Shown: in pieces, positions 1 to 64,000 of the stretch | How the letters are laid out: each line of letters opens with the position of its first letter | Position numbering within the stretch: the stretch's first letter is position 1 | Assembly (NCBI GenBank): GCA_013036095.1 | Contig: JAAXCW010000004.1 | Span: 62,001-126,000 of the forward strand | From: Vulcanimicrobiota bacterium | GTDB taxonomy: Bacteria > Vulcanimicrobiota > Vulcanimicrobiia > Vulcanimicrobiales > Vulcanimicrobiaceae | Reading direction: 5' to 3' | DNA length: 64,000 nucleotides | Notes under the pieces: model-generated | What the model saw: only the letters and a program-made list of their open reading frames with translations | Told to the model about the DNA's origin: nothing | Database searches by the model: none | Translations under genes and position numbers: made by a program

Positions 1-4
1 GCTC

Positions 5-241
5 ATGAAGAGCGCAGACGAACTTTGGAGCCGCCTCAAAGCGGCGGCCGAAGAGTTAGCGGTAAGCAGTCCGGGGCTAACCTATACGCAGGCCGAGAAC
101 ATCGTCGTGCAGTTCAGCCGGTCGTCGCCGGACCCGCTTCCCGAAGACGCCCGCGTGTACTTGAGCATGCAGCTTCTGAACCTGGTGGCCAAGCACAGGC
201 GGCGGTCGCACGCAAGCGCCGAGCCCCAGGCCAGCTCCTAA
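5..241 (+). CDS. small protein of unknown function, 78 aa
   Basis: I do not recognise this family. The reading frame runs from an ATG four bases inside the window to a TAA followed directly by a hairpin terminator, which supports a real gene end. The protein is soluble, with no membrane segment, and has a short basic stretch (KHRRR) before a polar tail. The start could lie further upstream because the window begins here. It is transcribed toward the DUF5679 gene. Confidence 0.6.
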   Translation: MKSADELWSRLKAAAEELAVSSPGLTYTQAENIVVQFSRSSPDPLPEDARVYLSMQLLNLVAKHRRRSHASAEPQASS

Positions 242-245
242 AGAA

Positions 246-272
246 AAAGCCGGCGGTCTTCCCGCCGGCTTT
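246..272. terminator. intrinsic terminator, probably bidirectional
   Basis: An 11-bp perfect stem (AAAGCCGGCGG / CCGCCGGCTTT) with a 5-base loop sits between the end of the 78-aa gene and the end of the convergent DUF5679 gene. A-rich and T-rich flanks on the two sides fit use in both directions. Confidence 0.75.
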
Positions 273-295
273 CAGTTTCTGTAAGCCCGAGCGCT

Positions 296-445
296 CTAGC
301 TCGAGGCTCCAATTTTGAACATCTTCGTCCCGCATTCGGGGCACTTGCCCTCGGTGGCCGGACGGCCGTTCTTCATCGTGATTTGAACGGCGTCTTTGAT
401 TTCACGCTTGGTCTTGCATTTCACACAGTACGCTTCAGCTGCCAC
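296..445 (-). CDS. DUF5679 zinc-ribbon protein, 49 aa
   Basis: Translation of the minus strand gives a 49-residue protein starting at GTG 445. It has two CxxC knuckles, YCVKCK near residue 7 and CPECGTKMF near residue 35, separated by the segment MKNGRPATEGK. This is the DUF5679 pattern, a very small zinc-ribbon family of unknown role that resembles ribosome-associated or nucleic-acid-binding ribbons. An AGAGGA ribosome site lies seven bases before the GTG. The gene is too short for many gene finders. Family assignment is confident; function is not known. Confidence 0.85.
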   Translation of the reverse strand: MAAEAYCVKCKTKREIKDAVQITMKNGRPATEGKCPECGTKMFKIGASS

Positions 446-484
446 GTTCGATTCCTCTCAAGACCGGTGCCGGCGATGGATAGC

Positions 485-607
485 CCCTGCCGGGTTGGGG
501 GCCCTATTCCCAGGCGTGCCCGACTTTCCCCCTCGTGGCCACGAGGGAGAGGCCCTCGGGGCGGCAGGGAGCCCCTTTCAGGCGGGCGCCTCGCGCGTGA
601 TAGGGCC
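485..607. other. GC-rich segment with crossing inverted repeats, possible structured RNA
   Basis: Between the divergent DUF5679 and dprA genes there are two perfect 8-bp complementarities that cross: 485-492 (CCCTGCCG) with 562-569, and 500-507 (GGCCCTAT) with 600-607. An 18-base perfect palindrome (530-547) lies inside both. Crossing helices around a central hairpin would form a pseudoknot if transcribed. I could not match it to RNase P, SRP, tmRNA, 6S or any riboswitch motif I know. It may equally be the leader of one of the flanking genes. Strand is unresolved. Confidence 0.35.
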
Positions 608-610
608 GTA

Positions 611-1492
611 GTGAACAAACCAGCGTGGCAATCCCGCGTGGTCTTCGAAACGCTGCGCGCTCCTAGGCCGCTTCCGGCGGTTTTCGATGGCCTTTGGGTG
701 AGCGGCGAACTCACCGGATTGAGAATTCCGTGCGTTGCGGTCGTCGGCACGCGCGCGGCGAGCGAGTACGGGCGCAGCAACGCGAGGCGTTTCGCGCACG
801 ATCTCGGCGCGTCGGGTTGCTGCATCATATCCGGGCTCGCATTGGGGATCGACGCGGCAGCCCATGAAGGCGCGCTCGACGCTGGGGCGCCCACAATCGG
901 CGTGCTCGGCGGCGGACACGACCAGTTTTTTCCGCGCCGCAATCGGGCGCTCGCCGATCGGATAGTGGCGAACGCAGGCGCGGTGCTCTCGCCGTTTGCA
1001 CCGGAGCATCCGGCCATTCCGCATCAGTTCTTGCAACGCAACGGGGTCGTCGCGGCGCTGGCTGACGCGGTCGTGGTGATCGAAGCGCCCGCGCGAAGCG
1101 GCGCGCTCAACACCGCCGGCTGGGCGGCCGGCCGCATTCCGGTTTTTGCCGTACCCGGAGATATCGACCGTCCGCACTCGGCGGGCTGTCATGCACTCAT
1201 TCGCGACGGCGTCACGCTGGCGCGCAGCGCTCAAGACATTTTGGACGAGCTGCCGATCATGAAGCTCCCGATGGGCGCGCAACCCGAACGCTGCGCGCCG
1301 GCGGATCCGCTGCAAGCGAAGATTCTCACGATTCTCAACAGCGGCGAGACGGCGCTCGACGAGCTCTGCGCCGGCGCGGCCGTCAGCACGCCGGAGTTGC
1401 TGGCGGCGCTTTCCATGCTGGAGCTGCAAGGCGTCATCGAAGCGCGCGCCGGCCAGCGATATGCTATCGTTTCTGGCGGAAAGCGATGCTGA
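611..1492 (+). CDS. dprA: DNA-processing protein DprA/Smf
   Basis: DprA loads RecA on incoming single-stranded DNA during natural transformation and also acts in recombination. The Rossmann-like core is clear: CVAVVGTRAASEYG near residue 41, IISGLALGIDAAAHEGAL near 76, then GGGHDQFFPRRN and a final SGALNTAGWAAGR with VPGDI. A winged-helix-like domain (QAKILTILNSGE onward) forms the last 60 residues. The frame is open upstream to TTG 383, but that stretch is arginine/proline-rich, unlike the family, and overlaps the DUF5679 gene and repeats, so GTG 611 is preferred (293 aa). Start certainty is moderate. The SAM-like N-terminal domain of longer DprA proteins is absent. The 3' end overlaps the convergent AlkB-like gene by 29 bases. 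Confidence 0.88.
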   Translation: MNKPAWQSRVVFETLRAPRPLPAVFDGLWVSGELTGLRIPCVAVVGTRAASEYGRSNARRFAHDLGASGCCIISGLALGIDAAAHEGALDAGAPTIGVLGGGHDQFFPRRNRALADRIVANAGAVLSPFAPEHPAIPHQFLQRNGVVAALADAVVVIEAPARSGALNTAGWAAGRIPVFAVPGDIDRPHSAGCHALIRDGVTLARSAQDILDELPIMKLPMGAQPERCAPADPLQAKILTILNSGETALDELCAGAAVSTPELLAALSMLELQGVIEARAGQRYAIVSGGKRC

Positions 1493-2036
1493 TCCGGGGC
1501 TCGACCGCGCCGCGAAGTTTTGGAATGTGGTGCTCCCAAAAGTCTTGCGCGCGGCCGCCCATAAAGAAAATGCTGCCCGGATCGAGCGCACAGGAGAACG
1601 TGCGGCGCGGACGCTTCTTGCTGCGCACGCGCATCTCGCGGACCGCGCCGAGGCTCACGACGGCGACGATCGCGTTCTCGATAAGATTTTCCGTGTGGTC
1701 GCTGTGCCACGAAACGCTGTCGTTGGAATCGCGGTAGTATTGAAAGGAAACGGAGTTAAAAGGCGCGTGCAAAAATGCTTCGACGCGCTTCCATACAGCG
1801 GCAACTTCGGCGGGCATGCCGCCTTCGCCGGAAAAGCGCGCGAGCAGGCGCGGAACCTCGACCGTGTGATCGTACATCCACATCGTCTCGTGCGACCATT
1901 CCAAATTCTTGGAAAAATGCTCGAAGAGCCGTTTGCTTTCGGCAGCGCTAAAAACAGCCGGATAGTACGCGATCTTGCCGGTCTCATCGTCGACAAACTC
2001 ACGATTTCCTGACCCGAAGAGCGCCATCTGCTGCAT
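1464..2036 (-). CDS. AlkB-like 2-oxoglutarate/Fe(II) dioxygenase
   Basis: Members of this family remove alkyl groups from nucleic acid bases by oxidation with Fe(II) and 2-oxoglutarate. With the start at ATG 2036 (190 aa), the iron ligands are H111 and D113 in WHSDHTE and a distal histidine at 169/170 in WEHHIPK; the 2-oxoglutarate arginines are in RISIAFR (181-187). The YYRDSNDSVSWHSD block is typical of the AlkB/ALKBH2-3 type. The frame extends upstream to 2090, but AGAAGAGGG stands just before ATG 2036 and the extension would overlap the divergent rlmH start. Exact substrate (DNA or RNA) cannot be read from sequence. Confidence 0.88.
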   Translation of the reverse strand: MQQMALFGSGNREFVDDETGKIAYYPAVFSAAESKRLFEHFSKNLEWSHETMWMYDHTVEVPRLLARFSGEGGMPAEVAAVWKRVEAFLHAPFNSVSFQYYRDSNDSVSWHSDHTENLIENAIVAVVSLGAVREMRVRSKKRPRRTFSCALDPGSIFFMGGRAQDFWEHHIPKLRGAVEPRISIAFRQKR

Positions 2037-2084
2037 GCCCTCTTCTAACACGGAGGGCGCGGACCGCGTTGCGAACCTTCGCGC

Positions 2085-2540
2085 ATGCATCTGCGAATCG
2101 TCGCAGCCGGTAAATTGCGCGACCCGGCCGCCGCCGCGGTCTGCGCCGAATTCCAGAAACGGCTACGCGCCTACCATCGCATCGAGGTCACCGAAGTGCG
2201 CGCCTCGAGCGGATCCGATCCGGCCCGAGCGATTCGCGAAGAGGGCGAGCGGCTCTTAAAGGCCGCCGGCGACGGCGTGCTCTGGGCGCTCGACCGCACC
2301 GGCACGGAACTATCGAGCGAAGAGCTGAGCGCTAGAATCATCGAGCTCGAGTCGCAAGGCCGCCCGTTGACGCTTGCCATCGGCGGCACGTTCGGATTAG
2401 CGCAAGACGTGCGGGCGCGCGCGGATTTCGTCTGGTCGCTTTCCAAACTGACGTTCTTGCATGAGTGGGCGCGCATGATCGTGCTGGAACAGCTCTACCG
2501 GGCGGCGAAGATCGCGCGCAGTGAGCCGTATCACCACTGA
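2085..2540 (+). CDS. rlmH: 23S rRNA pseudouridine-1915 N3-methyltransferase RlmH
   Basis: RlmH is a SPOUT methyltransferase that modifies pseudouridine 1915 in helix 69 of 23S rRNA on the assembled 70S ribosome. The 151-aa length is typical. The SAM-binding knot is visible as LTLAIGGTFGLAQDV (usual form IGGP.G), followed by LSKLTFLHEWARMIVLEQLYRAAKI and the characteristic C-terminus ARSEPYHH. The 3' end overlaps argS by 20 bases, so the two are likely co-translated. Confidence 0.93.
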   Translation: MHLRIVAAGKLRDPAAAAVCAEFQKRLRAYHRIEVTEVRASSGSDPARAIREEGERLLKAAGDGVLWALDRTGTELSSEELSARIIELESQGRPLTLAIGGTFGLAQDVRARADFVWSLSKLTFLHEWARMIVLEQLYRAAKIARSEPYHH

Positions 2541-4188
2541 CGCTCTTTCCATTTTCGCCGGCGCGCTGCGCGAGGCGATCGCGGCGCGCTATCCTGAGGC
2601 GCCCGATACGGAGGTAGTTTTCGAAGCTCCGCGGCGCCCCGAATTCGGCGACGTTGCAACCAACGCGGCGTTTTCACTCGCAAAAGTCGCGCGCAGCGCT
2701 CCACAGCAGGTTGCCGCGGCGCTGGTTGAAGATGTGCGAGTCTTACCGAAACTCGTCGAAGTTTTCGCGGATATTTCGGCAACCGCCGGTTTCATCAACC
2801 TGCGCTTTCAACCTGAAGTCTGGCAAGCGGCGCTGGCGCACATCATTCGCGACGGGGCGGCGTTTGGACAGCGCGCTCCAAACGGCGTGCGCATCTCGCT
2901 CGAATTCGGAAGCGCAAACCCGACCGGACCGCTGGTCGTCGTGCAAGGCCGCACGTGCAGCATCGGCGCGACGCTGGCCAACGCCATGAAATTTTGCGGC
3001 TACGACGTCTTCACCGAATGGATCATCAACGACGCCGGCGGTCAGCTCGATACGTTAGGCCGCTCGGTCTACGCGCGATACCGTCAGATCTACGATCCGA
3101 AGTTTCCCTTTCCGGAAGACGGCTACCCGGGAGAGTATCTGGAGCCGATCGCGCGCGCGATCGCCGATGCCGACGGCGAGCGCTGGGTATCGGAAGAGGA
3201 GCGCGTTTGGCTTCCGCTTTTTTCGCAAGCCGGCCGCGATACGCTGGTCGAACAGCAGCGCCTCACCGTCGAGCGTTTCGGCGTACATTTCGATCTGTGG
3301 CAAAGTGAAAAGGAGTTGCAGGAAGCGGGCGCCGTGCAAGCCGGTTTGCAGCGGTTGATCGACGACGGCGTTACTTACGAAGCCGACGGCGCGACGTATT
3401 TCCGCGCCACGCAGTTCGGTGACGATAAAGATCGCGTCCTCGTTCGCCGCGACGGCAGGCCGACGTACTTCTGCACGGACGTCGCCTACCATTACGCCAA
3501 ACTGCAACGCTCAGACCGGGTCATCGACATCCTTGGCCCCGACCATCACGGGTACATCGGACGGCTCAAAGGGCTAGCCGAGGCGCTCGGCTACGATCGC
3601 GATCGGCTCGACGCGCTGATCGCGCAGCAGATTACGCTCATGCGCGGCCAGGAGCAGGTCAGCATGAGTAAACGCGCGGGCCACATCGTCACGCTCGACG
3701 ACATCATCGACGAAGTCGGCGTCGACGCGGCGCGGTTCTTCTTCGTCTTGCCGGCGCCGGAATCGCCGTTGACGTTCGATCTGCAGCTCGCCAAAGAAGA
3801 AAGCAACGAGAACCCCGTCTACTACGTACAGTACGGGCACGCGCGCATCGCGTCGGTGTTTAAGAACGCCGATGCCGCGGATGTCGAAACCGCGCGTAGC
3901 GGAGCAAACCTAGACTCCTTGCGCCATACTGCCGAGCTTGCGCTGATTCGGCGGATCGCCGAACTTCCGAGCCTCGTCGCCCACGTCGTCGAGCGGCTGG
4001 CCCCGCATCGCTTGACGCGGTACGCGCGCGACGTTGCGTCAGATTTTCATCAGTTTTATACGGAGTGCAAGATCCTCGTGCCCGATCGGAACGAACGGCT
4101 GGCGCGTTTGAGTCTGTGCATCGCAACGCAAACGGTCCTAGCCCGCGTGCTGAACATAATCGGCGTCACCGCGCCGGAAACGATGTAG
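2521..4188 (+). CDS. argS: arginyl-tRNA synthetase
   Basis: Class I synthetase charging tRNA-Arg. GTG start inside the end of rlmH; 555 aa, the normal length. The N-terminal Add1 domain (FEAPRRPEFGDVATNAAF) is followed by SANPTGPLVVVQGR, the position of the HIGH motif, which here reads VVVQ instead of HVGH. WIINDAGGQ and the KMSKS loop (QVSMSKRAGHIVTL) follow, then the all-alpha DALR anticodon-binding domain (YVQYGHARIASVF, later HQFYTECKIL). Identity is certain; the lost HIGH histidines are unusual. It ends at a convergent DUF6504 gene with no gap. Confidence 0.95.
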   Translation: MSRITTDALSIFAGALREAIAARYPEAPDTEVVFEAPRRPEFGDVATNAAFSLAKVARSAPQQVAAALVEDVRVLPKLVEVFADISATAGFINLRFQPEVWQAALAHIIRDGAAFGQRAPNGVRISLEFGSANPTGPLVVVQGRTCSIGATLANAMKFCGYDVFTEWIINDAGGQLDTLGRSVYARYRQIYDPKFPFPEDGYPGEYLEPIARAIADADGERWVSEEERVWLPLFSQAGRDTLVEQQRLTVERFGVHFDLWQSEKELQEAGAVQAGLQRLIDDGVTYEADGATYFRATQFGDDKDRVLVRRDGRPTYFCTDVAYHYAKLQRSDRVIDILGPDHHGYIGRLKGLAEALGYDRDRLDALIAQQITLMRGQEQVSMSKRAGHIVTLDDIIDEVGVDAARFFFVLPAPESPLTFDLQLAKEESNENPVYYVQYGHARIASVFKNADAADVETARSGANLDSLRHTAELALIRRIAELPSLVAHVVERLAPHRLTRYARDVASDFHQFYTECKILVPDRNERLARLSLCIATQTVLARVLNIIGVTAPETM

Positions 4189-4485
4189 CTACTCCTCGAG
4201 CGTATAGAGCCACCAGCGCGGTTTACCCACTTTGGCCTGCCGGTCGAAATAGATCGTGAAGCGGCGACCGTTCCGGTCTTCGATCTCATACCAGTGACGC
4301 GCCAGATATTTATCGCCGCGATCTTCTCGCATGGTGCGCCACACTTTCACGACGTTTTTTATCGCGAGCGTTTGGTTTCGCCACGTAAACGCGCTGGGCA
4401 AACCCGGCTCGCCGTGCTCCATCGCCGCCGAATCGAACGACTCGACGACCGGCGTCAGGGATTCCGAAATGAACCGCTTGGTCAA
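4189..4485 (-). CDS. DUF6504 family protein
   Basis: A 98-aa soluble protein beginning TKRFISESLTPV, with EPGLPSAFTWRNQTLAIKNV and a WWLYTLEE end, the pattern of DUF6504. These proteins are small, beta-rich and of unknown function; they are often encoded near DNA repair polymerases in actinobacteria, which is not the case here. Its ATG overlaps the stop of the AI-2E permease by four bases (ATGA), so it is probably the last gene of the pyr transcript. Confidence 0.7.
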   Translation of the reverse strand: MTKRFISESLTPVVESFDSAAMEHGEPGLPSAFTWRNQTLAIKNVVKVWRTMREDRGDKYLARHWYEIEDRNGRRFTIYFDRQAKVGKPRWWLYTLEE

Positions 4486-5630
4486 CTTTCGGCGACGACG
4501 ATTTCGACGTCGGGAAGAACCGCAACGGCGGGCGGGGGCGCCGGAGTCGCGAGGTCGGCGAACTCAATTTGCGCGTGCAGCCACGGTCCGATGAAATATC
4601 CCCAGATGAGTTTGATCAGCGCGGCGGCCGGAATACCTAGGATCAAACCCGGCAGACCAAAGAGTTCCCCGCCGGCGAAGACCGCGAACATGACGCCGAT
4701 CGGCGAAACGCCGATGCTCTCGCCCATGATGCGCGGAACCAAAATGTTGTCGCTGATGCGCGCGATGGTGAACGTGACCACCTCGACCCAGACGATCATA
4801 TACGGGCCTTGCGGCGCCGCGAGTACGAGGCCCAGCAGATGCGCGACGATCATGCCGACGATCGGGATGGCATACGAAACGGCGCTCACTAATCCGAAAA
4901 GCAGCGCGAACTTGAAACCGAGGATCGCGGTGATGCCGGCAATCAGCACGCCGGTGATCGTGCAAACGATGATCTGTCCCGAGATGTAGCTCCCGAACAT
5001 GTGGGTGGCTTGACTGGCCAGCATCAGCGCCGTTTGCCGCCTGCGAGTGGGGAACAGCGCGGCAAATCCGCCGGCTATTTGGTCTTGGTTGAGCAGCATG
5101 AAGACCGAAAGAATCAGCGCGGAGATAGCGATGAAGAGGGCCGTCGCCACGTTGAGCGCCAGCGCGCCGACCGAAGCGATGCCGGCGGTGAAGATTGCCG
5201 TCACGTGCTCCACGCTGAACTGCTGGACGTTGAAAACTTGCGTCGGTATGTTCAGGCTTGGAAACCGGTGTTGGATGCCGGCACGCATGCCGAGCATCCA
5301 CGTCTCCGTGGTCTTGATGTACTCCGGCACGTTAGCCAGCAGCGCTTGCGACTGCGCGAAGAGCATAGGCATGACGATCACGATGAAACCGGCAATGATG
5401 ACGATCAGCACGGTAAAGACGATCGTAATGGCGAGCGGGCGCGGAATCCGCCGCTGCTCCAAACGCCGCGAGATGGGATGAACCGCCGACGCAAGGAACA
5501 GCGCGATCACGAAGATCGTCATCGTCTTGGGAATGCGCGCCGCAAACCAAAGCGCGAGCCCAAAGAGCACGATAAGCCCCACGACGATGGCGATGCGGCG
5601 CCAGTTCGTTCCGGCCGCAGCGTTTAGCAT
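4482..5630 (-). CDS. AI-2E family transporter (PerM-like permease)
   Basis: A 382-aa integral membrane protein with about eight hydrophobic segments: one at residues 12-30, a second at 30-48, one at 65-88, then a soluble insert and a block of C-terminal segments. It contains the family hallmarks HPISRRLEQRRIPRPLAI and the C-terminal PRIMGESIGVSPIGVMFAVFAGG. Members export or take up diverse small solutes (AI-2, Na+/H+, indole acetate), so the substrate is unknown. It lies 40 bases after pyrE and overlaps DUF6504, which suggests membership of the pyr operon. Confidence 0.88.
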   Translation of the reverse strand: MLNAAAGTNWRRIAIVVGLIVLFGLALWFAARIPKTMTIFVIALFLASAVHPISRRLEQRRIPRPLAITIVFTVLIVIIAGFIVIVMPMLFAQSQALLANVPEYIKTTETWMLGMRAGIQHRFPSLNIPTQVFNVQQFSVEHVTAIFTAGIASVGALALNVATALFIAISALILSVFMLLNQDQIAGGFAALFPTRRRQTALMLASQATHMFGSYISGQIIVCTITGVLIAGITAILGFKFALLFGLVSAVSYAIPIVGMIVAHLLGLVLAAPQGPYMIVWVEVVTFTIARISDNILVPRIMGESIGVSPIGVMFAVFAGGELFGLPGLILGIPAAALIKLIWGYFIGPWLHAQIEFADLATPAPPPAVAVLPDVEIVVAES

Positions 5631-5670
5631 CTTCCTTACCTACTACGCCCGTCCGCCGGGGGTTCCATGC

Positions 5671-6234
5671 CTACCGCCGGCGAGATCCCGGATCGTCGAT
5701 CGGCGTTCCGCGCGCGCATTGCGGACAGTCGCCTTCATCGTAAGAGACGATGGGCATTTCCAGCAGCGCTACGGTAGGCACGCCAAAATCCGCGTCGCCG
5801 CGGCGTACGATCGCGCCGACGCCGACGACCGCCGCTCCCGCAGCCCGGGCGATGCCCATGACTTCGCGCACCGAACCGCCGGTGGTAATCACGTCTTCGA
5901 CGACGAGCACGCGATCGTCCGCGTGCACATGAAAGCCGCGCCGCAAGACCGGAACGCCCGCTTCTTTCTCGGCGAAAATTCCGTTGACGTTCAGCGCACG
6001 CGCAACTTCGTAACCGAGAACGATTCCGCCCACGGCCGCGCTGAGCACGACCGTTGGGCGCGCATCCGCAAACGCGCCGGCGATCGCGCGTGCGACCGGC
6101 TCGACCAGCTTCGGATCCTCGAGAATGCGAAATTTCTGAATGAAGCGGTCGCTGTGACGTCCCGAACTCAGCCGGAAGTGTCCGCTCAGCAGCGCACCGC
6201 GTTCGCGCAGCTCGCGCTCGAGGTCGAGACTCAA
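5671..6234 (-). CDS. pyrE: orotate phosphoribosyltransferase
   Basis: Converts orotate and PRPP to OMP, the fifth step of UMP synthesis. 187 aa. The PRPP-binding loop is VLVVEDVITTGGS (residues 109-121). LLSGHFRLSSGRHSDRFIQK near the start and AAVGGIVLGYEVARAL are typical. The C-terminal CPQCARGTP tail with CxxC marks the longer Thermus-like PyrE type. The ATG overlaps the pyrF stop (ATGA at 6231-6234). Confidence 0.95.
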   Translation of the reverse strand: MSLDLERELRERGALLSGHFRLSSGRHSDRFIQKFRILEDPKLVEPVARAIAGAFADARPTVVLSAAVGGIVLGYEVARALNVNGIFAEKEAGVPVLRRGFHVHADDRVLVVEDVITTGGSVREVMGIARAAGAAVVGVGAIVRRGDADFGVPTVALLEMPIVSYDEGDCPQCARGTPIDDPGSRRR

Positions 6235-6932
6235 CGCATCTCGGCGAGAATGACTCTGGCAGCTTCGAGCGCATCGGGCGCTTCGGTGATCGGGCGTCCG
6301 ACGACCAAGTAATCCGAGCCCGCTTCCACCGCTTCCCGCGGCGTCGTCACCCGCTTTTGATCCGCGTACGCCGCGCCCGCCGGACGAATGCCCGGCGTCA
6401 GCGTCAGAAAGTCTTCGCCGAAGTAGCGTTTGAGATCGCGCACCTCGTGTGCGCTGCAGATCACGCCGCTGCAGCCTGCGTCGCGCGAGAGCGCAGCCAA
6501 CCGCATTGCCGTCTCACCTAAACCTCCGCGAAAACCGAGTTCGTTGAGATCTTCGGGACCGATGCTAGTGAGCATCGTCACGGCGAAGACGTGCGGAGCG
6601 GTCATGCCGAGCTCGGCCGCGCGTTCGGCTACGCCGTCGGTGACCGCGCGCATCATGTCGTTTCCGCCGATTGCATGCACGTTGATGATATGCGTGCCTT
6701 GCCGTACCAGCTGACGCGCGGCGGCGGCAGCCGTGCGCGGTATGTCGTGGAGTTTCGCGTCGATGAAATGGCGCACGTCGCGCGCTTCCATATGGGCGAA
6801 GATCCGGTCACCATACCCATAGAGCGATTCGAGGCCGACTTTGAAGAGCACGTCGAGTTCGTAGAGCTCGTCAACGAGACGCTCCGCGTCGGCGGCGGTC
6901 GGAACGTCGAGGGCCACGACGAGTTGCGCCAT
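6231..6932 (-). CDS. pyrF: orotidine-5'-phosphate decarboxylase
   Basis: Decarboxylates OMP to UMP. 233 aa TIM barrel. The N-terminal QLVVALDVPTAADAERL, the catalytic FIDAKLHDIPRT (Asp-Lys-Asp array), LTPGIRPAG and the C-terminal VVGRPITEAPD phosphate-binding segment are all present, which places it in the bacterial group I family. It is translationally coupled to pyrD upstream (1-base overlap) and pyrE downstream (4-base overlap). Confidence 0.96.
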   Translation of the reverse strand: MAQLVVALDVPTAADAERLVDELYELDVLFKVGLESLYGYGDRIFAHMEARDVRHFIDAKLHDIPRTAAAAARQLVRQGTHIINVHAIGGNDMMRAVTDGVAERAAELGMTAPHVFAVTMLTSIGPEDLNELGFRGGLGETAMRLAALSRDAGCSGVICSAHEVRDLKRYFGEDFLTLTPGIRPAGAAYADQKRVTTPREAVEAGSDYLVVGRPITEAPDALEAARVILAEMR

Positions 6933-7879
6933 TAGCCGGCGTCGCCTTCATATTGAAACGGCGTGCCGAAACCGGCGTTGGCTTTGCCGACGATATCGCG
7001 CAACGATCGAAGTCCCCGCGCGTTCAGATAGCCGCCCAATTCGTTCACGATTTTTTCCGGAATGCGCGGATCGGTGAAGTTCGCCGTGCCGATCGCGATC
7101 GCGCTCGCGCCGGCGAGAAAAAACTCCAGCGCATCGGTCGCGGTTTCGATTCCGCCCTGCCCGACGATCGGAATGGAGACGGCGCGCGCGGCCTCATACA
7201 CGGCCAGCACCGCGACCGGACGGATGGCCGGTCCCGACAAACCGCCGGTGAGATTGCCCAAGCGTGGCTTCCAAGCGTGCACGTCGATGGACATTCCACG
7301 CAGCGTGTTGATGACCGCCAAGGCGTCGGCGCCCGCGCTTTCCGCCTCGGCCGCGATCGTCGCGATGTCGGTCACGTTGGGCGAAAGCTTCACGATCAGC
7401 GTCTTGCCCGTGACCGACCGCACCGCGCGCACGACTTTTCCCGTCAGAGCCGGATCGCAGGCGAACGTCTCTCCCTCCGACCCGACGTTGGGGCAAGAAA
7501 TGTTGAGTTCGATTGCCGCGATCTCGCTGCGCGCTGCGAGCCTTTCGGTGACATAGGCGTAATCGTCGACCGAAAACGCGGCGACGCTGCCGATCACGGC
7601 GCACGGGCGCTTGGCGAACTTGGCGACCTCGTGCTCGAGATACCAGTCGATCCCGGGATTCTGCAGTCCGATCGCGTTGAGCATTCCGGCCGGCGTCGGA
7701 ACCAGCCGCGGCATCGGATTTCCCAAACGCGGCTCGCGCGTCACGCTCTTAAGCACGACCGCCCCGATCTTCGAAAGGTCAGCGAAATCTTCGAACTCTT
7801 CGCCCGATCCGTAGCATCCGCTGGCCATGAGCGTTGGATAGGGCAGCTCGAGTTTTCCGATCTTTACGGAGAGGTCCAT
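6932..7879 (-). CDS. pyrD: dihydroorotate dehydrogenase, class 1B catalytic subunit
   Basis: Oxidises dihydroorotate to orotate. 315 aa TIM barrel with KIGKLELPYPTLMASG at the N-terminus, AIGLQNPGIDWY, ELNISCPNV (containing the class 1 active-site cysteine) and the FMN-phosphate segment IGTANFTDPRIP. Class 1B enzymes work with PyrK and pass electrons to NAD+; a pyrK gene lies upstream, which confirms the class. ATG 7879 follows AAGAGACGGGG. The gene is separated from pyrK by a long imperfect palindrome. Confidence 0.95.
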   Translation of the reverse strand: MDLSVKIGKLELPYPTLMASGCYGSGEEFEDFADLSKIGAVVLKSVTREPRLGNPMPRLVPTPAGMLNAIGLQNPGIDWYLEHEVAKFAKRPCAVIGSVAAFSVDDYAYVTERLAARSEIAAIELNISCPNVGSEGETFACDPALTGKVVRAVRSVTGKTLIVKLSPNVTDIATIAAEAESAGADALAVINTLRGMSIDVHAWKPRLGNLTGGLSGPAIRPVAVLAVYEAARAVSIPIVGQGGIETATDALEFFLAGASAIAIGTANFTDPRIPEKIVNELGGYLNARGLRSLRDIVGKANAGFGTPFQYEGDAG

Positions 7880-7900
7880 ACCGCCCCGTCTCTTCTGAAG

Positions 7901-8105
7901 GTATTTTGGGCGCCCGTGATGGTGGCGGCGGGTATAGTTTGCCCGGAAATGTGCGACATTTTCGAGCTCGACAGGATGTCGACTTCAAAACTTTGTTTTC
8001 TCGAAAATGCGCTCAAGCGGCAAAAAAACATGGACGTTTTTTTGCCAGCGGTTTCCGGACAAACTATACCCGCCGCTACCATCGCAACTCGTGCGCCCAA
8101 AATAC
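7901..8105. repeat. 205-bp imperfect palindromic element inside the pyr operon
   Basis: The arms are 7901-7949 and 8052-8105; they are inverted copies, differing by a few substitutions and one short indel, and share GTATTTTGGGCGC at the outer end and GGCGGCGGGTATAGTTTG further in. The 102-base centre contains two more hairpins: 7957-7966 with 8000-8009 (CATTTTCGAG / CTCGAAAATG) and a perfect 11-bp stem GGCAAAAAAAC / GTTTTTTTGCC at 8019-8046. The right arm covers the last ten codons and stop of pyrK. Possible readings are a MITE, an inverted duplication of the pyrK tail, or a regulatory mRNA structure before pyrD. Confidence 0.8.
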
Positions 8106-8906
8106 GGGTCCCTCCTTACAGACGCGCGCGTTCACGAAGTCGCCGCCGTTTTTTGGAAACGTCGGAGCTTGCGCGCTCTTGCGGTCGAGCGGCACGACGC
8201 AACCCCAGCATCCGCCGACGCCGCATGCGAACGTTTCTTCGAGCGCGAGCTGCGCGGGAACGCCGAGCTCGGATGCAACGAACGCGGTCGCGCGCAGCAT
8301 CGGCGACGGTCCGCAAGCCAAGATCAGATCGGGTTTGTCGTCAGCTTGCGCGAGCAGTTCGGTGATGAATCCGCGGTGTCCGAACGTCCCGTCGTCGGTC
8401 GCGCAGCAGAGCTCGCAGCCCGCAGTGGCAAAACGATCGCGGTCGACCAACAATTCGACGTTGCGGGCACCGTAAAAAAGACGGACGCGCGATCCTCGCT
8501 GCGCCAACTGCTGCGCGGGAAGGAGCACCGATGCAATGCCGACGCCGCCCGCAACGATCGCGACGTTGCGTGCATCCGCAAGATCGAAGCCGTTTCCGAG
8601 CGGTCCGGTCAGTGAAAGCTTATCGCCCGGTCTTAATTCAGCTAATTCCCGGGTGCGCGCGCCGCAGACAAAAAAGAGCAGACTCGCGCGCTCACCTTGA
8701 GCTTCATAGATGGCAAGCGCGGTCGCGGCACGTTCGCCGCCCGGCGGTATCGCCATGACGAATTGGCCCGGACGCGTCACGTCCACGAGTTCCGGAGCGT
8801 AAAAACCTAAGAGGATGACGCCGCGAGCGAGTTCGGTGCGATCGAGCACCACAACATCATGAACGGACGACCCCGGATGCATCGAATTTTTCATTCTCGC
8901 AACCAT
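8076..8906 (-). CDS. pyrK: dihydroorotate dehydrogenase electron-transfer subunit
   Basis: PyrK carries FAD and a [2Fe-2S] cluster and moves electrons from PyrD to NAD+. The FAD-binding barrel (RPGQFVMA), the NAD-binding fold (VAIVAGGVGIASVLLPAQQL) and CGPSPMLRA are present, then the C-terminal cluster motif CGVGGCWGC with the fourth cysteine in ARVCKEGPVF. The frame extends to 8975, but GGGAG at 8916-8920 stands nine bases before ATG 8906; ATG 8894 is also possible. It is the first gene of the minus-strand pyr operon, and AT-rich DNA at 8917-8945 may hold the promoter. The end of the gene is part of the palindrome. Confidence 0.93.
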   Translation of the reverse strand: MVARMKNSMHPGSSVHDVVVLDRTELARGVILLGFYAPELVDVTRPGQFVMAIPPGGERAATALAIYEAQGERASLLFFVCGARTRELAELRPGDKLSLTGPLGNGFDLADARNVAIVAGGVGIASVLLPAQQLAQRGSRVRLFYGARNVELLVDRDRFATAGCELCCATDDGTFGHRGFITELLAQADDKPDLILACGPSPMLRATAFVASELGVPAQLALEETFACGVGGCWGCVVPLDRKSAQAPTFPKNGGDFVNARVCKEGPVFWAHELRW

Positions 8907-8966
8907 CCGGACATACTCCCGATACAAAATATTTAATCTAAAGCTGCGACGTTTGACTGAACCTAC

Positions 8967-8995
8967 TTGCGACAAAAGCCGTTATAGGGTATAGA
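8967..8995 (+). promoter_or_regulatory. sigma-70-like promoter for the 46-aa gene
   Basis: TTGCGA (8967-8972), a 17-base spacer and TATAGA (8990-8995) stand 27 bases before a strong ribosome site and the ATG at 9023. A second -35-like TTGACT lies at 8953 but its spacing to the -10 is too long. Confidence 0.5.
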
Positions 8996-9022
8996 ACGGA
9001 AAAAGAAAGGAGGGTCCAGGAA

Positions 9023-9163
9023 ATGGCAGGTCTCATGGTCTTCAAATCGCTAGCCGACGCGCTAAGAGCGGGCTACCAGGTTTACGACCGGACGTCTGAC
9101 GGTTACCTCGTCCGGACGAGAACTGCGGCTGGATGGGCTATCGCCCTGGTCTCTTGTAAGTAA
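9023..9163 (+). CDS. 46-aa small protein of unknown function
   Basis: I do not recognise this protein. It is bounded by a good promoter, an AAAGGAGGG ribosome site ten bases before ATG 9023, and a strong terminator 20 bases after TAA, so it is a self-contained transcription unit. The sequence starts MAGLMVFKSLADALRAGYQV, continues with a charged beta-like middle (YDRTSDGYLVRTR) and ends in WAIALVSCK. It looks like a small soluble alpha/beta fold. The strength of the expression signals implies a well-expressed gene. Confidence 0.72.
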   Translation: MAGLMVFKSLADALRAGYQVYDRTSDGYLVRTRTAAGWAIALVSCK

Positions 9164-9183
9164 AGCTCGCGCTTGCTTACTTA

Positions 9184-9217
9184 AAAAGAACCGCCGGCTT
9201 GCCGGCGGTTCTTCTTT
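9184..9217 (+). terminator. intrinsic terminator
   Basis: A 12-bp perfect stem AGAACCGCCGGC / GCCGGCGGTTCT with a TT loop, preceded by AAAA and followed by a T-rich run. It ends the 46-aa gene and can also serve the convergent DUF6249 gene. A smaller hairpin (GTAAG/CTTAC arms) precedes it at 9156-9180. Confidence 0.85.
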
Positions 9218-9231
9218 CTTTTCGGTCCTAC

Positions 9232-9819
9232 TTACGGCCGCACGTCGGGCGGTCCGACAGGCGGCTCCAATTCGGTCGTCGAGCCCGGACGCCAGCCATA
9301 TGGCCCTTCTTGATAGGGCGGTGGCGGAGGCTGCGGCGGCGCCATGGTGTGCGGCCCGACCGGCGGCCCTTGGAAGGTAAAGACTCCGAAGTGAGCGCCC
9401 GACATCAGCGCCAGAATAATCTGCGCTAATCCCACGAAGAGCGGAATCAATCCGCCCAGCAGCCACGGACCGGGCGTCCCCGGGCGGATGAACGATAAAC
9501 CGATAACCAGCGCCAAGCCAATCATCGCAATATTTACGCCTTTGCGCAGCACGCGGTCGGCGTATTGCGGCGACTGATCCGGCGGGCCGTACGGCGGCGC
9601 GCTCGTGCGAGAGTAGGCGAACGGATCGTAACCGGCGCGTTCGGCTCGCCGCGCGGCACGCGGATCCGGCGGCGGGGGCGGCGGCGTCATTCCGCGTTTA
9701 ATCATCTCCAGACGCTCTTGATGCGACCACCACCGGGACGCAATGCCCCAAGCCGTCGGCATTCCGAAGATGACCAGAATTGCGATAAGTGCGACAAAAT
9801 TATCTGAGGTATGTGACAT
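9232..9819 (-). CDS. DUF6249-like membrane protein, 195 aa
   Basis: The N-terminus has a hydrophobic segment (residues 8-26, FVALIAILVIFGMPTAWGI), then the amphipathic WSHQERLEMIKRGMTPP that is typical of this group, a proline-rich linker, two more hydrophobic segments near 95-140 and a proline/glycine-rich tail. Such proteins commonly stand beside ECF sigma/anti-sigma genes. It follows the DUF4097 gene directly (stop and start are adjacent at 9819/9820), so both belong to one operon divergent from the ECF sigma gene. Function unknown. Confidence 0.65.
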   Translation of the reverse strand: MSHTSDNFVALIAILVIFGMPTAWGIASRWWSHQERLEMIKRGMTPPPPPPDPRAARRAERAGYDPFAYSRTSAPPYGPPDQSPQYADRVLRKGVNIAMIGLALVIGLSFIRPGTPGPWLLGGLIPLFVGLAQIILALMSGAHFGVFTFQGPPVGPHTMAPPQPPPPPYQEGPYGWRPGSTTELEPPVGPPDVRP

Positions 9820-10674
9820 TTAGTTGGCTCCGTTCGTGGTGACGCGAATGCTGCCGTCTTGCGTGGCGACGTCCAGCGAGCCCGCGCCGGTTCCAAGTTT
9901 GTAGTCGACCGGCGCCGAGTCATCTTGACGCATGCCGTTAATGCGAACGCTGCCGTCGAGTGTGCGCGCGCGCACCGTTACGTCGCCGGCGTCGGCTAAT
10001 CCGATCGTAATTGAACCGTCCGACGTATGCAGCGAACCGTTGCGTACGCGCAGATCGGAAACGTGGATCGACCCGTCCAGCGTGGTGGCGTCGAGCTTGT
10101 CCGCGTTCACGCTCGTGAGCACGATCCGTCCATCCGAAGTATGCAGCGAAACGTCGCCGCTTTGTACGTTCGTAGCGGTGATGTGCCCGTCATCGGAGTG
10201 CGCGCTGATCGTGCCGGTGAGATCGCTGAGCATGGCGCCCGAAGAGTTCCGGATCTCGACCGTTGCGTTGGGGGGAAGCGCGACGTCGGTGCCGCTGGAT
10301 TCGAAACCGAATATGACGATGCGCCCGGGCGTAGACGGCCGCGCGATCAGCACGCCGTCGGACGTTTGGTGCACCTGGACCCGCTGCGGCCGCGATCCCC
10401 AACCCCACCCGGCGATCCGCGTCGAATCGGAGACGTGAATCTTGCCGTCGTTGGAAGGCGTGATCGTGACGCGTGAGTCGGGATCGTCGATGACGACGTG
10501 TGGTTGAGATCCCGCGTCGACCGCCGGTAAGGAATAAGGCTCGAACGCGATGTCGTGCCCGCTCGCGGCGCCCGAAAACGTCTTGAGGCCGCCGGCCGAG
10601 ACGACGATCACGCTGGCGATGAAAAGTTCGGCGGCGATGAGGACGGCGATGACGCCGGTTCTTGAGTAGCGCAT
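9820..10674 (-). CDS. exported DUF4097 beta-strand repeat protein
   Basis: 284 aa with an N-terminal uncleaved or cleaved signal segment (VIAVLIAAELFIASVIVV) followed by a repeated beta pattern: repeats of the type HTSDGSI / TLDGSIHVSDL recur at roughly 20-residue spacing through the second half, as in DUF4097 proteins, which form a beta-solenoid. These proteins are usually linked to envelope stress sigma factors. It is divergent from the ECF sigma gene; the 71-base gap holds a small inverted repeat GTTTC-N9-GAAAC (10707-10725) that could be an operator. Confidence 0.85.
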   Translation of the reverse strand: MRYSRTGVIAVLIAAELFIASVIVVSAGGLKTFSGAASGHDIAFEPYSLPAVDAGSQPHVVIDDPDSRVTITPSNDGKIHVSDSTRIAGWGWGSRPQRVQVHQTSDGVLIARPSTPGRIVIFGFESSGTDVALPPNATVEIRNSSGAMLSDLTGTISAHSDDGHITATNVQSGDVSLHTSDGRIVLTSVNADKLDATTLDGSIHVSDLRVRNGSLHTSDGSITIGLADAGDVTVRARTLDGSVRINGMRQDDSAPVDYKLGTGAGSLDVATQDGSIRVTTNGAN

Positions 10675-10745
10675 TCTGACCCAAGTACGCGGGGGCCCGG
10701 GGGAGTGTTTCAGGGCAGCCGAAACAATGCTTCGCGCGCGCGCGT

Positions 10746-11345
10746 ATGACGAGCGTGGCTGCAGCCGTCCTGGAGGTCCCTTTCATCGATACGGCGACCA
10801 CGGTCGACGACCAAACCCTCGTAGCCGAAACCCTGGCCGGCCGCGGCGAAGCCTTCGGCACGCTCGTGGAGCGGTACGACCGCGCCGTCTACCACCTGGC
10901 CTACCGCACGCTGCACGACTCCGAGGAGGCGCGCGACGTGGCCCAGGAGGCCTTTTTCAAAGCCTTCCGCAGCCTGAGGACGTTCCGCCCCGGCGCGAAG
11001 TTCTCGACCTGGATATTTTCGATTACCTACCACGCCTGTTGCGACCGGTTGGGCCGCCGCAAACGTTACTCCAGTGAGGAACTTCCCGACCGGGCCGACC
11101 CGGGGGCCGGGCCGGAACAGGCAGCCATCGCGGGTGACGAGGCCCTCCGGCTGCGCGCGGCGATCGCGCGGCTGCCGGAAAAGTACCGCAGCGTGATCAC
11201 GCTTTACCACCTGCAGAGCAGGCAGTACGACGAGATCGCGCAAGTCCTGGAAATACCGATCGGAACGGTGAAGACCCACCTGTTCCGCGCAAAAGAACAG
11301 TTGCGGCGAATGCTGAACGAAACCGCAACGGGAGCACAAGAATGA
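10746..11345 (+). CDS. ECF RNA polymerase sigma factor (RpoE-like)
   Basis: 199 aa. Sigma region 2 is LVERYDRAVYHLAYRTLHDSEEARDVAQEAFFKAF, written here by its key parts YRTLHDSEEARDVAQEAF and STWIFSITYHACCDRLGRRKR; region 4 is YDEIAQVLEIPIGTVKTHLFRAKE. Such factors respond to envelope or oxidative stress through an anti-sigma protein. The next gene overlaps by four bases (ATGA) and encodes a membrane protein in the usual anti-sigma position. The likely targets include the divergent DUF4097/DUF6249 genes (inference from context). Confidence 0.93.
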   Translation: MTSVAAAVLEVPFIDTATTVDDQTLVAETLAGRGEAFGTLVERYDRAVYHLAYRTLHDSEEARDVAQEAFFKAFRSLRTFRPGAKFSTWIFSITYHACCDRLGRRKRYSSEELPDRADPGAGPEQAAIAGDEALRLRAAIARLPEKYRSVITLYHLQSRQYDEIAQVLEIPIGTVKTHLFRAKEQLRRMLNETATGAQE

Positions 11346-11710
11346 ACTACAGCGAAAACGATCTGGAACGCGCCCTTTTCAATCTTCCCTTGGAGGAGAC
11401 TCCGGCGGGGATGCGCGCGTCGATCCTCGCGCGCACGGTCTATCATCGCCACGCGCTCCCCGCGGTCAAACCGTGGGAAGCTTGGCTGATAGGCGGATGT
11501 CTGGCCGCGATCGCTTGGCTCGTTGTGCTCGTCTTGCGCGAGGGTCCGGCACCGATCATCGCTGCGCTCGACACGATCGGCGCGGCCATCCTGTACGTCG
11601 TTTCACAGCCGTCAGCCGTGCTGTGGATCGCGGTTGGCGGCGCGGCTTCAGTTTGGCTCTCGCATCTGACTCCGCCGATCGCGCGTTCCAAGCCGGCGGT
11701 GCGCCGTTAA
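11342..11710 (+). CDS. small membrane protein, putative anti-sigma partner
   Basis: 122 aa. A cytoplasmic N-terminus of about 45 residues (ENDLERALFNLPLEETPAGM) leads to two hydrophobic segments (47-65 and 78-105). The position immediately after an ECF sigma gene, with coupled translation, and the topology of a short cytosolic part plus membrane anchor suggest an anti-sigma factor. No HxxxCxxC zinc motif is present, so it is not a classical ZAS protein. Role inferred from context. Confidence 0.7.
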   Translation: MNYSENDLERALFNLPLEETPAGMRASILARTVYHRHALPAVKPWEAWLIGGCLAAIAWLVVLVLREGPAPIIAALDTIGAAILYVVSQPSAVLWIAVGGAASVWLSHLTPPIARSKPAVRR

Positions 11711-11729
11711 CAAACCGTTTCGCGTTTTA

Positions 11730-12377
11730 GTGATCGAGGACGATACGGCGATTAGCCGCGTCCTGCAATTGGAGCTCGAACACGAAGGCTACGAAGTCGA
11801 AAGCGCGCAAGACGGACTTTCGGGTTTGGAGCGCGCCCTCAAAGAACCCGACCTGGTCGTGCTCGATCTCATGCTCCCAAAAATGGACGGACTGGAAGTC
11901 TGCCGGCGCGTTCGCGCCAAGAGCCGCGTGCCGATTATCATGCTGACAGCCAAGGATCGCGTTCCCGAACGCGTCGCCGGACTGGACATGGGCGCCGACG
12001 ATTACATGATCAAACCGTTTTCAACCGAGGAACTACTGGCGCGCATCCGCGCGCGCCTGCGCGACAAACAGCCCGCCAGCAACGTCATCGCCTACCGGAA
12101 CCTACTCATGGATCGCGACCGCCACGAAGTGCAGCGCGGCGGAGTACCCGTCAATTTGACGGCCAAAGAGTACGCGCTGCTAGAGTACCTCTTGCTGCAC
12201 CGCAACAAGGTTCACTCGCGCGACGAGCTCTTCAACGGCGTTTGGGGAAGCGATTTTCTGGGCGACTCGAACCTGATCGACGTGTACATTCGCTACCTGC
12301 GCGGAAAAATCGACGACGGCTTCGACGACAAACTCATCACGACCGTGCGCGGAGTCGGATACACGATCAAAGACTAG
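11730..12377 (+). CDS. OmpR/PhoB-family response regulator
   Basis: 215 aa. Receiver domain with acidic pair EDD at residues 3-5, phosphoacceptor D46 in VVLDLMLPKMDG, and K75 in MLTAKDR; then a winged-helix DNA-binding domain (NLTAKEYALLEYLLLHRNKVHSRDEL, VYIRYLRGKID, VRGVGYTI). The GTG at 11730 begins close to the acidic pair; upstream in-frame codons read PFRVL, a normal first strand, but contain no standard start, so the exact start is uncertain. The TAG stop overlaps the histidine kinase start by one base. Confidence 0.93.
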   Translation: MIEDDTAISRVLQLELEHEGYEVESAQDGLSGLERALKEPDLVVLDLMLPKMDGLEVCRRVRAKSRVPIIMLTAKDRVPERVAGLDMGADDYMIKPFSTEELLARIRARLRDKQPASNVIAYRNLLMDRDRHEVQRGGVPVNLTAKEYALLEYLLLHRNKVHSRDELFNGVWGSDFLGDSNLIDVYIRYLRGKIDDGFDDKLITTVRGVGYTIKD

Positions 12378-13780
12378 TGCACTCGCTGAGGTGGCGGATC
12401 GCCGCCTGGTACGCCCTGCTCCTGGTCGCCGCTATCCTCGCTCTCGGGCTGATCATCTCGCTGCGCTTCGAGCAAATTCTCTACGGCCAAGCGCAAGGGC
12501 ACTTAGCCCTGACGATGCAGGACATCAAGCGCGTCGCGCTGCCGCCGCCCGATCAATTCTCGATTCAAGATACCAGCGGCGACTCGCTGTTAGTGTTGGA
12601 GAACGCCGATAATCTCGCGCGCTGGGCGTCGGCCGGCACGTTCATCGAAATCGACGACGCGGCCGGACACGTGCTTTCCAAGAGCTTCAATCTGGGAACC
12701 AGCGAATTCCCGCCGATTCCCAAACTCACGCTAGCCAAACCGGCCGCACTACAAAACGCCGACCTGCACGGTACGCCTTTTCTGATCCAAAACGAGCTTT
12801 TGGTGAGCGGCCGCATCGCGCTGGTCGCCCGTGTCGGCGAGCCGCTCGATCAACTCAACCGCGCGTTCGGTGAAACGCGACAAGCCATTGCCGGAATTCT
12901 GATCGCGACCGTGCTGGCGGTCGTCGCACTTTCGCTGGTGCTCGCGGCGCAGGCAACCAATCCCATCAATCAGCTCGCGCTCGCGATGCGGGAGATTGGT
13001 TCGGACCGCCTCAACCGCCGGCTGCGCTGGAAAAATCGCAGCGACGAAGTCGGAAGACTCGCGGCCACCTTCGACGATCTGCTCGCGCGTTTAGAAGAAT
13101 CGTTCGCGCGCGAACGGCAGTTCATTTCCGACGCGTCGCATGAACTGAAAACGCCGCTGACGTCGATCAACGCAAACGCGCAAATGCTGGCCCGCTGGGG
13201 CGACCGCGACGAAAACATCCGCCGCGAGAGTTTGGAAACGATCGCCAAAGAAAGCGCTTCGCTTGCCGGCATGGTTGCCGGCATGCTCACGCTTGCGCGA
13301 GCCGATTCCGGGGAGGCGATCCCCAAGGAGCCCGTCTCGTTAAGTGCGTCGGGCGCCGAGGCGGTCGGGGCAGCGCGCCCCCGCGCCCAGGAAAAAGGTC
13401 TGGAGTTATCGTTTGACGCGCAGGATCAGCCGGTCGTGCTCGGCGATGCTTCGCTCATCCGGCAGCTCTTCAGCAACCTGATCGACAACGCGATCAAATT
13501 TACGGAAAAGGGCCACATTGACGTCCGCGTCTACTCGGAGGGCAACCAAGCCGTCATCGACGTTGAAGACACTGGGCCAGGCATCGATCCGCGCGAGATC
13601 GCGCTGGTTTTCGATCGTTTCTACCGCGCGGATAAATCGCGCAGCCGCGTCGTGCCGGGAACGGGGTTGGGGCTGGCCATCGTCCGTTCGATTGCGCGAG
13701 TGCACGACGGAAGCGTTGAAGCGCTCGGGCGGACGGGCGGCGGCGCGCTGTTTCGAGCGACGTTTCCGCGCATCTCATAA
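12377..13780 (+). CDS. two-component sensor histidine kinase
   Basis: 467 aa from GTG 12377 (TAGTG overlap). First transmembrane segment near residues 8-30 (WYALLLVAAILALGLIISL), a periplasmic domain of about 145 residues, second segment near 175-198, HAMP (NPINQLALAMREIG), HisKA with the phosphorylated histidine in SDASHELKTPLTS, and HATPase_c with the N box NLIDNAIKF, DTGPGID and GTGLGLAIV. It pairs with the regulator upstream. The next gene on the same strand is an exported beta-strand protein that may be a target. Confidence 0.94.
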   Translation: MHSLRWRIAAWYALLLVAAILALGLIISLRFEQILYGQAQGHLALTMQDIKRVALPPPDQFSIQDTSGDSLLVLENADNLARWASAGTFIEIDDAAGHVLSKSFNLGTSEFPPIPKLTLAKPAALQNADLHGTPFLIQNELLVSGRIALVARVGEPLDQLNRAFGETRQAIAGILIATVLAVVALSLVLAAQATNPINQLALAMREIGSDRLNRRLRWKNRSDEVGRLAATFDDLLARLEESFARERQFISDASHELKTPLTSINANAQMLARWGDRDENIRRESLETIAKESASLAGMVAGMLTLARADSGEAIPKEPVSLSASGAEAVGAARPRAQEKGLELSFDAQDQPVVLGDASLIRQLFSNLIDNAIKFTEKGHIDVRVYSEGNQAVIDVEDTGPGIDPREIALVFDRFYRADKSRSRVVPGTGLGLAIVRSIARVHDGSVEALGRTGGGALFRATFPRIS

Positions 13781-13824
13781 TATTCTCATGTTTCAAACGG
13801 CGCAGCTCGTACAATGATAGGGTG

Positions 13825-14832
13825 ATGAATCGTCTCCGGGGACGAGGAGCCGTGCTCCTCGTTTTCATGTGCGCTCTTGCGAGCGCCGGCCGCACCGCGC
13901 AAGCGCAGACCCCCGTCGTTTTGCCCGCGGGCGATGCGCCGGTCGTCCGCGTCATGATGCGCAGCGGAACCCTGACGATTCGCACCTGGAACAGAAGTGA
14001 CGTACAGGTTACTTCGCTGCAGCCCGTCAGTGCGCGTAACTTCAAACCCGACGCGGTCGCGCGCGCACTCACCGGAAGCATTCCTATCTTTGCGACCTCG
14101 ATCTTCGATAGCGCCGGACAGATTACACTTCCTCAGGAAGAGTTCGCGCTGACGCCGCTTCCAGCCGGACCGCACCAGGGCATCTTCGTGCAAGCGCTCG
14201 ACGCCGACGTCATGATCATGCTGCCGGCCGGGACGGCGCTCGTACTTGCGAGCGTACAACGCGGCGGCATCGACGTGCAAGATTATCACGGTACGTTTAC
14301 ACTGCTGCTCCATAACGGCCCCTTGCGTCTGCGCAACGTTTCGGGCACGGGTTTCGCGCAAGTTGCGCGCGGGCCGCTCATGGTCTTCGATTCGCAATTC
14401 GAACGCATCCGCGCACGCACCGCGGCCGGAAACATCGTCTTCGAAAATTGCAACGCCCGCCAAATTCAAGTCTCGAGCGTCACCGGAACCATCATCTACG
14501 ACGGCGGAGCATTTCAGCCCGGGCTGGCGCGCTTTGAAACCGAGTACGGCAGCGTAGCGCTGGGCATCAGCCGCGACGCACAAGTCGGCGCGCACAGTTC
14601 GGTGGGAAGAATCTATTCGATCGTCGGCGGCTCCGGCGTGCGCTCCGGACAGACCGATGCGCAGATTGGCAGCGGCCGCGCCGTGGTGACGGCGAGCTCT
14701 TCGCACGGAGCGATCTTCCTGTACAGCGGAACGCTGCGCTCGCAGCAGCGGCTGCCGGCCGAGTGGCGCCCGCTCGCCGGATTTGCGCAGCGGCGCCCTC
14801 TGCCCAGACCGCGCCCCGGCCGCATTCACTAA
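13825..14832 (+). CDS. exported beta-strand protein related to DUF4097
   Basis: 335 aa with a signal peptide (GAVLLVFMCALASAGRTAQAQ). The mature part is a series of short strands with glycine turns (MMRSGTLTIRTWNRSDVQVTS, RGGIDVQDYHGTFTLLLHNGPLRL, SVTGTIIYDGGAF), resembling DUF4097 putative adhesin domains, and ends in an arginine/proline-rich tail. GTG 13822 directly before the ATG is an alternative start. The gene lies 44 bases after the histidine kinase, a second link in this window between a DUF4097-like protein and a stress regulator. Confidence 0.75.
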   Translation: MNRLRGRGAVLLVFMCALASAGRTAQAQTPVVLPAGDAPVVRVMMRSGTLTIRTWNRSDVQVTSLQPVSARNFKPDAVARALTGSIPIFATSIFDSAGQITLPQEEFALTPLPAGPHQGIFVQALDADVMIMLPAGTALVLASVQRGGIDVQDYHGTFTLLLHNGPLRLRNVSGTGFAQVARGPLMVFDSQFERIRARTAAGNIVFENCNARQIQVSSVTGTIIYDGGAFQPGLARFETEYGSVALGISRDAQVGAHSSVGRIYSIVGGSGVRSGQTDAQIGSGRAVVTASSSHGAIFLYSGTLRSQQRLPAEWRPLAGFAQRRPLPRPRPGRIH

Positions 14833-14836
14833 AAAC

Positions 14837-15262
14837 TTACAGCAAAAACTTCCGCATTGCAGCTACGTCGAGCTTAAACGTGTGTTGCGGTAAAACCGCC
14901 TCTTCTTTGTAACCGCAGCGTTCCAAGAATTGCTGAGCGGAGCTGCGGTAAGGAACCATCGCGCTCATTTTGTGGCAGTTGTAGTAGTTTGCGACCTCAG
15001 CCGCGCGATCGAGCAGCGACCGGCCGGCGCCGGCGAGCCTGCGCCCGGGCAGAACGATAACCTGTTCGACGTGCGCCAGCGATGCCGCGATGCGGATCGT
15101 GGCGATGCCGACGACGTCTTCGCCGTCGAGCGCCGCAAAATCGTGACGCTGTTCGTGCCACACCACGCTAAAATTGAAGAGCGTCTTGAGTGCTTCGCGC
15201 TCATTCCGGCGCAGAAACGCTTCGACGTCGCGAGCTTCGACGCGCGAGATCTCAACCGGCAA
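14837..15262 (-). CDS. GNAT family N-acetyltransferase
   Basis: About 142 aa. Acetyl-CoA-binding strand and loop are VEQVIVLPGRRLAGAGRSLL (pattern V.P..RG.G..LL), followed by AQQFLERCGYKEE typical of the GNAT C-terminus. It has some resemblance to the N-acetylglutamate synthase type, but the substrate cannot be assigned. TTG 15262 has GGAATTGG upstream and keeps the overlap with the MBL gene short; TTG 15289 is the alternative. It is the second gene after the MBL hydrolase. Confidence 0.8.
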   Translation of the reverse strand: MPVEISRVEARDVEAFLRRNEREALKTLFNFSVVWHEQRHDFAALDGEDVVGIATIRIAASLAHVEQVIVLPGRRLAGAGRSLLDRAAEVANYYNCHKMSAMVPYRSSAQQFLERCGYKEEAVLPQHTFKLDVAAMRKFLL

Positions 15263-16046
15263 GCGCGGCCAATTCCGTGTCGGCCTCAAGCAACATTCCG
15301 TCGTGGGCGGCGATGACGCGTAAGCCTAATTCCCGCTCGAGCGCACGCGCCAGCTTCGGCGGATCCTGCTCGAGCATCTTGGTTCCGAAGTGCTGCAAGA
15401 CGGCAACGCGCGGGCGCACCCCCTTCAACACTTCGCGCGCCTGATCGAAGGTCAAGTGATCGACGTCCATGGAATCGCGGAAGCGGAGCACGTTGACGAT
15501 CAGCACGTCGGGCGAGTGCGCGCGATAATCGTCAATCAAGCCTTCGAAGAATTTTCCGCACGGTAAGTACGAAATGGTACGGCCTTCGTAACGGAAATGC
15601 ATTCCGAACGTTTCGACCGCATGCAGGTGGCGAATCGACGTAAAGAGCTCCACGTCGCCGATAGCATAGGGACCGTGACTCTCGCGCAACACTTCGACCC
15701 GCTCGACGAATTTCTGCGCATAGGGGAGCACGACGTGCTCGCCTTCGAGCGCGTCACTCGGCGCCAGTACGATGCCGCGGCGCTTGAAACCACCCGACGT
15801 CATCGCTTCGATCATCACGTTGACGTCGTTGGAATGGTCGAGGTGTTTGTGTGAGAGGACGATCGCTTCCAGCTCGCGCGGATTGCACGGCGGAACATGC
15901 GACAAAGCGCGCACGAGCGCACCCGGGCCCGGATCGACGTGAATCTGCGTCTTTCCAAAGCGCATCCACATGCCGCCGGACGCGCGAATCTGGCGCGCTA
16001 CGACGAAGCGTGCGCCGCCGGTACCCAGGAAAAGAATCTCGATCAC
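15252..16046 (-). CDS. metallo-beta-lactamase-fold hydrolase
   Basis: 264 aa. The fold starts at once (EILFLGTGGARF), with VDPGPGALV, the metal motif LSHKHLDH (HxHxDH), a later SIRHLHAVETFG histidine, DVLIVNVL and VLQHFG. The arrangement resembles the RNase Z/PhnP-like branch of MBL hydrolases that cleave phosphoesters. The true substrate is unknown. It overlaps the downstream GNAT gene by several codons, so the two are probably co-transcribed. Confidence 0.85.
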   Translation of the reverse strand: MIEILFLGTGGARFVVARQIRASGGMWMRFGKTQIHVDPGPGALVRALSHVPPCNPRELEAIVLSHKHLDHSNDVNVMIEAMTSGGFKRRGIVLAPSDALEGEHVVLPYAQKFVERVEVLRESHGPYAIGDVELFTSIRHLHAVETFGMHFRYEGRTISYLPCGKFFEGLIDDYRAHSPDVLIVNVLRFRDSMDVDHLTFDQAREVLKGVRPRVAVLQHFGTKMLEQDPPKLARALERELGLRVIAAHDGMLLEADTELAALAG

Positions 16047-16088
16047 TCCGGGGCGGGTTCGCCGCGGGGTGGCTATGCCATTCGGGAG

Positions 16089-17309
16089 TTAGCCGAGCGC
16101 TGCGATCGTCGGGAACTGCCCCTGCAGAATCGGCGCCGATGGGCGTCCGAGCCACCGCTCGAGCACGGTGGCGTAGACGCTGCGGAAATCCGTATCGAAC
16201 TTGAGGTTGCCCATGTTCGTATCGGAGAGATCCGGATAGGCGCCGTACATTCCGCCTTTGACGCCGCCGCCGATCAGAAAGAGCGGAGACGCTTCGCCGT
16301 GATCGGTTCCGCGGCTCGCGTTCTCCGCCGTGCGCCGTCCAAATTCCGAGAACGTCATGGTCAGCACGCGGTTGTCGTTGCCGTGCGCGCCCAAATCGTC
16401 GTAGAACGCTTTGATCGCGTCGGAAAACTCTCCAAGCAAACGGTCTTGCGTCGCTTTCTGGCCGACGTGCGTGTCAAAAGAGCCGTGCTGAACGTAGAGC
16501 ACGCGTGTTCCCAAGTTGCTGCCCACGATCTGCGCGGCCAGCGCTAAGCTGCGGCCGAGCGGCGTCGCCGGGTATGCGCCGGCCGATTTGTAGCCGGCGA
16601 TCAACTTCGGAAGCTCTTGCGAGCCCTTCTGCGCATGATCTTCGATCTCGGCGACGTGCGCGAGATAGGGCGAACTAAACGGCAGCCGGTTGTCGGTGAC
16701 CAGTTTGGTGTAGGTCGTGCTTGCCGAGTTGTTGCGGTCGCTGATCAATCCATAGCCGTTGATCTGCGCGATGGCGGGCACGTCGGTCTTTCCGGCAACC
16801 ATAACTTCCGGAAGCACCTGTGCGAGCGCCACGCCGTTGAAGAGGTTGTCCTTGGGAAGGTTGGCCTGATCCAAGTAGCGGCCGAGCCAGCCGGTGTGTT
16901 CGTATTTGTCCGGCGCGGCCGTCTGCCAAATTTCTGTCGAACGGAAATGCGAATGGTCGGGGTTGGGATAACCCACACTCTGCACGACCGCGATCATGCC
17001 CTTGTCGTACATCGATTTGAACGAACGCATCGTCGGATTGAAGCCGACCTTATCATTGATGGACAGCACGTCGTTGCGCGATACGCCGATCGTCGGACGC
17101 AGCTGATAGTATTGCGGGTTTGCAAAAGGCACGACGCAGTTCAGCCCGTCGTTTCCGCCTTGCAGATTGATCAGCACCAGGCAGCGGTTCGCGGCGCCCG
17201 GCAGTCCGGGCAGCGGACTCTGCGAGAGGGCCTGGGCGAAAACGTGCTGGGTATTCGCGACGACTGCAAGCCCGCTGAGCGTTCCGGCCAAAAAGTTTTT
17301 GCGTTTCAT
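16089..17309 (-). CDS. DUF1501 exported protein
   Basis: 406 aa with an export signal (KRKNFLAGTLSGLAVVANTQHVFAQ) that may use the Tat route, as is usual for DUF1501 although no twin arginine is visible (KRK instead). Family marks are CLVLINLQGGNDGLNCVVPF, DHSHFRSTEIWQTA and LTMTFSEFGRRTAENASRGTDHG, placing it in the alkaline-phosphatase superfamily clan. The function is unknown; it always pairs with DUF1800, as it does here nine bases downstream of that gene. Confidence 0.93.
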   Translation of the reverse strand: MKRKNFLAGTLSGLAVVANTQHVFAQALSQSPLPGLPGAANRCLVLINLQGGNDGLNCVVPFANPQYYQLRPTIGVSRNDVLSINDKVGFNPTMRSFKSMYDKGMIAVVQSVGYPNPDHSHFRSTEIWQTAAPDKYEHTGWLGRYLDQANLPKDNLFNGVALAQVLPEVMVAGKTDVPAIAQINGYGLISDRNNSASTTYTKLVTDNRLPFSSPYLAHVAEIEDHAQKGSQELPKLIAGYKSAGAYPATPLGRSLALAAQIVGSNLGTRVLYVQHGSFDTHVGQKATQDRLLGEFSDAIKAFYDDLGAHGNDNRVLTMTFSEFGRRTAENASRGTDHGEASPLFLIGGGVKGGMYGAYPDLSDTNMGNLKFDTDFRSVYATVLERWLGRPSAPILQGQFPTIAALG

Positions 17310-17317
17310 CGTTCCCC

Positions 17318-18811
17318 TCAGTTCAACTGGTAAGCCGGCATCGCCATCGTTAAATACGCGGCTCCGCGAATGCGTTCGGGATAGTTCTCGCCCGAGAGCA
17401 TGCCGAGCGCCGACGTACCGGCGCCGTTGAGATAATCGGTCAGTTGCGCGACGCCTTGCTCGGACGCGTCGCCGTGCAGAACGGTGGCGACCAGATCTTT
17501 CGCCGCCTGCGACGCCTTGAGCGGCATCTTCTGCATCCAGTCCACGCCGTCCATCATGGGCGAATTGACGATCGAAGCCAGGAAGTTTTCCCGCGCGATA
17601 ACGGTTTGGCTGGTCAGCCAGTTCGCGCCGCCCGGCCAGCCCGCAACGTTGGGCGGGTAGAACAGAATCTGTCCCATCTGCACCAGCGCGCGCTGCGCGC
17701 TGTCGTCCACTTGTTTTGCGCCCAGTGTTTTGTAGGTGCCGATCGCGAATTCTACCGGACTCTTGACCAGCGCGCGGTAAGCGCGGCTCGAATAGAAGAC
17801 ATTGCTGCGCAATAGCGTCGACATGACCGGCTTGATATTGAAGTCGTTCTTGCGGATCAGTTTGGCGACCGCATCGACGAGTTGAGCCTCGGGGCCGTTG
17901 TAGACGAAGAAGTTCAGCAAACTATTGGCAAAGAACGTCGCGCTGGCAGGCTGCTTGAAGATGATGTCCACGATGTCGCGGCCGCCCCAGTTGCCGGTCT
18001 GTCCGAGGAATGTCTTGCTCCCCTGGTCGTGACGGGACGCAACGAACTGCACGTCGCCAACGCGAGGCCGGAGCACCCACCCTGTCCATGCGCGCGCCGA
18101 TTCGCGCACGTCCTGTTCGGTATAGTTGCCGACGCCGAGCGTAAAGAGCTCCATCAGCTCGCGCGCGTAGTTTTCATTAGGATGCTGCGGATCGCTGCGC
18201 GCGTTGTCCAGATAGATCATCATCGCCGGATCGATCGAGACTTGCCACGTCAATTCGCGCAGGTTGCCGAGTGCGTTGGTGCGGAAAAGTTGGTTCTGAT
18301 TGTAGACCATGCCCGGCGAAACGCCTTTTTGAATTGCCGCCGACGTGAAGTGTCCGTGAAAGTACAGCGCCATCTTCTCTTGCAGCGGCGCGGGCGTCGC
18401 GAGCATGCGGTTGAGCCACCAGCGCTGCAGCGCAATGATCGACTGCCGCTCGTGCTGACGCACGTCTTGGCCGATCTTGCGCTTGGTCATGTCGTCGAGT
18501 GTGGCCGGCCGCATGCCCTGCTGCACGTACTGCATCAGCGCGGTGCGCGGATCGTACAAATCGCCGGGCGCGGGCAAGCTATCGGTAGGCGGAAAATTGA
18601 TCAGCGCATCGACGGCGGCGTGGACGTCCATGCTTCCGTATTTGGCCGCCTCATCTGGCGAGGAGCCGAATCCGGCGCGGCGCAGAAGATGCGCCGCCAA
18701 ACGGGAGTTCCACGCTCCCTTATAAGGAGCCAGCGCGGTCGCGGCGTCGAGTTGACCCGCCGGACGGTAAATGCCGGCGACGTCGGTGCGGGGCGTTAAC
18801 GCGGTAGCCAT
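17318..18811 (-). CDS. DUF1800 family protein
   Basis: 497 aa. Family blocks include LAAHLLRRAGFGSSPDEAAKY near the N-terminus, FHGHFTSAAIQKG, NENYARELMELFTLGVGNYTEQDVRESARAWTGW (its core is NYARELMELFTLG) and FYPPNVAGWPGGANWL. No clear signal peptide is seen. DUF1800/DUF1501 pairs are widespread in environmental bacteria; their role is undetermined. ATG 18811 has GGGAG just upstream; an in-frame GTG three codons earlier (18820) is an alternative. Divergent from the acyl-CoA carboxylase gene. Confidence 0.92.
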   Translation of the reverse strand: MATALTPRTDVAGIYRPAGQLDAATALAPYKGAWNSRLAAHLLRRAGFGSSPDEAAKYGSMDVHAAVDALINFPPTDSLPAPGDLYDPRTALMQYVQQGMRPATLDDMTKRKIGQDVRQHERQSIIALQRWWLNRMLATPAPLQEKMALYFHGHFTSAAIQKGVSPGMVYNQNQLFRTNALGNLRELTWQVSIDPAMMIYLDNARSDPQHPNENYARELMELFTLGVGNYTEQDVRESARAWTGWVLRPRVGDVQFVASRHDQGSKTFLGQTGNWGGRDIVDIIFKQPASATFFANSLLNFFVYNGPEAQLVDAVAKLIRKNDFNIKPVMSTLLRSNVFYSSRAYRALVKSPVEFAIGTYKTLGAKQVDDSAQRALVQMGQILFYPPNVAGWPGGANWLTSQTVIARENFLASIVNSPMMDGVDWMQKMPLKASQAAKDLVATVLHGDASEQGVAQLTDYLNGAGTSALGMLSGENYPERIRGAAYLTMAMPAYQLN

Positions 18812-18901
18812 ATCTCCCACATTGTAGCGGATGAACGCCGCGACGGGGTTAAAGGTTGCTTGGAAACGGGGTTAATCCGCGTTTAACGAAAGCGCGCTCG
18901 C

Positions 18902-20485
<1,584 letters not shown>

Positions 20486-20487
20486 CG

Positions 20488-21060
20488 ATGTCTCCTGAGT
20501 GGCTGACTGCGATCGGAACGCTCGGCACGTTCGTCGTCATCGCGGCGTCGGCGGCGGCGGCACTCTTCCAACTGCGCCACATGCGCGGTAGCAACCAAAT
20601 CGTCGCGCTGACCGAATGCCGTGAAACGCTCGAGTCGCCGGAATTCGGAGAAGCTCAGAATTTCGTCTCGTTCGAGCTGCCCAAGCGCCTGAATGATCCG
20701 GCCGAGCGCGCGAAAATTTCCCAGATTCCCTTCCCCGGTGAGTATAAGCAGATCGGAACGGTCGCCAATTTTTTTGAAAGCATGGGGATGTTCGTCAAGA
20801 AGGGGATTATCGACCAGGAGCTCGCGTGCGATTTTTGGTGCTGGAGTGTCGTGCGCAATTGGACGGCACTTGCGCCCGTCATTACCTATGTGCGGCAAAA
20901 GATCGGCGTGCCGGCGCTTTGGGAAAATTTCGAGTACATGGCCGTACTTTCTGACGACTACTTGCGAGCGCATCCCGGCGGCAACTTCCCTGCGAGCAAA
21001 AGGCGCATGCCGCAGGACAATTCGCTCATGGATTTGATCGGAAACCGCAATGACGCCTGA
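20488..21060 (+). CDS. DUF4760-like membrane-anchored protein, paralogue 1 of 3
   Basis: 190 aa. Begins SPEWLTAIGTLGTFVVIAASA, a single N-terminal membrane helix, followed by QLRHMRGSNQIVALTECRETLES, a central FFESMGMFVKKGIID and a FEYMA element near the C-terminus. The pattern of N-terminal helix plus alpha-helical domain resembles DUF4760 proteins of unknown function. It starts two bases after the carboxylase stop and overlaps the next paralogue by 11 bases. No enzymatic motif is seen. Confidence 0.75.
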   Translation: MSPEWLTAIGTLGTFVVIAASAAAALFQLRHMRGSNQIVALTECRETLESPEFGEAQNFVSFELPKRLNDPAERAKISQIPFPGEYKQIGTVANFFESMGMFVKKGIIDQELACDFWCWSVVRNWTALAPVITYVRQKIGVPALWENFEYMAVLSDDYLRAHPGGNFPASKRRMPQDNSLMDLIGNRNDA

Positions 21061-21628
21061 GTGGCTGACCGCGTTCGGAACGCTCGGTACGTTCGTCGTC
21101 ATCGCCGCTTCAGCAATGGCCGCATTAATGCAACTGCGCCACATGCGCAGCGGCAATCAAATTGCGGCGCTCACGGAAATACGTGAAACGATGGAATCAA
21201 CGGATTTTCGGCAAGCTCTCCGATGGACTGCGCACGAGCTTCCCCGGCTGCTGGAGGAGCCCCGTATCCGAGCCCTGATCGCGAACCCCGGGCCGCTATC
21301 GCCCGAACTGGAACAAGCTCGCACGGTTGCAAATTTCTTCGAGACCACGGGCGCCGCCGTGCGCCACGGATTCATCGACCGCCGAATAGCTTGCGATCTT
21401 TGGGGTTACGTCGTGATTCGAAACTGGACCGTGCTATCGGCTTTCATCGCGAACCGGCGCGCGGCCGTCGACCCAAACCTCTTCGAACACTTCGAATATC
21501 TCGCCGTGATTTCGCGGCACTGGACTGCCGAACACCGCGACGGCACATATCCAAAGGATTTGGAACGCATGCCGCTTCCGGAGCCCTGGACGATCGACCG
21601 GAAGGATGAATCATCGCGTGTCTCCTGA
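21050..21628 (+). CDS. DUF4760-like membrane-anchored protein, paralogue 2 of 3
   Basis: 192 aa. Same plan as its neighbours: TPEWLTAFGTLGTFVVIAASAM helix, ALMQLRHMRSGNQIAALTEIRETMES, VANFFETTGAAVRHGFIDRRIACDLWGY and HFEYLAVISRHW. The N-terminal 45 residues are nearly identical among the three copies, while the rest has diverged, so the duplication is old but the anchor and first helix are constrained. Overlaps both neighbours. Confidence 0.75.
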   Translation: MTPEWLTAFGTLGTFVVIAASAMAALMQLRHMRSGNQIAALTEIRETMESTDFRQALRWTAHELPRLLEEPRIRALIANPGPLSPELEQARTVANFFETTGAAVRHGFIDRRIACDLWGYVVIRNWTVLSAFIANRRAAVDPNLFEHFEYLAVISRHWTAEHRDGTYPKDLERMPLPEPWTIDRKDESSRVS

Positions 21629-22157
21629 GTGGCTGACGGCGTTCGGAACGCTCGGAACATTCGTCGTGATCGCCGCGTCGGCAATCGCAGCATTGCTGCA
21701 ACTGCGCCACATGCGCGGCGGCAATCAAATCGTGGCGCTCACCGAATGCCGTGAAAAACTCGAGTCCGATGAATTTCAGGTTGCCCGGCGCTTTATCACG
21801 GTCGAGCTGCCGGCACTGTTACAGGATGCCGAGCTGCGGCGAAAATTTCAATCCGAGCCCACCACGCCGCCCGAACTACGCCCGGCGGTGAACGTGGCGA
21901 ATTTTTTTGAATCCATGGGCGCGTTCGTTCGTTTTGGCATCATCGACCGTACCATCGCATGCAGTCTTTGGTGCGGCGTCGTCGCCGGTTCGTGGAATCA
22001 ACTTCTGCCGATGATTCGCCTGCGCAGGACACGAGATCCGGCGGTGTGGGAGTTTTTCGAATATCTGGCCGCGATTTGCACTGAATTCATGCGTGAACAC
22101 CCCTCCACATATCCGCGCGGTGCGCCGCGCATGAACGTCGGGGAAGACCCGGGCTAG
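21618..22157 (+). CDS. DUF4760-like membrane-anchored protein, paralogue 3 of 3
   Basis: About 179 aa. Starts VSPEWLTAFGTLGTFVVIAASA if GTG 21618 is used, which aligns exactly with the starts of the other two copies; ATG 21606 four codons upstream is an alternative but has its ribosome site directly abutting it. The rest follows the family plan (VANFFESMGAFVRFGIIDRTIACSLWCG, FFEYLAAIC). The stop overlaps the convergent lipoprotein gene by four bases. Confidence 0.72.
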   Translation: MSPEWLTAFGTLGTFVVIAASAIAALLQLRHMRGGNQIVALTECREKLESDEFQVARRFITVELPALLQDAELRRKFQSEPTTPPELRPAVNVANFFESMGAFVRFGIIDRTIACSLWCGVVAGSWNQLLPMIRLRRTRDPAVWEFFEYLAAICTEFMREHPSTYPRGAPRMNVGEDPG

Positions 22158-22858
22158 TGGACGCTGTTATCTATTTTGAAGTAGTTCGGGGTGACGCTCC
22201 AACCGCGGATCGTTCCCGAGTTCGTCAGTTTCGCAGTGGCTTTTGGTTTGGTGGGGCAGCACATCGCCGCTTTCGGACCGTAGTATGGGCCGGTGAGCTG
22301 CACGGCTTGCATCTGGCCGTACTTGACAAGTGACGCCTGCAGATCGCAGCCGTTTTGGACGGCTGTGCGCACGCGCGGTTTCATAGACGAGCCGGCGCCG
22401 AAGACTGCCACGGTTGAACCGCCGCAGTCGGCGGCGAACTCGTGCACTTGAACGACCGCATCCTGTATGCCCGCCTGCTCGAGCTCTCCCGTGCCGACGA
22501 TCTTGACCGACTGCACCGGAAAGTAGAGCTGCGCCCCGCGCGCCTTCGTAACTTTCGAAAGCAACGTCGTGCCGGCGCCCGGCGTACGATAGGCCAGAGT
22601 CCATCCGTTGGCGGCCGGCGCATAGACGGAGATGTACCATTGATACGCCGGCTGTTTGCCGTTTTGTCTGCCAACGGCGACTCGGCTGGAAACAACGTGC
22701 CACTTTGAGTTCATGGCCTCGCCGGAAAGATAAGAGACCACGTCTTGCACGACCCTCCCCGGCGGCGGATTAGTATATTTGGGCGCCTGCATCGCGGCGC
22801 TCGCGCTCGCGCAGCCGGCCAGCAACACCAAAGAAAGCCCGGTGAGAACTAGCTTCAT
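22154..22858 (-). CDS. lipoprotein of unknown function
   Basis: 234 aa with a clear lipobox LVLLAGCASA near residue 15. The mature part contains PPPGRVVQDVVSYLSGEAMNSKWHVVSSRVAVGRQ and two cysteine pairs (ADCGG, MCCP) that may form disulfides outside the cytoplasm. No family recognised. AAGGAG lies nine bases before ATG 22858; the TTG codon before it is a weaker alternative. Confidence 0.7.
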   Translation of the reverse strand: MKLVLTGLSLVLLAGCASASAAMQAPKYTNPPPGRVVQDVVSYLSGEAMNSKWHVVSSRVAVGRQNGKQPAYQWYISVYAPAANGWTLAYRTPGAGTTLLSKVTKARGAQLYFPVQSVKIVGTGELEQAGIQDAVVQVHEFAADCGGSTVAVFGAGSSMKPRVRTAVQNGCDLQASLVKYGQMQAVQLTGPYYGPKAAMCCPTKPKATAKLTNSGTIRGWSVTPNYFKIDNSVH

Positions 22859-22929
22859 CAAAAACGACTCCTTCCGAGAGTAGACCGGCCGGGTTCAACC
22901 AACCGTTCGAGTGCTCCCTTAAGGCAACA

Positions 22930-23670
22930 TTAGATACCGGCATACCATTGGTAGCCCTGGTCTTCCCAATAGCCGCCCTTGCCGGCGAAGAGGTGAGCGA
23001 GCGATGGAACCACGGCAATGTGGCGCACCCATTTCGCGCTCTTGTAACCCAGCTGAGTCGGGATCTTCAGGCGGACCGGTGCGCCGCGATTGGGAGCGAT
23101 CGGTGCGCCGTTCTGTCGCAGCGCCAGCAGCGTTTGCGGATGCAGCGCTTGCGAAAAGTCGAGGCTTTCATAGTAGGGGACGCCGTTGGCGTCACGGTCA
23201 AACGTGTGAAAAACGACGAAACCCGCTCCGCTGCGCGGCCTTGCCGCTGCGAGAACATCGCGAAGCGCGACGCCGCTCCACTGCGCGATCGCGCTCCAGC
23301 CTTCCACGCAGTCATGACGCGTAATTTGGGTGGTTTGCGGCATCGCATTCAGCTGCACGAGCGAAAGCGAAAGCGGCCGCTCGACCATGCCGTCGACGGC
23401 CAAACGAAATGAAGCGTAAGCGTTGCGGACCAGATGAGCGTATGCTGCGTCAGCGGGCGTATCAAACGAGTTAATCGGAAACTCCCGGGAAATGTCGCCC
23501 GCAGAATATTCGCGCGCCAAACCGTGAGTGCCAATCAGTGCCAAATCGAGGGTTTCGCCCGCACCCAGAATGGAGCGTACTCCGTCGTTCTCGGTGAGTT
23601 TGGTTCCGGCCACGCCGCATCCGGTCAGCGCCGCGGAAAGGCTCGTCGCGAGAAAGAGTTTGCGCTTCAT
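22930..23670 (-). CDS. exported molybdopterin-dependent oxidoreductase (sulfite-oxidase fold)
   Basis: 246 aa from ATG 23670, with a signal/lipobox-like start KRKLFLATSLSAALTGCGVAG. The Moco domain shows the catalytic cysteine in ITRHDCVEGWSAIAQWSGV, then YYESLDFSQALHPQTLLALRQNGAP and the RGAPVRL, GYKSAKWV elements of the sulfite oxidase/MsrP family. It lacks the dimerisation domain, as in MsrP. Its start overlaps the cytochrome b gene stop (ATGA), so the two likely form a periplasmic oxidoreductase with a membrane electron partner. Substrate not known. Confidence 0.88.
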   Translation of the reverse strand: MKRKLFLATSLSAALTGCGVAGTKLTENDGVRSILGAGETLDLALIGTHGLAREYSAGDISREFPINSFDTPADAAYAHLVRNAYASFRLAVDGMVERPLSLSLVQLNAMPQTTQITRHDCVEGWSAIAQWSGVALRDVLAAARPRSGAGFVVFHTFDRDANGVPYYESLDFSQALHPQTLLALRQNGAPIAPNRGAPVRLKIPTQLGYKSAKWVRHIAVVPSLAHLFAGKGGYWEDQGYQWYAGI

Positions 23671-24470
23671 ACGCCCACTCCATCGTGCGCGCCGAGTTTG
23701 TAGCGCCCGGTGATCATGGAGACGAGGTGATTGCGCAGGCCCGTAGTGGCCACGAGTATCACGTGCATCGCGAAAAAGCCGCAGAGCGCAAGCATCAGCA
23801 CGAAATGCCATAAGCGCGCGAACTGACGGCCGCCGAACATGACGGTCACCCAGGGAAATGTCGCGTCAAAGCTGGGCGAAAGCGCTAAGCCGCTCAGGAC
23901 GATGAGCGGAGCAAAAACGAAAAGCACGAGCGAATACGCGAGTTTTTGCAGCGGATTGTATTTTCCGTGAAACGGCGGCTCTTTGCGCAAGCGCAAGTAA
24001 TAGAGCTGCATGGGCAACAGCTTGGGAACGTCCGACGGCCGCAGAACGAGCTCGCGCAGATCGTGCCGCGCGAATCCCCAGACCAGATATGCTAACCCGC
24101 AAAACACCATGACCCAAGCAAAAAAGAGATGCCAGGTTCGGCCATCGGCGAGATCTTGGTACGACGGAATCGTGATCCAGCCCGGAAAGGCGCGTCCGGT
24201 CTTTGCGCCCATCCCATCGTCGGTCCAGCCCAGCCACCCCGTCGTCGTGAAAACATGGCCGAAAATCACGGTCGCCCCGACGTTATCCGAGGGCGCGTAA
24301 ATTTGCAGGACGCGCCGCGCCGGGTCGGTTTTATCCGACGCGTCCAGGTAGGGCGCCGCGTTAAAGATCTGCAGACCGCTGCTTACTAGGGCCAGAAACG
24401 CGATAAAAAAAAGCCAGTGCGTCAATCGCGTCACGCCCGAATGCCGGTAGACCGTTTTTCCCGTTTCCAT
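23667..24470 (-). CDS. cytochrome b561-type membrane subunit
   Basis: 267 aa with four to five transmembrane segments. Histidines fit heme b ligation: RLTHWLFFIAFLAL (segment 1), FGHVF, WHLFFAWVMVF, LWHFVLMLAL and FFAMHVILVATTG. This is the cytochrome b/b6 fold used by Ni-Fe hydrogenases, formate dehydrogenases and Moco oxidoreductases to exchange electrons with quinone. Co-transcription with the molybdopterin oxidoreductase indicates it is that enzyme's membrane partner. Confidence 0.88.
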   Translation of the reverse strand: METGKTVYRHSGVTRLTHWLFFIAFLALVSSGLQIFNAAPYLDASDKTDPARRVLQIYAPSDNVGATVIFGHVFTTTGWLGWTDDGMGAKTGRAFPGWITIPSYQDLADGRTWHLFFAWVMVFCGLAYLVWGFARHDLRELVLRPSDVPKLLPMQLYYLRLRKEPPFHGKYNPLQKLAYSLVLFVFAPLIVLSGLALSPSFDATFPWVTVMFGGRQFARLWHFVLMLALCGFFAMHVILVATTGLRNHLVSMITGRYKLGAHDGVGV

Positions 24471-24528
24471 GCCTTATGATACTAACGCAGGCGAGGCCGC
24501 GACGGATGAGAGCGAGAAGCGGATGTGC

Positions 24529-25305
24529 ATGTCCGAAGTCCTTCGCCGCGACGCCGGCGGCCCGGTCGCGCACGTCCGTCTGAACCGGCCCGAAGTTCGC
24601 AACGCATTGGATAGCGATTTGATCGAGCAGCTGCGTTCCACCTTCGAACGCTTGTCGGCCGATCCGGGCGTGCGGATGATCGTGCTCTCGGGCGACGGGA
24701 AGGCGTTCTGCGGAGGCGCCGATGTGGCGATGATGCGCGAATCGCTCGATCTCACGCACGAAGAAAACGTCGCGAGCGCGCGCGCGCTTTCGGCGATGTT
24801 TCGCGCGATCGACGCGTGTCCGAAGCCGGTCATTGCAAAGATTCATGGGGCGGCGCTCGGCGGCGGTGCGGGCCTGGTTGCGGTTTGCGACATCGCAATC
24901 GCTGCGTCCGATGCGGTTTTCGGATTTACCGAGGTCAAGCTCGGAATCATTCCGGCGGTCATCTCGCCGTTCGTGCTTGCAAAAATCGGCGCGTCGCACG
25001 CACGCGCGCTCTTTCTGACCGGCGAGCGCTTCGATGCGAAACGCGCGCAAGCAATCGGGCTGGTGCACGAGGTCGTCGTTTCCGATACGCTGGACGTCGC
25101 TATCGAACGCGTCGTGAACGAGGTGTTGAGCGCAGGCCCCAAAGCGATCGCCGCAGTGAAGCAGCTGATCCCCCGCGTGCGCGAAACGCCTTACGACCAA
25201 ACGCTCGAGCTGACCGCTGCGGCAACCGCCGCGCAGCGCGTCTCGGACGAAGGGCAAGAAGGTTTGCGCGCATTTCTCGAGCGCCGTCCGCCCAGCTGGA
25301 AATGA
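24529..25305 (+). CDS. enoyl-CoA hydratase family, probably methylglutaconyl-CoA hydratase
   Basis: 258 aa crotonase. VRLNRPEVRNALDSDLI, DGKAFCGGADVAMM (oxyanion hole), KIHGAALGGGAGLVAVCDI (second oxyanion loop and catalytic region), FGFTEVKLGIIPAVISPFV. The frame is open to 24469, but a normal crotonase start is MSEVLRRDAGGPV at ATG 24529 with GAGAAG upstream. ATGA overlap with HMG-CoA lyase and the nearby MCC beta gene make methylglutaconyl-CoA hydratase (LiuC) the best assignment; the exact substrate is inferred from context. Confidence 0.88.
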   Translation: MSEVLRRDAGGPVAHVRLNRPEVRNALDSDLIEQLRSTFERLSADPGVRMIVLSGDGKAFCGGADVAMMRESLDLTHEENVASARALSAMFRAIDACPKPVIAKIHGAALGGGAGLVAVCDIAIAASDAVFGFTEVKLGIIPAVISPFVLAKIGASHARALFLTGERFDAKRAQAIGLVHEVVVSDTLDVAIERVVNEVLSAGPKAIAAVKQLIPRVRETPYDQTLELTAAATAAQRVSDEGQEGLRAFLERRPPSWK

Positions 25306-26210
25306 GTATCCCCCAATTTGTACGCGTCTGCGAGATGGGCGCGCGCGACGGCCTCCAGAACGAACACGCGGTCGTTTCGACAGACGACAAAGTGCGCTAC
25401 ATCGATCTCTTGAGCGAAACGGGCCTAACGCTGATCGAAGCGACGTCGTTCGTGAGCCCCAAAGCCATTCCGCAACTCGCCGACGCCGCCGACGTTTTTT
25501 CGCGGATACACAAAAAGCCGGGCGTGCGTTACCCCGTGCTCACGCCGAACGTGCGCGGGCTGGAACGCGCAAAGAAAGCCGGCGCGAATGCAATTGCGGT
25601 TTTTACCGCGGCGTCGGAAGAGTTTACCAAACGGAATATCAACATGACGATCGACGAGTCGATCGAAACGTTCCGCGACGTCGTGCGCAACGCACGAGAA
25701 AACGCGTTCTGGGTGCGCGGATATGTCTCGACCGCGTTCGGCTCGCCGTTCGGCGACAAGATTCTGCCCTCTGCGGTGCTCGACGTCACGCGCAGGCTGT
25801 TCGATTTGGGTTGCGACGAAGTCTCAATCGGCGACACGATCGGCGTCGGCGTTCCGAGCCAGGTTGACGAACTCGTTCCGCTGCTGCTGCGGGAGTGCGA
25901 CATCGATAAGGTCGCCTTCCACTTCCACGACACGCGCGGCACAGCGCTCGCGAACGTTTACGCGGCGCTGCAGCATGGCATCGCGATTTTCGACTCAAGC
26001 AGCGGCGGACTCGGCGGCTGTCCGTACGCGCCGGGCGCAACCGGCAATCTTGGAACCGAAGATCTCCTGTACATGCTGCACGGCATGGGCATCGAAACCG
26101 GCGTCAGTCTCGATAAGGTGCGCGCGGCTTCGCGTTTTATCGCCGGCGTGCTCGGGCACGAGCTCACGAGCAAGGCGTTTCAAGCCCTAGAAAGATCGGT
26201 TGCACCATGA
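25302..26210 (+). CDS. hydroxymethylglutaryl-CoA lyase
   Basis: 302 aa TIM barrel that splits HMG-CoA into acetoacetate and acetyl-CoA, the final step of leucine breakdown. CEMGARDGLQNE carries the catalytic Arg and metal Asp; IEATSFVSPKAIPQLADA, GYVSTAFGSPFG, VSIGDTIGVG, the metal histidines in FHFHDTRG, and the catalytic-cysteine loop GLGGCPYAPGATGN are all intact. Start overlaps the hydratase stop (ATGA), and its end overlaps the amidohydrolase start in the same way. Confidence 0.95.
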   Translation: MSIPQFVRVCEMGARDGLQNEHAVVSTDDKVRYIDLLSETGLTLIEATSFVSPKAIPQLADAADVFSRIHKKPGVRYPVLTPNVRGLERAKKAGANAIAVFTAASEEFTKRNINMTIDESIETFRDVVRNARENAFWVRGYVSTAFGSPFGDKILPSAVLDVTRRLFDLGCDEVSIGDTIGVGVPSQVDELVPLLLRECDIDKVAFHFHDTRGTALANVYAALQHGIAIFDSSSGGLGGCPYAPGATGNLGTEDLLYMLHGMGIETGVSLDKVRAASRFIAGVLGHELTSKAFQALERSVAP

Positions 26211-27361
26211 TTATCCGTGCGGGAATGCTTTACGACGGCTCGCTCGATGAGCCGCGAAAAAATGTCGATCTTCTGATCGAAGACGGCATCGTGCGCGAGC
26301 TGCGCGAAGCCGGCGGCAAATGCGACCACGAAGCGGCGTGTGTTACACCGGGGCTCGTCAACGCGCACGCGCATTTGGAGATGAGCGGCGAACCCGATCC
26401 GATGTCGGCGATTCAGGCGATGCCGCCGCTCGAGCGTATGCTGCGCGCGGTCGAAAACGCGCAGAAAGCGCTGCGCGCGGGAGTGACGACCATTCGCGAG
26501 CCCGGTGGATCCGAAGCGATCGCGATCCGCATTCGTGACGCGGTCAACGAAGGACGCATGGCGGGTCCGCGCATTTCGGCGGCCGGCTTCATCTTATGCA
26601 TGACCGGCGGCCACGGATGGTTCATGGGCCGCGAAGTTGACGGCCCGTGGGACGCGCGCAAGGCCGTGCGCGAACAGCGCAAGGCCGGCGCCGATTGCAT
26701 CAAACTGATCGCGACGGGCGGCGTGCTGACCAAAGGCGCGGTCCCCGGCTTAGCGCAGCTGCTCGAAGAGGAGATGCGCGCCGCCTGCGAAGAGGCGCAC
26801 CGTCATCAGATGCGCGTCGCCGCGCACGCTATTGGAACGCAGGGTATAAAGGATGCGCTGCGCGCCGGAGTCGATTCGATCGAGCACGGGCATATGCTCG
26901 ACGATGAAGCGCTTCAACTCTTCGCAAGCACCGGAGCGTATCTCGTGCCGACGCTGACCGCGCCGACCTGCATCGTCGAACATGCCGAAAAAGGCGGCCA
27001 GCCTGAGTACGTCGTGCGCAAAGCGCGTGAAGTCAGCGAGCACATGCTGAAAAATATTCGCCGTGCTTTCGAAGCGGGCGTGAAGATCGCGGGCGGTTCG
27101 GACGCCGGAACGCCGTTCAACTACCACGACGCCTACGCCGAAGAAGTGATCCTCATGCAGAAACTGCTCGGCATGTCCGCACAGGAAGCGCTGCATGCGG
27201 CGACGGCAACAGCCGCCGAGCTGATCGGTCTGCACCGAGGCGTGCTCGCAGCCGGCGAGCCCGCCGATCTGCTCTTGCTGGATCGCGACGCCGGAAAAGA
27301 CCTGACGACGCTGCGCGCTCCGCGCGCAGTATTTAAAGCCGGCGTCAGCGCCGGCGCATGA
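26207..27361 (+). CDS. amidohydrolase family protein (imidazolonepropionase/prolidase-like)
   Basis: 384 aa. Metal ligands: NAHAHLEMSG (HxH in strand 1), a lysine in DCIKLIATGG that could be carbamylated, AAHAIG, IEHGHMLDD, and GSDAGTPF. This matches the amidohydrolase branch that includes imidazolonepropionase-like and Xaa-Pro dipeptidase (Sgx9260-like) enzymes; substrates there are N-acyl or N-methylphosphonate amino acid derivatives. It is coupled to mvaB-like HMG-CoA lyase upstream and to the glycosyltransferase downstream, but neither explains its substrate. Confidence 0.87.
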   Translation: MIIRAGMLYDGSLDEPRKNVDLLIEDGIVRELREAGGKCDHEAACVTPGLVNAHAHLEMSGEPDPMSAIQAMPPLERMLRAVENAQKALRAGVTTIREPGGSEAIAIRIRDAVNEGRMAGPRISAAGFILCMTGGHGWFMGREVDGPWDARKAVREQRKAGADCIKLIATGGVLTKGAVPGLAQLLEEEMRAACEEAHRHQMRVAAHAIGTQGIKDALRAGVDSIEHGHMLDDEALQLFASTGAYLVPTLTAPTCIVEHAEKGGQPEYVVRKAREVSEHMLKNIRRAFEAGVKIAGGSDAGTPFNYHDAYAEEVILMQKLLGMSAQEALHAATATAAELIGLHRGVLAAGEPADLLLLDRDAGKDLTTLRAPRAVFKAGVSAGA

Positions 27362-28515
27362 ATCTTTCCGGACTCCGCGTCGCGGTTCTCGCGCCGATCA
27401 CGTGGCCCACGCCGCCGCCCGGATACGGGCCGTGGGAGCAAGTGGCTTTCAATATCGCCGACGGCATGCGCCGCCGTGGCGCCGACGTTACGCTCTTCGC
27501 GACCGGCAACTCCGCGTTCGAAGGGAAGCTCGAGTCGGTCGTGCCTTGCGGGATCGGCGAAGATCCGCATCTGAACGGCGAGGTTTTTTCGGCGCTGCAC
27601 GTGGGACGGCTCTTCGAGCGCGCTGCCGATTTCGATCTCATTCACAACAATCTCGACTGGAAACCGATGACGTACGCGCTCGGCACGAAAGCGCCGCCGC
27701 TGCTCACGACGATTCACGGCTTCTCGAGTCCGCAGATTCTGGCCGCATACTACGCGTGCGCGTGGCGCAGCTTCTTCTGCTCGATCAGCGACGCCGATCG
27801 CGATCCGGGCCTAAGCTATTTAGCGACGACGTACAACGGGATCGATCCGTCCGGGTTTAGCTTCAAAGAAAAACCCGGCGAGTATCTGGTCTTTCTCGGC
27901 CGCTTCCATCCCGAAAAAGGCGCGCACCTCGCGATCGAGATCGCCAAGCGCACCGGGAAGCAGTTGAAGATGGCGGCGATTCCCCAGGACGAGCGGTACT
28001 TTCACGACGAGATCGAACCGCACATCGACGGCGAACAGATTCAGTTTCTGGGCGAAGTGCAGCGCGAGGCGCGCAACGAGCTGCTAAGCAACGCACTCGC
28101 GCTCGTGCACATGAATACGCGCCCGGAGCGATTCGGTTTGACGCTGGTGGAAGCCATGGCGTGCGGAACGCCGGTGCTCGGTTCGCGCTTGGGATCCGTT
28201 CCCGAAATCGTCGTGGACGGCGCTACCGGGTTTTTATGCGACAACGTCGAGCAGGCCGTGCAGAAGGTTTCGCAACTCGCGTCGCTGGATCGCAAGGCCT
28301 GTCGCGCTCGCGTTGAGGAGCAGTTTACGGTCGAGCGGATGGTCGACCGGTATTCGGACGCTTACGCGGCCGCGCTGGAGCAAAAACTCCCGCCGGCGCC
28401 GGCGCCCGAGCAGTTGCGCTGGCGCGAACACGACTGGTGGGACAGACCAATGGCTTTCACGGATATTCCGCCCAAGCCAAAAACTCAGCCGCTACTGCCG
28501 CTTAAGTCGAGCTAA
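27358..28515 (+). CDS. glycosyltransferase family 4 protein
   Basis: 385 aa GT-B fold. N-terminal domain RVAVLAPITWPTPPPGYGPWEQV, LIHNNLDWKPM, TIHGF; C-terminal domain YLVFLGRFHPEKGAHLAIEIAK, and the nucleotide-sugar motif RPERFGLTLVEAMACGTPVLGSR (ExxxxxE type: E in PERFGL and VEAMA). Group 4 members retain the sugar's anomeric configuration and make trehalose, mannosides or lipid glycosides. The donor is not predictable. ATGA overlap with the preceding gene. No export signal. Confidence 0.9.
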   Translation: MNLSGLRVAVLAPITWPTPPPGYGPWEQVAFNIADGMRRRGADVTLFATGNSAFEGKLESVVPCGIGEDPHLNGEVFSALHVGRLFERAADFDLIHNNLDWKPMTYALGTKAPPLLTTIHGFSSPQILAAYYACAWRSFFCSISDADRDPGLSYLATTYNGIDPSGFSFKEKPGEYLVFLGRFHPEKGAHLAIEIAKRTGKQLKMAAIPQDERYFHDEIEPHIDGEQIQFLGEVQREARNELLSNALALVHMNTRPERFGLTLVEAMACGTPVLGSRLGSVPEIVVDGATGFLCDNVEQAVQKVSQLASLDRKACRARVEEQFTVERMVDRYSDAYAAALEQKLPPAPAPEQLRWREHDWWDRPMAFTDIPPKPKTQPLLPLKSS

Positions 28516-28559
28516 CGTCAGCCACCAATCCTATGCCGATCACCGGTGCGCCGCACCGC

Positions 28560-28886
28560 TCATGATCCAGCTCGACTGCATGTGAACGCCGAGGGGTCAG
28601 GGATCGGCATCCAGCGATTCTCGTGCCAATATGCACTCTGGAAGATCTTTAGAACGCTATTGCGCAACCGAATCGGGCTTTGGGATACGCCGCCGTCGCT
28701 AAAATACTGGTATAAGTAATTTTGTCGAATCCAGTAACGGAATCGAACCGGCGTCGGCTTGCCAAGGATCTCTGCCATGCTCCCCGCATTGGTCGAAGAG
28801 AACGCAAACTGGAACCGTATGTGCGGTTCTTGTGCGTCAGTACAACTCCAGATCCCCACGATAGAGCTCATCAATATAGCAATCAT
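28560..28886 (-). CDS. possible orphan 108-aa protein in an AT-richer gap
   Basis: The stretch 28516-28890 holds no clear gene. The only sizeable frame begins with a short hydrophobic run (IAILMSSIVGIWSC) that could be a signal or lipobox, and continues with aromatic-rich sequence (RFRYWIRQNYLYQYF). Base composition is visibly lower in GC than the flanking genes, no good ribosome site is present, and I recognise no family. It may be an orphan, a decayed gene or chance. Confidence 0.3.
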   Translation of the reverse strand: MIAILMSSIVGIWSCTDAQEPHIRFQFAFSSTNAGSMAEILGKPTPVRFRYWIRQNYLYQYFSDGGVSQSPIRLRNSVLKIFQSAYWHENRWMPIPDPSAFTCSRAGS

Positions 28887-28890
28887 AGTG

Positions 28891-30051
28891 CTAGACCGTA
28901 ACCTGAGCAGTTTCGTCGGCTGAGTCGGTCCAACGCAAGAGCGCTCGCGCTTCGCGGGCGCGCGCGATCTCGCGGTCGGTCACCGGACCGTCCAACAGCA
29001 TCGTAAAGTGCCCCATCTTGCGGCGGTTAGGCGCGTGGCGCTTGCCGTAAACGTGCAGCACGATCGACGGATCCTTCAGCAATTGGTCGATGCCTTCGAG
29101 CGTGTTTCCGGTTCCCGTACCTAATATATTCACCATGATCGCGTTGCGCATCAGCTCCGGCGGGGAAAGCGGCAATCCGCAAATGGCGCGCACGTGCTGC
29201 TCGTATTGGGAACAGCGCGTCGCGTCGATCGTGTAATGGCCGCTGTTGTGCGGGCGCGGCGCGATTTCGTTCACCAGCAGATTTCCGCCGGTGACAAAAA
29301 ACTCGACGCAAAAGCTTCCCACGATCTCCAATGCCGCTGCGAGCCGCTCGGTAATCTCGCGGGCGTTGCCGGCGATCTCCGGTGAGACGCGCGCCGGCAC
29401 AAGTGAAAGCGAGAGGATGCCGGCATCGTGCTCGTTTTCCGCGGGCGGATAGGACACGATTTCACCCTTGGCGCTCCGCGCGCAGATGACGCTGATTTCG
29501 CGTTCGAACGGAACGAACCGCTCGAATATCAAGCGCGCACCGCCGGCTTCTTCCAACGCGGCGAGCGCGCCGCGCTCATCGCTCACGCGCCATTGGCCCT
29601 TGCCGTCATATCCACCGCTCACCGTTTTGAGAACGGCGGGATACCCGATGCGTTCGCCGGCTGCACGCACGTCGCCAACCGACGAAACCTCCGCGAAGTC
29701 CGCCACCGGCGCGCCGCTATCGCGCGCAAATGTTTTTTCGGCGATACGATCCTGAGTGATCTGCAGGACAAGGCTGCTCGGCGAAACGGAATACCCGCGC
29801 TCTTCCAGCCGGCGGATCGATTCTATCGCGATGTTTTCAAACTCGTAGGTCACCACGTCGGTGTGCGCTCCAAGCCGCTCGATGGCGTCGAAATCATCGT
29901 ATTGGGCGACGATCTGCTCGTCGGCAACCTGTCCGCATGGCGAACGCGGCTGCGGATCGAGCGCGATGACGTCGTATCCCATCCGTTTGGCGTCGAGCGC
30001 AAACATGCGGCCGAGCTGGCCGCCGCCGATAACGCCGATGGTGCGGATCAC
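28891..30051 (-). CDS. purK: N5-carboxyaminoimidazole ribonucleotide synthase
   Basis: 386 aa ATP-grasp enzyme that carboxylates AIR with bicarbonate and [49 protein letters not shown], and the ATP-grasp core [29 protein letters not shown] with [15 protein letters not shown] are all canonical. It directly follows purE (ATGA overlap), giving the two-step bacterial route AIR to CAIR. Confidence 0.95.
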
Positions 30052-30533
30052 AGCTTGGTGGAAACGACCGAATCGTGCATGCGCCGCACGAACTCTTCCA
30101 ATCGCGTTTTGAGTTTGGCGTCGTTTAGCGCGAGAATGCGCGCCGCCAGCAGTGCTGCATTGGTGGCGTTGCCGATCGCCATCGCGGCAACGGGCACGCC
30201 TTTGGGCATCTGCGCGATCGAAAGCAGCGAATCCATTCCGCCGAGAACCTTTGAATGAACGGGCACGCCGATCACGGGCAGCAGCGTCTTGGCGGCGGTC
30301 ATGCCGGGCAAATGCGCGGCTCCGCCCGCACCTGCGATGATCACGCGCACGCCGCGCCGTTCGGCGCCTTCGGCGTAAGCGTACATTTCATCGGGAGTGC
30401 GGTGCGCGGAAACGACTTTGAGTTCGAACGGAATTTCCAGGTCTTGCAGCGTGTCGCGCGCGTCGGCCATCGTTTCGAGATCTGACGAACTTCCCATAAT
30501 GATCCCGACCAAAGGCGCTTGCGAATCAGCCAC
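30048..30533 (-). CDS. purE: N5-carboxyaminoimidazole ribonucleotide mutase
   Basis: 161 aa class I PurE that converts N5-CAIR to [17 protein letters not shown] near residue 10, [18 protein letters not shown] with the catalytic histidine, [28 protein letters not shown] and LDSLLSI-like [15 protein letters not shown] are all present. First gene of a purEK pair, divergent from the GH5-like gene. Confidence 0.96.
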
Positions 30534-30592
30534 GCGGCGGCCTTCTCCCCGCCTCCAAGAGCGCCCTCGCGTTTTTTGGAGAAAGACGACGC

Positions 30593-31762
30593 GTGGCTGA
30601 ATTCGTGCTCGGCATCAACTATTGGCCCCGCCGCAGCGCAATGTATATGTGGCGCCGGTTCGATCTGGGCGAGCTGCGGGAAGATTTCGCGCGCATTCGC
30701 GGGTTGGGTTTGGACGTCGTGCGCTTCTTCATCGGCTGGGATGAATTTCAGCCCGCGCCCGACCGGGTCGACCACCAGATGCTCGAGCGGCTCGACGCGC
30801 TGATGGATGCGCTGGCAAACGCGCGCTTGCGCGCGATGCCCAGTCTCTTCACCGGGCACATGAGCGGCGTGAACTGGCTGCCCGAGTGGACGCTCGAGCG
30901 CTCACGTCCCGCCGGACGCTTTCGCACGCTGAGCGCAGGACGCGAGCTGCCGTGGGGAGCCGGCGATATTTACTCGGGTCCGATCTTTGAAGCGTCACGC
31001 GTGCTGGCAAGAACGATCGGTGCGCGTTACCGCAATCATCCGGCACTGCTGATGTGGGATCTCGGCAATGAGTTCAGCAACTTGCGCATTCCGTCATCGC
31101 CGCAAGCCGCCGGCGAATGGAGCGCGCGGCTGACGGGCGACTTAATTGAAACGTCTGACGCCGGTGTGACCGCGGGAAACCATTCCGAAGACCTCATCCA
31201 AGATCGCAACTTTCGCTTCGATGCTTTTTGCAAACCGCTGGTCTGCGCGGTGATGCACGGCTATTCGGTTTATGCCGATTTCGCGCGCAGCCGCACCGAC
31301 CCGAACGTCGTACCGTTCCTGTGCCAGCTCATGCAGTCGCTTTCAGGCAAGGCCGTACTGTTCAACGAGTTCGGCAACCCGGGCTGTCCGAGGGACGGCT
31401 CTGCGGCCGGCAGCGCGTTTGCGTGTTTGAATGAAGACGAAATGGCGCGTTACGCTTACGGAGTGCTCGACCGCCTGCATCGCTGCGGCGCGCTGGGTGC
31501 GTTCTGGTGGTGCTGGGCCGACTATGCCAAATCGCTGCGCGGAACACCGCCCTTCGATCGGGCGCCGCACGAGCTGAACTTCGGCCTCATTCGCGACGAT
31601 GGGTCGGAAAAACCGGTCGCGGGCGTGCTCAAAGCGTTTGCGGCGGAAAACCGGCAGGCGCTCGCGCCTCCCCCGTCCATCGCCCGCGAAAGTTCGTGGT
31701 TTCAAACGCTGCCGGACGGGGTGAAGGCCGCCTACGGCGCGTACGCCTCCACGCATGCCTGA
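30593..31762 (+). CDS. glycoside hydrolase family 5-like protein
   Basis: 389 aa TIM barrel resembling GH5/cellulase and beta-mannanase families. [15 protein letters not shown] at strand 1, [25 protein letters not shown] (putative acid/base glutamate after strand 4) and [12 protein letters not shown] (putative nucleophile after strand 7), WWCWADY near the end. No signal peptide, so it would act in the cytoplasm unless exported by an unusual path. The start overlaps the upstream end region of purE's promoter; the frame is well supported. Substrate unknown. Confidence 0.82.
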
Positions 31763-32015
31763 ATCGGAGTTCGAAGCCGCCCTCGAGCCGGTCGCGCGCC
31801 GCATGGAACGCGTCAAATTGCCGGCGAGCTTCCTTCGCGAGCTCCTCGCGGAGGGCGCAGAAATACAGTTAGGTGAGACGGCGATGCGTTGGGCGGGTAT
31901 GCCCAATAAGAACGAGCGGGCGGCGCTGACCGAGGCGCTAGGCGCTCTGACCGCTGCCGGTTTTTTGGAACCTGTTGGAAAGGAAACATGGAAGGTCGTG
32001 CGATCCGCGGAGTAG
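31755..32015 (+). CDS. small helical protein of unknown function, 86 aa
   Basis: An acidic, mostly helical 86-residue protein ([28 protein letters not shown]) that overlaps the GH5-like gene by eight bases and the following exported protein gene by 28 bases. The C-terminal GALTAAGFLEPVGKETWKVV looks like a winged-helix wing or beta hairpin. No family recognised. Overlap on both sides supports a polycistronic unit. Confidence 0.55.
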   Translation: MPESEFEAALEPVARRMERVKLPASFLRELLAEGAEIQLGETAMRWAGMPNKNERAALTEALGALTAAGFLEPVGKETWKVVRSAE

Positions 32016-32782
32016 TCGCCGGCGCGCTGTGCGCGCTCACCTTGTACGTTGCGCGCGCGGCGGTTGTAACGGAGACCGGACAGTACGCGCAAGCGCAGGG
32101 TCAGGCAAAAATCACCTCGCGCCTTTCCCTCACCGAGGGCTCCTTGGGTACGCAAACGCTGGCGCTGGCGCAGTACCCGCTGCATTCGAACTCGCCGCTG
32201 AAGCGGTATGCGCTAACCGAAGGCGAGATGATGCATGTCGTCGTCGTGCGCGACGATTTTCAAACGTTCGGTCACCTGCATCCGTTGCCGTCGCAAAGCG
32301 GCACATTCAGGCTTCCGGTGCGGCTCGAACGCGGCCACCGGTACTATGCCTACGTCTCCTCGCAGCCGGCCGGACTTCCCGAGCAGGTTTTCCGTTTCGT
32401 ATTGCAGTCCGGAACCGCGACTCACAATCTGACGACGACGGTGCGGGGTCCGTCGACTCGCGTGCGAACCGGACCCTACGTGGTTTTTCTCGATCAGACG
32501 CGCCTGCGTGCTATGCGTAAGCAGTCGATCACTGTCGACATCAACCGCGATGCGCATTCGCCCGGCGTGGCCGCGCCCTATCACGTCGCGTGGGTCCGCG
32601 CGATTCTCGTCAACACGTCATCACTCACCTACGCGCATATTGACGGCGCGAACGCACGCGGCATCTGTTGCGAATACGCGCTGGTCGCGCCGCCGCTCTC
32701 CAAAGGTCTCTACAAGATGTGGCTGCAGTTCAACGACGGCAGCTCGGTGTACACGGCGCCGTTTACGTTCGCCGCGCGATAG
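31988..32782 (+). CDS. exported protein of unknown function with an HLHP motif
   Basis: 264 aa with an N-terminal hydrophobic segment (GVVAGALCALTLYVARA). The mature region has LTEGEMMHVVVVRDDFQTFGHLHPLPSQSGTF, a motif shared by secreted proteins of the FixH/YtkA-like beta-sandwich type that often sit near copper or iron homeostasis genes, and a second beta domain with a CC pair (RGICCEYAL). Its 3' end overlaps znuB by 20 bases on the other strand. Function unknown; a metal role is speculation from the motif and neighbours. Confidence 0.65.
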   Translation: MEGRAIRGVVAGALCALTLYVARAAVVTETGQYAQAQGQAKITSRLSLTEGSLGTQTLALAQYPLHSNSPLKRYALTEGEMMHVVVVRDDFQTFGHLHPLPSQSGTFRLPVRLERGHRYYAYVSSQPAGLPEQVFRFVLQSGTATHNLTTTVRGPSTRVRTGPYVVFLDQTRLRAMRKQSITVDINRDAHSPGVAAPYHVAWVRAILVNTSSLTYAHIDGANARGICCEYALVAPPLSKGLYKMWLQFNDGSSVYTAPFTFAAR

Positions 32783-33596
32783 CGAGCCGGACTTGCTTGC
32801 CGCCGACCGCGGCAAAAAAGAGCACCGTAGCGACCAGCACGATCGTGGCGCCGCTCGCGCTGGCTAGATAATACGACAAATAGAGGCCGCCTACCGCGCA
32901 GAGCGCTCCGAAAAACGCCGAGAGCGCCATCATCGGCGCGAAGCGGTTCGTCAACTGGTAAGCGGCTGCCGCGGGCGTCACCAGCAACGCCGCCACCAAA
33001 ATGATGCCGACGGCTTGCAGTGAGATGATGATTGTGAGCGCGACCAGCACCAGCAGCACGTACTCGATGGCGTTGGCATTCATGCCGCTGGCTTGAGCGA
33101 CGACCGGATCGAACGAGGTGTAGAGCAGCGAGCGAAAAAGCAGCGTCGTCACGATGCCCACGACGAGCGCGAGCGCCACGATCATGATCACGTCCTGCGG
33201 GCCGACCGAAAGAATATCGCCGAATAAAAAACTTTGCAGGTCAACGGAGTACGTCCGCTGGCGGCTCATCAGAAAAATGCCAAGCGCAAAAGCGCCCGTG
33301 AAGAGGACGCCTATGGTCGTATCGAGCGAGATGCGCCCGCGGCGATGCACGAACCCAATGCCCAGTGCCGTGATCACGGCCACGACTCCCGCTCCCAGAT
33401 AAAAATTCGTTCCGCGCAGATAGGCGATCACGATGCCGGCGAACGACGCATGCGCGATGCCGTCGCCGATGAACGCCAGCTTTCGCAAAATGACGTAGGT
33501 CCCCATCGTCGCGCACAAGATGCCGACGAGGACCGCCGTCAAGAAAGCGCGCTGCATGAACGCGTAGTGAAACGGCGCGATCAAATGTTCGATCAT
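32763..33596 (-). CDS. znuB: metal ABC transporter permease (ZnuB family)
   Basis: 277 aa from ATG 33596 with about eight membrane segments. Family marks are FMQRAFLTAVLVGILCATMGTYVILRKLAFIGDGIAHASFAGI, here best seen in its core RKLAFIGDGIAHASF, FGDILSV, LQAVGIILVAALLVTPAAAAYQL. Imports Zn2+ (or Mn2+) with ZnuC and ZnuA. ATGA overlap with znuC. The operon begins with a Fur-family regulator, so zinc is most likely. Confidence 0.92.
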   Translation of the reverse strand: MIEHLIAPFHYAFMQRAFLTAVLVGILCATMGTYVILRKLAFIGDGIAHASFAGIVIAYLRGTNFYLGAGVVAVITALGIGFVHRRGRISLDTTIGVLFTGAFALGIFLMSRQRTYSVDLQSFLFGDILSVGPQDVIMIVALALVVGIVTTLLFRSLLYTSFDPVVAQASGMNANAIEYVLLVLVALTIIISLQAVGIILVAALLVTPAAAAYQLTNRFAPMMALSAFFGALCAVGGLYLSYYLASASGATIVLVATVLFFAAVGGKQVRLAIARRT

Positions 33597-34336
33597 CGAT
33601 CCGTACGCATATGTCCGTGCGTATGCGTATGCTCGCGAATTCCGGCGTATGCGCCGCTTTTTGCGACTTCGTCGGGCGTTCCGATAGCGATGACGCGCCG
33701 ATCGATAACGACCAGGCGATCGAACCATTCGTTGGCGCGATCGAGATCGTGCGTCGCCATGAGAACCGGGAGGCCGGCCGCGACGAGTTCGCGCACGACT
33801 TCACGCAGCGACTCTTCAGTTTGGTCGTCGACGCCCGTCGTCGGCTCATCGAGCAGCAGCACGCGGGGTTCTTGCGCGATCGCGCGCGCCACGAACGCGC
33901 GTTGCTGCTGTCCGCCCGAAAGCGCGGAAATGTGGCGGCCGGCGAGATCTTCCATGCGCAGTTGCGCGAGCGCGCGCTGCACGGCTTTGCGATCTTCATT
34001 TCCGAAGCGCCGGAACAAACCGAGCCGTGGAAAACGGCCCATGGCAACTACATCCCACACCGTTGCCGGAAAACTCCAATCGACGGCTTCGATCTGCGGC
34101 ACGTAGGCGATCGTGCCCGGCGGCAATTCGCGCGGTTCTTTGCCCAGCACGCAGACGCTTCCGGATGCCGCCGGCAGCAATCCCGCAATCGTTTTGAGCA
34201 GCGTCGATTTTCCGGAACCGTTCGGGCCGACGATTCCGAGCGCTTCACCGGAGCTTGCGGTCAGGCTAGCTCCGTCGAGTGCCAGTACGTTCTCATATCG
34301 AACCACCAAGTTCGATACGACGATGGCGTCGCTCAC
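33593..34336 (-). CDS. znuC: metal ABC transporter ATP-binding protein (ZnuC family)
   Basis: 247 aa ATPase: Walker A GPNGSGKSTLLKT, Q-loop YVPQ, signature LSGGQQQRAFVARAIA, Walker B VLLLDEPTTGVD, H-loop MATHDLD. The C-terminus ends in a histidine-rich tail (HTHTHGH) that could bind zinc at the cytoplasmic exit. Coupled to znuB and znuA by 4-base overlaps on both sides. Confidence 0.93.
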   Translation of the reverse strand: MSDAIVVSNLVVRYENVLALDGASLTASSGEALGIVGPNGSGKSTLLKTIAGLLPAASGSVCVLGKEPRELPPGTIAYVPQIEAVDWSFPATVWDVVAMGRFPRLGLFRRFGNEDRKAVQRALAQLRMEDLAGRHISALSGGQQQRAFVARAIAQEPRVLLLDEPTTGVDDQTEESLREVVRELVAAGLPVLMATHDLDRANEWFDRLVVIDRRVIAIGTPDEVAKSGAYAGIREHTHTHGHMRTDR

Positions 34337-35235
34337 TTCAGGGCTTTCACGATCACGCCCGTGTCGTAACGCAACATGCTGATGTAGTCGTGGACGCGCG
34401 CGTTGTTGGCGATCGAGTCGTCGTACAGATCGCTGACGGTTTTTATGCCGGCACTTTTGGCTAGCGCTTGCGCGATCTTCGGGCTGTATTCGGGTTCGGA
34501 AAAGACCGCGCGCACGTTATACTTGCGCGCCAGGTCAACAAGGCTCGCGATGTATGACGGATTGGGCTCTTGTCCCGGCGAGACTTCGATAACGCCGACC
34601 GTCCGGATGCCGAACCGGTCGTTATAGTACTGCCAAGCGTTATGAAAGACGATCATCGTGCGGCGCTGGGGCGGAACCGTCGCAATCGATTTCGCGATCT
34701 CATCTTGCAAAGCTACGAGCTTCTGCTGATAAACCGCTGCGTTGCGCCGATAGCCGGCAGCGTGTGACGGGTCCATTAAACTGAGCGCGCGCGCAACTTT
34801 GCCGGCGTACAAACTTGCGAGTACCGGATCCATCCAAAGATGCGGGTTATGATCGATGTGCTTCAAACCGTCCGAGAGGATGAGGATTCGCAAATTGGGA
34901 TTGCTCGCCGTCGAGATCGTGTGCTGCAGCCACACTTCGATACCGGTCCCGTTCTCGACGAGCAACTGCGCGTCGGCCAGGGTTGCGACATCTTGCGGCG
35001 TCGGCTGGTAGGTCTCCGGCGACGCGCCGATCGGGACGAGGTTATGCACGGTCACATACGATCCGCCGACGGCTTCGACAAATGAGTTCAGCGTCGAAAA
35101 CGTTGTGACGACCGCAATCTTGTCATGGTGAGCCCCCTGTGTCATCGTGAGCTTGTCGAAGGACCCCGAGCCTGTCGAGGGGCCGCACGAAATCAACCCT
35201 AAAGCGGCAAACGCAAAGACCACGCAAATTTTCAT
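34333..35235 (-). CDS. znuA: metal-binding lipoprotein of the ABC transporter (ZnuA family)
   Basis: 300 aa from ATG 35235 with signal and lipobox (VFAFAALGLISCG). Cluster A-I fold: VVTTFSTLNSFVEAVGGSY, DHNPHLWMDPVLAS, MIVFHNAWQYYNDRFG and VSDLYDDS supply likely ligands. The usual first ligand histidine (PHxYEP) reads PETYQP here, so one ligand is replaced by Glu. There is no histidine-rich loop. Just after the lipidated cysteine, about 18 residues (GPSTGSGSFDKLTMTQGA) are encoded by a dispersed palindromic repeat, and act as a linker before HHDK. Confidence 0.9.
   Translation of the reverse strand: MKICVVFAFAALGLISCGPSTGSGSFDKLTMTQGAHHDKIAVVTTFSTLNSFVEAVGGSYVTVHNLVPIGASPETYQPTPQDVATLADAQLLVENGTGIEVWLQHTISTASNPNLRILILSDGLKHIDHNPHLWMDPVLASLYAGKVARALSLMDPSHAAGYRRNAAVYQQKLVALQDEIAKSIATVPPQRRTMIVFHNAWQYYNDRFGIRTVGVIEVSPGQEPNPSYIASLVDLARKYNVRAVFSEPEYSPKIAQALAKSAGIKTVSDLYDDSIANNARVHDYISMLRYDTGVIVKALK
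35141..35187 (-). repeat. dispersed palindromic repeat, copy A, within znuA
   Basis: Shares GTCATC.TGAGC.TGTCGAAGGA with copies at 48361 and 57222. It lies in frame in znuA immediately after the lipobox cysteine and encodes PSTGSGSFDKLTMT, close to the PSTGSLRDRLRMT encoded by copy B. It has internal complementarity (GAGCCTGTCGAGGGG region). Confidence 0.65.
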
Positions 35236-35615
35236 CCGCACGCTCCGCAGGTGCCGAAAAACTCCATCTCGTGGTCGGCGAGTTTGAAACCGTGGTGGGA
35301 GCGCAATGCATTCGCAACGCTCTCGATTGCTTCGCACGAAACGTCTTCGACTTTGCCGCAGGTGTTGCAGACGGCGTGATGGTGATGCGATCGGTCGCAG
35401 ACGACGAATGTCGTCTCGCCGCGCTCATCGACCCGCGCGCTCGCTTCGCCCTTGCCGGCGAGGAGATCGAGGGTCCGGTAAACCGTGGAGAGCGATACGC
35501 TGGTGCGGGATTTACGCAGAATCGCGTGGATTTCAGCCGCGGAAAGGTAGCGCTTCTCGCGCCGGAGCACGGCCGAGACCTGCTCCCGTGGCTTCGTGGA
35601 ATACGTGGTTCGCAT
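35232..35615 (-). CDS. zur: Fur-family transcriptional repressor, probably Zur
   Basis: 127 aa. N-terminal winged helix (SAAEIHAILRKSRTSVSLSTVYRTLDLL), a metal site in the HHHHAVCNTCGKVEDV segment (HHH and CxxC) and C-terminal CGACG, giving two CxxC pairs for the structural zinc. The sensory metal is inferred to be zinc because the gene is the first of a znuACB operon (4-base overlap with znuA). Upstream palindrome at 35631 is a fitting autoregulatory operator. Confidence 0.9.
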   Translation of the reverse strand: MRTTYSTKPREQVSAVLRREKRYLSAAEIHAILRKSRTSVSLSTVYRTLDLLAGKGEASARVDERGETTFVVCDRSHHHHAVCNTCGKVEDVSCEAIESVANALRSHHGFKLADHEMEFFGTCGACG

Positions 35616-35630
35616 CTGAGCCTAATTTGC

Positions 35631-35651
35631 GAATGATTTGCAGAATCATTC
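35631..35651 (-). promoter_or_regulatory. palindromic operator, candidate Zur/Fur box
   Basis: GAATGATT-TGCAG-AATCATTC, a perfect 8-bp inverted repeat with a 5-base spacer, 15 bases before the zur start codon. Size and AT-rich arms resemble Fur-family boxes, and the position would block transcription of zur-znuACB. Confidence 0.6.
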
Positions 35652-35722
35652 TTGAGGTCTCTTTTGACAGGGCCTTCCGCGCGGCCGTATAATCAGCCGC
35701 GCTGCCGCTTACTGTAAATCGT

Positions 35723-35795
35723 GGGGATGTAGCTCAGCTGGTAGAGCACTTGCTTCGCATGTAAGGGGTCGGGGGTTCGAGTCCCCCCATCTCCA
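35723..35795 (+). tRNA. tRNA-Ala (anticodon CGC)
   Basis: 73 bases that fold as a cloverleaf: acceptor GGGGATG / CATCTCC (one G-U pair), D arm GCTC...GAGC, anticodon stem CTTGC / GTAAG around loop TTCGCAT with anticodon CGC, and T arm GGGGG TTCGAGT CCCCC. Discriminator A73; CCA is not encoded. Its 3' half is repeated at 37364-37406 and, less exactly, at 41929-41973, marking it as an integration target. Confidence 0.95.
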
Positions 35796-35830
35796 CAAAA
35801 TATCAAGCATGGTTCCGCTTGTTCATCCTT

Positions 35831-37207
35831 TCACGGAACCATCGTGCCATCTGGTTTTCGCAGCAGGCCGCTGCACGGATTGTTGTTTGCGCATTCCTTT
35901 GGTTGAAAAGCGCTCAGCGGCAGATCGAGGATGGGAGCGTCGGGCTTGTCCGGGTTGTAAGTCCACAATATCGCATCGCGATTGGGAAACACTATCCAAA
36001 CCGAGAATTCATTCCCTTGGTCGATTATAATCTCGAAGGCCTTCTGCATATCGGGTGCCACAGCTGTTGCCAGGTCATTTTTCCCCAATTCTCTGAGATT
36101 CGACAAAAATGTCTGCTGCTCACCGGGTGTCATGGAAACCGTGTCTTCGTTCTGCAGCTCGACCTCCAGCTTAAAGTTAGGATTGGCCTTCAGGACCCGC
36201 TGAACCCAAGGAAGCTGCGTAGCGACAAACATAAAATTCCGAGCCGTCGGTATTGCTTGTGTGTTGAGGATCGCGTTGTTGACGATGGGCAGACGCACAT
36301 TAGCACCAACATTTGGAGGGGAGTCATCCCACCACAACGCTGTGTCCCAGACCAGCGATCCAGAAGCGATCGGATTATAGTTAGGGCTTACGTGGACATT
36401 GTATCGTCTCTCTAATGCGGAAATTAGCGGTTTTACGTTGTACTTTGGAACCTTATTCCAATCCGCCGAGATCTCGTCTGCGACGAGCAACGGAATCTCC
36501 TCCAAAAATATACTTCGGGAGAGAACCGTGTAATTCGGATCGTTTGGCGTCAAGAACGAGAAAATCGCATCCGAAACGGCCGGATCAAACGTCGTTCGAG
36601 ATATACCCGCCCGCGTTATGACCCAAGGCAGCATGAGCATTGCTTTGCTATCCGAGTGGACCGTAGCGGTGCTGCCACCAGACAACTTGAGAGTAACCAG
36701 CACCTCATGATCGTCATCGGCAATCGCAAAATTGCCGGCGTAATAGCGGCCTAAGCTGGCCGAAACAATGTGCATATCTTTGTAGGATGCGATGTACATC
36801 TTTCGCTGCGCGGCGCTAAAAAAGCCGTTGCCGCCAGGACTGCGCCCACTGTAAACTGCTTGTAAGAAAGCATTATCGGCGGTTGCGTTGAGCCAATCGC
36901 TCCTGATTCCGAAATCCTCATGCAGTGGAACAGATCGGGGTGTTCGAGAAATCGCCGAAATCAGCGCGCTAATTCTCTCGTCCGGAACGACGTGACCGTC
37001 AATCATGAATTTTCCGTGACTTCGCGCGATCATCAAATCGTCACGGTCTTCGGGCCCATCGGGCTGACCTGGCGGCAGCGGCAAGCCCTGAAACGTTGAG
37101 TATATTTCTATCGACGAAACGGAGCCTGGCGACAGAGCCGGCAGCGCGGCCACAGTACCCAAATAGACGATGCATCCCAAGCCGATCCGCAACGCTATAT
37201 TCCGCAT
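35831..37207 (-). CDS. exported protein of unknown function, 458 aa
   Basis: Sole gene of island 1. ATG 37207 has a strong GGGAGGTGAGC ribosome site; an upstream in-frame extension to 37288 runs into the terminal repeat and is not needed. Signal peptide RIGLGCIVYLGTVAALPALS. The first half contains HGKFMIDGHVVPDERISALISAI, similar in flavour to polymer-binding or tail-type domains; the second half is unrecognised (ALWWDDSPPNVGANVRLP, TPGEQQTFLSNLRELGKND). A C-terminal CANNNPC pair may form a disulfide. I know no family. AT-richer than the flanking chromosome. Confidence 0.75.
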   Translation of the reverse strand: MRNIALRIGLGCIVYLGTVAALPALSPGSVSSIEIYSTFQGLPLPPGQPDGPEDRDDLMIARSHGKFMIDGHVVPDERISALISAISRTPRSVPLHEDFGIRSDWLNATADNAFLQAVYSGRSPGGNGFFSAAQRKMYIASYKDMHIVSASLGRYYAGNFAIADDDHEVLVTLKLSGGSTATVHSDSKAMLMLPWVITRAGISRTTFDPAVSDAIFSFLTPNDPNYTVLSRSIFLEEIPLLVADEISADWNKVPKYNVKPLISALERRYNVHVSPNYNPIASGSLVWDTALWWDDSPPNVGANVRLPIVNNAILNTQAIPTARNFMFVATQLPWVQRVLKANPNFKLEVELQNEDTVSMTPGEQQTFLSNLRELGKNDLATAVAPDMQKAFEIIIDQGNEFSVWIVFPNRDAILWTYNPDKPDAPILDLPLSAFQPKECANNNPCSGLLRKPDGTMVP

Positions 37208-37237
37208 ATGCTCACCTCCCGTATACGCAGCCCCAAT

Positions 37238-37406
37238 ACTCCGCCATTGTTCCGCCAATTTGGTCCGCATCGTCCAGAACGGGCGCAAACGAGATCAGGC
37301 ACCGCCGCTCGTCACTCGCTGCTTTCGCCGTCCTGTTTTGTTCGGCAGGATCCGTCTTTTGTTCTTCGCATGTAAGGGTCGGGGGTTCGAGTCCCCCCAT
37401 CTCCAC
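37238..37406. repeat. island terminal direct repeat with tRNA-Ala 3' fragment, copy 1
   Basis: About 169 bases starting TACTCCGCCATTGTTCCGCC and ending with the tRNA 3' half (37364-37406). An imperfect second copy is at 41802-41973. In the minus direction it lies just upstream of the 458-aa gene and could carry its promoter. It contains a spaced direct repeat TGGCGGA-ACAA-TGGCGGA on the minus strand. Confidence 0.85.
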
Positions 37407-37625
37407 CATTTGGAAGCCCGTTTTGCGCTTAGCGCGGCGGGTTTTCTGCTTATCGGCGAGCACAACGACCTTCGAGTCCGCCATTTGGTACGCCATTTTT
37501 GCGAAAGTCTTCTCGCTGAGCTTGGCCGGTTCAGAGCCGACCGAAGTCGCTCGCAAATGTGCGTATGTGTCCGCAGTGACCTTTATGCTTGAGTGGCCGA
37601 AACGTGACTCTCGAAATGCCGGCGT
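37404..37625 (-). pseudogene. C-terminal remnant of a tyrosine recombinase (phage-type integrase)
   Basis: In the minus strand an in-frame TAA at 37626-37628 is followed by FRESRFGHSSIKVTADTYAHLR, the conserved box of tyrosine recombinases between the second arginine region and the catalytic tyrosine (GHSSIKVTADTYAHL, tyrosine in TYAHL vicinity). The frame then continues through a lysine-rich tail into the tRNA repeat. All of the catalytic domain upstream is missing, replaced by the end of the GH64-like gene region. Orientation toward the tRNA repeat is that of an integrase at its attachment site. Confidence 0.8.
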
Positions 37626-37654
37626 TTACGGAGCCCCTTCCCGATACCGGCATG

Positions 37655-39880
37655 CTAGAAACCACCAACGTTCATTGGTATGGCAGGACAGGGGTTAGGG
37701 TCCGGTGACGCTACCGGATTCGGGCTCGACGGCGCAGCCGCTACGGGAATCGGATTGATACGAACCGAAATCGCGTGGCTGTAGCTATAGTGTAGCGTTG
37801 TCGCAAGATCGAAGAAATCGTCGAACGCTAATGCGTAAGAACGATTGTTATCAAAATATTTGTGTAGAATCACGGCGTACGTGTCGAACATCGGATCCGC
37901 AAACAGCGGCGAAAATGATGGCGGCATAAACTTATTTCCCGCTGACGAATAGTAGTATCCGACGGGATGCTCTTGGGTCGAGAGACCGGTTCCGTATACG
38001 AGTTCTGCGTTCATCGCCTTCCATAACGCAAACGCATCACTTGTGTGGAAGATGTGGTCAGTTTGCGGAATACCAGCAATCCCGTTGTTGTCCACGTTGG
38101 CGAGCCCCCATGGCTGGCTAAGGAGAAGCGCCAGTTTACAGCCGCCACCACCATCGTTGGCCGGCGGAATGCCGTACAAGAACTCCTGTACAGGCATCTT
38201 AAATGGATTTACCGGCGCTCCCGGCCTGCTTGGCGCCGGTGTGTAGCCGGCGTTGCACATTGGCGGCGACGACGGGACAGGAGCGGCCACGCCCGGGCCG
38301 GGTCCCACATCGGTCATGATAAAGTTTGAGTTATTGTCAGAACTAACGCAGTAGATATCGCCACTGCCCTTGGCACCTGCAACCACCGTCAGGTTCGTTG
38401 AATACATGCGCGGCGTCGTCGCATATGACGACATGATGCAACTCAAATAGCCATATGTTGTGGGCCCGGTGCAGGGGGCCGGAATTGGCGCGGGTAGCGC
38501 TGAAGCGTCGCCGAGCACATTCCATTCAAAGGCGCTTACGCCCTCAGCCTGCTGTGGGTTGAGAATGCGTAAGTCGTAGTTCGTGCCGTTAAAGGGCTGC
38601 GCGATCACGAGCTTCCCGTACACGGGGTCTGCGCTCATGTCTCTAAAAATGTTTGCAAAGTTGCAGGAGGATACTCCGACAACTAAGGTTGTGCTGCCAC
38701 ATGCCGGCCGTATGGGAAGCGGCGCGCTCGCCGGCTGCGTGCTCAGATCCATTGGCAAGCCGAGCGCATCCACTTGCGTTGTATCGATGATGAGGGCAGA
38801 GTCGTTCTTCGTGCCACCCTCGACGAAGTCATACGGATACGGCGCTCTACCGTACGAAAAACCCGGCCCCGCATCGAGTGCTGAAGCCATCGGGTTCGGC
38901 ACCTGTTCCGGGTGACCCGGAACAGGAGTCGCATAGACGAAATACCAGCGCCCGCCCGGCATGCCATCAGGGGTTACGAGCTTGACCTTCGATGAAGAAT
39001 TCAAGGTCGTCGAAAAACAGGCTGCCGGCAGCGGTACCGGAACGGACGACGTGAAGTTTTGATTGGCATCGAGCCACCGGATGGTTGTGTCTTTGCTAAC
39101 GACGTACACGATTAAGGGCACGTTCAGCTGCGAGTCGTCCGTGATGTATATGGTTGCTCCGCTCGGATTTGGCGAGGGATTGGCGTAAGCCGCACAATAC
39201 GCGGGTGTCGGCAAAATAGAAGGAGCCGGTTGAGGCGCCGCGGTTGCAGCCACCTGAGTGGTCGTTACGAGCGCATAAATGTATTGTGTGCCCGCGTTGA
39301 ACGCCTGGCCGCTTTGTCTTGAGGTAAATGCAACTTGGTTGCGCGAAGCACCGCTCACCGTCCCTGGCCCGCCGAGTACTATCCACCCTTGCTGCGCGGC
39401 CGTCGCCGGATCCCACATCAGAAGATACGTATTCAGACCTGGCCCGATCGACGTCGATCCACCCAAAGAGAACGTGATCGAGGGTGAACTCGATATCCCG
39501 ATGGCGTTGTCGACAACGACGGTGATGTAGTCGACGACCGTAAGAGTGCCGCCGAAGTCCGCCGGCTTCGTGGGTGCAAGTTGCCGGCTACGCGACATCG
39601 GGGCGAAGGCGTCACCGGGGAGTGTCGAACTCATCGAGATCGTCATATGCGCCGATCCACCGATCGACGCTTGCGGAAATGTGAACCCGGCCGAATTACC
39701 GCCACCATCACCCAAATTGACGAATGCGGAGGATGTACCGACATCGACCGTAGTTGCTCCGATGACCGGCGTGGGCGTGACGGCCGGCAATGCCGGTCCC
39801 GCATTTCGGCCTCCGCAGCCTGCCCCAACGACGAAGGCGACGAGCATAAGCGACGGAAACGCGTGGCGGAAACACAGCAT
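37655..39880 (-). CDS. GH64-like beta-1,3-glucanase lipoprotein
   Basis: 741 aa from ATG 39880 (AGAGGTGG just upstream). Lipobox LMLVAFVVGAGCGG. A beta-sandwich-like N-terminal region (about 60-270) is followed by the thaumatin-like GH64 domain: PLIVYVVSKDTTIRWLDANQNF, GRWYFVYATPVPGHP, YDFVEGG, the diagnostic DTTQVDALGLPMDL, YGKLVIAQPFNGTNYDLRILNP, and C-terminal DDFFDLATTLHYSYSHAISVRI. GH64 enzymes release laminaripentaose from beta-1,3-glucan. Whether the catalytic acids are kept needs alignment. Cargo of island 2, divergent from the beta-helix gene. Confidence 0.78.
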   Translation of the reverse strand: MLCFRHAFPSLMLVAFVVGAGCGGRNAGPALPAVTPTPVIGATTVDVGTSSAFVNLGDGGGNSAGFTFPQASIGGSAHMTISMSSTLPGDAFAPMSRSRQLAPTKPADFGGTLTVVDYITVVVDNAIGISSSPSITFSLGGSTSIGPGLNTYLLMWDPATAAQQGWIVLGGPGTVSGASRNQVAFTSRQSGQAFNAGTQYIYALVTTTQVAATAAPQPAPSILPTPAYCAAYANPSPNPSGATIYITDDSQLNVPLIVYVVSKDTTIRWLDANQNFTSSVPVPLPAACFSTTLNSSSKVKLVTPDGMPGGRWYFVYATPVPGHPEQVPNPMASALDAGPGFSYGRAPYPYDFVEGGTKNDSALIIDTTQVDALGLPMDLSTQPASAPLPIRPACGSTTLVVGVSSCNFANIFRDMSADPVYGKLVIAQPFNGTNYDLRILNPQQAEGVSAFEWNVLGDASALPAPIPAPCTGPTTYGYLSCIMSSYATTPRMYSTNLTVVAGAKGSGDIYCVSSDNNSNFIMTDVGPGPGVAAPVPSSPPMCNAGYTPAPSRPGAPVNPFKMPVQEFLYGIPPANDGGGGCKLALLLSQPWGLANVDNNGIAGIPQTDHIFHTSDAFALWKAMNAELVYGTGLSTQEHPVGYYYSSAGNKFMPPSFSPLFADPMFDTYAVILHKYFDNNRSYALAFDDFFDLATTLHYSYSHAISVRINPIPVAAAPSSPNPVASPDPNPCPAIPMNVGGF

Positions 39881-40138
39881 CTTCCACCTCTGTAGAAAAG
39901 GCGTTATTCTCAAAGAATCAGGCTGCATAAACTCCGTGTCTACGAAACCCGAGCGTGCCATTATAGCACGTCGCTCACTTCGATGGCGCCAGATTTGGAT
40001 TTCCAACTGGCAGAACGTGGCCGAGCTCAAAAGGGCCGAACCAATGACACCTGCAAGGGTGTCCGATGGCTACCGTTGTCCGCCCATTTTGAGTCCGGTG
40101 AAAAAGAAAAAGCCAAAGGCAAACCCTAAAAAAGACCG

Positions 40139-41773
40139 ATGACATCATGGATGCGCACCCGACCAGAATATCTCACGCGGGCGGAACTCCTTGGCGGAAT
40201 TCTAGCCACCGGCGCGCTAGCGGCCTGTGGGGGCAGCACGAATACATCCCCACCGTCCGGCCCCTCGCTGTGCGGTGCCACCTCAGCGACATTGCCCGAC
40301 GTCAATCAAATTTTTTCCGATCCGGCTTTCAACAGATTGGACAAAGCAAGGCTCGCAGCGCTTTACGATTCGTCTGACAAGCTCAAAGGTAACGACGCGG
40401 GATACTTCGAGCAGTCCGCCCAACAGCTGCAGATCAGCAACGTCATTAGGAGCATTCCGCCCTCGGGCATCGTCATTCGCTCGCCCGGAACGTACACGTT
40501 CGCCGGCGACCTTACGTGGACGCCCGCTGCCACGCTCTCGTCGGCGGTTACGATTGTCAGCAGCGATGTGACGCTGAACTTGGGCGGCTACACGCTGACG
40601 GCATCCGTGCCGGACATTTCCTGGCAGACCACCGGCATTTTTGTAGGAACTCCCGCCAACGCGGCGCTCGAGGACGTCAACATTTTTGGCGGGACCATTG
40701 CCAATACCACCGAGTATGGCATCTTCGCCGATGGCGTCTGCGGTCTGGACATTTCGCACGTTACCGTCACCGGGGTGAGCATACAGAATTTGAGTATCGA
40801 CCTGCTAACGCCGGCGGGCATCTTCGTCAGCGAGTCGCTCAACGTGGCAATCACGTACTGCAGCGTTACGGACATGACGGTGAAAGCGGATTCGTCGGCG
40901 GGCATCTTTCTGCTCAAGACGATAGGCGCCAGCGTGAGCAATTGCCAAACCACGTTGCTCGAGAACCTCGATGGTGCCGTGATAGGCTTCAGCAGCATCA
41001 AATCGGTCAATGTGAACACGAGCAATTGCACAGCGCAGAATCTGCAAACGCAATTCGGCGGCAACATCAAAGGGTCGGGACACACGGTGCTCGGATTCTG
41101 TCCCATCCTCTGTTTGAGCCTGAACTACTCCGATTGCTCTGCGTCAAATTTGACCGGGAGTTGTGATGACGTGCATGGCATCTCGGTGTTTCTGGACGGC
41201 CTGGTTAGCGTCGAGAGATTTACCGCGGACACCATCGTCGACGGGCCGCCGCCGTATAACACGGGCGCGAAGGCGACGGGCGTCGAGGTCTATGGGGTCG
41301 GCATCACAGTGAAGGATTCTTCGGCAAGCAACATCATTGCGACCAACCCGCAAGACTTGCAGGCGACCGGATTCAGCGCGTGGGGGCTGACGATCGGCTT
41401 TGACAACTGCACGGCGACGAACGTCGTCGTCAACGGTAAAGGAAATGGTACGGGCTTCGGCTGGGCGCCCGATCCGCGACCGATCTTCGCCCAGCCGGCG
41501 ATCGGCGTGGCGTACACGAACTGTACCGCGAACGCGTGCGCAGTGGGCTTCGACACGTTCTATCACCAAAACTCGGTGTGGACCAGTCCCAAAACAACAA
41601 ACTGCGCGACGCCCATTCTCATCAATCCCACAGAGCAGCGCACGCTCACGTGCGATGGCTGTTCGGAATGCGCGCCGGGCGGGAAACTCAATCCACCCGG
41701 ATACTCTGCGGGGCCGCCGCCATACTATTATGAAACGCTGACGAATGTCGCGAGCGGAAACGTCTTTTTATAG
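40139..41773 (+). CDS. lipoprotein with a right-handed parallel beta-helix
   Basis: 544 aa. N-terminal signal with lipobox (LLGGILATGALAACGG). Residues 95-470 are rungs of a parallel beta-helix: SSAVTIVSSDVTLNLGGYTLTA, DVNIFGGTIANTTEYGIFADGV, LDISHVTVTGVSIQN, VAITYCSVTDMTVKADSSAGIFL and so on, the pattern of pectate-lyase-like/NosD proteins, with many asparagine and cysteine positions at turns. Cargo of island 2 next to a glucanase, which hints at polysaccharide binding or cleavage; no catalytic site can be assigned. ATG 40151 is an alternative start. Confidence 0.82.
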   Translation: MTSWMRTRPEYLTRAELLGGILATGALAACGGSTNTSPPSGPSLCGATSATLPDVNQIFSDPAFNRLDKARLAALYDSSDKLKGNDAGYFEQSAQQLQISNVIRSIPPSGIVIRSPGTYTFAGDLTWTPAATLSSAVTIVSSDVTLNLGGYTLTASVPDISWQTTGIFVGTPANAALEDVNIFGGTIANTTEYGIFADGVCGLDISHVTVTGVSIQNLSIDLLTPAGIFVSESLNVAITYCSVTDMTVKADSSAGIFLLKTIGASVSNCQTTLLENLDGAVIGFSSIKSVNVNTSNCTAQNLQTQFGGNIKGSGHTVLGFCPILCLSLNYSDCSASNLTGSCDDVHGISVFLDGLVSVERFTADTIVDGPPPYNTGAKATGVEVYGVGITVKDSSASNIIATNPQDLQATGFSAWGLTIGFDNCTATNVVVNGKGNGTGFGWAPDPRPIFAQPAIGVAYTNCTANACAVGFDTFYHQNSVWTSPKTTNCATPILINPTEQRTLTCDGCSECAPGGKLNPPGYSAGPPPYYYETLTNVASGNVFL

Positions 41774-41801
41774 CGCAAGCACCTGCGTCCCGCGGGCTGT
41801 T

Positions 41802-41973
41802 TACTCCGCCATTGTTCCGCCAATTTAGTCCGAATCGGCCAGAACACGCCCGAACGAGATCGGGCACCGCCCCATATCACTCGCAGCTTTCGTCGTCCTA
41901 TTTTGTTCGGCTTGATTCGTCTTTTGTGCTTCGCATGTAAGCGGCCGGGGGTTCGAGTCCCCCCAATCTCCAC
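41802..41973. repeat. island terminal direct repeat with tRNA-Ala 3' fragment, copy 2
   Basis: Imperfect copy of 37238-37406; the tRNA-like end is 41929-41973 and has extra substitutions plus one inserted A in the acceptor strand. It closes island 2. The greater divergence from the real tRNA suggests that this is the older boundary. Confidence 0.82.
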
Positions 41974-41988
41974 AAATCGCGTATCTCG

Positions 41989-43083
41989 TTACTGCAGCAA
42001 AAACCCGGTGACCGGCGCCGCGGGCGCGCCCGTGTAAATGATCGTTCCGTTGCCGGCATTGTCGGTTGTGAAGAGTGACGGAACTGTACCTGTGCTGATT
42101 TGCCGAACCAATCCATTGAAATTGCCGGCCGAATCTTCGGTGAACGCCGGAGCCGCGTCGTTTCCCGGATCGTTCAGGCTCGTGGACGACGCGAGGATGT
42201 CGCCGTTCGTATCAACGGTAAAACTGTAGGTGCCGGTGTCATTTGCAATTTGCGTTCCGCCGGTGATCGTCCAGGTGCCCGGTATTGATCCCAAAACGAA
42301 GCCCATCAAGCCCGCCGCTCCCGTAGATGCCTGCATTCCGACGGTGCCATGGCTGGGCGTGCTGACTCCGGGCGGATTGAGTCCGGTATAGTTCATGTTG
42401 AGCGCGAGCGGAATGCCGAGCGAGCTCGTGTTTTGCACGGCCGCGTATCCGCAATTCTCCGCGCTGCCCGCCGTGTAAAGGCAGGCTAATCCGAAGGACG
42501 ACGTCGGCGCTGCCGGCGGAAGTCCGGGCGCGGTTGTTGTTCGCAATACGTAATTCGATGCGATTCCCGTCAAGACGTCCGAAATGTCGTACGTGCGATA
42601 GCCGGTGACCGCTCCGGTTGCAGTGTACGCCGTTTCGCTGCCGGTCGCGCTCAGCGTAGTCGGCGAACCTTTTACGATGAGGAAAGAGTAGGCGTGCAGC
42701 GGATGCGCGCATGCCGAATCGTAAAATGTCGAGATGGTAAAAAGCGCGGACGGCACGCCGCGCACCGGCGGCGGCGGAGCCGGTGAAACGTAGCCAATCT
42801 CAACGTAATGTCCGCTCGGAAGCGGAGGCGGATTCATCACCGGCGCCGTGCAGGCCGGCGTCATCGTAGGTCCGCCGAAGACAACGCCCTCGAGCGTTCC
42901 CGGACCGGCGCCGGCCGAAAGCGCGATGATGAGTTGCGAAGTGGCCATGACCGACTGCGCTTCGGCTTGCTGCACTGCCGGCGAGAGGCCCGGAACGGCC
43001 GGCGGAGTGGGCGCCGAGCTCGCGCAGCCTGAAAAATAGAGCGCGGCGATTCCCGTCAGAAAACGCCGCGCCGAAGAACTCAG
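41989..43083 (-). CDS. lipoprotein of unknown function, probable CTG start
   Basis: The commonly callable start is GTG 42975 (328 aa), but that removes an evident lipoprotein signal encoded in frame upstream: SSSARRFLTGIAALYFSGCASS. No ATG, GTG or TTG precedes that signal after the in-frame stop; CTG 43083 overlaps the stop of the preceding gene as CTGA, the same geometry as ATGA coupling elsewhere here. With it the protein has 364 aa. The mature part is low-complexity and beta-rich (YTATGAVTGYRTYDIS, TWTITGGTQIANDTGTYSFTVD, NDAAPAFTEDSAGNFNGLV) with no known family. Confidence 0.65.
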   Translation of the reverse strand: MSSSARRFLTGIAALYFSGCASSAPTPPAVPGLSPAVQQAEAQSVMATSQLIIALSAGAGPGTLEGVVFGGPTMTPACTAPVMNPPPLPSGHYVEIGYVSPAPPPPVRGVPSALFTISTFYDSACAHPLHAYSFLIVKGSPTTLSATGSETAYTATGAVTGYRTYDISDVLTGIASNYVLRTTTAPGLPPAAPTSSFGLACLYTAGSAENCGYAAVQNTSSLGIPLALNMNYTGLNPPGVSTPSHGTVGMQASTGAAGLMGFVLGSIPGTWTITGGTQIANDTGTYSFTVDTNGDILASSTSLNDPGNDAAPAFTEDSAGNFNGLVRQISTGTVPSLFTTDNAGNGTIIYTGAPAAPVTGFLLQ

Positions 43084-43538
43084 AACGTTACCGAGTAGCT
43101 ATCGTTATCTGCGTTGCAGTCTTGTTTTCCCGGCGGTGATGGCTGGCGCATGACGAGCTTGAGCGCCAGAGTCGATGTGCCTTGACCCGCGTCAACCGAC
43201 CGCTGGAAGACATACGTGAACGTATAGGCTTGACCCGGACGAAGCGGCGGCAAACCTTTTGTGTCGCGTTTGATATCGTTCTGGTAAATCTCCACTGACT
43301 GCAAAACGTTTGACGGCTGATTCGCGCGGCCCAGATTTACAACGCGAATGGCCAGCGTGTAGCGATTGACGCGGCCATCCGAGTTCGGGCTTTGTACGCG
43401 CGCCGACACGATGGCCGGATCGGCGCCGGCACACGGAGTCGCCGCGGCGCCGGGCGCGGGCCGGACCAAAGCGAACGCCACCACCAGCAAAAGCAGCGAA
43501 AGGACCCGTCTAAAACCTACTGTAAGCAACATATTCAT
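43080..43538 (-). CDS. exported CARDB-like protein, 152 aa
   Basis: ATG 43538 with GGGAGG six bases upstream; ATG 43532 is a second option. Signal peptide VLSLLLLVVAFALVRPAPGAAA, then one immunoglobulin-like domain (IVSARVQSPNSDGRVNRYTLAIRVVNLG, QAYTFTYVFQRSVDAGQG, NADNDSYSVTF) in the style of CARDB adhesion modules, with two cysteines likely bridged. The start codon shares the tetramer CATG with the divergent SLH gene. Translation is coupled to the lipoprotein downstream. Confidence 0.72.
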   Translation of the reverse strand: MNMLLTVGFRRVLSLLLLVVAFALVRPAPGAAATPCAGADPAIVSARVQSPNSDGRVNRYTLAIRVVNLGRANQPSNVLQSVEIYQNDIKRDTKGLPPLRPGQAYTFTYVFQRSVDAGQGTSTLALKLVMRQPSPPGKQDCNADNDSYSVTF

Positions 43539-44367
43539 GAGACGCCTCCCGGCAGTTGTGGCATTTGCGCTCGGCGGTTCCCTGCTGGCGGCCTGTTCGG
43601 GCGGCAACGGATCTTCCTCGGCGACGGCTTCGCCGGCGCCCAGCCCGGCGGCATCGGTCGTCGTGGCCGCGAGCCCGACAATGGCCGGCAGTCCTGCGCC
43701 GACCGCAACGCCGGCGGTCCCGGTCCGGCAAGTATCGTTCACCGACATTAGCGGCGACTTCGGACAGCAGCAGATTCAAGATGAAGCCGCACTCGGCATT
43801 TTGGATTCCACCAGCGGCGCATTCAAACCCAATGCGCCGATCACGCGCGCGCAGTTCGTGCGCTGGCTCGTCAAGGGGAACAACATCTACTTTAAAGACG
43901 CGGTCAGCAAGCAAATCCGCCTTGCCAAAACAGGTCCTCCGCTTTTCGCCGACGTGCCGGTCAACAACCCCGACTTCCAATACATTCAAGGTTTAGCCAA
44001 CGCCGGCTACGTCATCGGCATCGATAAGAAGCATTTTGCGCCCAATCGCGTTCTCACGCGCGAGGAGCTGCTCGCCATTAAGGCGCCGGTCGATGAAGGC
44101 GGGAACATCACGGCCGAGCCCGATATGAAGATGTACCTCGATAACTACAGCGATGTGGATAAGATCAATCCGCAATATATGTCGGCCATTCACGAGGACG
44201 AATCGGTCCGCACGACTAGGAACATTGCGCGAATCTGGGGCACGCTCAAAGCCCTCTCGCCGAAGAAACCGGTAACGCGAAGCGAAGCCGCCATCGCCAT
44301 TTGGGAAATCAACGACGGCAGCGCCGCCGTTGCACTGGGCCGTTCGGCCCCACCGCCGCCGAAATAG
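43537..44367 (+). CDS. S-layer homology (SLH) domain lipoprotein
   Basis: 276 aa. ATG 43537 starts a lipoprotein signal (LPAVVAFALGGSLLAACSGG) and a Ser/Ala/Pro-rich linker. Three SLH-type units follow: SFTDISGDFGQQQIQDEAALGIL...PNAPITRAQFVRWLV, LFADVPVNNPDFQYIQGLANAGYVIG...NRVLTREELLAI, and YSDVDKINPQYMSAIHED...KPVTRSEAAIAIWEI. SLH units bind secondary cell wall polymers; with a lipid anchor the protein would tether membrane and wall. The frame is open upstream, but those residues are antisense to the neighbour. Confidence 0.88.
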   Translation: MRRLPAVVAFALGGSLLAACSGGNGSSSATASPAPSPAASVVVAASPTMAGSPAPTATPAVPVRQVSFTDISGDFGQQQIQDEAALGILDSTSGAFKPNAPITRAQFVRWLVKGNNIYFKDAVSKQIRLAKTGPPLFADVPVNNPDFQYIQGLANAGYVIGIDKKHFAPNRVLTREELLAIKAPVDEGGNITAEPDMKMYLDNYSDVDKINPQYMSAIHEDESVRTTRNIARIWGTLKALSPKKPVTRSEAAIAIWEINDGSAAVALGRSAPPPPK

Positions 44368-44380
44368 GAGGATACCTGGA

Positions 44381-44497
44381 GTGAAAAATCCGTTGGACTC
44401 GTTGTGGGGCACGATCATCTGCGGGGTGATCCTAACCGCTGTTTTATATTGGGTTGCGGAAACGATCGTGAAACACGCCGCGGGAGTGAGTGCATAA
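44381..44497 (+). CDS. 38-aa single-span membrane protein
   Basis: GTG start preceded by AGGAGG nine bases upstream, then NPLDSLWGTIICGVILTAVLYWVAETIVK and a short polar tail. One transmembrane helix (residues 9-29). Its stop lies directly before the ATG of the urate-oxidase-N-type protein, and its size and fold suggest a small accessory subunit of that membrane protein. Not recognised as a known family. Confidence 0.7.
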   Translation: MKNPLDSLWGTIICGVILTAVLYWVAETIVKHAAGVSA

Positions 44498-45004
44498 ATG
44501 GAATGGCAAGAACCAATTTTCAAGTGGCTGCACGTATTGGCCGGGATCATGTGGATCGGTCTGCTCTACTTCTTCAACTTTGTCAACGCCGCGGCGGTCA
44601 AAGAAGCCACGGCCGCAGGCGAAGCCGGACCTATCAGCAAGTACATCATGCCGCGCGCGCTGCTCTACTTTCGCTGGGGTGCGGTAGCGACGTGGCTGCT
44701 CGGCGCAGCACTGCTGGGAAGCTACACGTACAACGGTATGAACGGGATATTCGCTGCGCTCGGATTACAGGGAGCCTATGCTCCGATCGGTATAGGCGCG
44801 TGGCTCGGCACCATTATGCTCATTAACGTGTGGGGTATCATCTGGCCCAACCAAAAGAAATTGCTGGGCCTGGTTCCGGCGACCGACGAGGAGAAAAACA
44901 AAGCCAGACGGGCAGCCTTTCTAGCCTCGCGCGTCAATACGATGCTCTCGATCCCGATGCTGTTCTTCATGGTGACGGGACCAAGCCAGAACATCTTCCA
45001 CTAA
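44498..45004 (+). CDS. urate oxidase N-terminal-type membrane protein (DUF989)
   Basis: 168 aa, four membrane segments. It begins with WQEPIFKWLHVLAGIMWIGLLYFFNFVN, the signature of the membrane domain that in PuuD proteins is fused to cytochrome c and oxidises urate; here only the membrane part is present. Histidine in KWLHVLAG and RWGAVATWLLGAALL and NVWGIIWPNQKKLLG are also typical. Standalone versions are common near cytochromes and have no proven role. A strong terminator follows. Confidence 0.82.
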   Translation: MEWQEPIFKWLHVLAGIMWIGLLYFFNFVNAAAVKEATAAGEAGPISKYIMPRALLYFRWGAVATWLLGAALLGSYTYNGMNGIFAALGLQGAYAPIGIGAWLGTIMLINVWGIIWPNQKKLLGLVPATDEEKNKARRAAFLASRVNTMLSIPMLFFMVTGPSQNIFH

Positions 45005-45015
45005 CCGCTGCAAAC

Positions 45016-45047
45016 AAAAAGCCCGGGGCGCCCCGGGCTTTTTTTTT
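45016..45047. terminator. strong intrinsic terminator, bidirectional
   Basis: A long GC stem (GCCCGGGG / CCCCGGGC extended by A5/T5 pairs) is followed by a run of nine T. It ends the SLH-small protein-DUF989 unit and also lies at the end of the convergent 234-aa gene. Confidence 0.92.
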
Positions 45048-45750
45048 ATTGTCCGACGGACGTCCCGTAGAACTTCGGACACAACAAGATGTCTTCGGTT
45101 TGCTGGGCCACCCATCCCAGCACCGCGTCGTCGATATCCAGCTTCCCTATCGAGGGCCACGTAAACCCTGATGAAAACTTCCACGGCATGCGAATATAGT
45201 GAAACCCGCCGCTGGAGTCTTGCAAACGAACAGCCAGCGTCACGTCAATGGGCTGATGATAGAGCGCCGGCGTCCTGATCGAAGCGTAGTAGGCGTCCTG
45301 CTCCAGTTCGTTGTCGATGCCGTTCATCTGTGGGTCGCCGACGACTCCGTTACAGCGCATATCAGCCGGAAAGATGACCACCGAGGGTTGCGCGTAGGAA
45401 AACGACTGCGGGAGCGCGCCCAAAATGATCACCGGCGCGGAAGAATCTGCGAGCCCGTCCACAAGCGTCGTGTTCATGCTCCGGTTGTGATCCGGAAGCA
45501 CTTCCATGTAGTCGACGCCATTGCAGCGGTACTTCGGCACGTTCATGACGATCCGGTACGTCCCCCAAGCCGAATCGAACTCGACCGGCGTCGAATTTCC
45601 GCTTCCGCGACGAAACTGCACGGTTTGGTCGAACTCCGCACGATTGATGCGGTCGGTCACGACGACGCGCATCGCCACATTGGTCTGCGGAGATAGCCGG
45701 GCGACGGCCTTGCATAAGCCGACGTTTAAAATAATGTGTTCAAGAGCCAC
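45046..45750 (-). CDS. conserved-looking protein of unknown function, about 234 aa
   Basis: GTG 45750 has GGAG ten bases upstream; the frame runs further up to 45840 but would then overlap the divergent aroH. The protein is beta-rich (NVAMRVVVTDRINRAEFDQTVQF, YRIVMNVPKYRCNGVDYMEVLPDHNR, SYAQPSVVIFPADMRCNG) with a cysteine in each of two similar YRCNG/MRCNG elements, suggesting a disulfide or two related domains. No clear cleavable signal with this start. I know no family. Confidence 0.65.
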   Translation of the reverse strand: MALEHIILNVGLCKAVARLSPQTNVAMRVVVTDRINRAEFDQTVQFRRGSGNSTPVEFDSAWGTYRIVMNVPKYRCNGVDYMEVLPDHNRSMNTTLVDGLADSSAPVIILGALPQSFSYAQPSVVIFPADMRCNGVVGDPQMNGIDNELEQDAYYASIRTPALYHQPIDVTLAVRLQDSSGGFHYIRMPWKFSSGFTWPSIGKLDIDDAVLGWVAQQTEDILLCPKFYGTSVGQ

Positions 45751-45811
45751 GCGCCCTGAATTCTCCGGGGCAAAGCGGTAAGCCCGCCTTGCGACGGCGA
45801 AAAGCGCGGCG

Positions 45812-46186
45812 ATGAAGATGCGCGGAATTCGCGGCGCCATTACGGTCGGGGCGGACGAACCTCAAGCGATCCTCGACGCGACCAAACGTCTGCTGACCGA
45901 GATGACCAACCGTAACGGCGTCGAGCTCGACGATATAGCCTCGGTCCTCTTCAGCATGACGCCCGACCTTCACGCCGCGTTTCCGGCGCTGGGAGCGCGC
46001 GAAATGGGCTGGGTCTACGTTCCGATGCTGCACTTCACCGAGATCGACGTGCCGGGTGCGATGCCGCGATGCATCCGCGTCCTGATGCATGTTGAAACGC
46101 CGCGATCGCAGGAAGCAATCGAACACGCCTATTTGGAAGGCGCGCGCGAACTGCGCCCCGATATCGCCGGCAAAGACCCGGCGTGA
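45812..46186 (+). CDS. aroH: chorismate mutase, AroH type
   Basis: 124 aa. RGIRGAITVGADEPQAILDATKRLL with the active-site arginine (RGAITV), DDIASVLFSMTPDLHAAFPALGAREMGW, and PRCIRVLMHVETPRSQEAIEHAYLEGARELRPDI are diagnostic of the trimeric Bacillus AroH fold, distinct from AroQ. Converts chorismate to prephenate. Coupled to the prephenate dehydrogenase gene by GTGA overlap, so tyrosine synthesis is the likely use. Confidence 0.95.
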   Translation: MKMRGIRGAITVGADEPQAILDATKRLLTEMTNRNGVELDDIASVLFSMTPDLHAAFPALGAREMGWVYVPMLHFTEIDVPGAMPRCIRVLMHVETPRSQEAIEHAYLEGARELRPDIAGKDPA

Positions 46187-46977
46187 ACGCGCCGGTCACG
46201 CTCGGCATCATCGGCACGGGTGCGCTCGGAGCTTCAATCGGCTTGCGCGGACGCGAGCTCGGCTGGCGGGTGACCGGCTTCGATGTCTCCGAACTTCAAT
46301 CGCAAGCAGCGCTGAGCCGGGGAGCGATCGATGAGGTCGTCACGCTCGACGAGACCTACGAACAGTCGGGGACGATCGTTTTGGCAATGCCGCCGCGCGC
46401 GGTGGTGAACGAGCTGCGCGGGATGCGCGACCGCAAACCGCGAGCACAGCTTATTTTGGACGTAGCGTCAGTGAAACAGCCGATCTTCGAAGCCGGACGC
46501 GGAGTAGCCAACTTCGTTGCGACACATCCGCTCGCGGGATCCGAACGCAGCGGCGCTTCCGCTGCGCGTGGAACGCTTTTTTTCGACAAGCCATGGATCT
46601 ACGTGCCGCCCGGCGACAAAGCGCTCGAGATGCGGGCTCGGGATTTTATCGCCGCGATGGGCGCGCGTGCGGTCCCGAGCGATGCGGCGGCGCACGACGA
46701 CATGCTGGCGCTTACGTCGCACGTTCCGCAATTGATCGCGACGGTTTTTTCTAAGACGTTCCGGCAGCAAAACATCGCCGATGCGAACGCGTTCTGCGGC
46801 CCCGTTGCCGCCGAGCTGCTACGGTTGGGCAACTCCAATGCGGAGCTGTGGCGCGAGATTTTTTCCTACAACGCTGAGAACGTCGCACGCCACGCGCGCG
46901 ACCTGGCGGCCAAATTAACCGCGGCCGCGCAAGCGTTAGTGAAGGAAGCCAAGCCCGAAGAAAACGATTCCCACTAG
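46183..46977 (+). CDS. tyrA: prephenate dehydrogenase
   Basis: 264 aa. NAD-binding GIIGTGALGASIGL, then SVKQPIFEAG, FVATHPLAGSERSGASAARG with the catalytic histidine, SHVPQLIATV (second conserved His) and GNSNAELWREIFSYN. Oxidatively decarboxylates prephenate to 4-hydroxyphenylpyruvate. GTG start overlapping aroH; no ACT domain, so feedback control would be by another route. The 3' end overlaps the convergent DUF4337 gene by 42 bases. Confidence 0.94.
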   Translation: MNAPVTLGIIGTGALGASIGLRGRELGWRVTGFDVSELQSQAALSRGAIDEVVTLDETYEQSGTIVLAMPPRAVVNELRGMRDRKPRAQLILDVASVKQPIFEAGRGVANFVATHPLAGSERSGASAARGTLFFDKPWIYVPPGDKALEMRARDFIAAMGARAVPSDAAAHDDMLALTSHVPQLIATVFSKTFRQQNIADANAFCGPVAAELLRLGNSNAELWREIFSYNAENVARHARDLAAKLTAAAQALVKEAKPEENDSH

Positions 46978-47505
46978 TGTCGCGCCGGCCGCCACGAAGA
47001 GCATCGCGCGCGTGCGCATCAGCGCCGTAATCGAAACTAGAACGATCGAGACTTCGAAAAGCGTTGTCGAGACCTCAAATTTCTCGTAAGCTTTCATGTA
47101 GCCTTCGGAGTCTCTGAAGTGTTCTTGCGCGGCAAGGTCGTCGTTTTGCGCGATTTTGAGGATCTTATCGGCTTTTGCCCCCTCGTGCGTGACCGTGGTT
47201 TGCATCTGCGTCCGCGCTTGAGCGGCCGTGACTATGCCGGTCCCCAGCATGGCCTGGTATACGTGGCTTTTTATCCGGCTGGATTCATAATAGCCATACT
47301 GATCGGCGGATTTTATTTGATAGAGAATCGCTTCGTTTTTTTCGGCGAGTCCCGAAATGGAGTTGTGGTTGGCCATGAGCGTCGCTAGCGCCGCCAATAC
47401 CGCGATGACGGCCGCCGCGATCGGAACAAGAATCCCACCTTGGGCGATCTGTTCGTGGCGTTCCATCGCTTCGTCTAACGCGTGACCGGCATTGAATTCG
47501 GGCAT
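46936..47505 (-). CDS. DUF4337 membrane protein
   Basis: 189 aa. N-terminal GHALDEAMERHEQIAQ, a membrane helix (VPIAAAVIAVLAALATLMA), a soluble middle with KSADQYGYYESSRIKSHVYQ, and two C-terminal helices (VSIVLVSITALM, MLFVAAGATLVGIVFFG). The order matches DUF4337, function unknown. Divergent from the serine hydrolase gene. Confidence 0.85.
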   Translation of the reverse strand: MPEFNAGHALDEAMERHEQIAQGGILVPIAAAVIAVLAALATLMANHNSISGLAEKNEAILYQIKSADQYGYYESSRIKSHVYQAMLGTGIVTAAQARTQMQTTVTHEGAKADKILKIAQNDDLAAQEHFRDSEGYMKAYEKFEVSTTLFEVSIVLVSITALMRTRAMLFVAAGATLVGIVFFGLGFLH

Positions 47506-47537
47506 GCATTCTTACTACGCCGCAGAACCGTCGCTTC

Positions 47538-48356
47538 ATGCAAGAAGCGGTTGCATATCACGAGCGTCATAAACCGCAGGCGCTGATCGTCTCGCGTGGC
47601 GGCAACGTGGAGGTCGAGGAGTACGACGGCGGACTGGACGCAAGCAAACCACATGCGCTTTACAGCGGCACCAAGAGTTTTTGGGGGCCGTTAGCGCTCG
47701 TTGCGCAACGCGAAGGATTGTTGCAACTCGACGAAACCGCCGGCGCAACGTTTCCATCGTGGCGCGAGGACCCCGTCAAGCGTCAAGTGACGATCCGCCA
47801 TCTGCTGACGCTGACGGCCGGTATCGGTTTCGGCGGACTGGGCAACGCGGTGCCGGTGTACGAGAAGGCGCTTGCGGTTCAACTCAAAGATCGGCCGGGC
47901 TCGCGCTTCACCTATGGCGGCATACCGCTGCAAATATTCGGTGCGATTCTTTCGGAGAAACTCAAACCACGCAAGGTGACGCCGCACGAATATCTGCAGG
48001 CGATGATTCTGAAACCGGCCGGCGTCGAGATCGCATCATGGCGCAGACTCGCGGACGGAACGCAGCCGCTCCCGACCGGCGCTTTTCTCACGGCGCGAAA
48101 CTGGCTGGCCTATGGCCAGTACGTCTTGGCGCATCGCGCCGAGTTCGCCGAGTGCTTTACCGGTACGGAAGCCAACCCGCGTTACGGTTTGTGCTGGTGG
48201 TTCGCTCCGCCGGGCGCAGCCACGGACACGGTTTACGCCAGCGGCTCGGGGGGACAGGCGCTTTACGTCGTGCCGTCAGCGGCATTGGTTGTGGCGCGAT
48301 TCGGCGGCGGCGGTTCGTTCAAACATGACGCGTTTTTGAAACGGCTCAACGTATGA
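47538..48356 (+). CDS. serine hydrolase, beta-lactamase class C/PBP4-like family
   Basis: 272 aa. Catalytic SxxK is YSGTKSFWGP near residue 44; RHLLTLTAGIGFGG follows as in esterase EstB-type enzymes; the YxN position reads TYGG (asparagine absent), and SGSGGQALYVVP replaces the KTG box. Penicillin-recognising fold acting as esterase, peptidase or lactamase. No signal peptide is seen. The 3' end overlaps the convergent GNAT gene by 11 bases. Confidence 0.85.
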   Translation: MQEAVAYHERHKPQALIVSRGGNVEVEEYDGGLDASKPHALYSGTKSFWGPLALVAQREGLLQLDETAGATFPSWREDPVKRQVTIRHLLTLTAGIGFGGLGNAVPVYEKALAVQLKDRPGSRFTYGGIPLQIFGAILSEKLKPRKVTPHEYLQAMILKPAGVEIASWRRLADGTQPLPTGAFLTARNWLAYGQYVLAHRAEFAECFTGTEANPRYGLCWWFAPPGAATDTVYASGSGGQALYVVPSAALVVARFGGGGSFKHDAFLKRLNV

Positions 48357-48789
48357 TTCTTGTCATCCTGAGCCGATCGCGCAGCGAGCCTGTCGAAGGG
48401 TCACCATCTTCGGCGCGCTCGACGAAGACGAAGCCGAGCCGTTCGTACAGGCGGATCGCGCGGCTGTTGTCTTTTTCGACAAGCAATTCTAGCGCATCGT
48501 GTGTTTGCACCAACCGTTGCAAAAGCGCGCTGCCGCAGCCTTTGTTTCGTTGTTTAGGCGCAACGGCGATGGAGCGAATTCGAACGGGCTGGGAGTCATA
48601 GTCAAGCAGCGCGTAGCCGGCAACGGCGCCGGTGTCTTCTGCCACGACCGCTCGCAAAGGGCCGGCGCTTAGCAACGAGTCGTAGAGCCCGTCCGGGTAC
48701 TGTTGTTCGTCAGGAAACGACACGCGATCGATCTCTTTGATCGCCGGCATATCTTGCGGCTCGAAGCCCCTGACGCGATAGTGTTGCAA
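48346..48789 (-). CDS. GNAT family N-acetyltransferase with repeat-encoded tail
   Basis: 147 aa. RIRSIAVAPKQRNKGCGSALLQRL is the acetyl-CoA loop (Q/RxxGxG/A), and NSRAIRLYERLGFVFVERAEDG the usual end, comparable with RimI-type acetyltransferases. The last 22 residues (DPSTGSLRDRLRMTRIIR) are encoded by the dispersed palindromic repeat, so the native C-terminus was extended or replaced. Substrate unknown. Confidence 0.82.
   Translation of the reverse strand: MQHYRVRGFEPQDMPAIKEIDRVSFPDEQQYPDGLYDSLLSAGPLRAVVAEDTGAVAGYALLDYDSQPVRIRSIAVAPKQRNKGCGSALLQRLVQTHDALELLVEKDNSRAIRLYERLGFVFVERAEDGDPSTGSLRDRLRMTRIIR
48361..48406 (-). repeat. dispersed palindromic repeat, copy B, at the end of a GNAT gene
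   Basis: Sequence TGTCATCCTGAGCC...GAGCCTGTCGAAGGGTCACC, same family as copies at 35141 and 57222. It supplies the C-terminal codons of the GNAT gene and is read in the same frame as copy A. A GATCGCGC/GCGC insert separates the two half sites. Confidence 0.7.
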
Positions 48790-48798
48790 GGCCGCCTA

Positions 48799-49896
48799 TC
48801 ATTCCGCAGCTTTGCGAACCGCGTCTTCGAAAACGGCTTCGCCGCGCGTGGCAGCCTCGTAGAGCGCGATCGCCGAAGCGTTTGACAAAACGCGGTGTCG
48901 CCACCAACGACCTTCCGGCGAGCCGGCGCCGGGTCCGAGCGCGGTCAAGCGCGGGGTGATCGCTTGGACGGCGTGAACGCTCAACACGTAGTCGTGATCG
49001 CTGAGAAAATTGACAAATGCCTCGAGCGGCGGAAAAGCCGCCAGATTACCCTGGCGATCGAGCAGCCCGTATTCGACCGGGTCGACGCCGGCGATCATGG
49101 CGGACGCGCGGCACCATTGCGCGACCTTCACTTCATCGCCTAATGAAGGCGCGGCATGCGCGCTCAAGAGGACGGTCACGAAGCGCGCATCGTGACCACG
49201 CACGAGCGCTTCAGCGCCGGACAAACAATGATGTCCGCCCGTTCCGGCAATGGCGAGCTCCGGCAGCAGCGTACCGTCCTCATTGAATTGAAAGACGGCC
49301 GTTTTCATCATGTCATGATAGAACGCCGCGGCGATCGCGACGTCGCGATCGACCGTTGGCCGGCCGCCGAAATAGATCGCGTCGTAAGTCTTCGCGAAAT
49401 GCTCCGCCATTGAAGCATTGAAGAGCTCGTGGACGAGCAGGCCGCCCGGGTAGCTATGATGCGAATCGTAAGCGCTTCCGGCGGCGCTCCAAAATGGCTG
49501 CACCACACCGGCTCGCTCGGTGCCCGGCGGGAAAATTCCCGAAACCGGATCGCCGGGCTTGATGAAGCCTTGACCGGCGAGCGCATCGCGTAACGCCAAT
49601 CGCGACTCCGCAGTCGGGTATTTTCGCGCGTACATCGGGACAGGATCGGCCAGAATGCCCAGCACGTCCGCGCGGATACGTGAATTCGCGATCGACCTTG
49701 CAAGATGCATCGCGCCCGCATAGTGCGTTTGAATGAACTTGGAACCGCGCGCGATTAGCGCGGCGCGCGCATTTCCCGCGCTCAAACCATTCGGAGTCGC
49801 CGGCAGTTCGGCAGCCGAAGCGGGAACCGCGACCAGTGGCAGCGCGGCCGCTCCCGCGGTGGCCAGAAACCAGCCGCGGGAGACGCCGTTACACAT
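48799..49896 (-). CDS. exported HD-domain protein
   Basis: 365 aa from ATG 49896 (shares one base with the propeller stop). Signal SRGWFLATAGAAALPLVAVPASA, Tat-like layout. Core: YDSHHSYPGGLLVHELFN (metal histidines), AIAAAFYHDMMKTAVFQF (HD pair), TGGHHCLSGAEALV, VTVLLSAHAAP, the order of HD phosphohydrolases. An exported HD protein is uncommon because substrates are normally cytoplasmic nucleotides. Preceding propeller genes form one operon. Substrate unknown. Confidence 0.78.
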   Translation of the reverse strand: MCNGVSRGWFLATAGAAALPLVAVPASAAELPATPNGLSAGNARAALIARGSKFIQTHYAGAMHLARSIANSRIRADVLGILADPVPMYARKYPTAESRLALRDALAGQGFIKPGDPVSGIFPPGTERAGVVQPFWSAAGSAYDSHHSYPGGLLVHELFNASMAEHFAKTYDAIYFGGRPTVDRDVAIAAAFYHDMMKTAVFQFNEDGTLLPELAIAGTGGHHCLSGAEALVRGHDARFVTVLLSAHAAPSLGDEVKVAQWCRASAMIAGVDPVEYGLLDRQGNLAAFPPLEAFVNFLSDHDYVLSVHAVQAITPRLTALGPGAGSPEGRWWRHRVLSNASAIALYEAATRGEAVFEDAVRKAAE

Positions 49897-52800
49897 CAGT
49901 GCACTTGCGCTGCGCCGGCGATCGTCCCGGCGCCGGCTGCTTTCACGTCGTTCGAGAGCGGCACAAGCGTACCGCTGACAAACGCGTTGTAGCGAGCCAT
50001 CGCAGAGGCGTATTCGCGATCGAAACGGCGCGCATACTCGAGTCGCGCCGGTGTCGGCGGAGCGCCCGCCGCACCGAAGCCGCCACCCGGCAGATCTTCG
50101 CGCAGAGCGCCCGGCCATTGTAAGGAGTCTTCACCGTTCTTGTAGTTGGCCGTGAACGTGCTGAAGATGGCATTGCGCGTCTGCTGAGCAGCAGTTACGC
50201 GTGCGAGAAGTGCACTATTCCCGTTCTTTTGCAGCGCTGCCGCGGCGTCGGCTAACGACTTCTTCTGCGCGTCCAAATTGTTGAGCACCGTGCTGATCTT
50301 GCCCGACATGCCCAAGTATTTCTTCGCGAAGGCGTAGGCCGCGGTGAAGTCCGCTTGCGTGTACGGACTCAGCGGGTCTTTCTTGACGGTGAAGGCCTGC
50401 GTAAACGTGCGGCCGCCAAGCGTGATGCGTGCGGAGTAGTTCCCCGGGGGAGCCAGCACGCCAAGTGCCGCGCCGCCGAACCCACCGCCGGCGCCCAGTT
50501 GCGGATTGCCCGTCCATTGCGTGACGCCGTCTTCGCGGAAATTCCACACGACGCGATTGATGCCGGCGTAATCGGTCGGACCGCCCCCGGCGCCAAAGAA
50601 AACAGGAACCTCACTTGCCGCTTCGCCGCTCGTCCGCGTGGCCCGAACCGGCGGACGGATATGCCGGATCACGGTTCCCTTTGCATTGAGTATCTCGATG
50701 GTCGGCGCAGATTTTTCCGGCGCGCCCAGGTAGTAGTCAATAATCGCGCCGTTGGGCGGATTGTCGCCGCTGAAGCGCGTGTAGAGTCCCTCGTCGTTCG
50801 AGTGCGTCACGTATTGGTAAGCGGTGCGCGGCTTAAAGAGCATCGCACCGCGGCCTTGCGCTTGCGGAAGCTGCTGCAGCGAGGTCAAGTCGTCGAATAT
50901 CCACAGCGCGCGCCCGTGCGTCGCGATCGCCAAGTCGTTGAAGTTCGACTGCTCGCGAATATCGCGCACCGAAACGGTTGGAACGTTCAGTTTGAAGTCG
51001 CTCCAGTGGCCGCCGCCGTCGTAAGAAACCCACAGCCCGTTTTCGGTGCCCGCAAAAACGAGATTGCGGTTGCGGCCGTCCGGACGCACGGTGCGAACGT
51101 ACTGATCGGCGGGCAGTCCGTTGACGATCTTCGTCCACGTGCTCCCGTAGTTGCGCGTCACGTAAAGGTACGGCGCGTAATTGCCGTCGCGGTGATCGTC
51201 AAAAATCGCATATGCCGTGCCCGCTACGATCGGCGAGGGCGCTACGGTCTCAACGCGCGCTAACTCCGGCGGTCCCGAAGGCGTGACGTTACGCCAATGT
51301 TTGCCGCCGTCGCGCGTCACCTGCACAAGCCCGTCGTCGGTGCCGACCCAGATCTCGCCGGCGTGCAGACGCGAGCCTTCGATGTACAGGATGTTGTCGG
51401 AGAACTCCGCGCTCGAAACGTCGGTTGCGAGCGGCCCTCCCGCCGGAATCTGGTGCGCCTTGATGTTGCGCGTCAAATCCGGACTGATGGGCGTCCAATG
51501 GACGCCGCGATCGCTCGACTGGAAGACGACGTCGCCGCCCAGCCACAAGAGCTTGCTGTTCCAAGGGGCGAACGCGATCGGCGAATCCCAGTTGAACCGG
51601 TATTTGCGGTTGGCGAGATTGAACGAGTTACGATCGAAATCGAAGTACGGACTAACGCCGCGCCCCGATTGCAGCTTCTTGCTGTACGCGTTGATGTTTC
51701 CCGTCTGCGAATCGGCCATGATGTAGTTGCCGTCCCCGGGGTCGGGAACCGCCCACATGCCGTCACCGCCGACGACGTTGAGCCAGTCGTCATCCAAGAT
51801 GCCCGAACGGTTGCGCGAATTCGACGGCCCGCAAAAAGCGTTGTTATCTTGCAGCGGCGCACAGACCCAGTACGGATTTTCGTTCGAAAGCCCCACGTGA
51901 TAGACTTGCCCGATCGGTATGTTGCGCGAGAACGACCAGTTGCGGCCGCCGTCAACGGTGAGTGCGTAGCCGCCGTCCTCACCGACGATCATGCGGTTGG
52001 CGTTGTCGGGTGCGATCCACATCGCGTGGTAATCCACGTGAACCGGGTTGGCAATCGTGCGGAAACGCCGGCCCCCGTCGCGACTTTCGGCGAGCTGCTC
52101 CGAAACGGCATACACGTGATTGGCATTGCTTGGATCGATGTTGATATGCGTGAAATAAAACGGGCGCTGATCGACCAGCGTGTCGTCGCTGACCATCTCC
52201 CAGGTAGCACCGGCGTCGTCGCTGCGCCACAGGATGCCGCCCTTGGCTTCTATGACGGCGTAGACCCGATTACTGTTATTTGGAGCGACGGCCACCGCGA
52301 TGCGTCCCATCTCGCCTGTCGGCAAACCGTTGCCGGTCAGCTGCGTCCAGGTCATGCCGCCGTCGGTCGATTTATAGAGGCCGTCTTGCGGGCCGCCGCT
52401 GTGGAACGTCCACGGCAGGCGCCGGAACTGCCACATGCCGGCATAAAGCACCGCCGGATGATTTGGATCCATCGCGATTTCCGATGCGCCGGTCTGCGGG
52501 CCAACGTAGAGGGTTTTCGTCCAGGTTTGCCCGCCGTCGTTGGTGACGAAGACGCCGCGTTCGGTGCTGTCACGGAACGGATCGCCGCTCGCGCCGACAA
52601 TGACGTGATTGGGATTGCCCGGATCGACAACGATTCGCGAGATGTGCCGCGTGTCGCGCAGCCCGACGTTCGTCCACGTCTTACCGCCATCGGTCGACTT
52701 ATAGACGCCGTCGCCATAACTCACGTCATTGCGCGGATTCGATTCTCCGGTCCCGACCCAAACGGTATTTTCGTTGGTCGGGTCGATCGTCACAGCGCCG

Positions 52801-53069
52801 ATCGCGGAGACCGGTTGCTTCTCGAAGACCGGCGTCCACGTCGCGCCGCCGTTTTCCGTCTTCCAAACGCCGCCCCCCGCGGAGCCGATGTAATAGAGAT
52901 TGACATTCGCGGCCGTTCCGGCGACCGCAGGCACGCGTCCGCCCGAAACGGCAGGTCCGACCGACCGCCATCTCAGGTGCGCGTACGCGGGATCCGCCGC
53001 GCCTTGCGCGACGGCGAGCTGCGCGAAAGACAGCGCAAATATAATTGCAAGAAGACGAGGCATACCCAT
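49896..53069 (-). CDS. exported sortilin/VPS10-like BNR propeller protein, paralogue 1
   Basis: 1057 aa; signal peptide LLAIIFALSFAQLAVA. A double beta-propeller of about 700 residues carries Asp-box-like repeats (GGGVWKTENGGATWTPV, DGVYKSTDGGKTWTNVG, GVFVTNDGGQTWTKTL, GLYKSTDGGMTWTQL), followed by a C-terminal region with VIRHIRPPVRATRTSG and a coiled helical end (ADFTAAYAFAKKYLGMSGKIS). This family is labelled glycosyl hydrolase or sortilin-like; bound ligand unknown. It lies 14 bases downstream of its paralogue and overlaps the HD gene. GGAG precedes ATG 53069. Confidence 0.88.
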   Translation of the reverse strand: MGMPRLLAIIFALSFAQLAVAQGAADPAYAHLRWRSVGPAVSGGRVPAVAGTAANVNLYYIGSAGGGVWKTENGGATWTPVFEKQPVSAIGAVTIDPTNENTVWVGTGESNPRNDVSYGDGVYKSTDGGKTWTNVGLRDTRHISRIVVDPGNPNHVIVGASGDPFRDSTERGVFVTNDGGQTWTKTLYVGPQTGASEIAMDPNHPAVLYAGMWQFRRLPWTFHSGGPQDGLYKSTDGGMTWTQLTGNGLPTGEMGRIAVAVAPNNSNRVYAVIEAKGGILWRSDDAGATWEMVSDDTLVDQRPFYFTHINIDPSNANHVYAVSEQLAESRDGGRRFRTIANPVHVDYHAMWIAPDNANRMIVGEDGGYALTVDGGRNWSFSRNIPIGQVYHVGLSNENPYWVCAPLQDNNAFCGPSNSRNRSGILDDDWLNVVGGDGMWAVPDPGDGNYIMADSQTGNINAYSKKLQSGRGVSPYFDFDRNSFNLANRKYRFNWDSPIAFAPWNSKLLWLGGDVVFQSSDRGVHWTPISPDLTRNIKAHQIPAGGPLATDVSSAEFSDNILYIEGSRLHAGEIWVGTDDGLVQVTRDGGKHWRNVTPSGPPELARVETVAPSPIVAGTAYAIFDDHRDGNYAPYLYVTRNYGSTWTKIVNGLPADQYVRTVRPDGRNRNLVFAGTENGLWVSYDGGGHWSDFKLNVPTVSVRDIREQSNFNDLAIATHGRALWIFDDLTSLQQLPQAQGRGAMLFKPRTAYQYVTHSNDEGLYTRFSGDNPPNGAIIDYYLGAPEKSAPTIEILNAKGTVIRHIRPPVRATRTSGEAASEVPVFFGAGGGPTDYAGINRVVWNFREDGVTQWTGNPQLGAGGGFGGAALGVLAPPGNYSARITLGGRTFTQAFTVKKDPLSPYTQADFTAAYAFAKKYLGMSGKISTVLNNLDAQKKSLADAAAALQKNGNSALLARVTAAQQTRNAIFSTFTANYKNGEDSLQWPGALREDLPGGGFGAAGAPPTPARLEYARRFDREYASAMARYNAFVSGTLVPLSNDVKAAGAGTIAGAAQVH

Positions 53070-53083
53070 GTTAGCTCCCTAGA

Positions 53084-56000
53084 TTACATGCCGGCCGCAA
53101 CCGGCGCGGCTCCTGTGATGGCCTTTAAGCCCGCTTTGGTCAGCGCGGCGTTCAAGGCCGGAATGGTCGTACGCGCAAATGCGTTGTAGTTGGTGACGCC
53201 AGACGCGTACTCGGTATCCACGCGCTGACCGAAGTTCGTAATCGCCGGCGTAATGAGGCCGAATCCAAAGAATCCCATGCTTTGGATGTCTTCGCGCAAT
53301 GCGCCCGGGCGCTGGATGGAATCTTCGTCGTTGTGGTAGTCCGCGGTCAATTGGTGGAAGACCGTGTCGCGCGCAGCTACGGCCGCCGCGATTTGCTGTT
53401 GAAGCGAAGCATCTGCTTTAGCCTTCGGGTCGGCAGCGGCCGCGTCGAGCTGCGCCTTCACCGAATCGAGCGTGTTGAGCATCGTATCCACGACCGAATA
53501 CTCACGGTAGTATTTTTTGACGAACGCGTAGCTGCGTTCGTAGTCGGCTTGCGTAAAGGCTGATTTCGGATCGGGTTTAATCGTAAACGGCTCCGTAAAT
53601 GTCTTGCCGCCAACGGTCATGCGCACCGCATAACGTCCCGGCGGCACGTACGCACCTTCATCCGGACCTTGATACGCTATCTTGGCCGCTCCGGTCCATT
53701 TCACCGGACCGTCGATCTGGAAATCCCAGACGTAACGGTTGATCCCCACTTTATTGGTCACTCGCGGAATCTCTCTGCCGGTGTTGGTCTTGCGCGACCC
53801 TTGTATCGTGCGGATCACCTGACCCGACGAATTCAGGATCTGAATCACCGGCGCGGTCTTTCCGGGCGCCTTCTGATAAAAATACGTCACCGCTCCGTAC
53901 GGCGGGTTTTGGCCGGCGTAGTCGGTGTAGGTGCCTTCGTCATCGGAGTGCAGCGTGTACTGGTAGGCGGTCCGCGGCCCGATGACCAGGGCACCTTGCG
54001 CGATGGCTTTTTGCAACTGCTGAATGATGCGCATGTCGTCCATGACGTAGATCGAACGGCCATGCGTCGCGATCACCAGATCGTCGAACTGCGGCTGGAA
54101 GCGAATCTCGCGCACCGAGACGGCCGGAATATTATTGCGGAAGTCTTGCCAGCTCTTGCCGGAGTCAAAGGAGATCCAAAGGCCGTTCTCCGTTCCGGCG
54201 TAGAGAATGTTGGCGTCGTGAATATCCTGCCGTACCGACCGGATGTATTGATCGGCGGGCAAATTGCTCACGATCGACGTCCACGTCTTGCCGAAATCGT
54301 TCGACATGAACAGATACGGCTTGAAATCTCCCGACTTGTGACGGTCGATGTTCACGAAAACGGTTCCATCGTGCAGCGTCGACGGCGCGGTCGTTTCGAC
54401 GCGGCCGTAGGGCGGCACGCCCGGCGGCGTAACGTTGTGCCAGGTCTTGCCTCCGTCGAGCGTCATTTGCACGAGTCCGTCATCGGTCCCGACCCAAATC
54501 TCGCCCTTGTGACGCGTCGAGCCTTCAATATAAATAAGGTTGTCCGAATACTCCGCACCCGAGACGTCGTGCACGAGCGGACCGCCGGAAGGCTGTTGGT
54601 GCGATTTGTCGTTCAGTGTAAGATCGGGGCTGATGATCGTCCAATGCCGTCCGCGATCGGTGCTCTGGAACAGCACGTTTCCACCGAACCAAGCGACGTG
54701 CGGATTCCACGGCGCGAACGCAATCGGTGAATCCCAGTTGAACCTGAACTTGCTCTTTGCAAGATCGTAGCTCTCGATCGAATCTTGGATGTAAGACATC
54801 GCGAGAATCGTGTCTTTGGTCACCTTGTTGTAGACGGTCAGCACGCCGTTTTCCGAGTCGCCCCACAGCCAATTCGGATCGGCAGGATCGGGCACGACCC
54901 ATTCGCCGTCGCCGCCCACCGCCGCTACCCAATATTTATTGAGTATGCCCGACGAGTCGAGCGAATTCGAAGGTCCGCACCAACCGTTGTTATCTTGCCA
55001 GCCGCCGCACACCCAGTACGGGTTCTCGTTGGACATGCCGATGTGGTAGACCTGACCGATGGGAATGTTGCGATCGAAGAACCAGTTGTCGCCGCCGTCA
55101 ACGGTGCGCGCGATTCCGCCGTCCGCGCCGATGATCATGCGGTTTGGATTGTCCGGCGCGATCCAGGCGGCGTGATAGTCTACGTGGACCTGCTGCGCCG
55201 TTTCGGTGAATTTCTTACCGCCGTCGGTCGAGACGGCCAGCATCTCCGAAATTGCGTACACCTTATCGGCGTTCTTCGGATCGACGATAAGATGCGTGAA
55301 ATAAAACGGCCGCTGGTCAACCAGCGTGTCGTTGCTGACCATCGTCCAGGTCGAACCGGCATCATCCGATCGCCAGAGAATACCGTCGCCGGATTCGATG
55401 ATCGCATAAACGCGATTGCCGTCGCTTGGCGCCACGGCTAATCCAATACGGCCCGTGAAGCCGGTGGGCAGGCCTTTGGCCGATCCCGTCAGTTTTGTCC
55501 ACGTGCGCCCGCCGTCGGCGGAGCGGTAAAGCCCGTCATCGGGACCGCCGCTCGTAAACGTCCAAGGCTGACGTAAAAAATGCCACATACCCGCGTACAC
55601 GACGTTGGGATGCTGCACGTCCATGGCCATGTCGGAGACGCCGCTTTGGTCGCTGACGTAGAGCGTTTTGCTCCACGTCTTGCCGCCGTCATCGGTGACG
55701 TAGACGCCGCGATTCTCATTAGGACCGAAGACGTCGCCCAGCGCGCCCACGATCACGTGGTTCGGATCGCGCGGATCGATCAGGATACGCGAGATATGGC
55801 GGGTCTGCATCAGGCCCACGTTGGTCCACGTCTTGCCGCCGTTGGTGGATTTGTAGACGCCGTCGCCGTAGCTCACGTCGTTGCGCGGATTCGATTCGCC
55901 CGTGCCGACCCAGACGACGTCGTCGTTGGCCGGATCGATCGCGACCGCGCCGATCGCCGAAACTTTTTGCTTGTCGAAAACAGGCTGCCATGTCTCGGCG

Positions 56001-56317
56001 CCGTCGGTGGATTTCCATACTCCGCCGCCCGCTGCTCCGAGATAGTACAAATTGGCGTCGCGCGCCGATCCGGCGACCGCTGCGACGCGTCCGCCGGGAA
56101 GAGCCGGACCGATTTCGCGCCAGTTCATGTTGGAAAAGGGCGGACCCGGCGTCGGCGTTGGGCTCGGCGCGGGAGTGGGAGCCAGCGGTTTGGTCGGTTC
56201 GCCCGTCGCGCCCGGACGCGGAGCCGGCGTCGGGGTCGCCTGCGCGCCCGCGGCTTGGGGCGCGAAAATCAGCGCAAAAAACGCAAAAATAGCGAGAGAC
56301 GGAATGCGTCGCAACAT
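53084..56317 (-). CDS. exported sortilin/VPS10-like BNR propeller protein, paralogue 2
   Basis: 1077 aa; signal SLAIFAFFALIFAPQAAGA and a Pro/Thr linker (TPTPAPRPG, PTPAPSPTPTPGPP). Same propeller plan as the next gene: GGGVWKSTDGAETWQPV, VWVGTGESNPRNDVSYGDGVYKS, GVYVTDDGGKTWSKTL. Long runs are near-identical to the paralogue (TGESNPRNDVSYGDGVYKST, VDQRPFYFTH), so they arose by tandem duplication. The C-terminal half (YRYVWDFQIDGPVKWTG, YERSYAFVKKYYREYSV) also aligns. Role may be extracellular protein or polymer binding. Confidence 0.88.
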   Translation of the reverse strand: MLRRIPSLAIFAFFALIFAPQAAGAQATPTPAPRPGATGEPTKPLAPTPAPSPTPTPGPPFSNMNWREIGPALPGGRVAAVAGSARDANLYYLGAAGGGVWKSTDGAETWQPVFDKQKVSAIGAVAIDPANDDVVWVGTGESNPRNDVSYGDGVYKSTNGGKTWTNVGLMQTRHISRILIDPRDPNHVIVGALGDVFGPNENRGVYVTDDGGKTWSKTLYVSDQSGVSDMAMDVQHPNVVYAGMWHFLRQPWTFTSGGPDDGLYRSADGGRTWTKLTGSAKGLPTGFTGRIGLAVAPSDGNRVYAIIESGDGILWRSDDAGSTWTMVSNDTLVDQRPFYFTHLIVDPKNADKVYAISEMLAVSTDGGKKFTETAQQVHVDYHAAWIAPDNPNRMIIGADGGIARTVDGGDNWFFDRNIPIGQVYHIGMSNENPYWVCGGWQDNNGWCGPSNSLDSSGILNKYWVAAVGGDGEWVVPDPADPNWLWGDSENGVLTVYNKVTKDTILAMSYIQDSIESYDLAKSKFRFNWDSPIAFAPWNPHVAWFGGNVLFQSTDRGRHWTIISPDLTLNDKSHQQPSGGPLVHDVSGAEYSDNLIYIEGSTRHKGEIWVGTDDGLVQMTLDGGKTWHNVTPPGVPPYGRVETTAPSTLHDGTVFVNIDRHKSGDFKPYLFMSNDFGKTWTSIVSNLPADQYIRSVRQDIHDANILYAGTENGLWISFDSGKSWQDFRNNIPAVSVREIRFQPQFDDLVIATHGRSIYVMDDMRIIQQLQKAIAQGALVIGPRTAYQYTLHSDDEGTYTDYAGQNPPYGAVTYFYQKAPGKTAPVIQILNSSGQVIRTIQGSRKTNTGREIPRVTNKVGINRYVWDFQIDGPVKWTGAAKIAYQGPDEGAYVPPGRYAVRMTVGGKTFTEPFTIKPDPKSAFTQADYERSYAFVKKYYREYSVVDTMLNTLDSVKAQLDAAAADPKAKADASLQQQIAAAVAARDTVFHQLTADYHNDEDSIQRPGALREDIQSMGFFGFGLITPAITNFGQRVDTEYASGVTNYNAFARTTIPALNAALTKAGLKAITGAAPVAAGM

Positions 56318-56327
56318 GAGCCGCGCT

Positions 56328-56468
56328 TTAGTGCGTTGCGTGGGTTTTCCCTACGTGCTCGTAATATGGAACGTTCTTATTGTAGGCCCACCACTCGCTG
56401 AAAGCGATCATCCCGCACATCACGACGAAAAACAGGGCGATCACATACAACCAAGCGCGGCGGCTCAC
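56328..56468 (-). CDS. 46-aa single-span membrane protein
   Basis: GTG 56468 gives SRRAWLYVIALFFVVMCGMIAFSEWWAYNKNVP and a soluble tail YYEHVGKTHATH. One membrane helix (residues 5-24). It precedes the propeller genes by ten bases and would be the first gene of the operon. No good ribosome site is visible and an overlapping frame exists, so support is moderate. Confidence 0.55.
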   Translation of the reverse strand: MSRRAWLYVIALFFVVMCGMIAFSEWWAYNKNVPYYEHVGKTHATH

Positions 56469-56557
56469 GAGGGGCCATGTTCGGTTATTGTAAGGATTTG
56501 CTAGCAGGGGGGTCCTGCGCGAGAGGTTGAGGCACCCTTCATACGTATTGGAGAGAT

Positions 56558-57211
56558 ATGCGCAGATTCACCGCCGTTATGGCCGGGTCGATTTTGGCTT
56601 TGTGCCTAGCCCGGGTCGGAACACTGACTGCTTGCGCCGCGACCGCGATGGTCCCGGGAAACCCCGCCGCGGTCGGCGCCTACGCGCGCGTCCTGCGCAA
56701 GATCAACCCGCATCTTCCCGCCTGGCAGAGTTCGAATCTCGCCAAGCACGTGCTGCAGAATTCGATCCGCTGGCGCGTGGATGCAAACATTCTCGTCGCC
56801 CTGGTCAGCGTCGAATCGGCTTGGCGCACGCATGCGAGGTCGTACGCCGGCGCGATCGGACTCGGACAGTTAATGCCGGGAACGGCGCGAACGCTCCACG
56901 TCAATCCGCACGACCCGTATCAGAATTTACAGGGGTCCGCACATTATCTGGGCGGCTTGCTCGCTAAGTATCACAACAGTCCGCATCGCTATTCGCTGGC
57001 GTTCGCAGCTTACAACGCCGGTCCCAAAGCCGTTTCGGATTTCGGCGGCATTCCGCCCTACTACGAGACGCAGCATTACGTCGTCAAGGTGATGAGCGCG
57101 TGGAAGCGCGTCAAGAACGACCTGCACGCGCAAGCCGTGCCCGCGGTGGCAAAAGTCCAAGTCACCTACGGCTCGCCCGACGTGCAGTACTGGTCGGCGC
57201 CCCGCCACTAA
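56558..57211 (+). CDS. lytic transglycosylase with SLT domain
   Basis: 217 aa, signal MAGSILALCLARVGTLTACAA. SLT core: VALVSVESAWRTHARSYAGAIGLGQLMPGTARTL with the catalytic glutamate in VESAW, NLQGSAHYLGGLLAKY, and YSLAFAAYNAGPKAV. Cleaves peptidoglycan between MurNAc and GlcNAc to leave 1,6-anhydro ends; works in the periplasm. Its stop overlaps that of the convergent HAD gene. Confidence 0.93.
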   Translation: MRRFTAVMAGSILALCLARVGTLTACAATAMVPGNPAAVGAYARVLRKINPHLPAWQSSNLAKHVLQNSIRWRVDANILVALVSVESAWRTHARSYAGAIGLGQLMPGTARTLHVNPHDPYQNLQGSAHYLGGLLAKYHNSPHRYSLAFAAYNAGPKAVSDFGGIPPYYETQHYVVKVMSAWKRVKNDLHAQAVPAVAKVQVTYGSPDVQYWSAPRH

Positions 57212-57723
57212 CTAATGAGACTGTCATCCTGGCTCAGATTGTCATCCTGAGCCTGTCGAAGGATGACGTCGATAGCCTGAACGAGCGAGCAATTCGCATC
57301 GATCGCAATGGGCTGAGCGCCGGCATTGCGCGCCGCCTCCAAGTCGCTCGGTAAATCCCCCACCATCACACAACATGCCGGATCCACGCCCAGCGCACGC
57401 GCCGCATCTAAGATCAACTTCGGTTTAGGCTTGCGGCATTCGCACTGGTCGTTGGGCTGGTGCGGGCAGTAGAGCCAGACGTCGAACGGACCGAGCAACT
57501 CTTCCACGCGCCGGTTCACCGATTCGGCCTGCTCGCGCGTAAAAAATCCGCGGCTGATGCCGCTCTGATTGGAAATCACGCCAAGGGGAATCTCGCGCGC
57601 GCGGAGTTTTTCGAGCGCTTCACGCGCTCCGGGAAACGGCCGCACGGCTTCCGGATCTCCGTTATACGGGACGTTTTCAATCAGCGTTCCGTCGCGATCG
57701 AAGAGAACGGCGCACGGTTTCAT
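57208..57723 (-). CDS. gmhB: HAD phosphatase, D-glycero-D-manno-heptose-1,7-bisphosphatase type
   Basis: 171 aa from ATG 57723. VLFDRDGTLIENVPY (nucleophile and acid Asp), GVISNQSGISRGFFT (loop with Ser), CPHQPNDQCECRKPKPKLIL (the zinc-binding Cys/His loop of GmhB-type enzymes, then Lys) and VGDLPSDLEAARNAG are intact. Removes the 7-phosphate in heptose synthesis; histidinol-phosphatase activity is the alternative. The final residues DVILRQAQDDN come from a dispersed palindromic repeat (57222-57267). Follows the NRAMP-like gene by one base. Confidence 0.88.
   Translation of the reverse strand: MKPCAVLFDRDGTLIENVPYNGDPEAVRPFPGAREALEKLRAREIPLGVISNQSGISRGFFTREQAESVNRRVEELLGPFDVWLYCPHQPNDQCECRKPKPKLILDAARALGVDPACCVMVGDLPSDLEAARNAGAQPIAIDANCSLVQAIDVILRQAQDDNLSQDDSLIS
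57222..57267 (-). repeat. dispersed palindromic repeat, copy C, at the end of gmhB
   Basis: GTCATCCTGGCTCAGATTGTCATCCTGAGCCTGTCGAAGGATGAC: a full copy plus a partial repeat of the first half. It encodes the C-terminus of gmhB in a different frame from copies A and B, giving ILRQAQDD. The GTCATCC/GGATGAC ends are inverted. Confidence 0.7.
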
Positions 57724-57724
57724 C

Positions 57725-60727
<3,003 letters not shown>

Positions 60728-60735
60728 CGGTACGA

Positions 60736-62439
60736 CTACCCGAACTGCGCTTGGATCCCTTTGAGCGACAGCGCCGCTAGTTGATCGCGCAAGACGGCGA
60801 TCTCTGCCTCTTTCTGGGCGTGCTGGAGCGCGTGCAGTGAGTGCGCCAGCGAGGTGACGAGCGCGGTCAGCGCGCGGTCAATATCCGCCGGCATCTCTTC
60901 GAAGCCTTCGCGCTCTCCGATCGTCAAGAAACCTGCGAGGTCGGCAGCCACCAGCATCGGGTACAAACGGATGCCGGGCACGCGTGTGTGCATCTCGGTC
61001 AAATCGATCACCGCACGATGGGCACGAACGTCCACTAAAGCTGCGTCGTTCATATCGACCGGCGGAGCATCGTTAAACGAAGATACAGCCGGCTCGAGAC
61101 CGCCAGCTGAACGAAGGTAGATCGCGGCCTTTCGCACTTCACAGCGCTTCTTCACAACCTCGAGTGCATCGCGCAGCAAAGCGGCGGCGTCGGTGTAGAA
61201 GTGCGCGTTCTCCTCGAATCGGTGGAGTGCCGCTTCGTCCTCATGCCGCTTGCGGAAAAGCAAGTTGTCCACCGCGCGGTCGACTCGCAAATGTACGAAC
61301 CTGAACGAAAAAACCACGATCATCACGATCGCTAGATCGATGAGCGCGCTTTCGATATGGTTGGTCGTGGTGATGAAGCGCTCCGCAGCCCACTCCAGCG
61401 CAGCGAACATCGCAATGAGCACGACCGAGGTTATGCCGTAGGCCGCCGTGCGGTTCAATGCAAATCCGATGTCTATGACGCGGTAGCGCAATACGGCATA
61501 GGCCACGGAGAGAGGCAGAGCTAGGCTCACGATTCGCAAAATGTCGACAATAGTGTTGGTCGTGACATTGGGCAGCACAATAGTATAGGTATCGAATAAG
61601 GTCGTCGCGCCGATCGAAATGGTTAACCCCGCCAGCACGAGGCCGATGCGAGGCCGCTCTGCGCCCGTCGCTTGAACGTACGACGCGATCGCAATGGCAA
61701 AAACGCCTGCGGCCATTACCCATATTTCAGCGAGGGCTAGTTCGTTGTACCAATCCCAACTCGCGGTAAGCTGCGGCAGCAGGATCGCGTCCGAAATGAG
61801 CACGATCGCCATGGCCGCGTAGATTGCGATGGAAACAGAACGCCGCCAAGGCTTTGTCAGACCGGACGGAAAGCGAACTGCAAAAGCCGCGAGAAAGAAA
61901 TTTGGAAACGTTGCGATCAGCGGCGGTATGACATACGCGGCCACCGTAAACGCGGCGTCGTTCAAGAAGCCGAAAAACGTTAAGAGCGGACCATAAGGCA
62001 AGAGAAACGCTGTAAAAGCCAAGAATGAAACGGTCATCGCATTGGGTTTGCGTGCCGCAATAATCGTAGCCAACCCGATCCATATGAAGTCGGTCAGGAT
62101 CTCGATCCAGTCGACCGGAATTTGCGGTGGGAATTTTGCCGTGAGACGAAGCGATAGCTCCCCGCCGCCGCGCCGGACGCGAACGGGAATCTGATAGCCA
62201 TATGGCGCCGATCGCAGCCGGTAGCGCTGCAGATTCGAAAGGCTGCCGAGGTCTACCAAGTCGCCCCTGTGTAAAAGTGCGCCGGCGCGTGGCGTATCGG
62301 CCGAGAACCATTGTCCGCCCGGAGTCGCAGGCGTCGCGGAAAGCCCAATGCCTGTCCCAAAAGTCGCCGGGTGCCAAAATCTGAAGATCACCATCGCCAT
62401 GATCGCGAGGCCCAAGAGCACAATAAAGAATCGCCGCAT
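60736..62439 (-). CDS. membrane sensor protein with GAF domain, lacking a kinase domain
   Basis: 567 aa from ATG 62439 (GAAGG upstream). One N-terminal helix, an extracytoplasmic region, then about seven membrane segments (IWIGLATIIAARKPN to LALPLSVAYAVLRYRVIDIG), a membrane-exit segment FRFVHLRVDRAVDNLLFRKRHEDEAALHRF typical of LytS/7TM-type histidine kinases, and a GAF domain. The chain ends in a coiled coil (EIAVLRDQLAALSLKGIQAQFG); in related kinases the PHFLFN histidine box follows at once. Here a stop and the thiC riboswitch follow. Could be truncated or a sensor for a separate partner. Confidence 0.78.
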   Translation of the reverse strand: MRRFFIVLLGLAIMAMVIFRFWHPATFGTGIGLSATPATPGGQWFSADTPRAGALLHRGDLVDLGSLSNLQRYRLRSAPYGYQIPVRVRRGGGELSLRLTAKFPPQIPVDWIEILTDFIWIGLATIIAARKPNAMTVSFLAFTAFLLPYGPLLTFFGFLNDAAFTVAAYVIPPLIATFPNFFLAAFAVRFPSGLTKPWRRSVSIAIYAAMAIVLISDAILLPQLTASWDWYNELALAEIWVMAAGVFAIAIASYVQATGAERPRIGLVLAGLTISIGATTLFDTYTIVLPNVTTNTIVDILRIVSLALPLSVAYAVLRYRVIDIGFALNRTAAYGITSVVLIAMFAALEWAAERFITTTNHIESALIDLAIVMIVVFSFRFVHLRVDRAVDNLLFRKRHEDEAALHRFEENAHFYTDAAALLRDALEVVKKRCEVRKAAIYLRSAGGLEPAVSSFNDAPPVDMNDAALVDVRAHRAVIDLTEMHTRVPGIRLYPMLVAADLAGFLTIGEREGFEEMPADIDRALTALVTSLAHSLHALQHAQKEAEIAVLRDQLAALSLKGIQAQFG

Positions 62440-63379
62440 GACAAAGCCTTCAGCGCTCTCCGAAGCAAGCCTTCGCCCATATCTTGTGCTGGTCGTGGCG
62501 CAAATCGCCGTCGGGTCGGCCGCGATTTTTGCGCGCTTCGCGCTCAGCGGCGCCGGCCCGCTTGCGGTATCGGCGTCACGCCTGACGATCGCGGCGGTCG
62601 CGCTGCTTGCGCTGGCCGCCATTCGCAGCCCCCGGGAACGCACCGCGCTCTCGCGCCGCGACCGTCTCATCTTCGCGCTCGCCGGGCTCGCGCTCGCGAT
62701 TCATTTCGCCGCGTGGATCTGGTCGCTGCAATACACGAGCGTCGCGATCTCGACGTTGCTCGTCGCAACGACTCCCATTTGGACGGCAGCCTACGACGCG
62801 CTGGCGCGCGGACTGCGGCTTTCAGCGCTCGCCTTTTTGAGTTTTGCGGTGGGCGCCGTTGGGCTCGTCATGGTCACCGGTTTTAGCATCGCCGCGCCCC
62901 CGGTTTCCGGGCACGCCATTTTGGGAGCTGCGCTCGCGGCAGCCGGTGCGATCGGGATCGCGGCCTACTTCATTCTTATACGCGAGATTCGCGCGTCGTT
63001 CGGAACGCGCGCGATTGTGACGCAAACGTACACCTGGGCCGCGGTCGTGCTGATCGTCGCTTGCGTGGGGGCTCATCAGCCGCCGCCGCGTTTGAACGAC
63101 ACCGCCGCCTGGGGCGGCATCCTGGCGATGGCGCTGATCTCGCAGCTGCTGGGCCACACGGCCATGAACTCGGCGCTGCGCTGGTTCAGCGCAAGCGCGG
63201 TCGCGTTCACGACGCTGGTCGAACCGATCGTCGCCGCGTTGCTGGCGCTCGCAATCTTCGGCGAACGGCTGAGCGCGATCGCGGTCGCCGGAGGCTTGCT
63301 CGTTTTGGGCGCCATCGCTATTTTCATCCGCGAGGAGCGAAGGGGAGAGGCCCGCTATGAGGTGAAGGCGGCCCTATGA
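62438..63379 (+). CDS. EamA/DMT family transporter
   Basis: 313 aa with ten membrane segments in two EamA repeats: VVAQIAVGSAAIFARFALS, SRLTIAAVALLALAA, FAAWIWSLQYTSVAISTLLVATTPIWTA, then the second repeat ILGAALAAAGAIGIAAYF to LVEPIVAALLALAIFGE. Exporter of metabolites (often amino acids); substrate not assignable. ATG 62438 shares CATG with the divergent sensor start. Its stop overlaps aceE (ATGA). Confidence 0.88.
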   Translation: MTKPSALSEASLRPYLVLVVAQIAVGSAAIFARFALSGAGPLAVSASRLTIAAVALLALAAIRSPRERTALSRRDRLIFALAGLALAIHFAAWIWSLQYTSVAISTLLVATTPIWTAAYDALARGLRLSALAFLSFAVGAVGLVMVTGFSIAAPPVSGHAILGAALAAAGAIGIAAYFILIREIRASFGTRAIVTQTYTWAAVVLIVACVGAHQPPPRLNDTAAWGGILAMALISQLLGHTAMNSALRWFSASAVAFTTLVEPIVAALLALAIFGERLSAIAVAGGLLVLGAIAIFIREERRGEARYEVKAAL

Positions 63380-64000
63380 GTACAACGGCGGAGGATCAGG
63401 CTGCTCCGGCAGCTTTATCCGCGCAGCCCGATTTGGAAGAAACCCGCGAGTGGGTCGACGCGATCGAAGGCGTGATCGAACATGAGGGACCGGCGCGCGC
63501 CCAAGAGTTGATCGGCGCGATCGTCGAGGCCGCGCAGCGCGGGGGCGCCCACGTCTCGCTCGGGCTCTCGACGCCTTACATCAACACGATACCGACATCA
63601 GAGCAAGAACCGATGCCGGGGAACGACGAGCTCGAAACGCGCATCCGCCACTACGTGCGCTGGAACGCGATGGCCATGGTCGCGCGAGCGAACAAAGAAT
63701 CTTCGGAGCTGGGCGGCCACGTGGCAAGCTTCGCTTCGGCGGCCACGCTGTACGACGTCGGCTTCAATTATTTCTTCCGTGCGCCGTCGGACCAAACCGG
63801 CGGCGACCTCGTCTTCTTCCAGGGACACTCCGCGCCCGGTTTTTACGCGCGCGCTTTCATGGAAGGACGCATTACCGCCGAACAACTCGAAAACTTTCGG
63901 CGCGAAGTCGACGGCAAAGGTTTGTCGTCGTATCCGCATCCGTGGCTGATGCCGGACTTCTGGCAGTTCCCGACAGTTTCCATGGGACTGGGTCCCATCA
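63376..64000 (+). CDS. aceE: pyruvate dehydrogenase E1, homodimeric type (partial)
   Basis: Only the first 208 residues lie in the window. ETREWVDAIEGVIEHEGPARAQELIGAIV, PYINTIP, ELETRIRHYVRWNAMAMVARANK, LGGHVASFASAATLYDVGFNYFFRAP and VFFQGHSAPGFYARAFMEGR match the N-terminal thiamine-diphosphate domain of AceE-type E1 (about 890 aa). Decarboxylates pyruvate and passes the acetyl group to E2. ThiC in this window supplies cofactor precursor, but the link is general. Start overlaps the EamA stop. Confidence 0.93.
   Translation, partial: MSTTAEDQAAPAALSAQPDLEETREWVDAIEGVIEHEGPARAQELIGAIVEAAQRGGAHVSLGLSTPYINTIPTSEQEPMPGNDELETRIRHYVRWNAMAMVARANKESSELGGHVASFASAATLYDVGFNYFFRAPSDQTGGDLVFFQGHSAPGFYARAFMEGRITAEQLENFRREVDGKGLSSYPHPWLMPDFWQFPTVSMGLGPI

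Follow-up and report, generated by a model that had tools for sequence, protein, structure and literature searches.

Tandem islands at tRNA-Ala(CGC) in an uncultured soil bacterium of the Eremiobacterota, probably formed by serial integration and decay

The tRNA-Ala(CGC) gene of an uncultured soil bacterium (Eremiobacterota) is a repeated docking site for small mobile islands that no longer carry the integrase behind their insertion yet retain recognition sites for it, and genes of these islands appear to have moved between species recently. Inside the window (the whole stretch of DNA analyzed, 64,000 nucleotides) the tRNA is followed by two islands, which are very probably a tandem of two elements integrated by a phage/ICE-type tyrosine integrase and decayed later. 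The phenomenon is of an already known kind, of which this locus is an unusually clear example. A sequence-only reading of the same DNA had proposed that elements accreted at a single att site and then decayed. This proposal is well supported: arm-type sites come in pairs, the islands are present in some members of the genus and absent from others, related genera carry intact integrases at this very tRNA, and divergence changes sharply where the att sites lie. The features of the locus are as follows.

35723..35796, plus strand: intact tRNA-Ala(CGC), the integration target (ARAGORN)
~35753-35796, plus strand: integration core, spanning the anticodon loop through the tRNA 3' end
35797..37406, no strand: island 1 including its right-end core copy, 1.6 kb, with neither integrase nor left arm sites
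35831..37207, minus strand: island 1 cargo, exported 458-aa protein with a signal-peptide-like N-terminus
37237..37363, plus strand: island 1 right terminal block (right att arm region), ~86-87% identical to 41802-41928
37240..37261, plus strand: island 1 right arm pair, 11-bp direct repeats TCCGCCATTGT/TCCGCCAATTT, 124 bp before the core
37364..37406, plus strand: second core copy with one base deleted, right end of island 1 and left end of island 2
37376..37609, minus strand: tyrosine recombinase C-terminal remnant, ~77 codons, aligned to the intact integrases of G041, G049, and G067
37407..41973, no strand: island 2 including its right-end core copy, 4.6 kb
37477..37499, plus strand: island 2 left arm pair TCCGCCATTTGGTACGCCATTTT, 113 bp past the core start, within the integrase remnant
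37655..39880, minus strand: island 2 lipoprotein with partial GH64 (beta-1,3-glucanase) similarity (Pfam PF16483)
40139..41773, plus strand: island 2 544-aa lipoprotein, repetitive and beta-rich as judged from sequence only
41802..41928, plus strand: island 2 right terminal block, common to 37237-37363
41805..41826, plus strand: island 2 right arm pair, 124 bp before the core
41929..41973 (start 41927/41929), plus strand: third core copy, island 2 outer right end, matching the tRNA 3' part in sequence

ARAGORN called tRNA-Ala(CGC) as the sole tRNA of the window. Alignment confirmed the earlier claim that its 3' half recurs at both core copies, each preceded by a related block. Both copies take the tRNA 3' part from nt 29-31, and in a BLAST comparison over all loci the copies started at tRNA nt 27-32 across the genomes examined, bar one short fragment. 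Small changes were observed in both cores of island 2, the outer one showing two substitutions and one inserted base relative to the tRNA. The repeated tRNA 3' parts are, by their sequence features, attachment-site remains of a tyrosine integrase, and the middle copy is attP-like because arm pairs flank it on either side.

The terminal blocks extended for ~127 bp before each core copy. The two block-plus-copy units showed 87% identity over 172 bp (E 8e-53), and a 22-bp sub-motif of the block occurred twice in the window, compared with 0 expected from 100 shuffles. The right terminal block was also present in G003, G005, G006, and contig C17, the last being the one extra copy returned by a genome-wide search. 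We considered whether C17 might be another locus of this genome and rejected the idea, as a long stretch of its flank is syntenic at ~81-85% identity; C17 more likely comes from a related strain or species whose DNA was binned with the host MAG. Contamination of the host bin was 6.6% and includes a second strain's copy of the locus. The genomes used all appear to be MAGs, several of them fragmented.

The arm pairs were placed at fixed distances from the core. Wherever a right end was well preserved in the genus, the pair lay at −124; in two left ends it lay at ~+113, the G004 version of the island 2 left pair being the closer match; left ends were eroded in G005 and G006, and missing in C17 (contig end). 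Island 1 showed no arm pair in the 450 bp next to the tRNA core on the island side, and island 1 of G003 likewise lacked a left pair. The pair pattern gave 8 matches in 99 family genomes, all at island ends beside tRNA-Ala(CGC), against 0 for the reversed control pattern. Throughout the GTDB collection, matches with a core nearby were found only in Eremiobacterota, at the expected distances, and neither of the two motif matches in viral contigs had a core nearby. In related genera with other integrase lineages the pairs had other letters and lay at almost unchanged offsets. Two of these alternative types adjoin intact integrases at tRNA-Ala(CGC), TACGACAAT in G041 and G049, and TGACGACCA in G067. 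From this arrangement, the repeat pairs probably bind the integrase.

The integrase remnant runs antisense into the core (...FQMVEMGGLEPPT) and covers only roughly the last 77 codons of the gene. In G041, G049, and G067 the intact integrases end with MVEMGGLEPPT, VVEMGGLEPPA, or LVEMGGLEPPT followed by PYMRSKCSTS, and the window remnant ends alike. Beside the tRNA the window holds only this remnant, whereas G041, G049, and G067 hold intact integrases at the same tRNA. The search for an intact integrase with a C-terminus like that of the remnant gave none in the genus. Five integrase loci were detected in the host genome, none at tRNA-Ala(CGC), and no helper element was found there. The island 2 remnant was truncated at differing points in G000, G004, G005, and G006, consistent with elements that each carried an integrase and decayed on their own. 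The intact G041 integrase has a SAM-like and a catalytic domain and matched the PDB 'Int protein' entries 6en0/6emz, which we take to be Tn1549 Int, with E about 1e-10 from residue 84 onwards.

The GC content of island 1 was 52.6%, compared with 60.8% for the window. Its 458-aa protein had no Pfam or NCBIfam match; among 118 relatives, an 83-84% identical counterpart was found only in G003, and a 41% homologue is located elsewhere in the genome of G002. The sequence-only reading had listed an integrase remnant with GH64-like and beta-helix lipoproteins for island 2. The remnant was borne out, and the GH64 assignment held for a part of the protein (PF16483, E 1.2e-11, profile positions 18-212 of 370 only); the beta-helix received no support from profiles, the PDB, or a confident model. 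NCBIfam gave nothing for the island cargo proteins and the PDB search nothing for the 544-aa lipoprotein, and the predicted models were unusable (mean pLDDT 35 for the 544-aa lipoprotein and 32 for the island 1 protein). The islands together hold three cargo genes and the integrase remnant, GH64 being the sole Pfam match; no intact integrase and no transfer or conjugation genes were present among them, nor were the packaging, capsid, or phage-response genes by which a phage satellite would be recognized. The segment 41977-43061 was rejected as a third island, since its gene is common to G005 at flank-like dS (0.54) and no att copy was found at its right end.

Occupancy of the site varied within the genus, with island 1 in two genomes (G000 and G003, in a shared integrase-free structure) and island-2 material in several relatives. 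The refuting outcome named by the sequence-only reading, the same 6.2 kb as a fixed block in distant relatives, did not turn up. Between species, dS was 0.08-0.12 for the 544-aa gene, 0.28-0.30 for the GH64-like gene, and 0.31 for island 1. The lowest flank-gene dS was 0.20-0.72 depending on the pair, and the island genes were below the lowest flank of their own pair each time. Synonymous divergence of the island genes (0.08-0.31) so far under that of the flanks indicates that they moved after the species split. Identity with G003 stepped up at the tRNA from 69-83% to 80-91%. Between G000 and G003, the unequal dS of island 1 (0.31) and the 544-aa gene (0.11) suggests that the two were probably not acquired in one event.

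Under serial accretion and decay, two elements would have entered the tRNA anticodon loop in succession by site-specific recombination, through a tyrosine integrase of phage/ICE type. Each insertion would swap the tRNA 3' part for an element-borne equivalent and shift the old 3' part rightward, giving the array tRNA, island 1, copy, island 2, copy, in which the tRNA-adjacent island 1 would be the later arrival. The integrase presumably bound the paired 11-bp arms flanking the core, the right pair ~124 bp before it and the left ~113 bp beyond it. That left pair would sit inside the 3' end of an integrase gene that overlaps the core. Island 2 would then have lost this gene except for the ~77 codons holding the left arm sites. 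We infer this order of events from the arrangement, and likewise that the islands were excised and transferred in the past. On the standard model, island 1 alone is, from the left arm sites missing in its sequence, an incomplete integrase substrate. It nevertheless appears to have moved between species in integrase-free form, which leaves room for help from a neighbor or in trans.

How the decayed islands travelled is less clear. They may have been moved in cis together with a functional neighbor after tandem accretion, as CIMEs are; this reading concerns only their later movement, is compatible with serial accretion and decay, and is possible although doubtful. The tandem arrangement, the core and arm pair kept at each end of island 2, the tandem arrays of G063 and G071, in which arm types differ at this same tRNA, and published precedent (PMC5704250, PMC3146451) speak for it, but a functional neighbor is absent at present and the probably separate arrivals of island 1 and the 544-aa gene, as compared between G000 and G003, weigh against it. 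The sequence-only reading had suggested satellite-like units mobilized in trans. In a fuller form of this idea, the islands would be dedicated, stripped units with att ends only, dependent on the integrase and transfer machinery of other elements sharing the tRNA site. Of 14 islands with both boundaries in place, none held a full-length integrase, a 12.8-kb island of G081 with a repeat pair at either end lacks an integrase, several islands keep just the arm-carrying 3' end as their integrase remnant, and island 1 is integrase-free in both its genomes yet diverges less than their flanks. The variously cut island 2 remnants point instead to independent decay, left arm sites are missing from island 1, and the host genome offers no helper at the tRNA. 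We regard mobilization in trans of such dedicated units as unlikely. We would be similarly reserved about the broader proposal that tRNA-Ala(CGC) of Eremiobacterota hosts very small islands persisting and spreading without an integrase, keeping core and arms and moved by the matching-arm integrases of other elements; there, the last integrase codons would survive because the left arm lies in them.

The cargo could also have spread by homologous recombination among copies of the locus already in residence, with no recent site-specific movement. The pattern is mosaic: the stretch common to G005 and G006 begins with the 544-aa gene's start codon, and the adjacent GH64 slot is occupied by different genes across species (G006 has a different GH64 lipoprotein in the same place). 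The low dS of the 544-aa gene may in part be owed to such exchange inside the locus. As the whole explanation it is improbable: dS stays high in the flank genes to the left and right, the island 1 step coincides with the tRNA, and the island 2 step falls at its right end, where orf41989 showed a dS of 0.54 against G005 compared with 0.11 for the 544-aa gene. Segmental duplication of the tRNA and adjacent DNA with no integrase involved is scarcely credible. Other routes can duplicate tRNA fragments, but the copies start at the anticodon stem-loop, the block beside them differs from the DNA beside the tRNA, and a pure-duplication origin is contradicted by the repeat pairs, by the integrase remnant, and by relatives that have an intact integrase in this position.

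Serial accretion and decay at this tRNA makes the att-site grammar of one integration hotspot directly readable throughout a largely uncultured phylum: a core and paired repeats at fixed offsets, the repeats falling into several types of specificity. It also gives a quantitative sign that small integrase-free islands were still moved between species. Island travel becomes testable, as the repeat type predicts which integrase acts on which island. If units of the island 1 type do move without left arms, simple integrase-substrate models would need amending.

The nearest described parallel that we found is the set of tandem ssrA islands of Dehalococcoides (PMC3146451). As in the window, these are in tandem at one RNA gene with a 3'-end copy bounding each, and they carry adaptive, strain-variable cargo; 15 of them without an integration module were suggested to be possibly cis-mobilizable (PMC3146451). 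The target is tRNA-Ala(CGC) in the window and tmRNA (ssrA) in Dehalococcoides, the cargo exported proteins and reductive dehalogenases, and the repeats ~45 bp and 20, respectively. Unlike in Dehalococcoides, the integrase 3' end overlaps the target in the window. CIMEs have lost integration and transfer genes, keep attL and attR, and form tandems by accretion (Pavlovic 2004, reviewed in PMC5704250). Island 2 fits a CIME by sequence, with a core and arm pair at each end and slightly changed cores, whereas island 1 has not kept both attL and attR and is without left arm sites; no parent ICE or IME was identified for either island. Tycheposons are marine tRNA-associated, tRNA-bounded units with adaptive cargo, and on their description only they resemble the window islands in these tRNA bounds and this cargo. 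Paired repeats flanking a core appear to be shared with the arm-type recombinases of lambda and Tn916/Tn1549, from which the window differs in that the target is a tRNA anticodon loop; for the G041 integrase the likeness to the Tn1549 type does not reach to an N-terminal arm-binding domain, as its PDB match starts only at residue 84.

Three copies of the 3' part of tRNA-Ala(CGC), from the anticodon loop onwards (the core), delimited island 1 (35797-37406, one exported-protein gene) and island 2 (37407-41973):

35723-35796, tRNA-Ala(CGC), the sole tRNA found in the window
37364-37406, second core copy (tRNA 3' part), preceded by a block at 37237-37363
41929-41973, third core copy (tRNA 3' part), preceded by a block at 41802-41928

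The two instances of block plus core copy were 87% identical across 172 bp, which bears out the repeats and related blocks described in the sequence-only reading. GC content was 52.6% in island 1 and 57.5% in island 2, compared with 60.8% for the whole window. The genome-wide block search proposed in that reading found one additional copy in the host assembly G000 (2.58 Mb, 19 contigs, 97% complete, 6.6% contaminated), on contig C17. This 18-kb contig (L010) shared synteny with the window (about 81-85% identity) and probably belongs to a related strain or species within the same bin. Its island 2 content ran from the GH64-like gene rightwards, and its third core copy directly adjoined DNA equivalent to window 43062. 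Elsewhere in the window, at 50745-56112, two adjacent 2.2-kb stretches (68% identical) fell within large genes whose sequence resembles BNR/sortilin repeats.

In 7/7 well-preserved right-end blocks of the genus, the direct-repeat pair TCCGCCATTGT|TCCGCCAATTT began precisely 124 bp ahead of the core, one of these blocks having the variant TCCGCCATTCT; in the C17 block the second repeat alone survived, altered. A matching pair marked the left end of island 2, offset from the start of the core by +113 bp in the window and +114 bp in the relative G004. The pattern TCCGCCAWTN{1,5}TCCGCCAATTT gave 8 matches in 99 family genomes, every one at an island end beside tRNA-Ala(CGC) within the genus; the reversed control pattern gave 0 in the same genomes. 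The GTDB collection held 36 matching stretches, with the core nearby only in those from Eremiobacterota, at a distance to its GGTTCGAG motif of 144-145 bp (right ends) and 93 bp (left end). Related genera carried differing pairs at nearly equal positions: TACGACAAT at +119 beside the intact integrases of G041 and G049 and at about -148 in G071 and G063, and TGACGACCA at +115 beside that of G067 and at -149/+113 in G056. Additional pair types are suggested in G020, G018, G081, G069, and G019. Under a single scoring rule (at least 9 of 10 matches), pairs were present at 11/27 right ends (core copies) and 8/23 left ends (tRNAs), compared with 1.3% of random 75-nt windows and with 2/23 where the tRNA faces the chromosome. 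Several of these junctions come from a single genus or genome and so do not count as independent. The pairs most plausibly represent integrase arm-type sites.

Two relatives showed other islands at tRNA-Ala(CGC). G081, a member of another family, had a 12.8-kb island (C5, L086 4827-17636) that was bordered by repeat pairs on either side, lacked an integrase, and carried Zorya type II (ZorA2, ZorB2, ZorE2) and RmrA/RmrT-like genes. G063 (C7:779584-805431; L075, L076) had at least four arrayed islands of differing arm types, free of integrase genes; their cargo comprised a sulfatase, an SDR, a DUF1254/DUF1214 protein, and lipoproteins. Two of the left ends were 97.6% identical across 166 bp.

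The antisense frame adjoining the 37364 copy (...RFGHSSIKVTADTYAHL...TGFQMVEMGGLEPPT) encodes the C-terminus of a tyrosine recombinase and extends into the tRNA part, in agreement with the integrase remnant earlier assigned to island 2. Intact integrases with a tail of like kind occupied the matching place and orientation in G041 and G049 (419 aa) and G067 (417-418 aa). Because they share about 30-33% identity with the remnant, they are not cognate, and no intact integrase was found beside tRNA-Ala(CGC) in the genus; the intact match sought for the remnant's C-terminus was not recovered there. All 14 islands delimited at each end lacked a full-length integrase, and a few kept C-terminal fragments. 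In G018 (C6:1476290-1546400), about 70 kb separated tRNA-Ala(CGC) from the far core copy, with TGTAGCTT pairs at both ends and a full integrase (391 aa) near the far end. Two neighbouring integrase-family genes were present in G000 at C4:46236-47674, which places them 14-16 kb ahead of where the window begins.

Island 2 carries a GH64-like lipoprotein gene (37655-39880, minus strand) and a gene for a 544-aa lipoprotein (40139-41773, plus strand). The GH64 match is partial, so the earlier annotation holds in part; the beta-helix fold proposed for the 544-aa protein was not supported by profile or PDB searches. The tRNA 3' part was widespread in 118 relatives, and the terminal block occurred only within the genus. 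G001 had the tRNA with neither block nor second core copy. In G002 a homologue of the 544-aa lipoprotein (55-56%) adjoined the tRNA, and the second core copy was absent. The left end of island 2 directly followed the tRNA in G004. In G005 the tRNA was followed by a shorter version of the integrase remnant, then by the GH64-like gene, the 544-aa gene (interrupted by a contig break), and block plus core; an extra 1.1-kb unit came next, terminated by another block plus core. In G006 a GH64 lipoprotein unlike that of island 2 (Pfam E 1.9e-58) stood between the tRNA and the 544-aa gene, which was followed by a single block plus core. G003 had island 1, with the 544-aa gene and block on a separate contig. 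Virginiamycin B lyase-like exported proteins lay right of the islands in G003 (L070 6493-9072) and, judged by sequence resemblance, in G006 (L074). Since the G001-G006 layouts differ, occupancy of the site is variable, and the 6.2 kb does not behave as one fixed syntenic block. The compared genomes are, as far as titles tell, metagenome assemblies with several islands divided between contigs.

Synonymous divergence (dS) of window genes was calculated against G006, C17, G005, and G003. Flank-gene medians were 0.66-1.03 across the four comparisons, with minima of 0.20, 0.50, 0.38, and 0.72, respectively, in a mechanically called gene set that may contain a few wrong ORFs. The 544-aa gene showed dS of 0.08, 0.12, 0.11, and 0.11, respectively, the GH64-like gene 0.28 (C17) and 0.30 (G005), and the island 1 gene 0.31 (G003). 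The dN/dS of island genes in these comparisons (0.15-0.63) was not low; therefore, constraint does not explain their low dS. Window identity to G003 per 150 bp rose at the tRNA from 69-83% to 80-91%. Right of island 2, gene 41989-42975 had a counterpart in G005 at dS 0.54. The lowest flank value (0.20, G006) belonged to ORF 20353-21156, which overlaps three related repeats at 20485-21766 (130-170 bp, 77-87% identical).

The arrangement is best explained by site-specific integration that occurred repeatedly in the anticodon loop of the tRNA, with later loss of the integrase, and the accretion and decay proposed earlier stand in this form. Island 2 would have integrated first, island 1 later at the same loop, and the integrase would have been lost afterwards. 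Repeat pairs flanked the 37364 junction on both sides and were absent at the tRNA junction; from their sequences, the former looks attP-like and the latter attB-like. On this basis, an integrase alone could remove island 1; for island 2, which carries arms on either side, an excision factor would be required. The suggestion of satellites mobilised in trans fared less well. The remnant is truncated at different points in G000, G004, G005, and G006, which favours decay in each lineage over a single stripped satellite. The best case for assisted movement, whether by a neighbour or in trans, is island 1, whose integrase-free structure is common to G003 and whose divergence is below that of the flanks.

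Repeated integration with integrase loss has its nearest described parallels, among those found, in the Dehalococcoides tandem islands at ssrA, 15 of which have no integration module (PMC3146451), and in CIMEs, which are arranged by accretion (PMC5704250). Island 1 differs from CIMEs in lacking two att ends, whereas island 2 corresponds to a CIME by sequence criteria, with putative ICE/IME descent and mobilisation.
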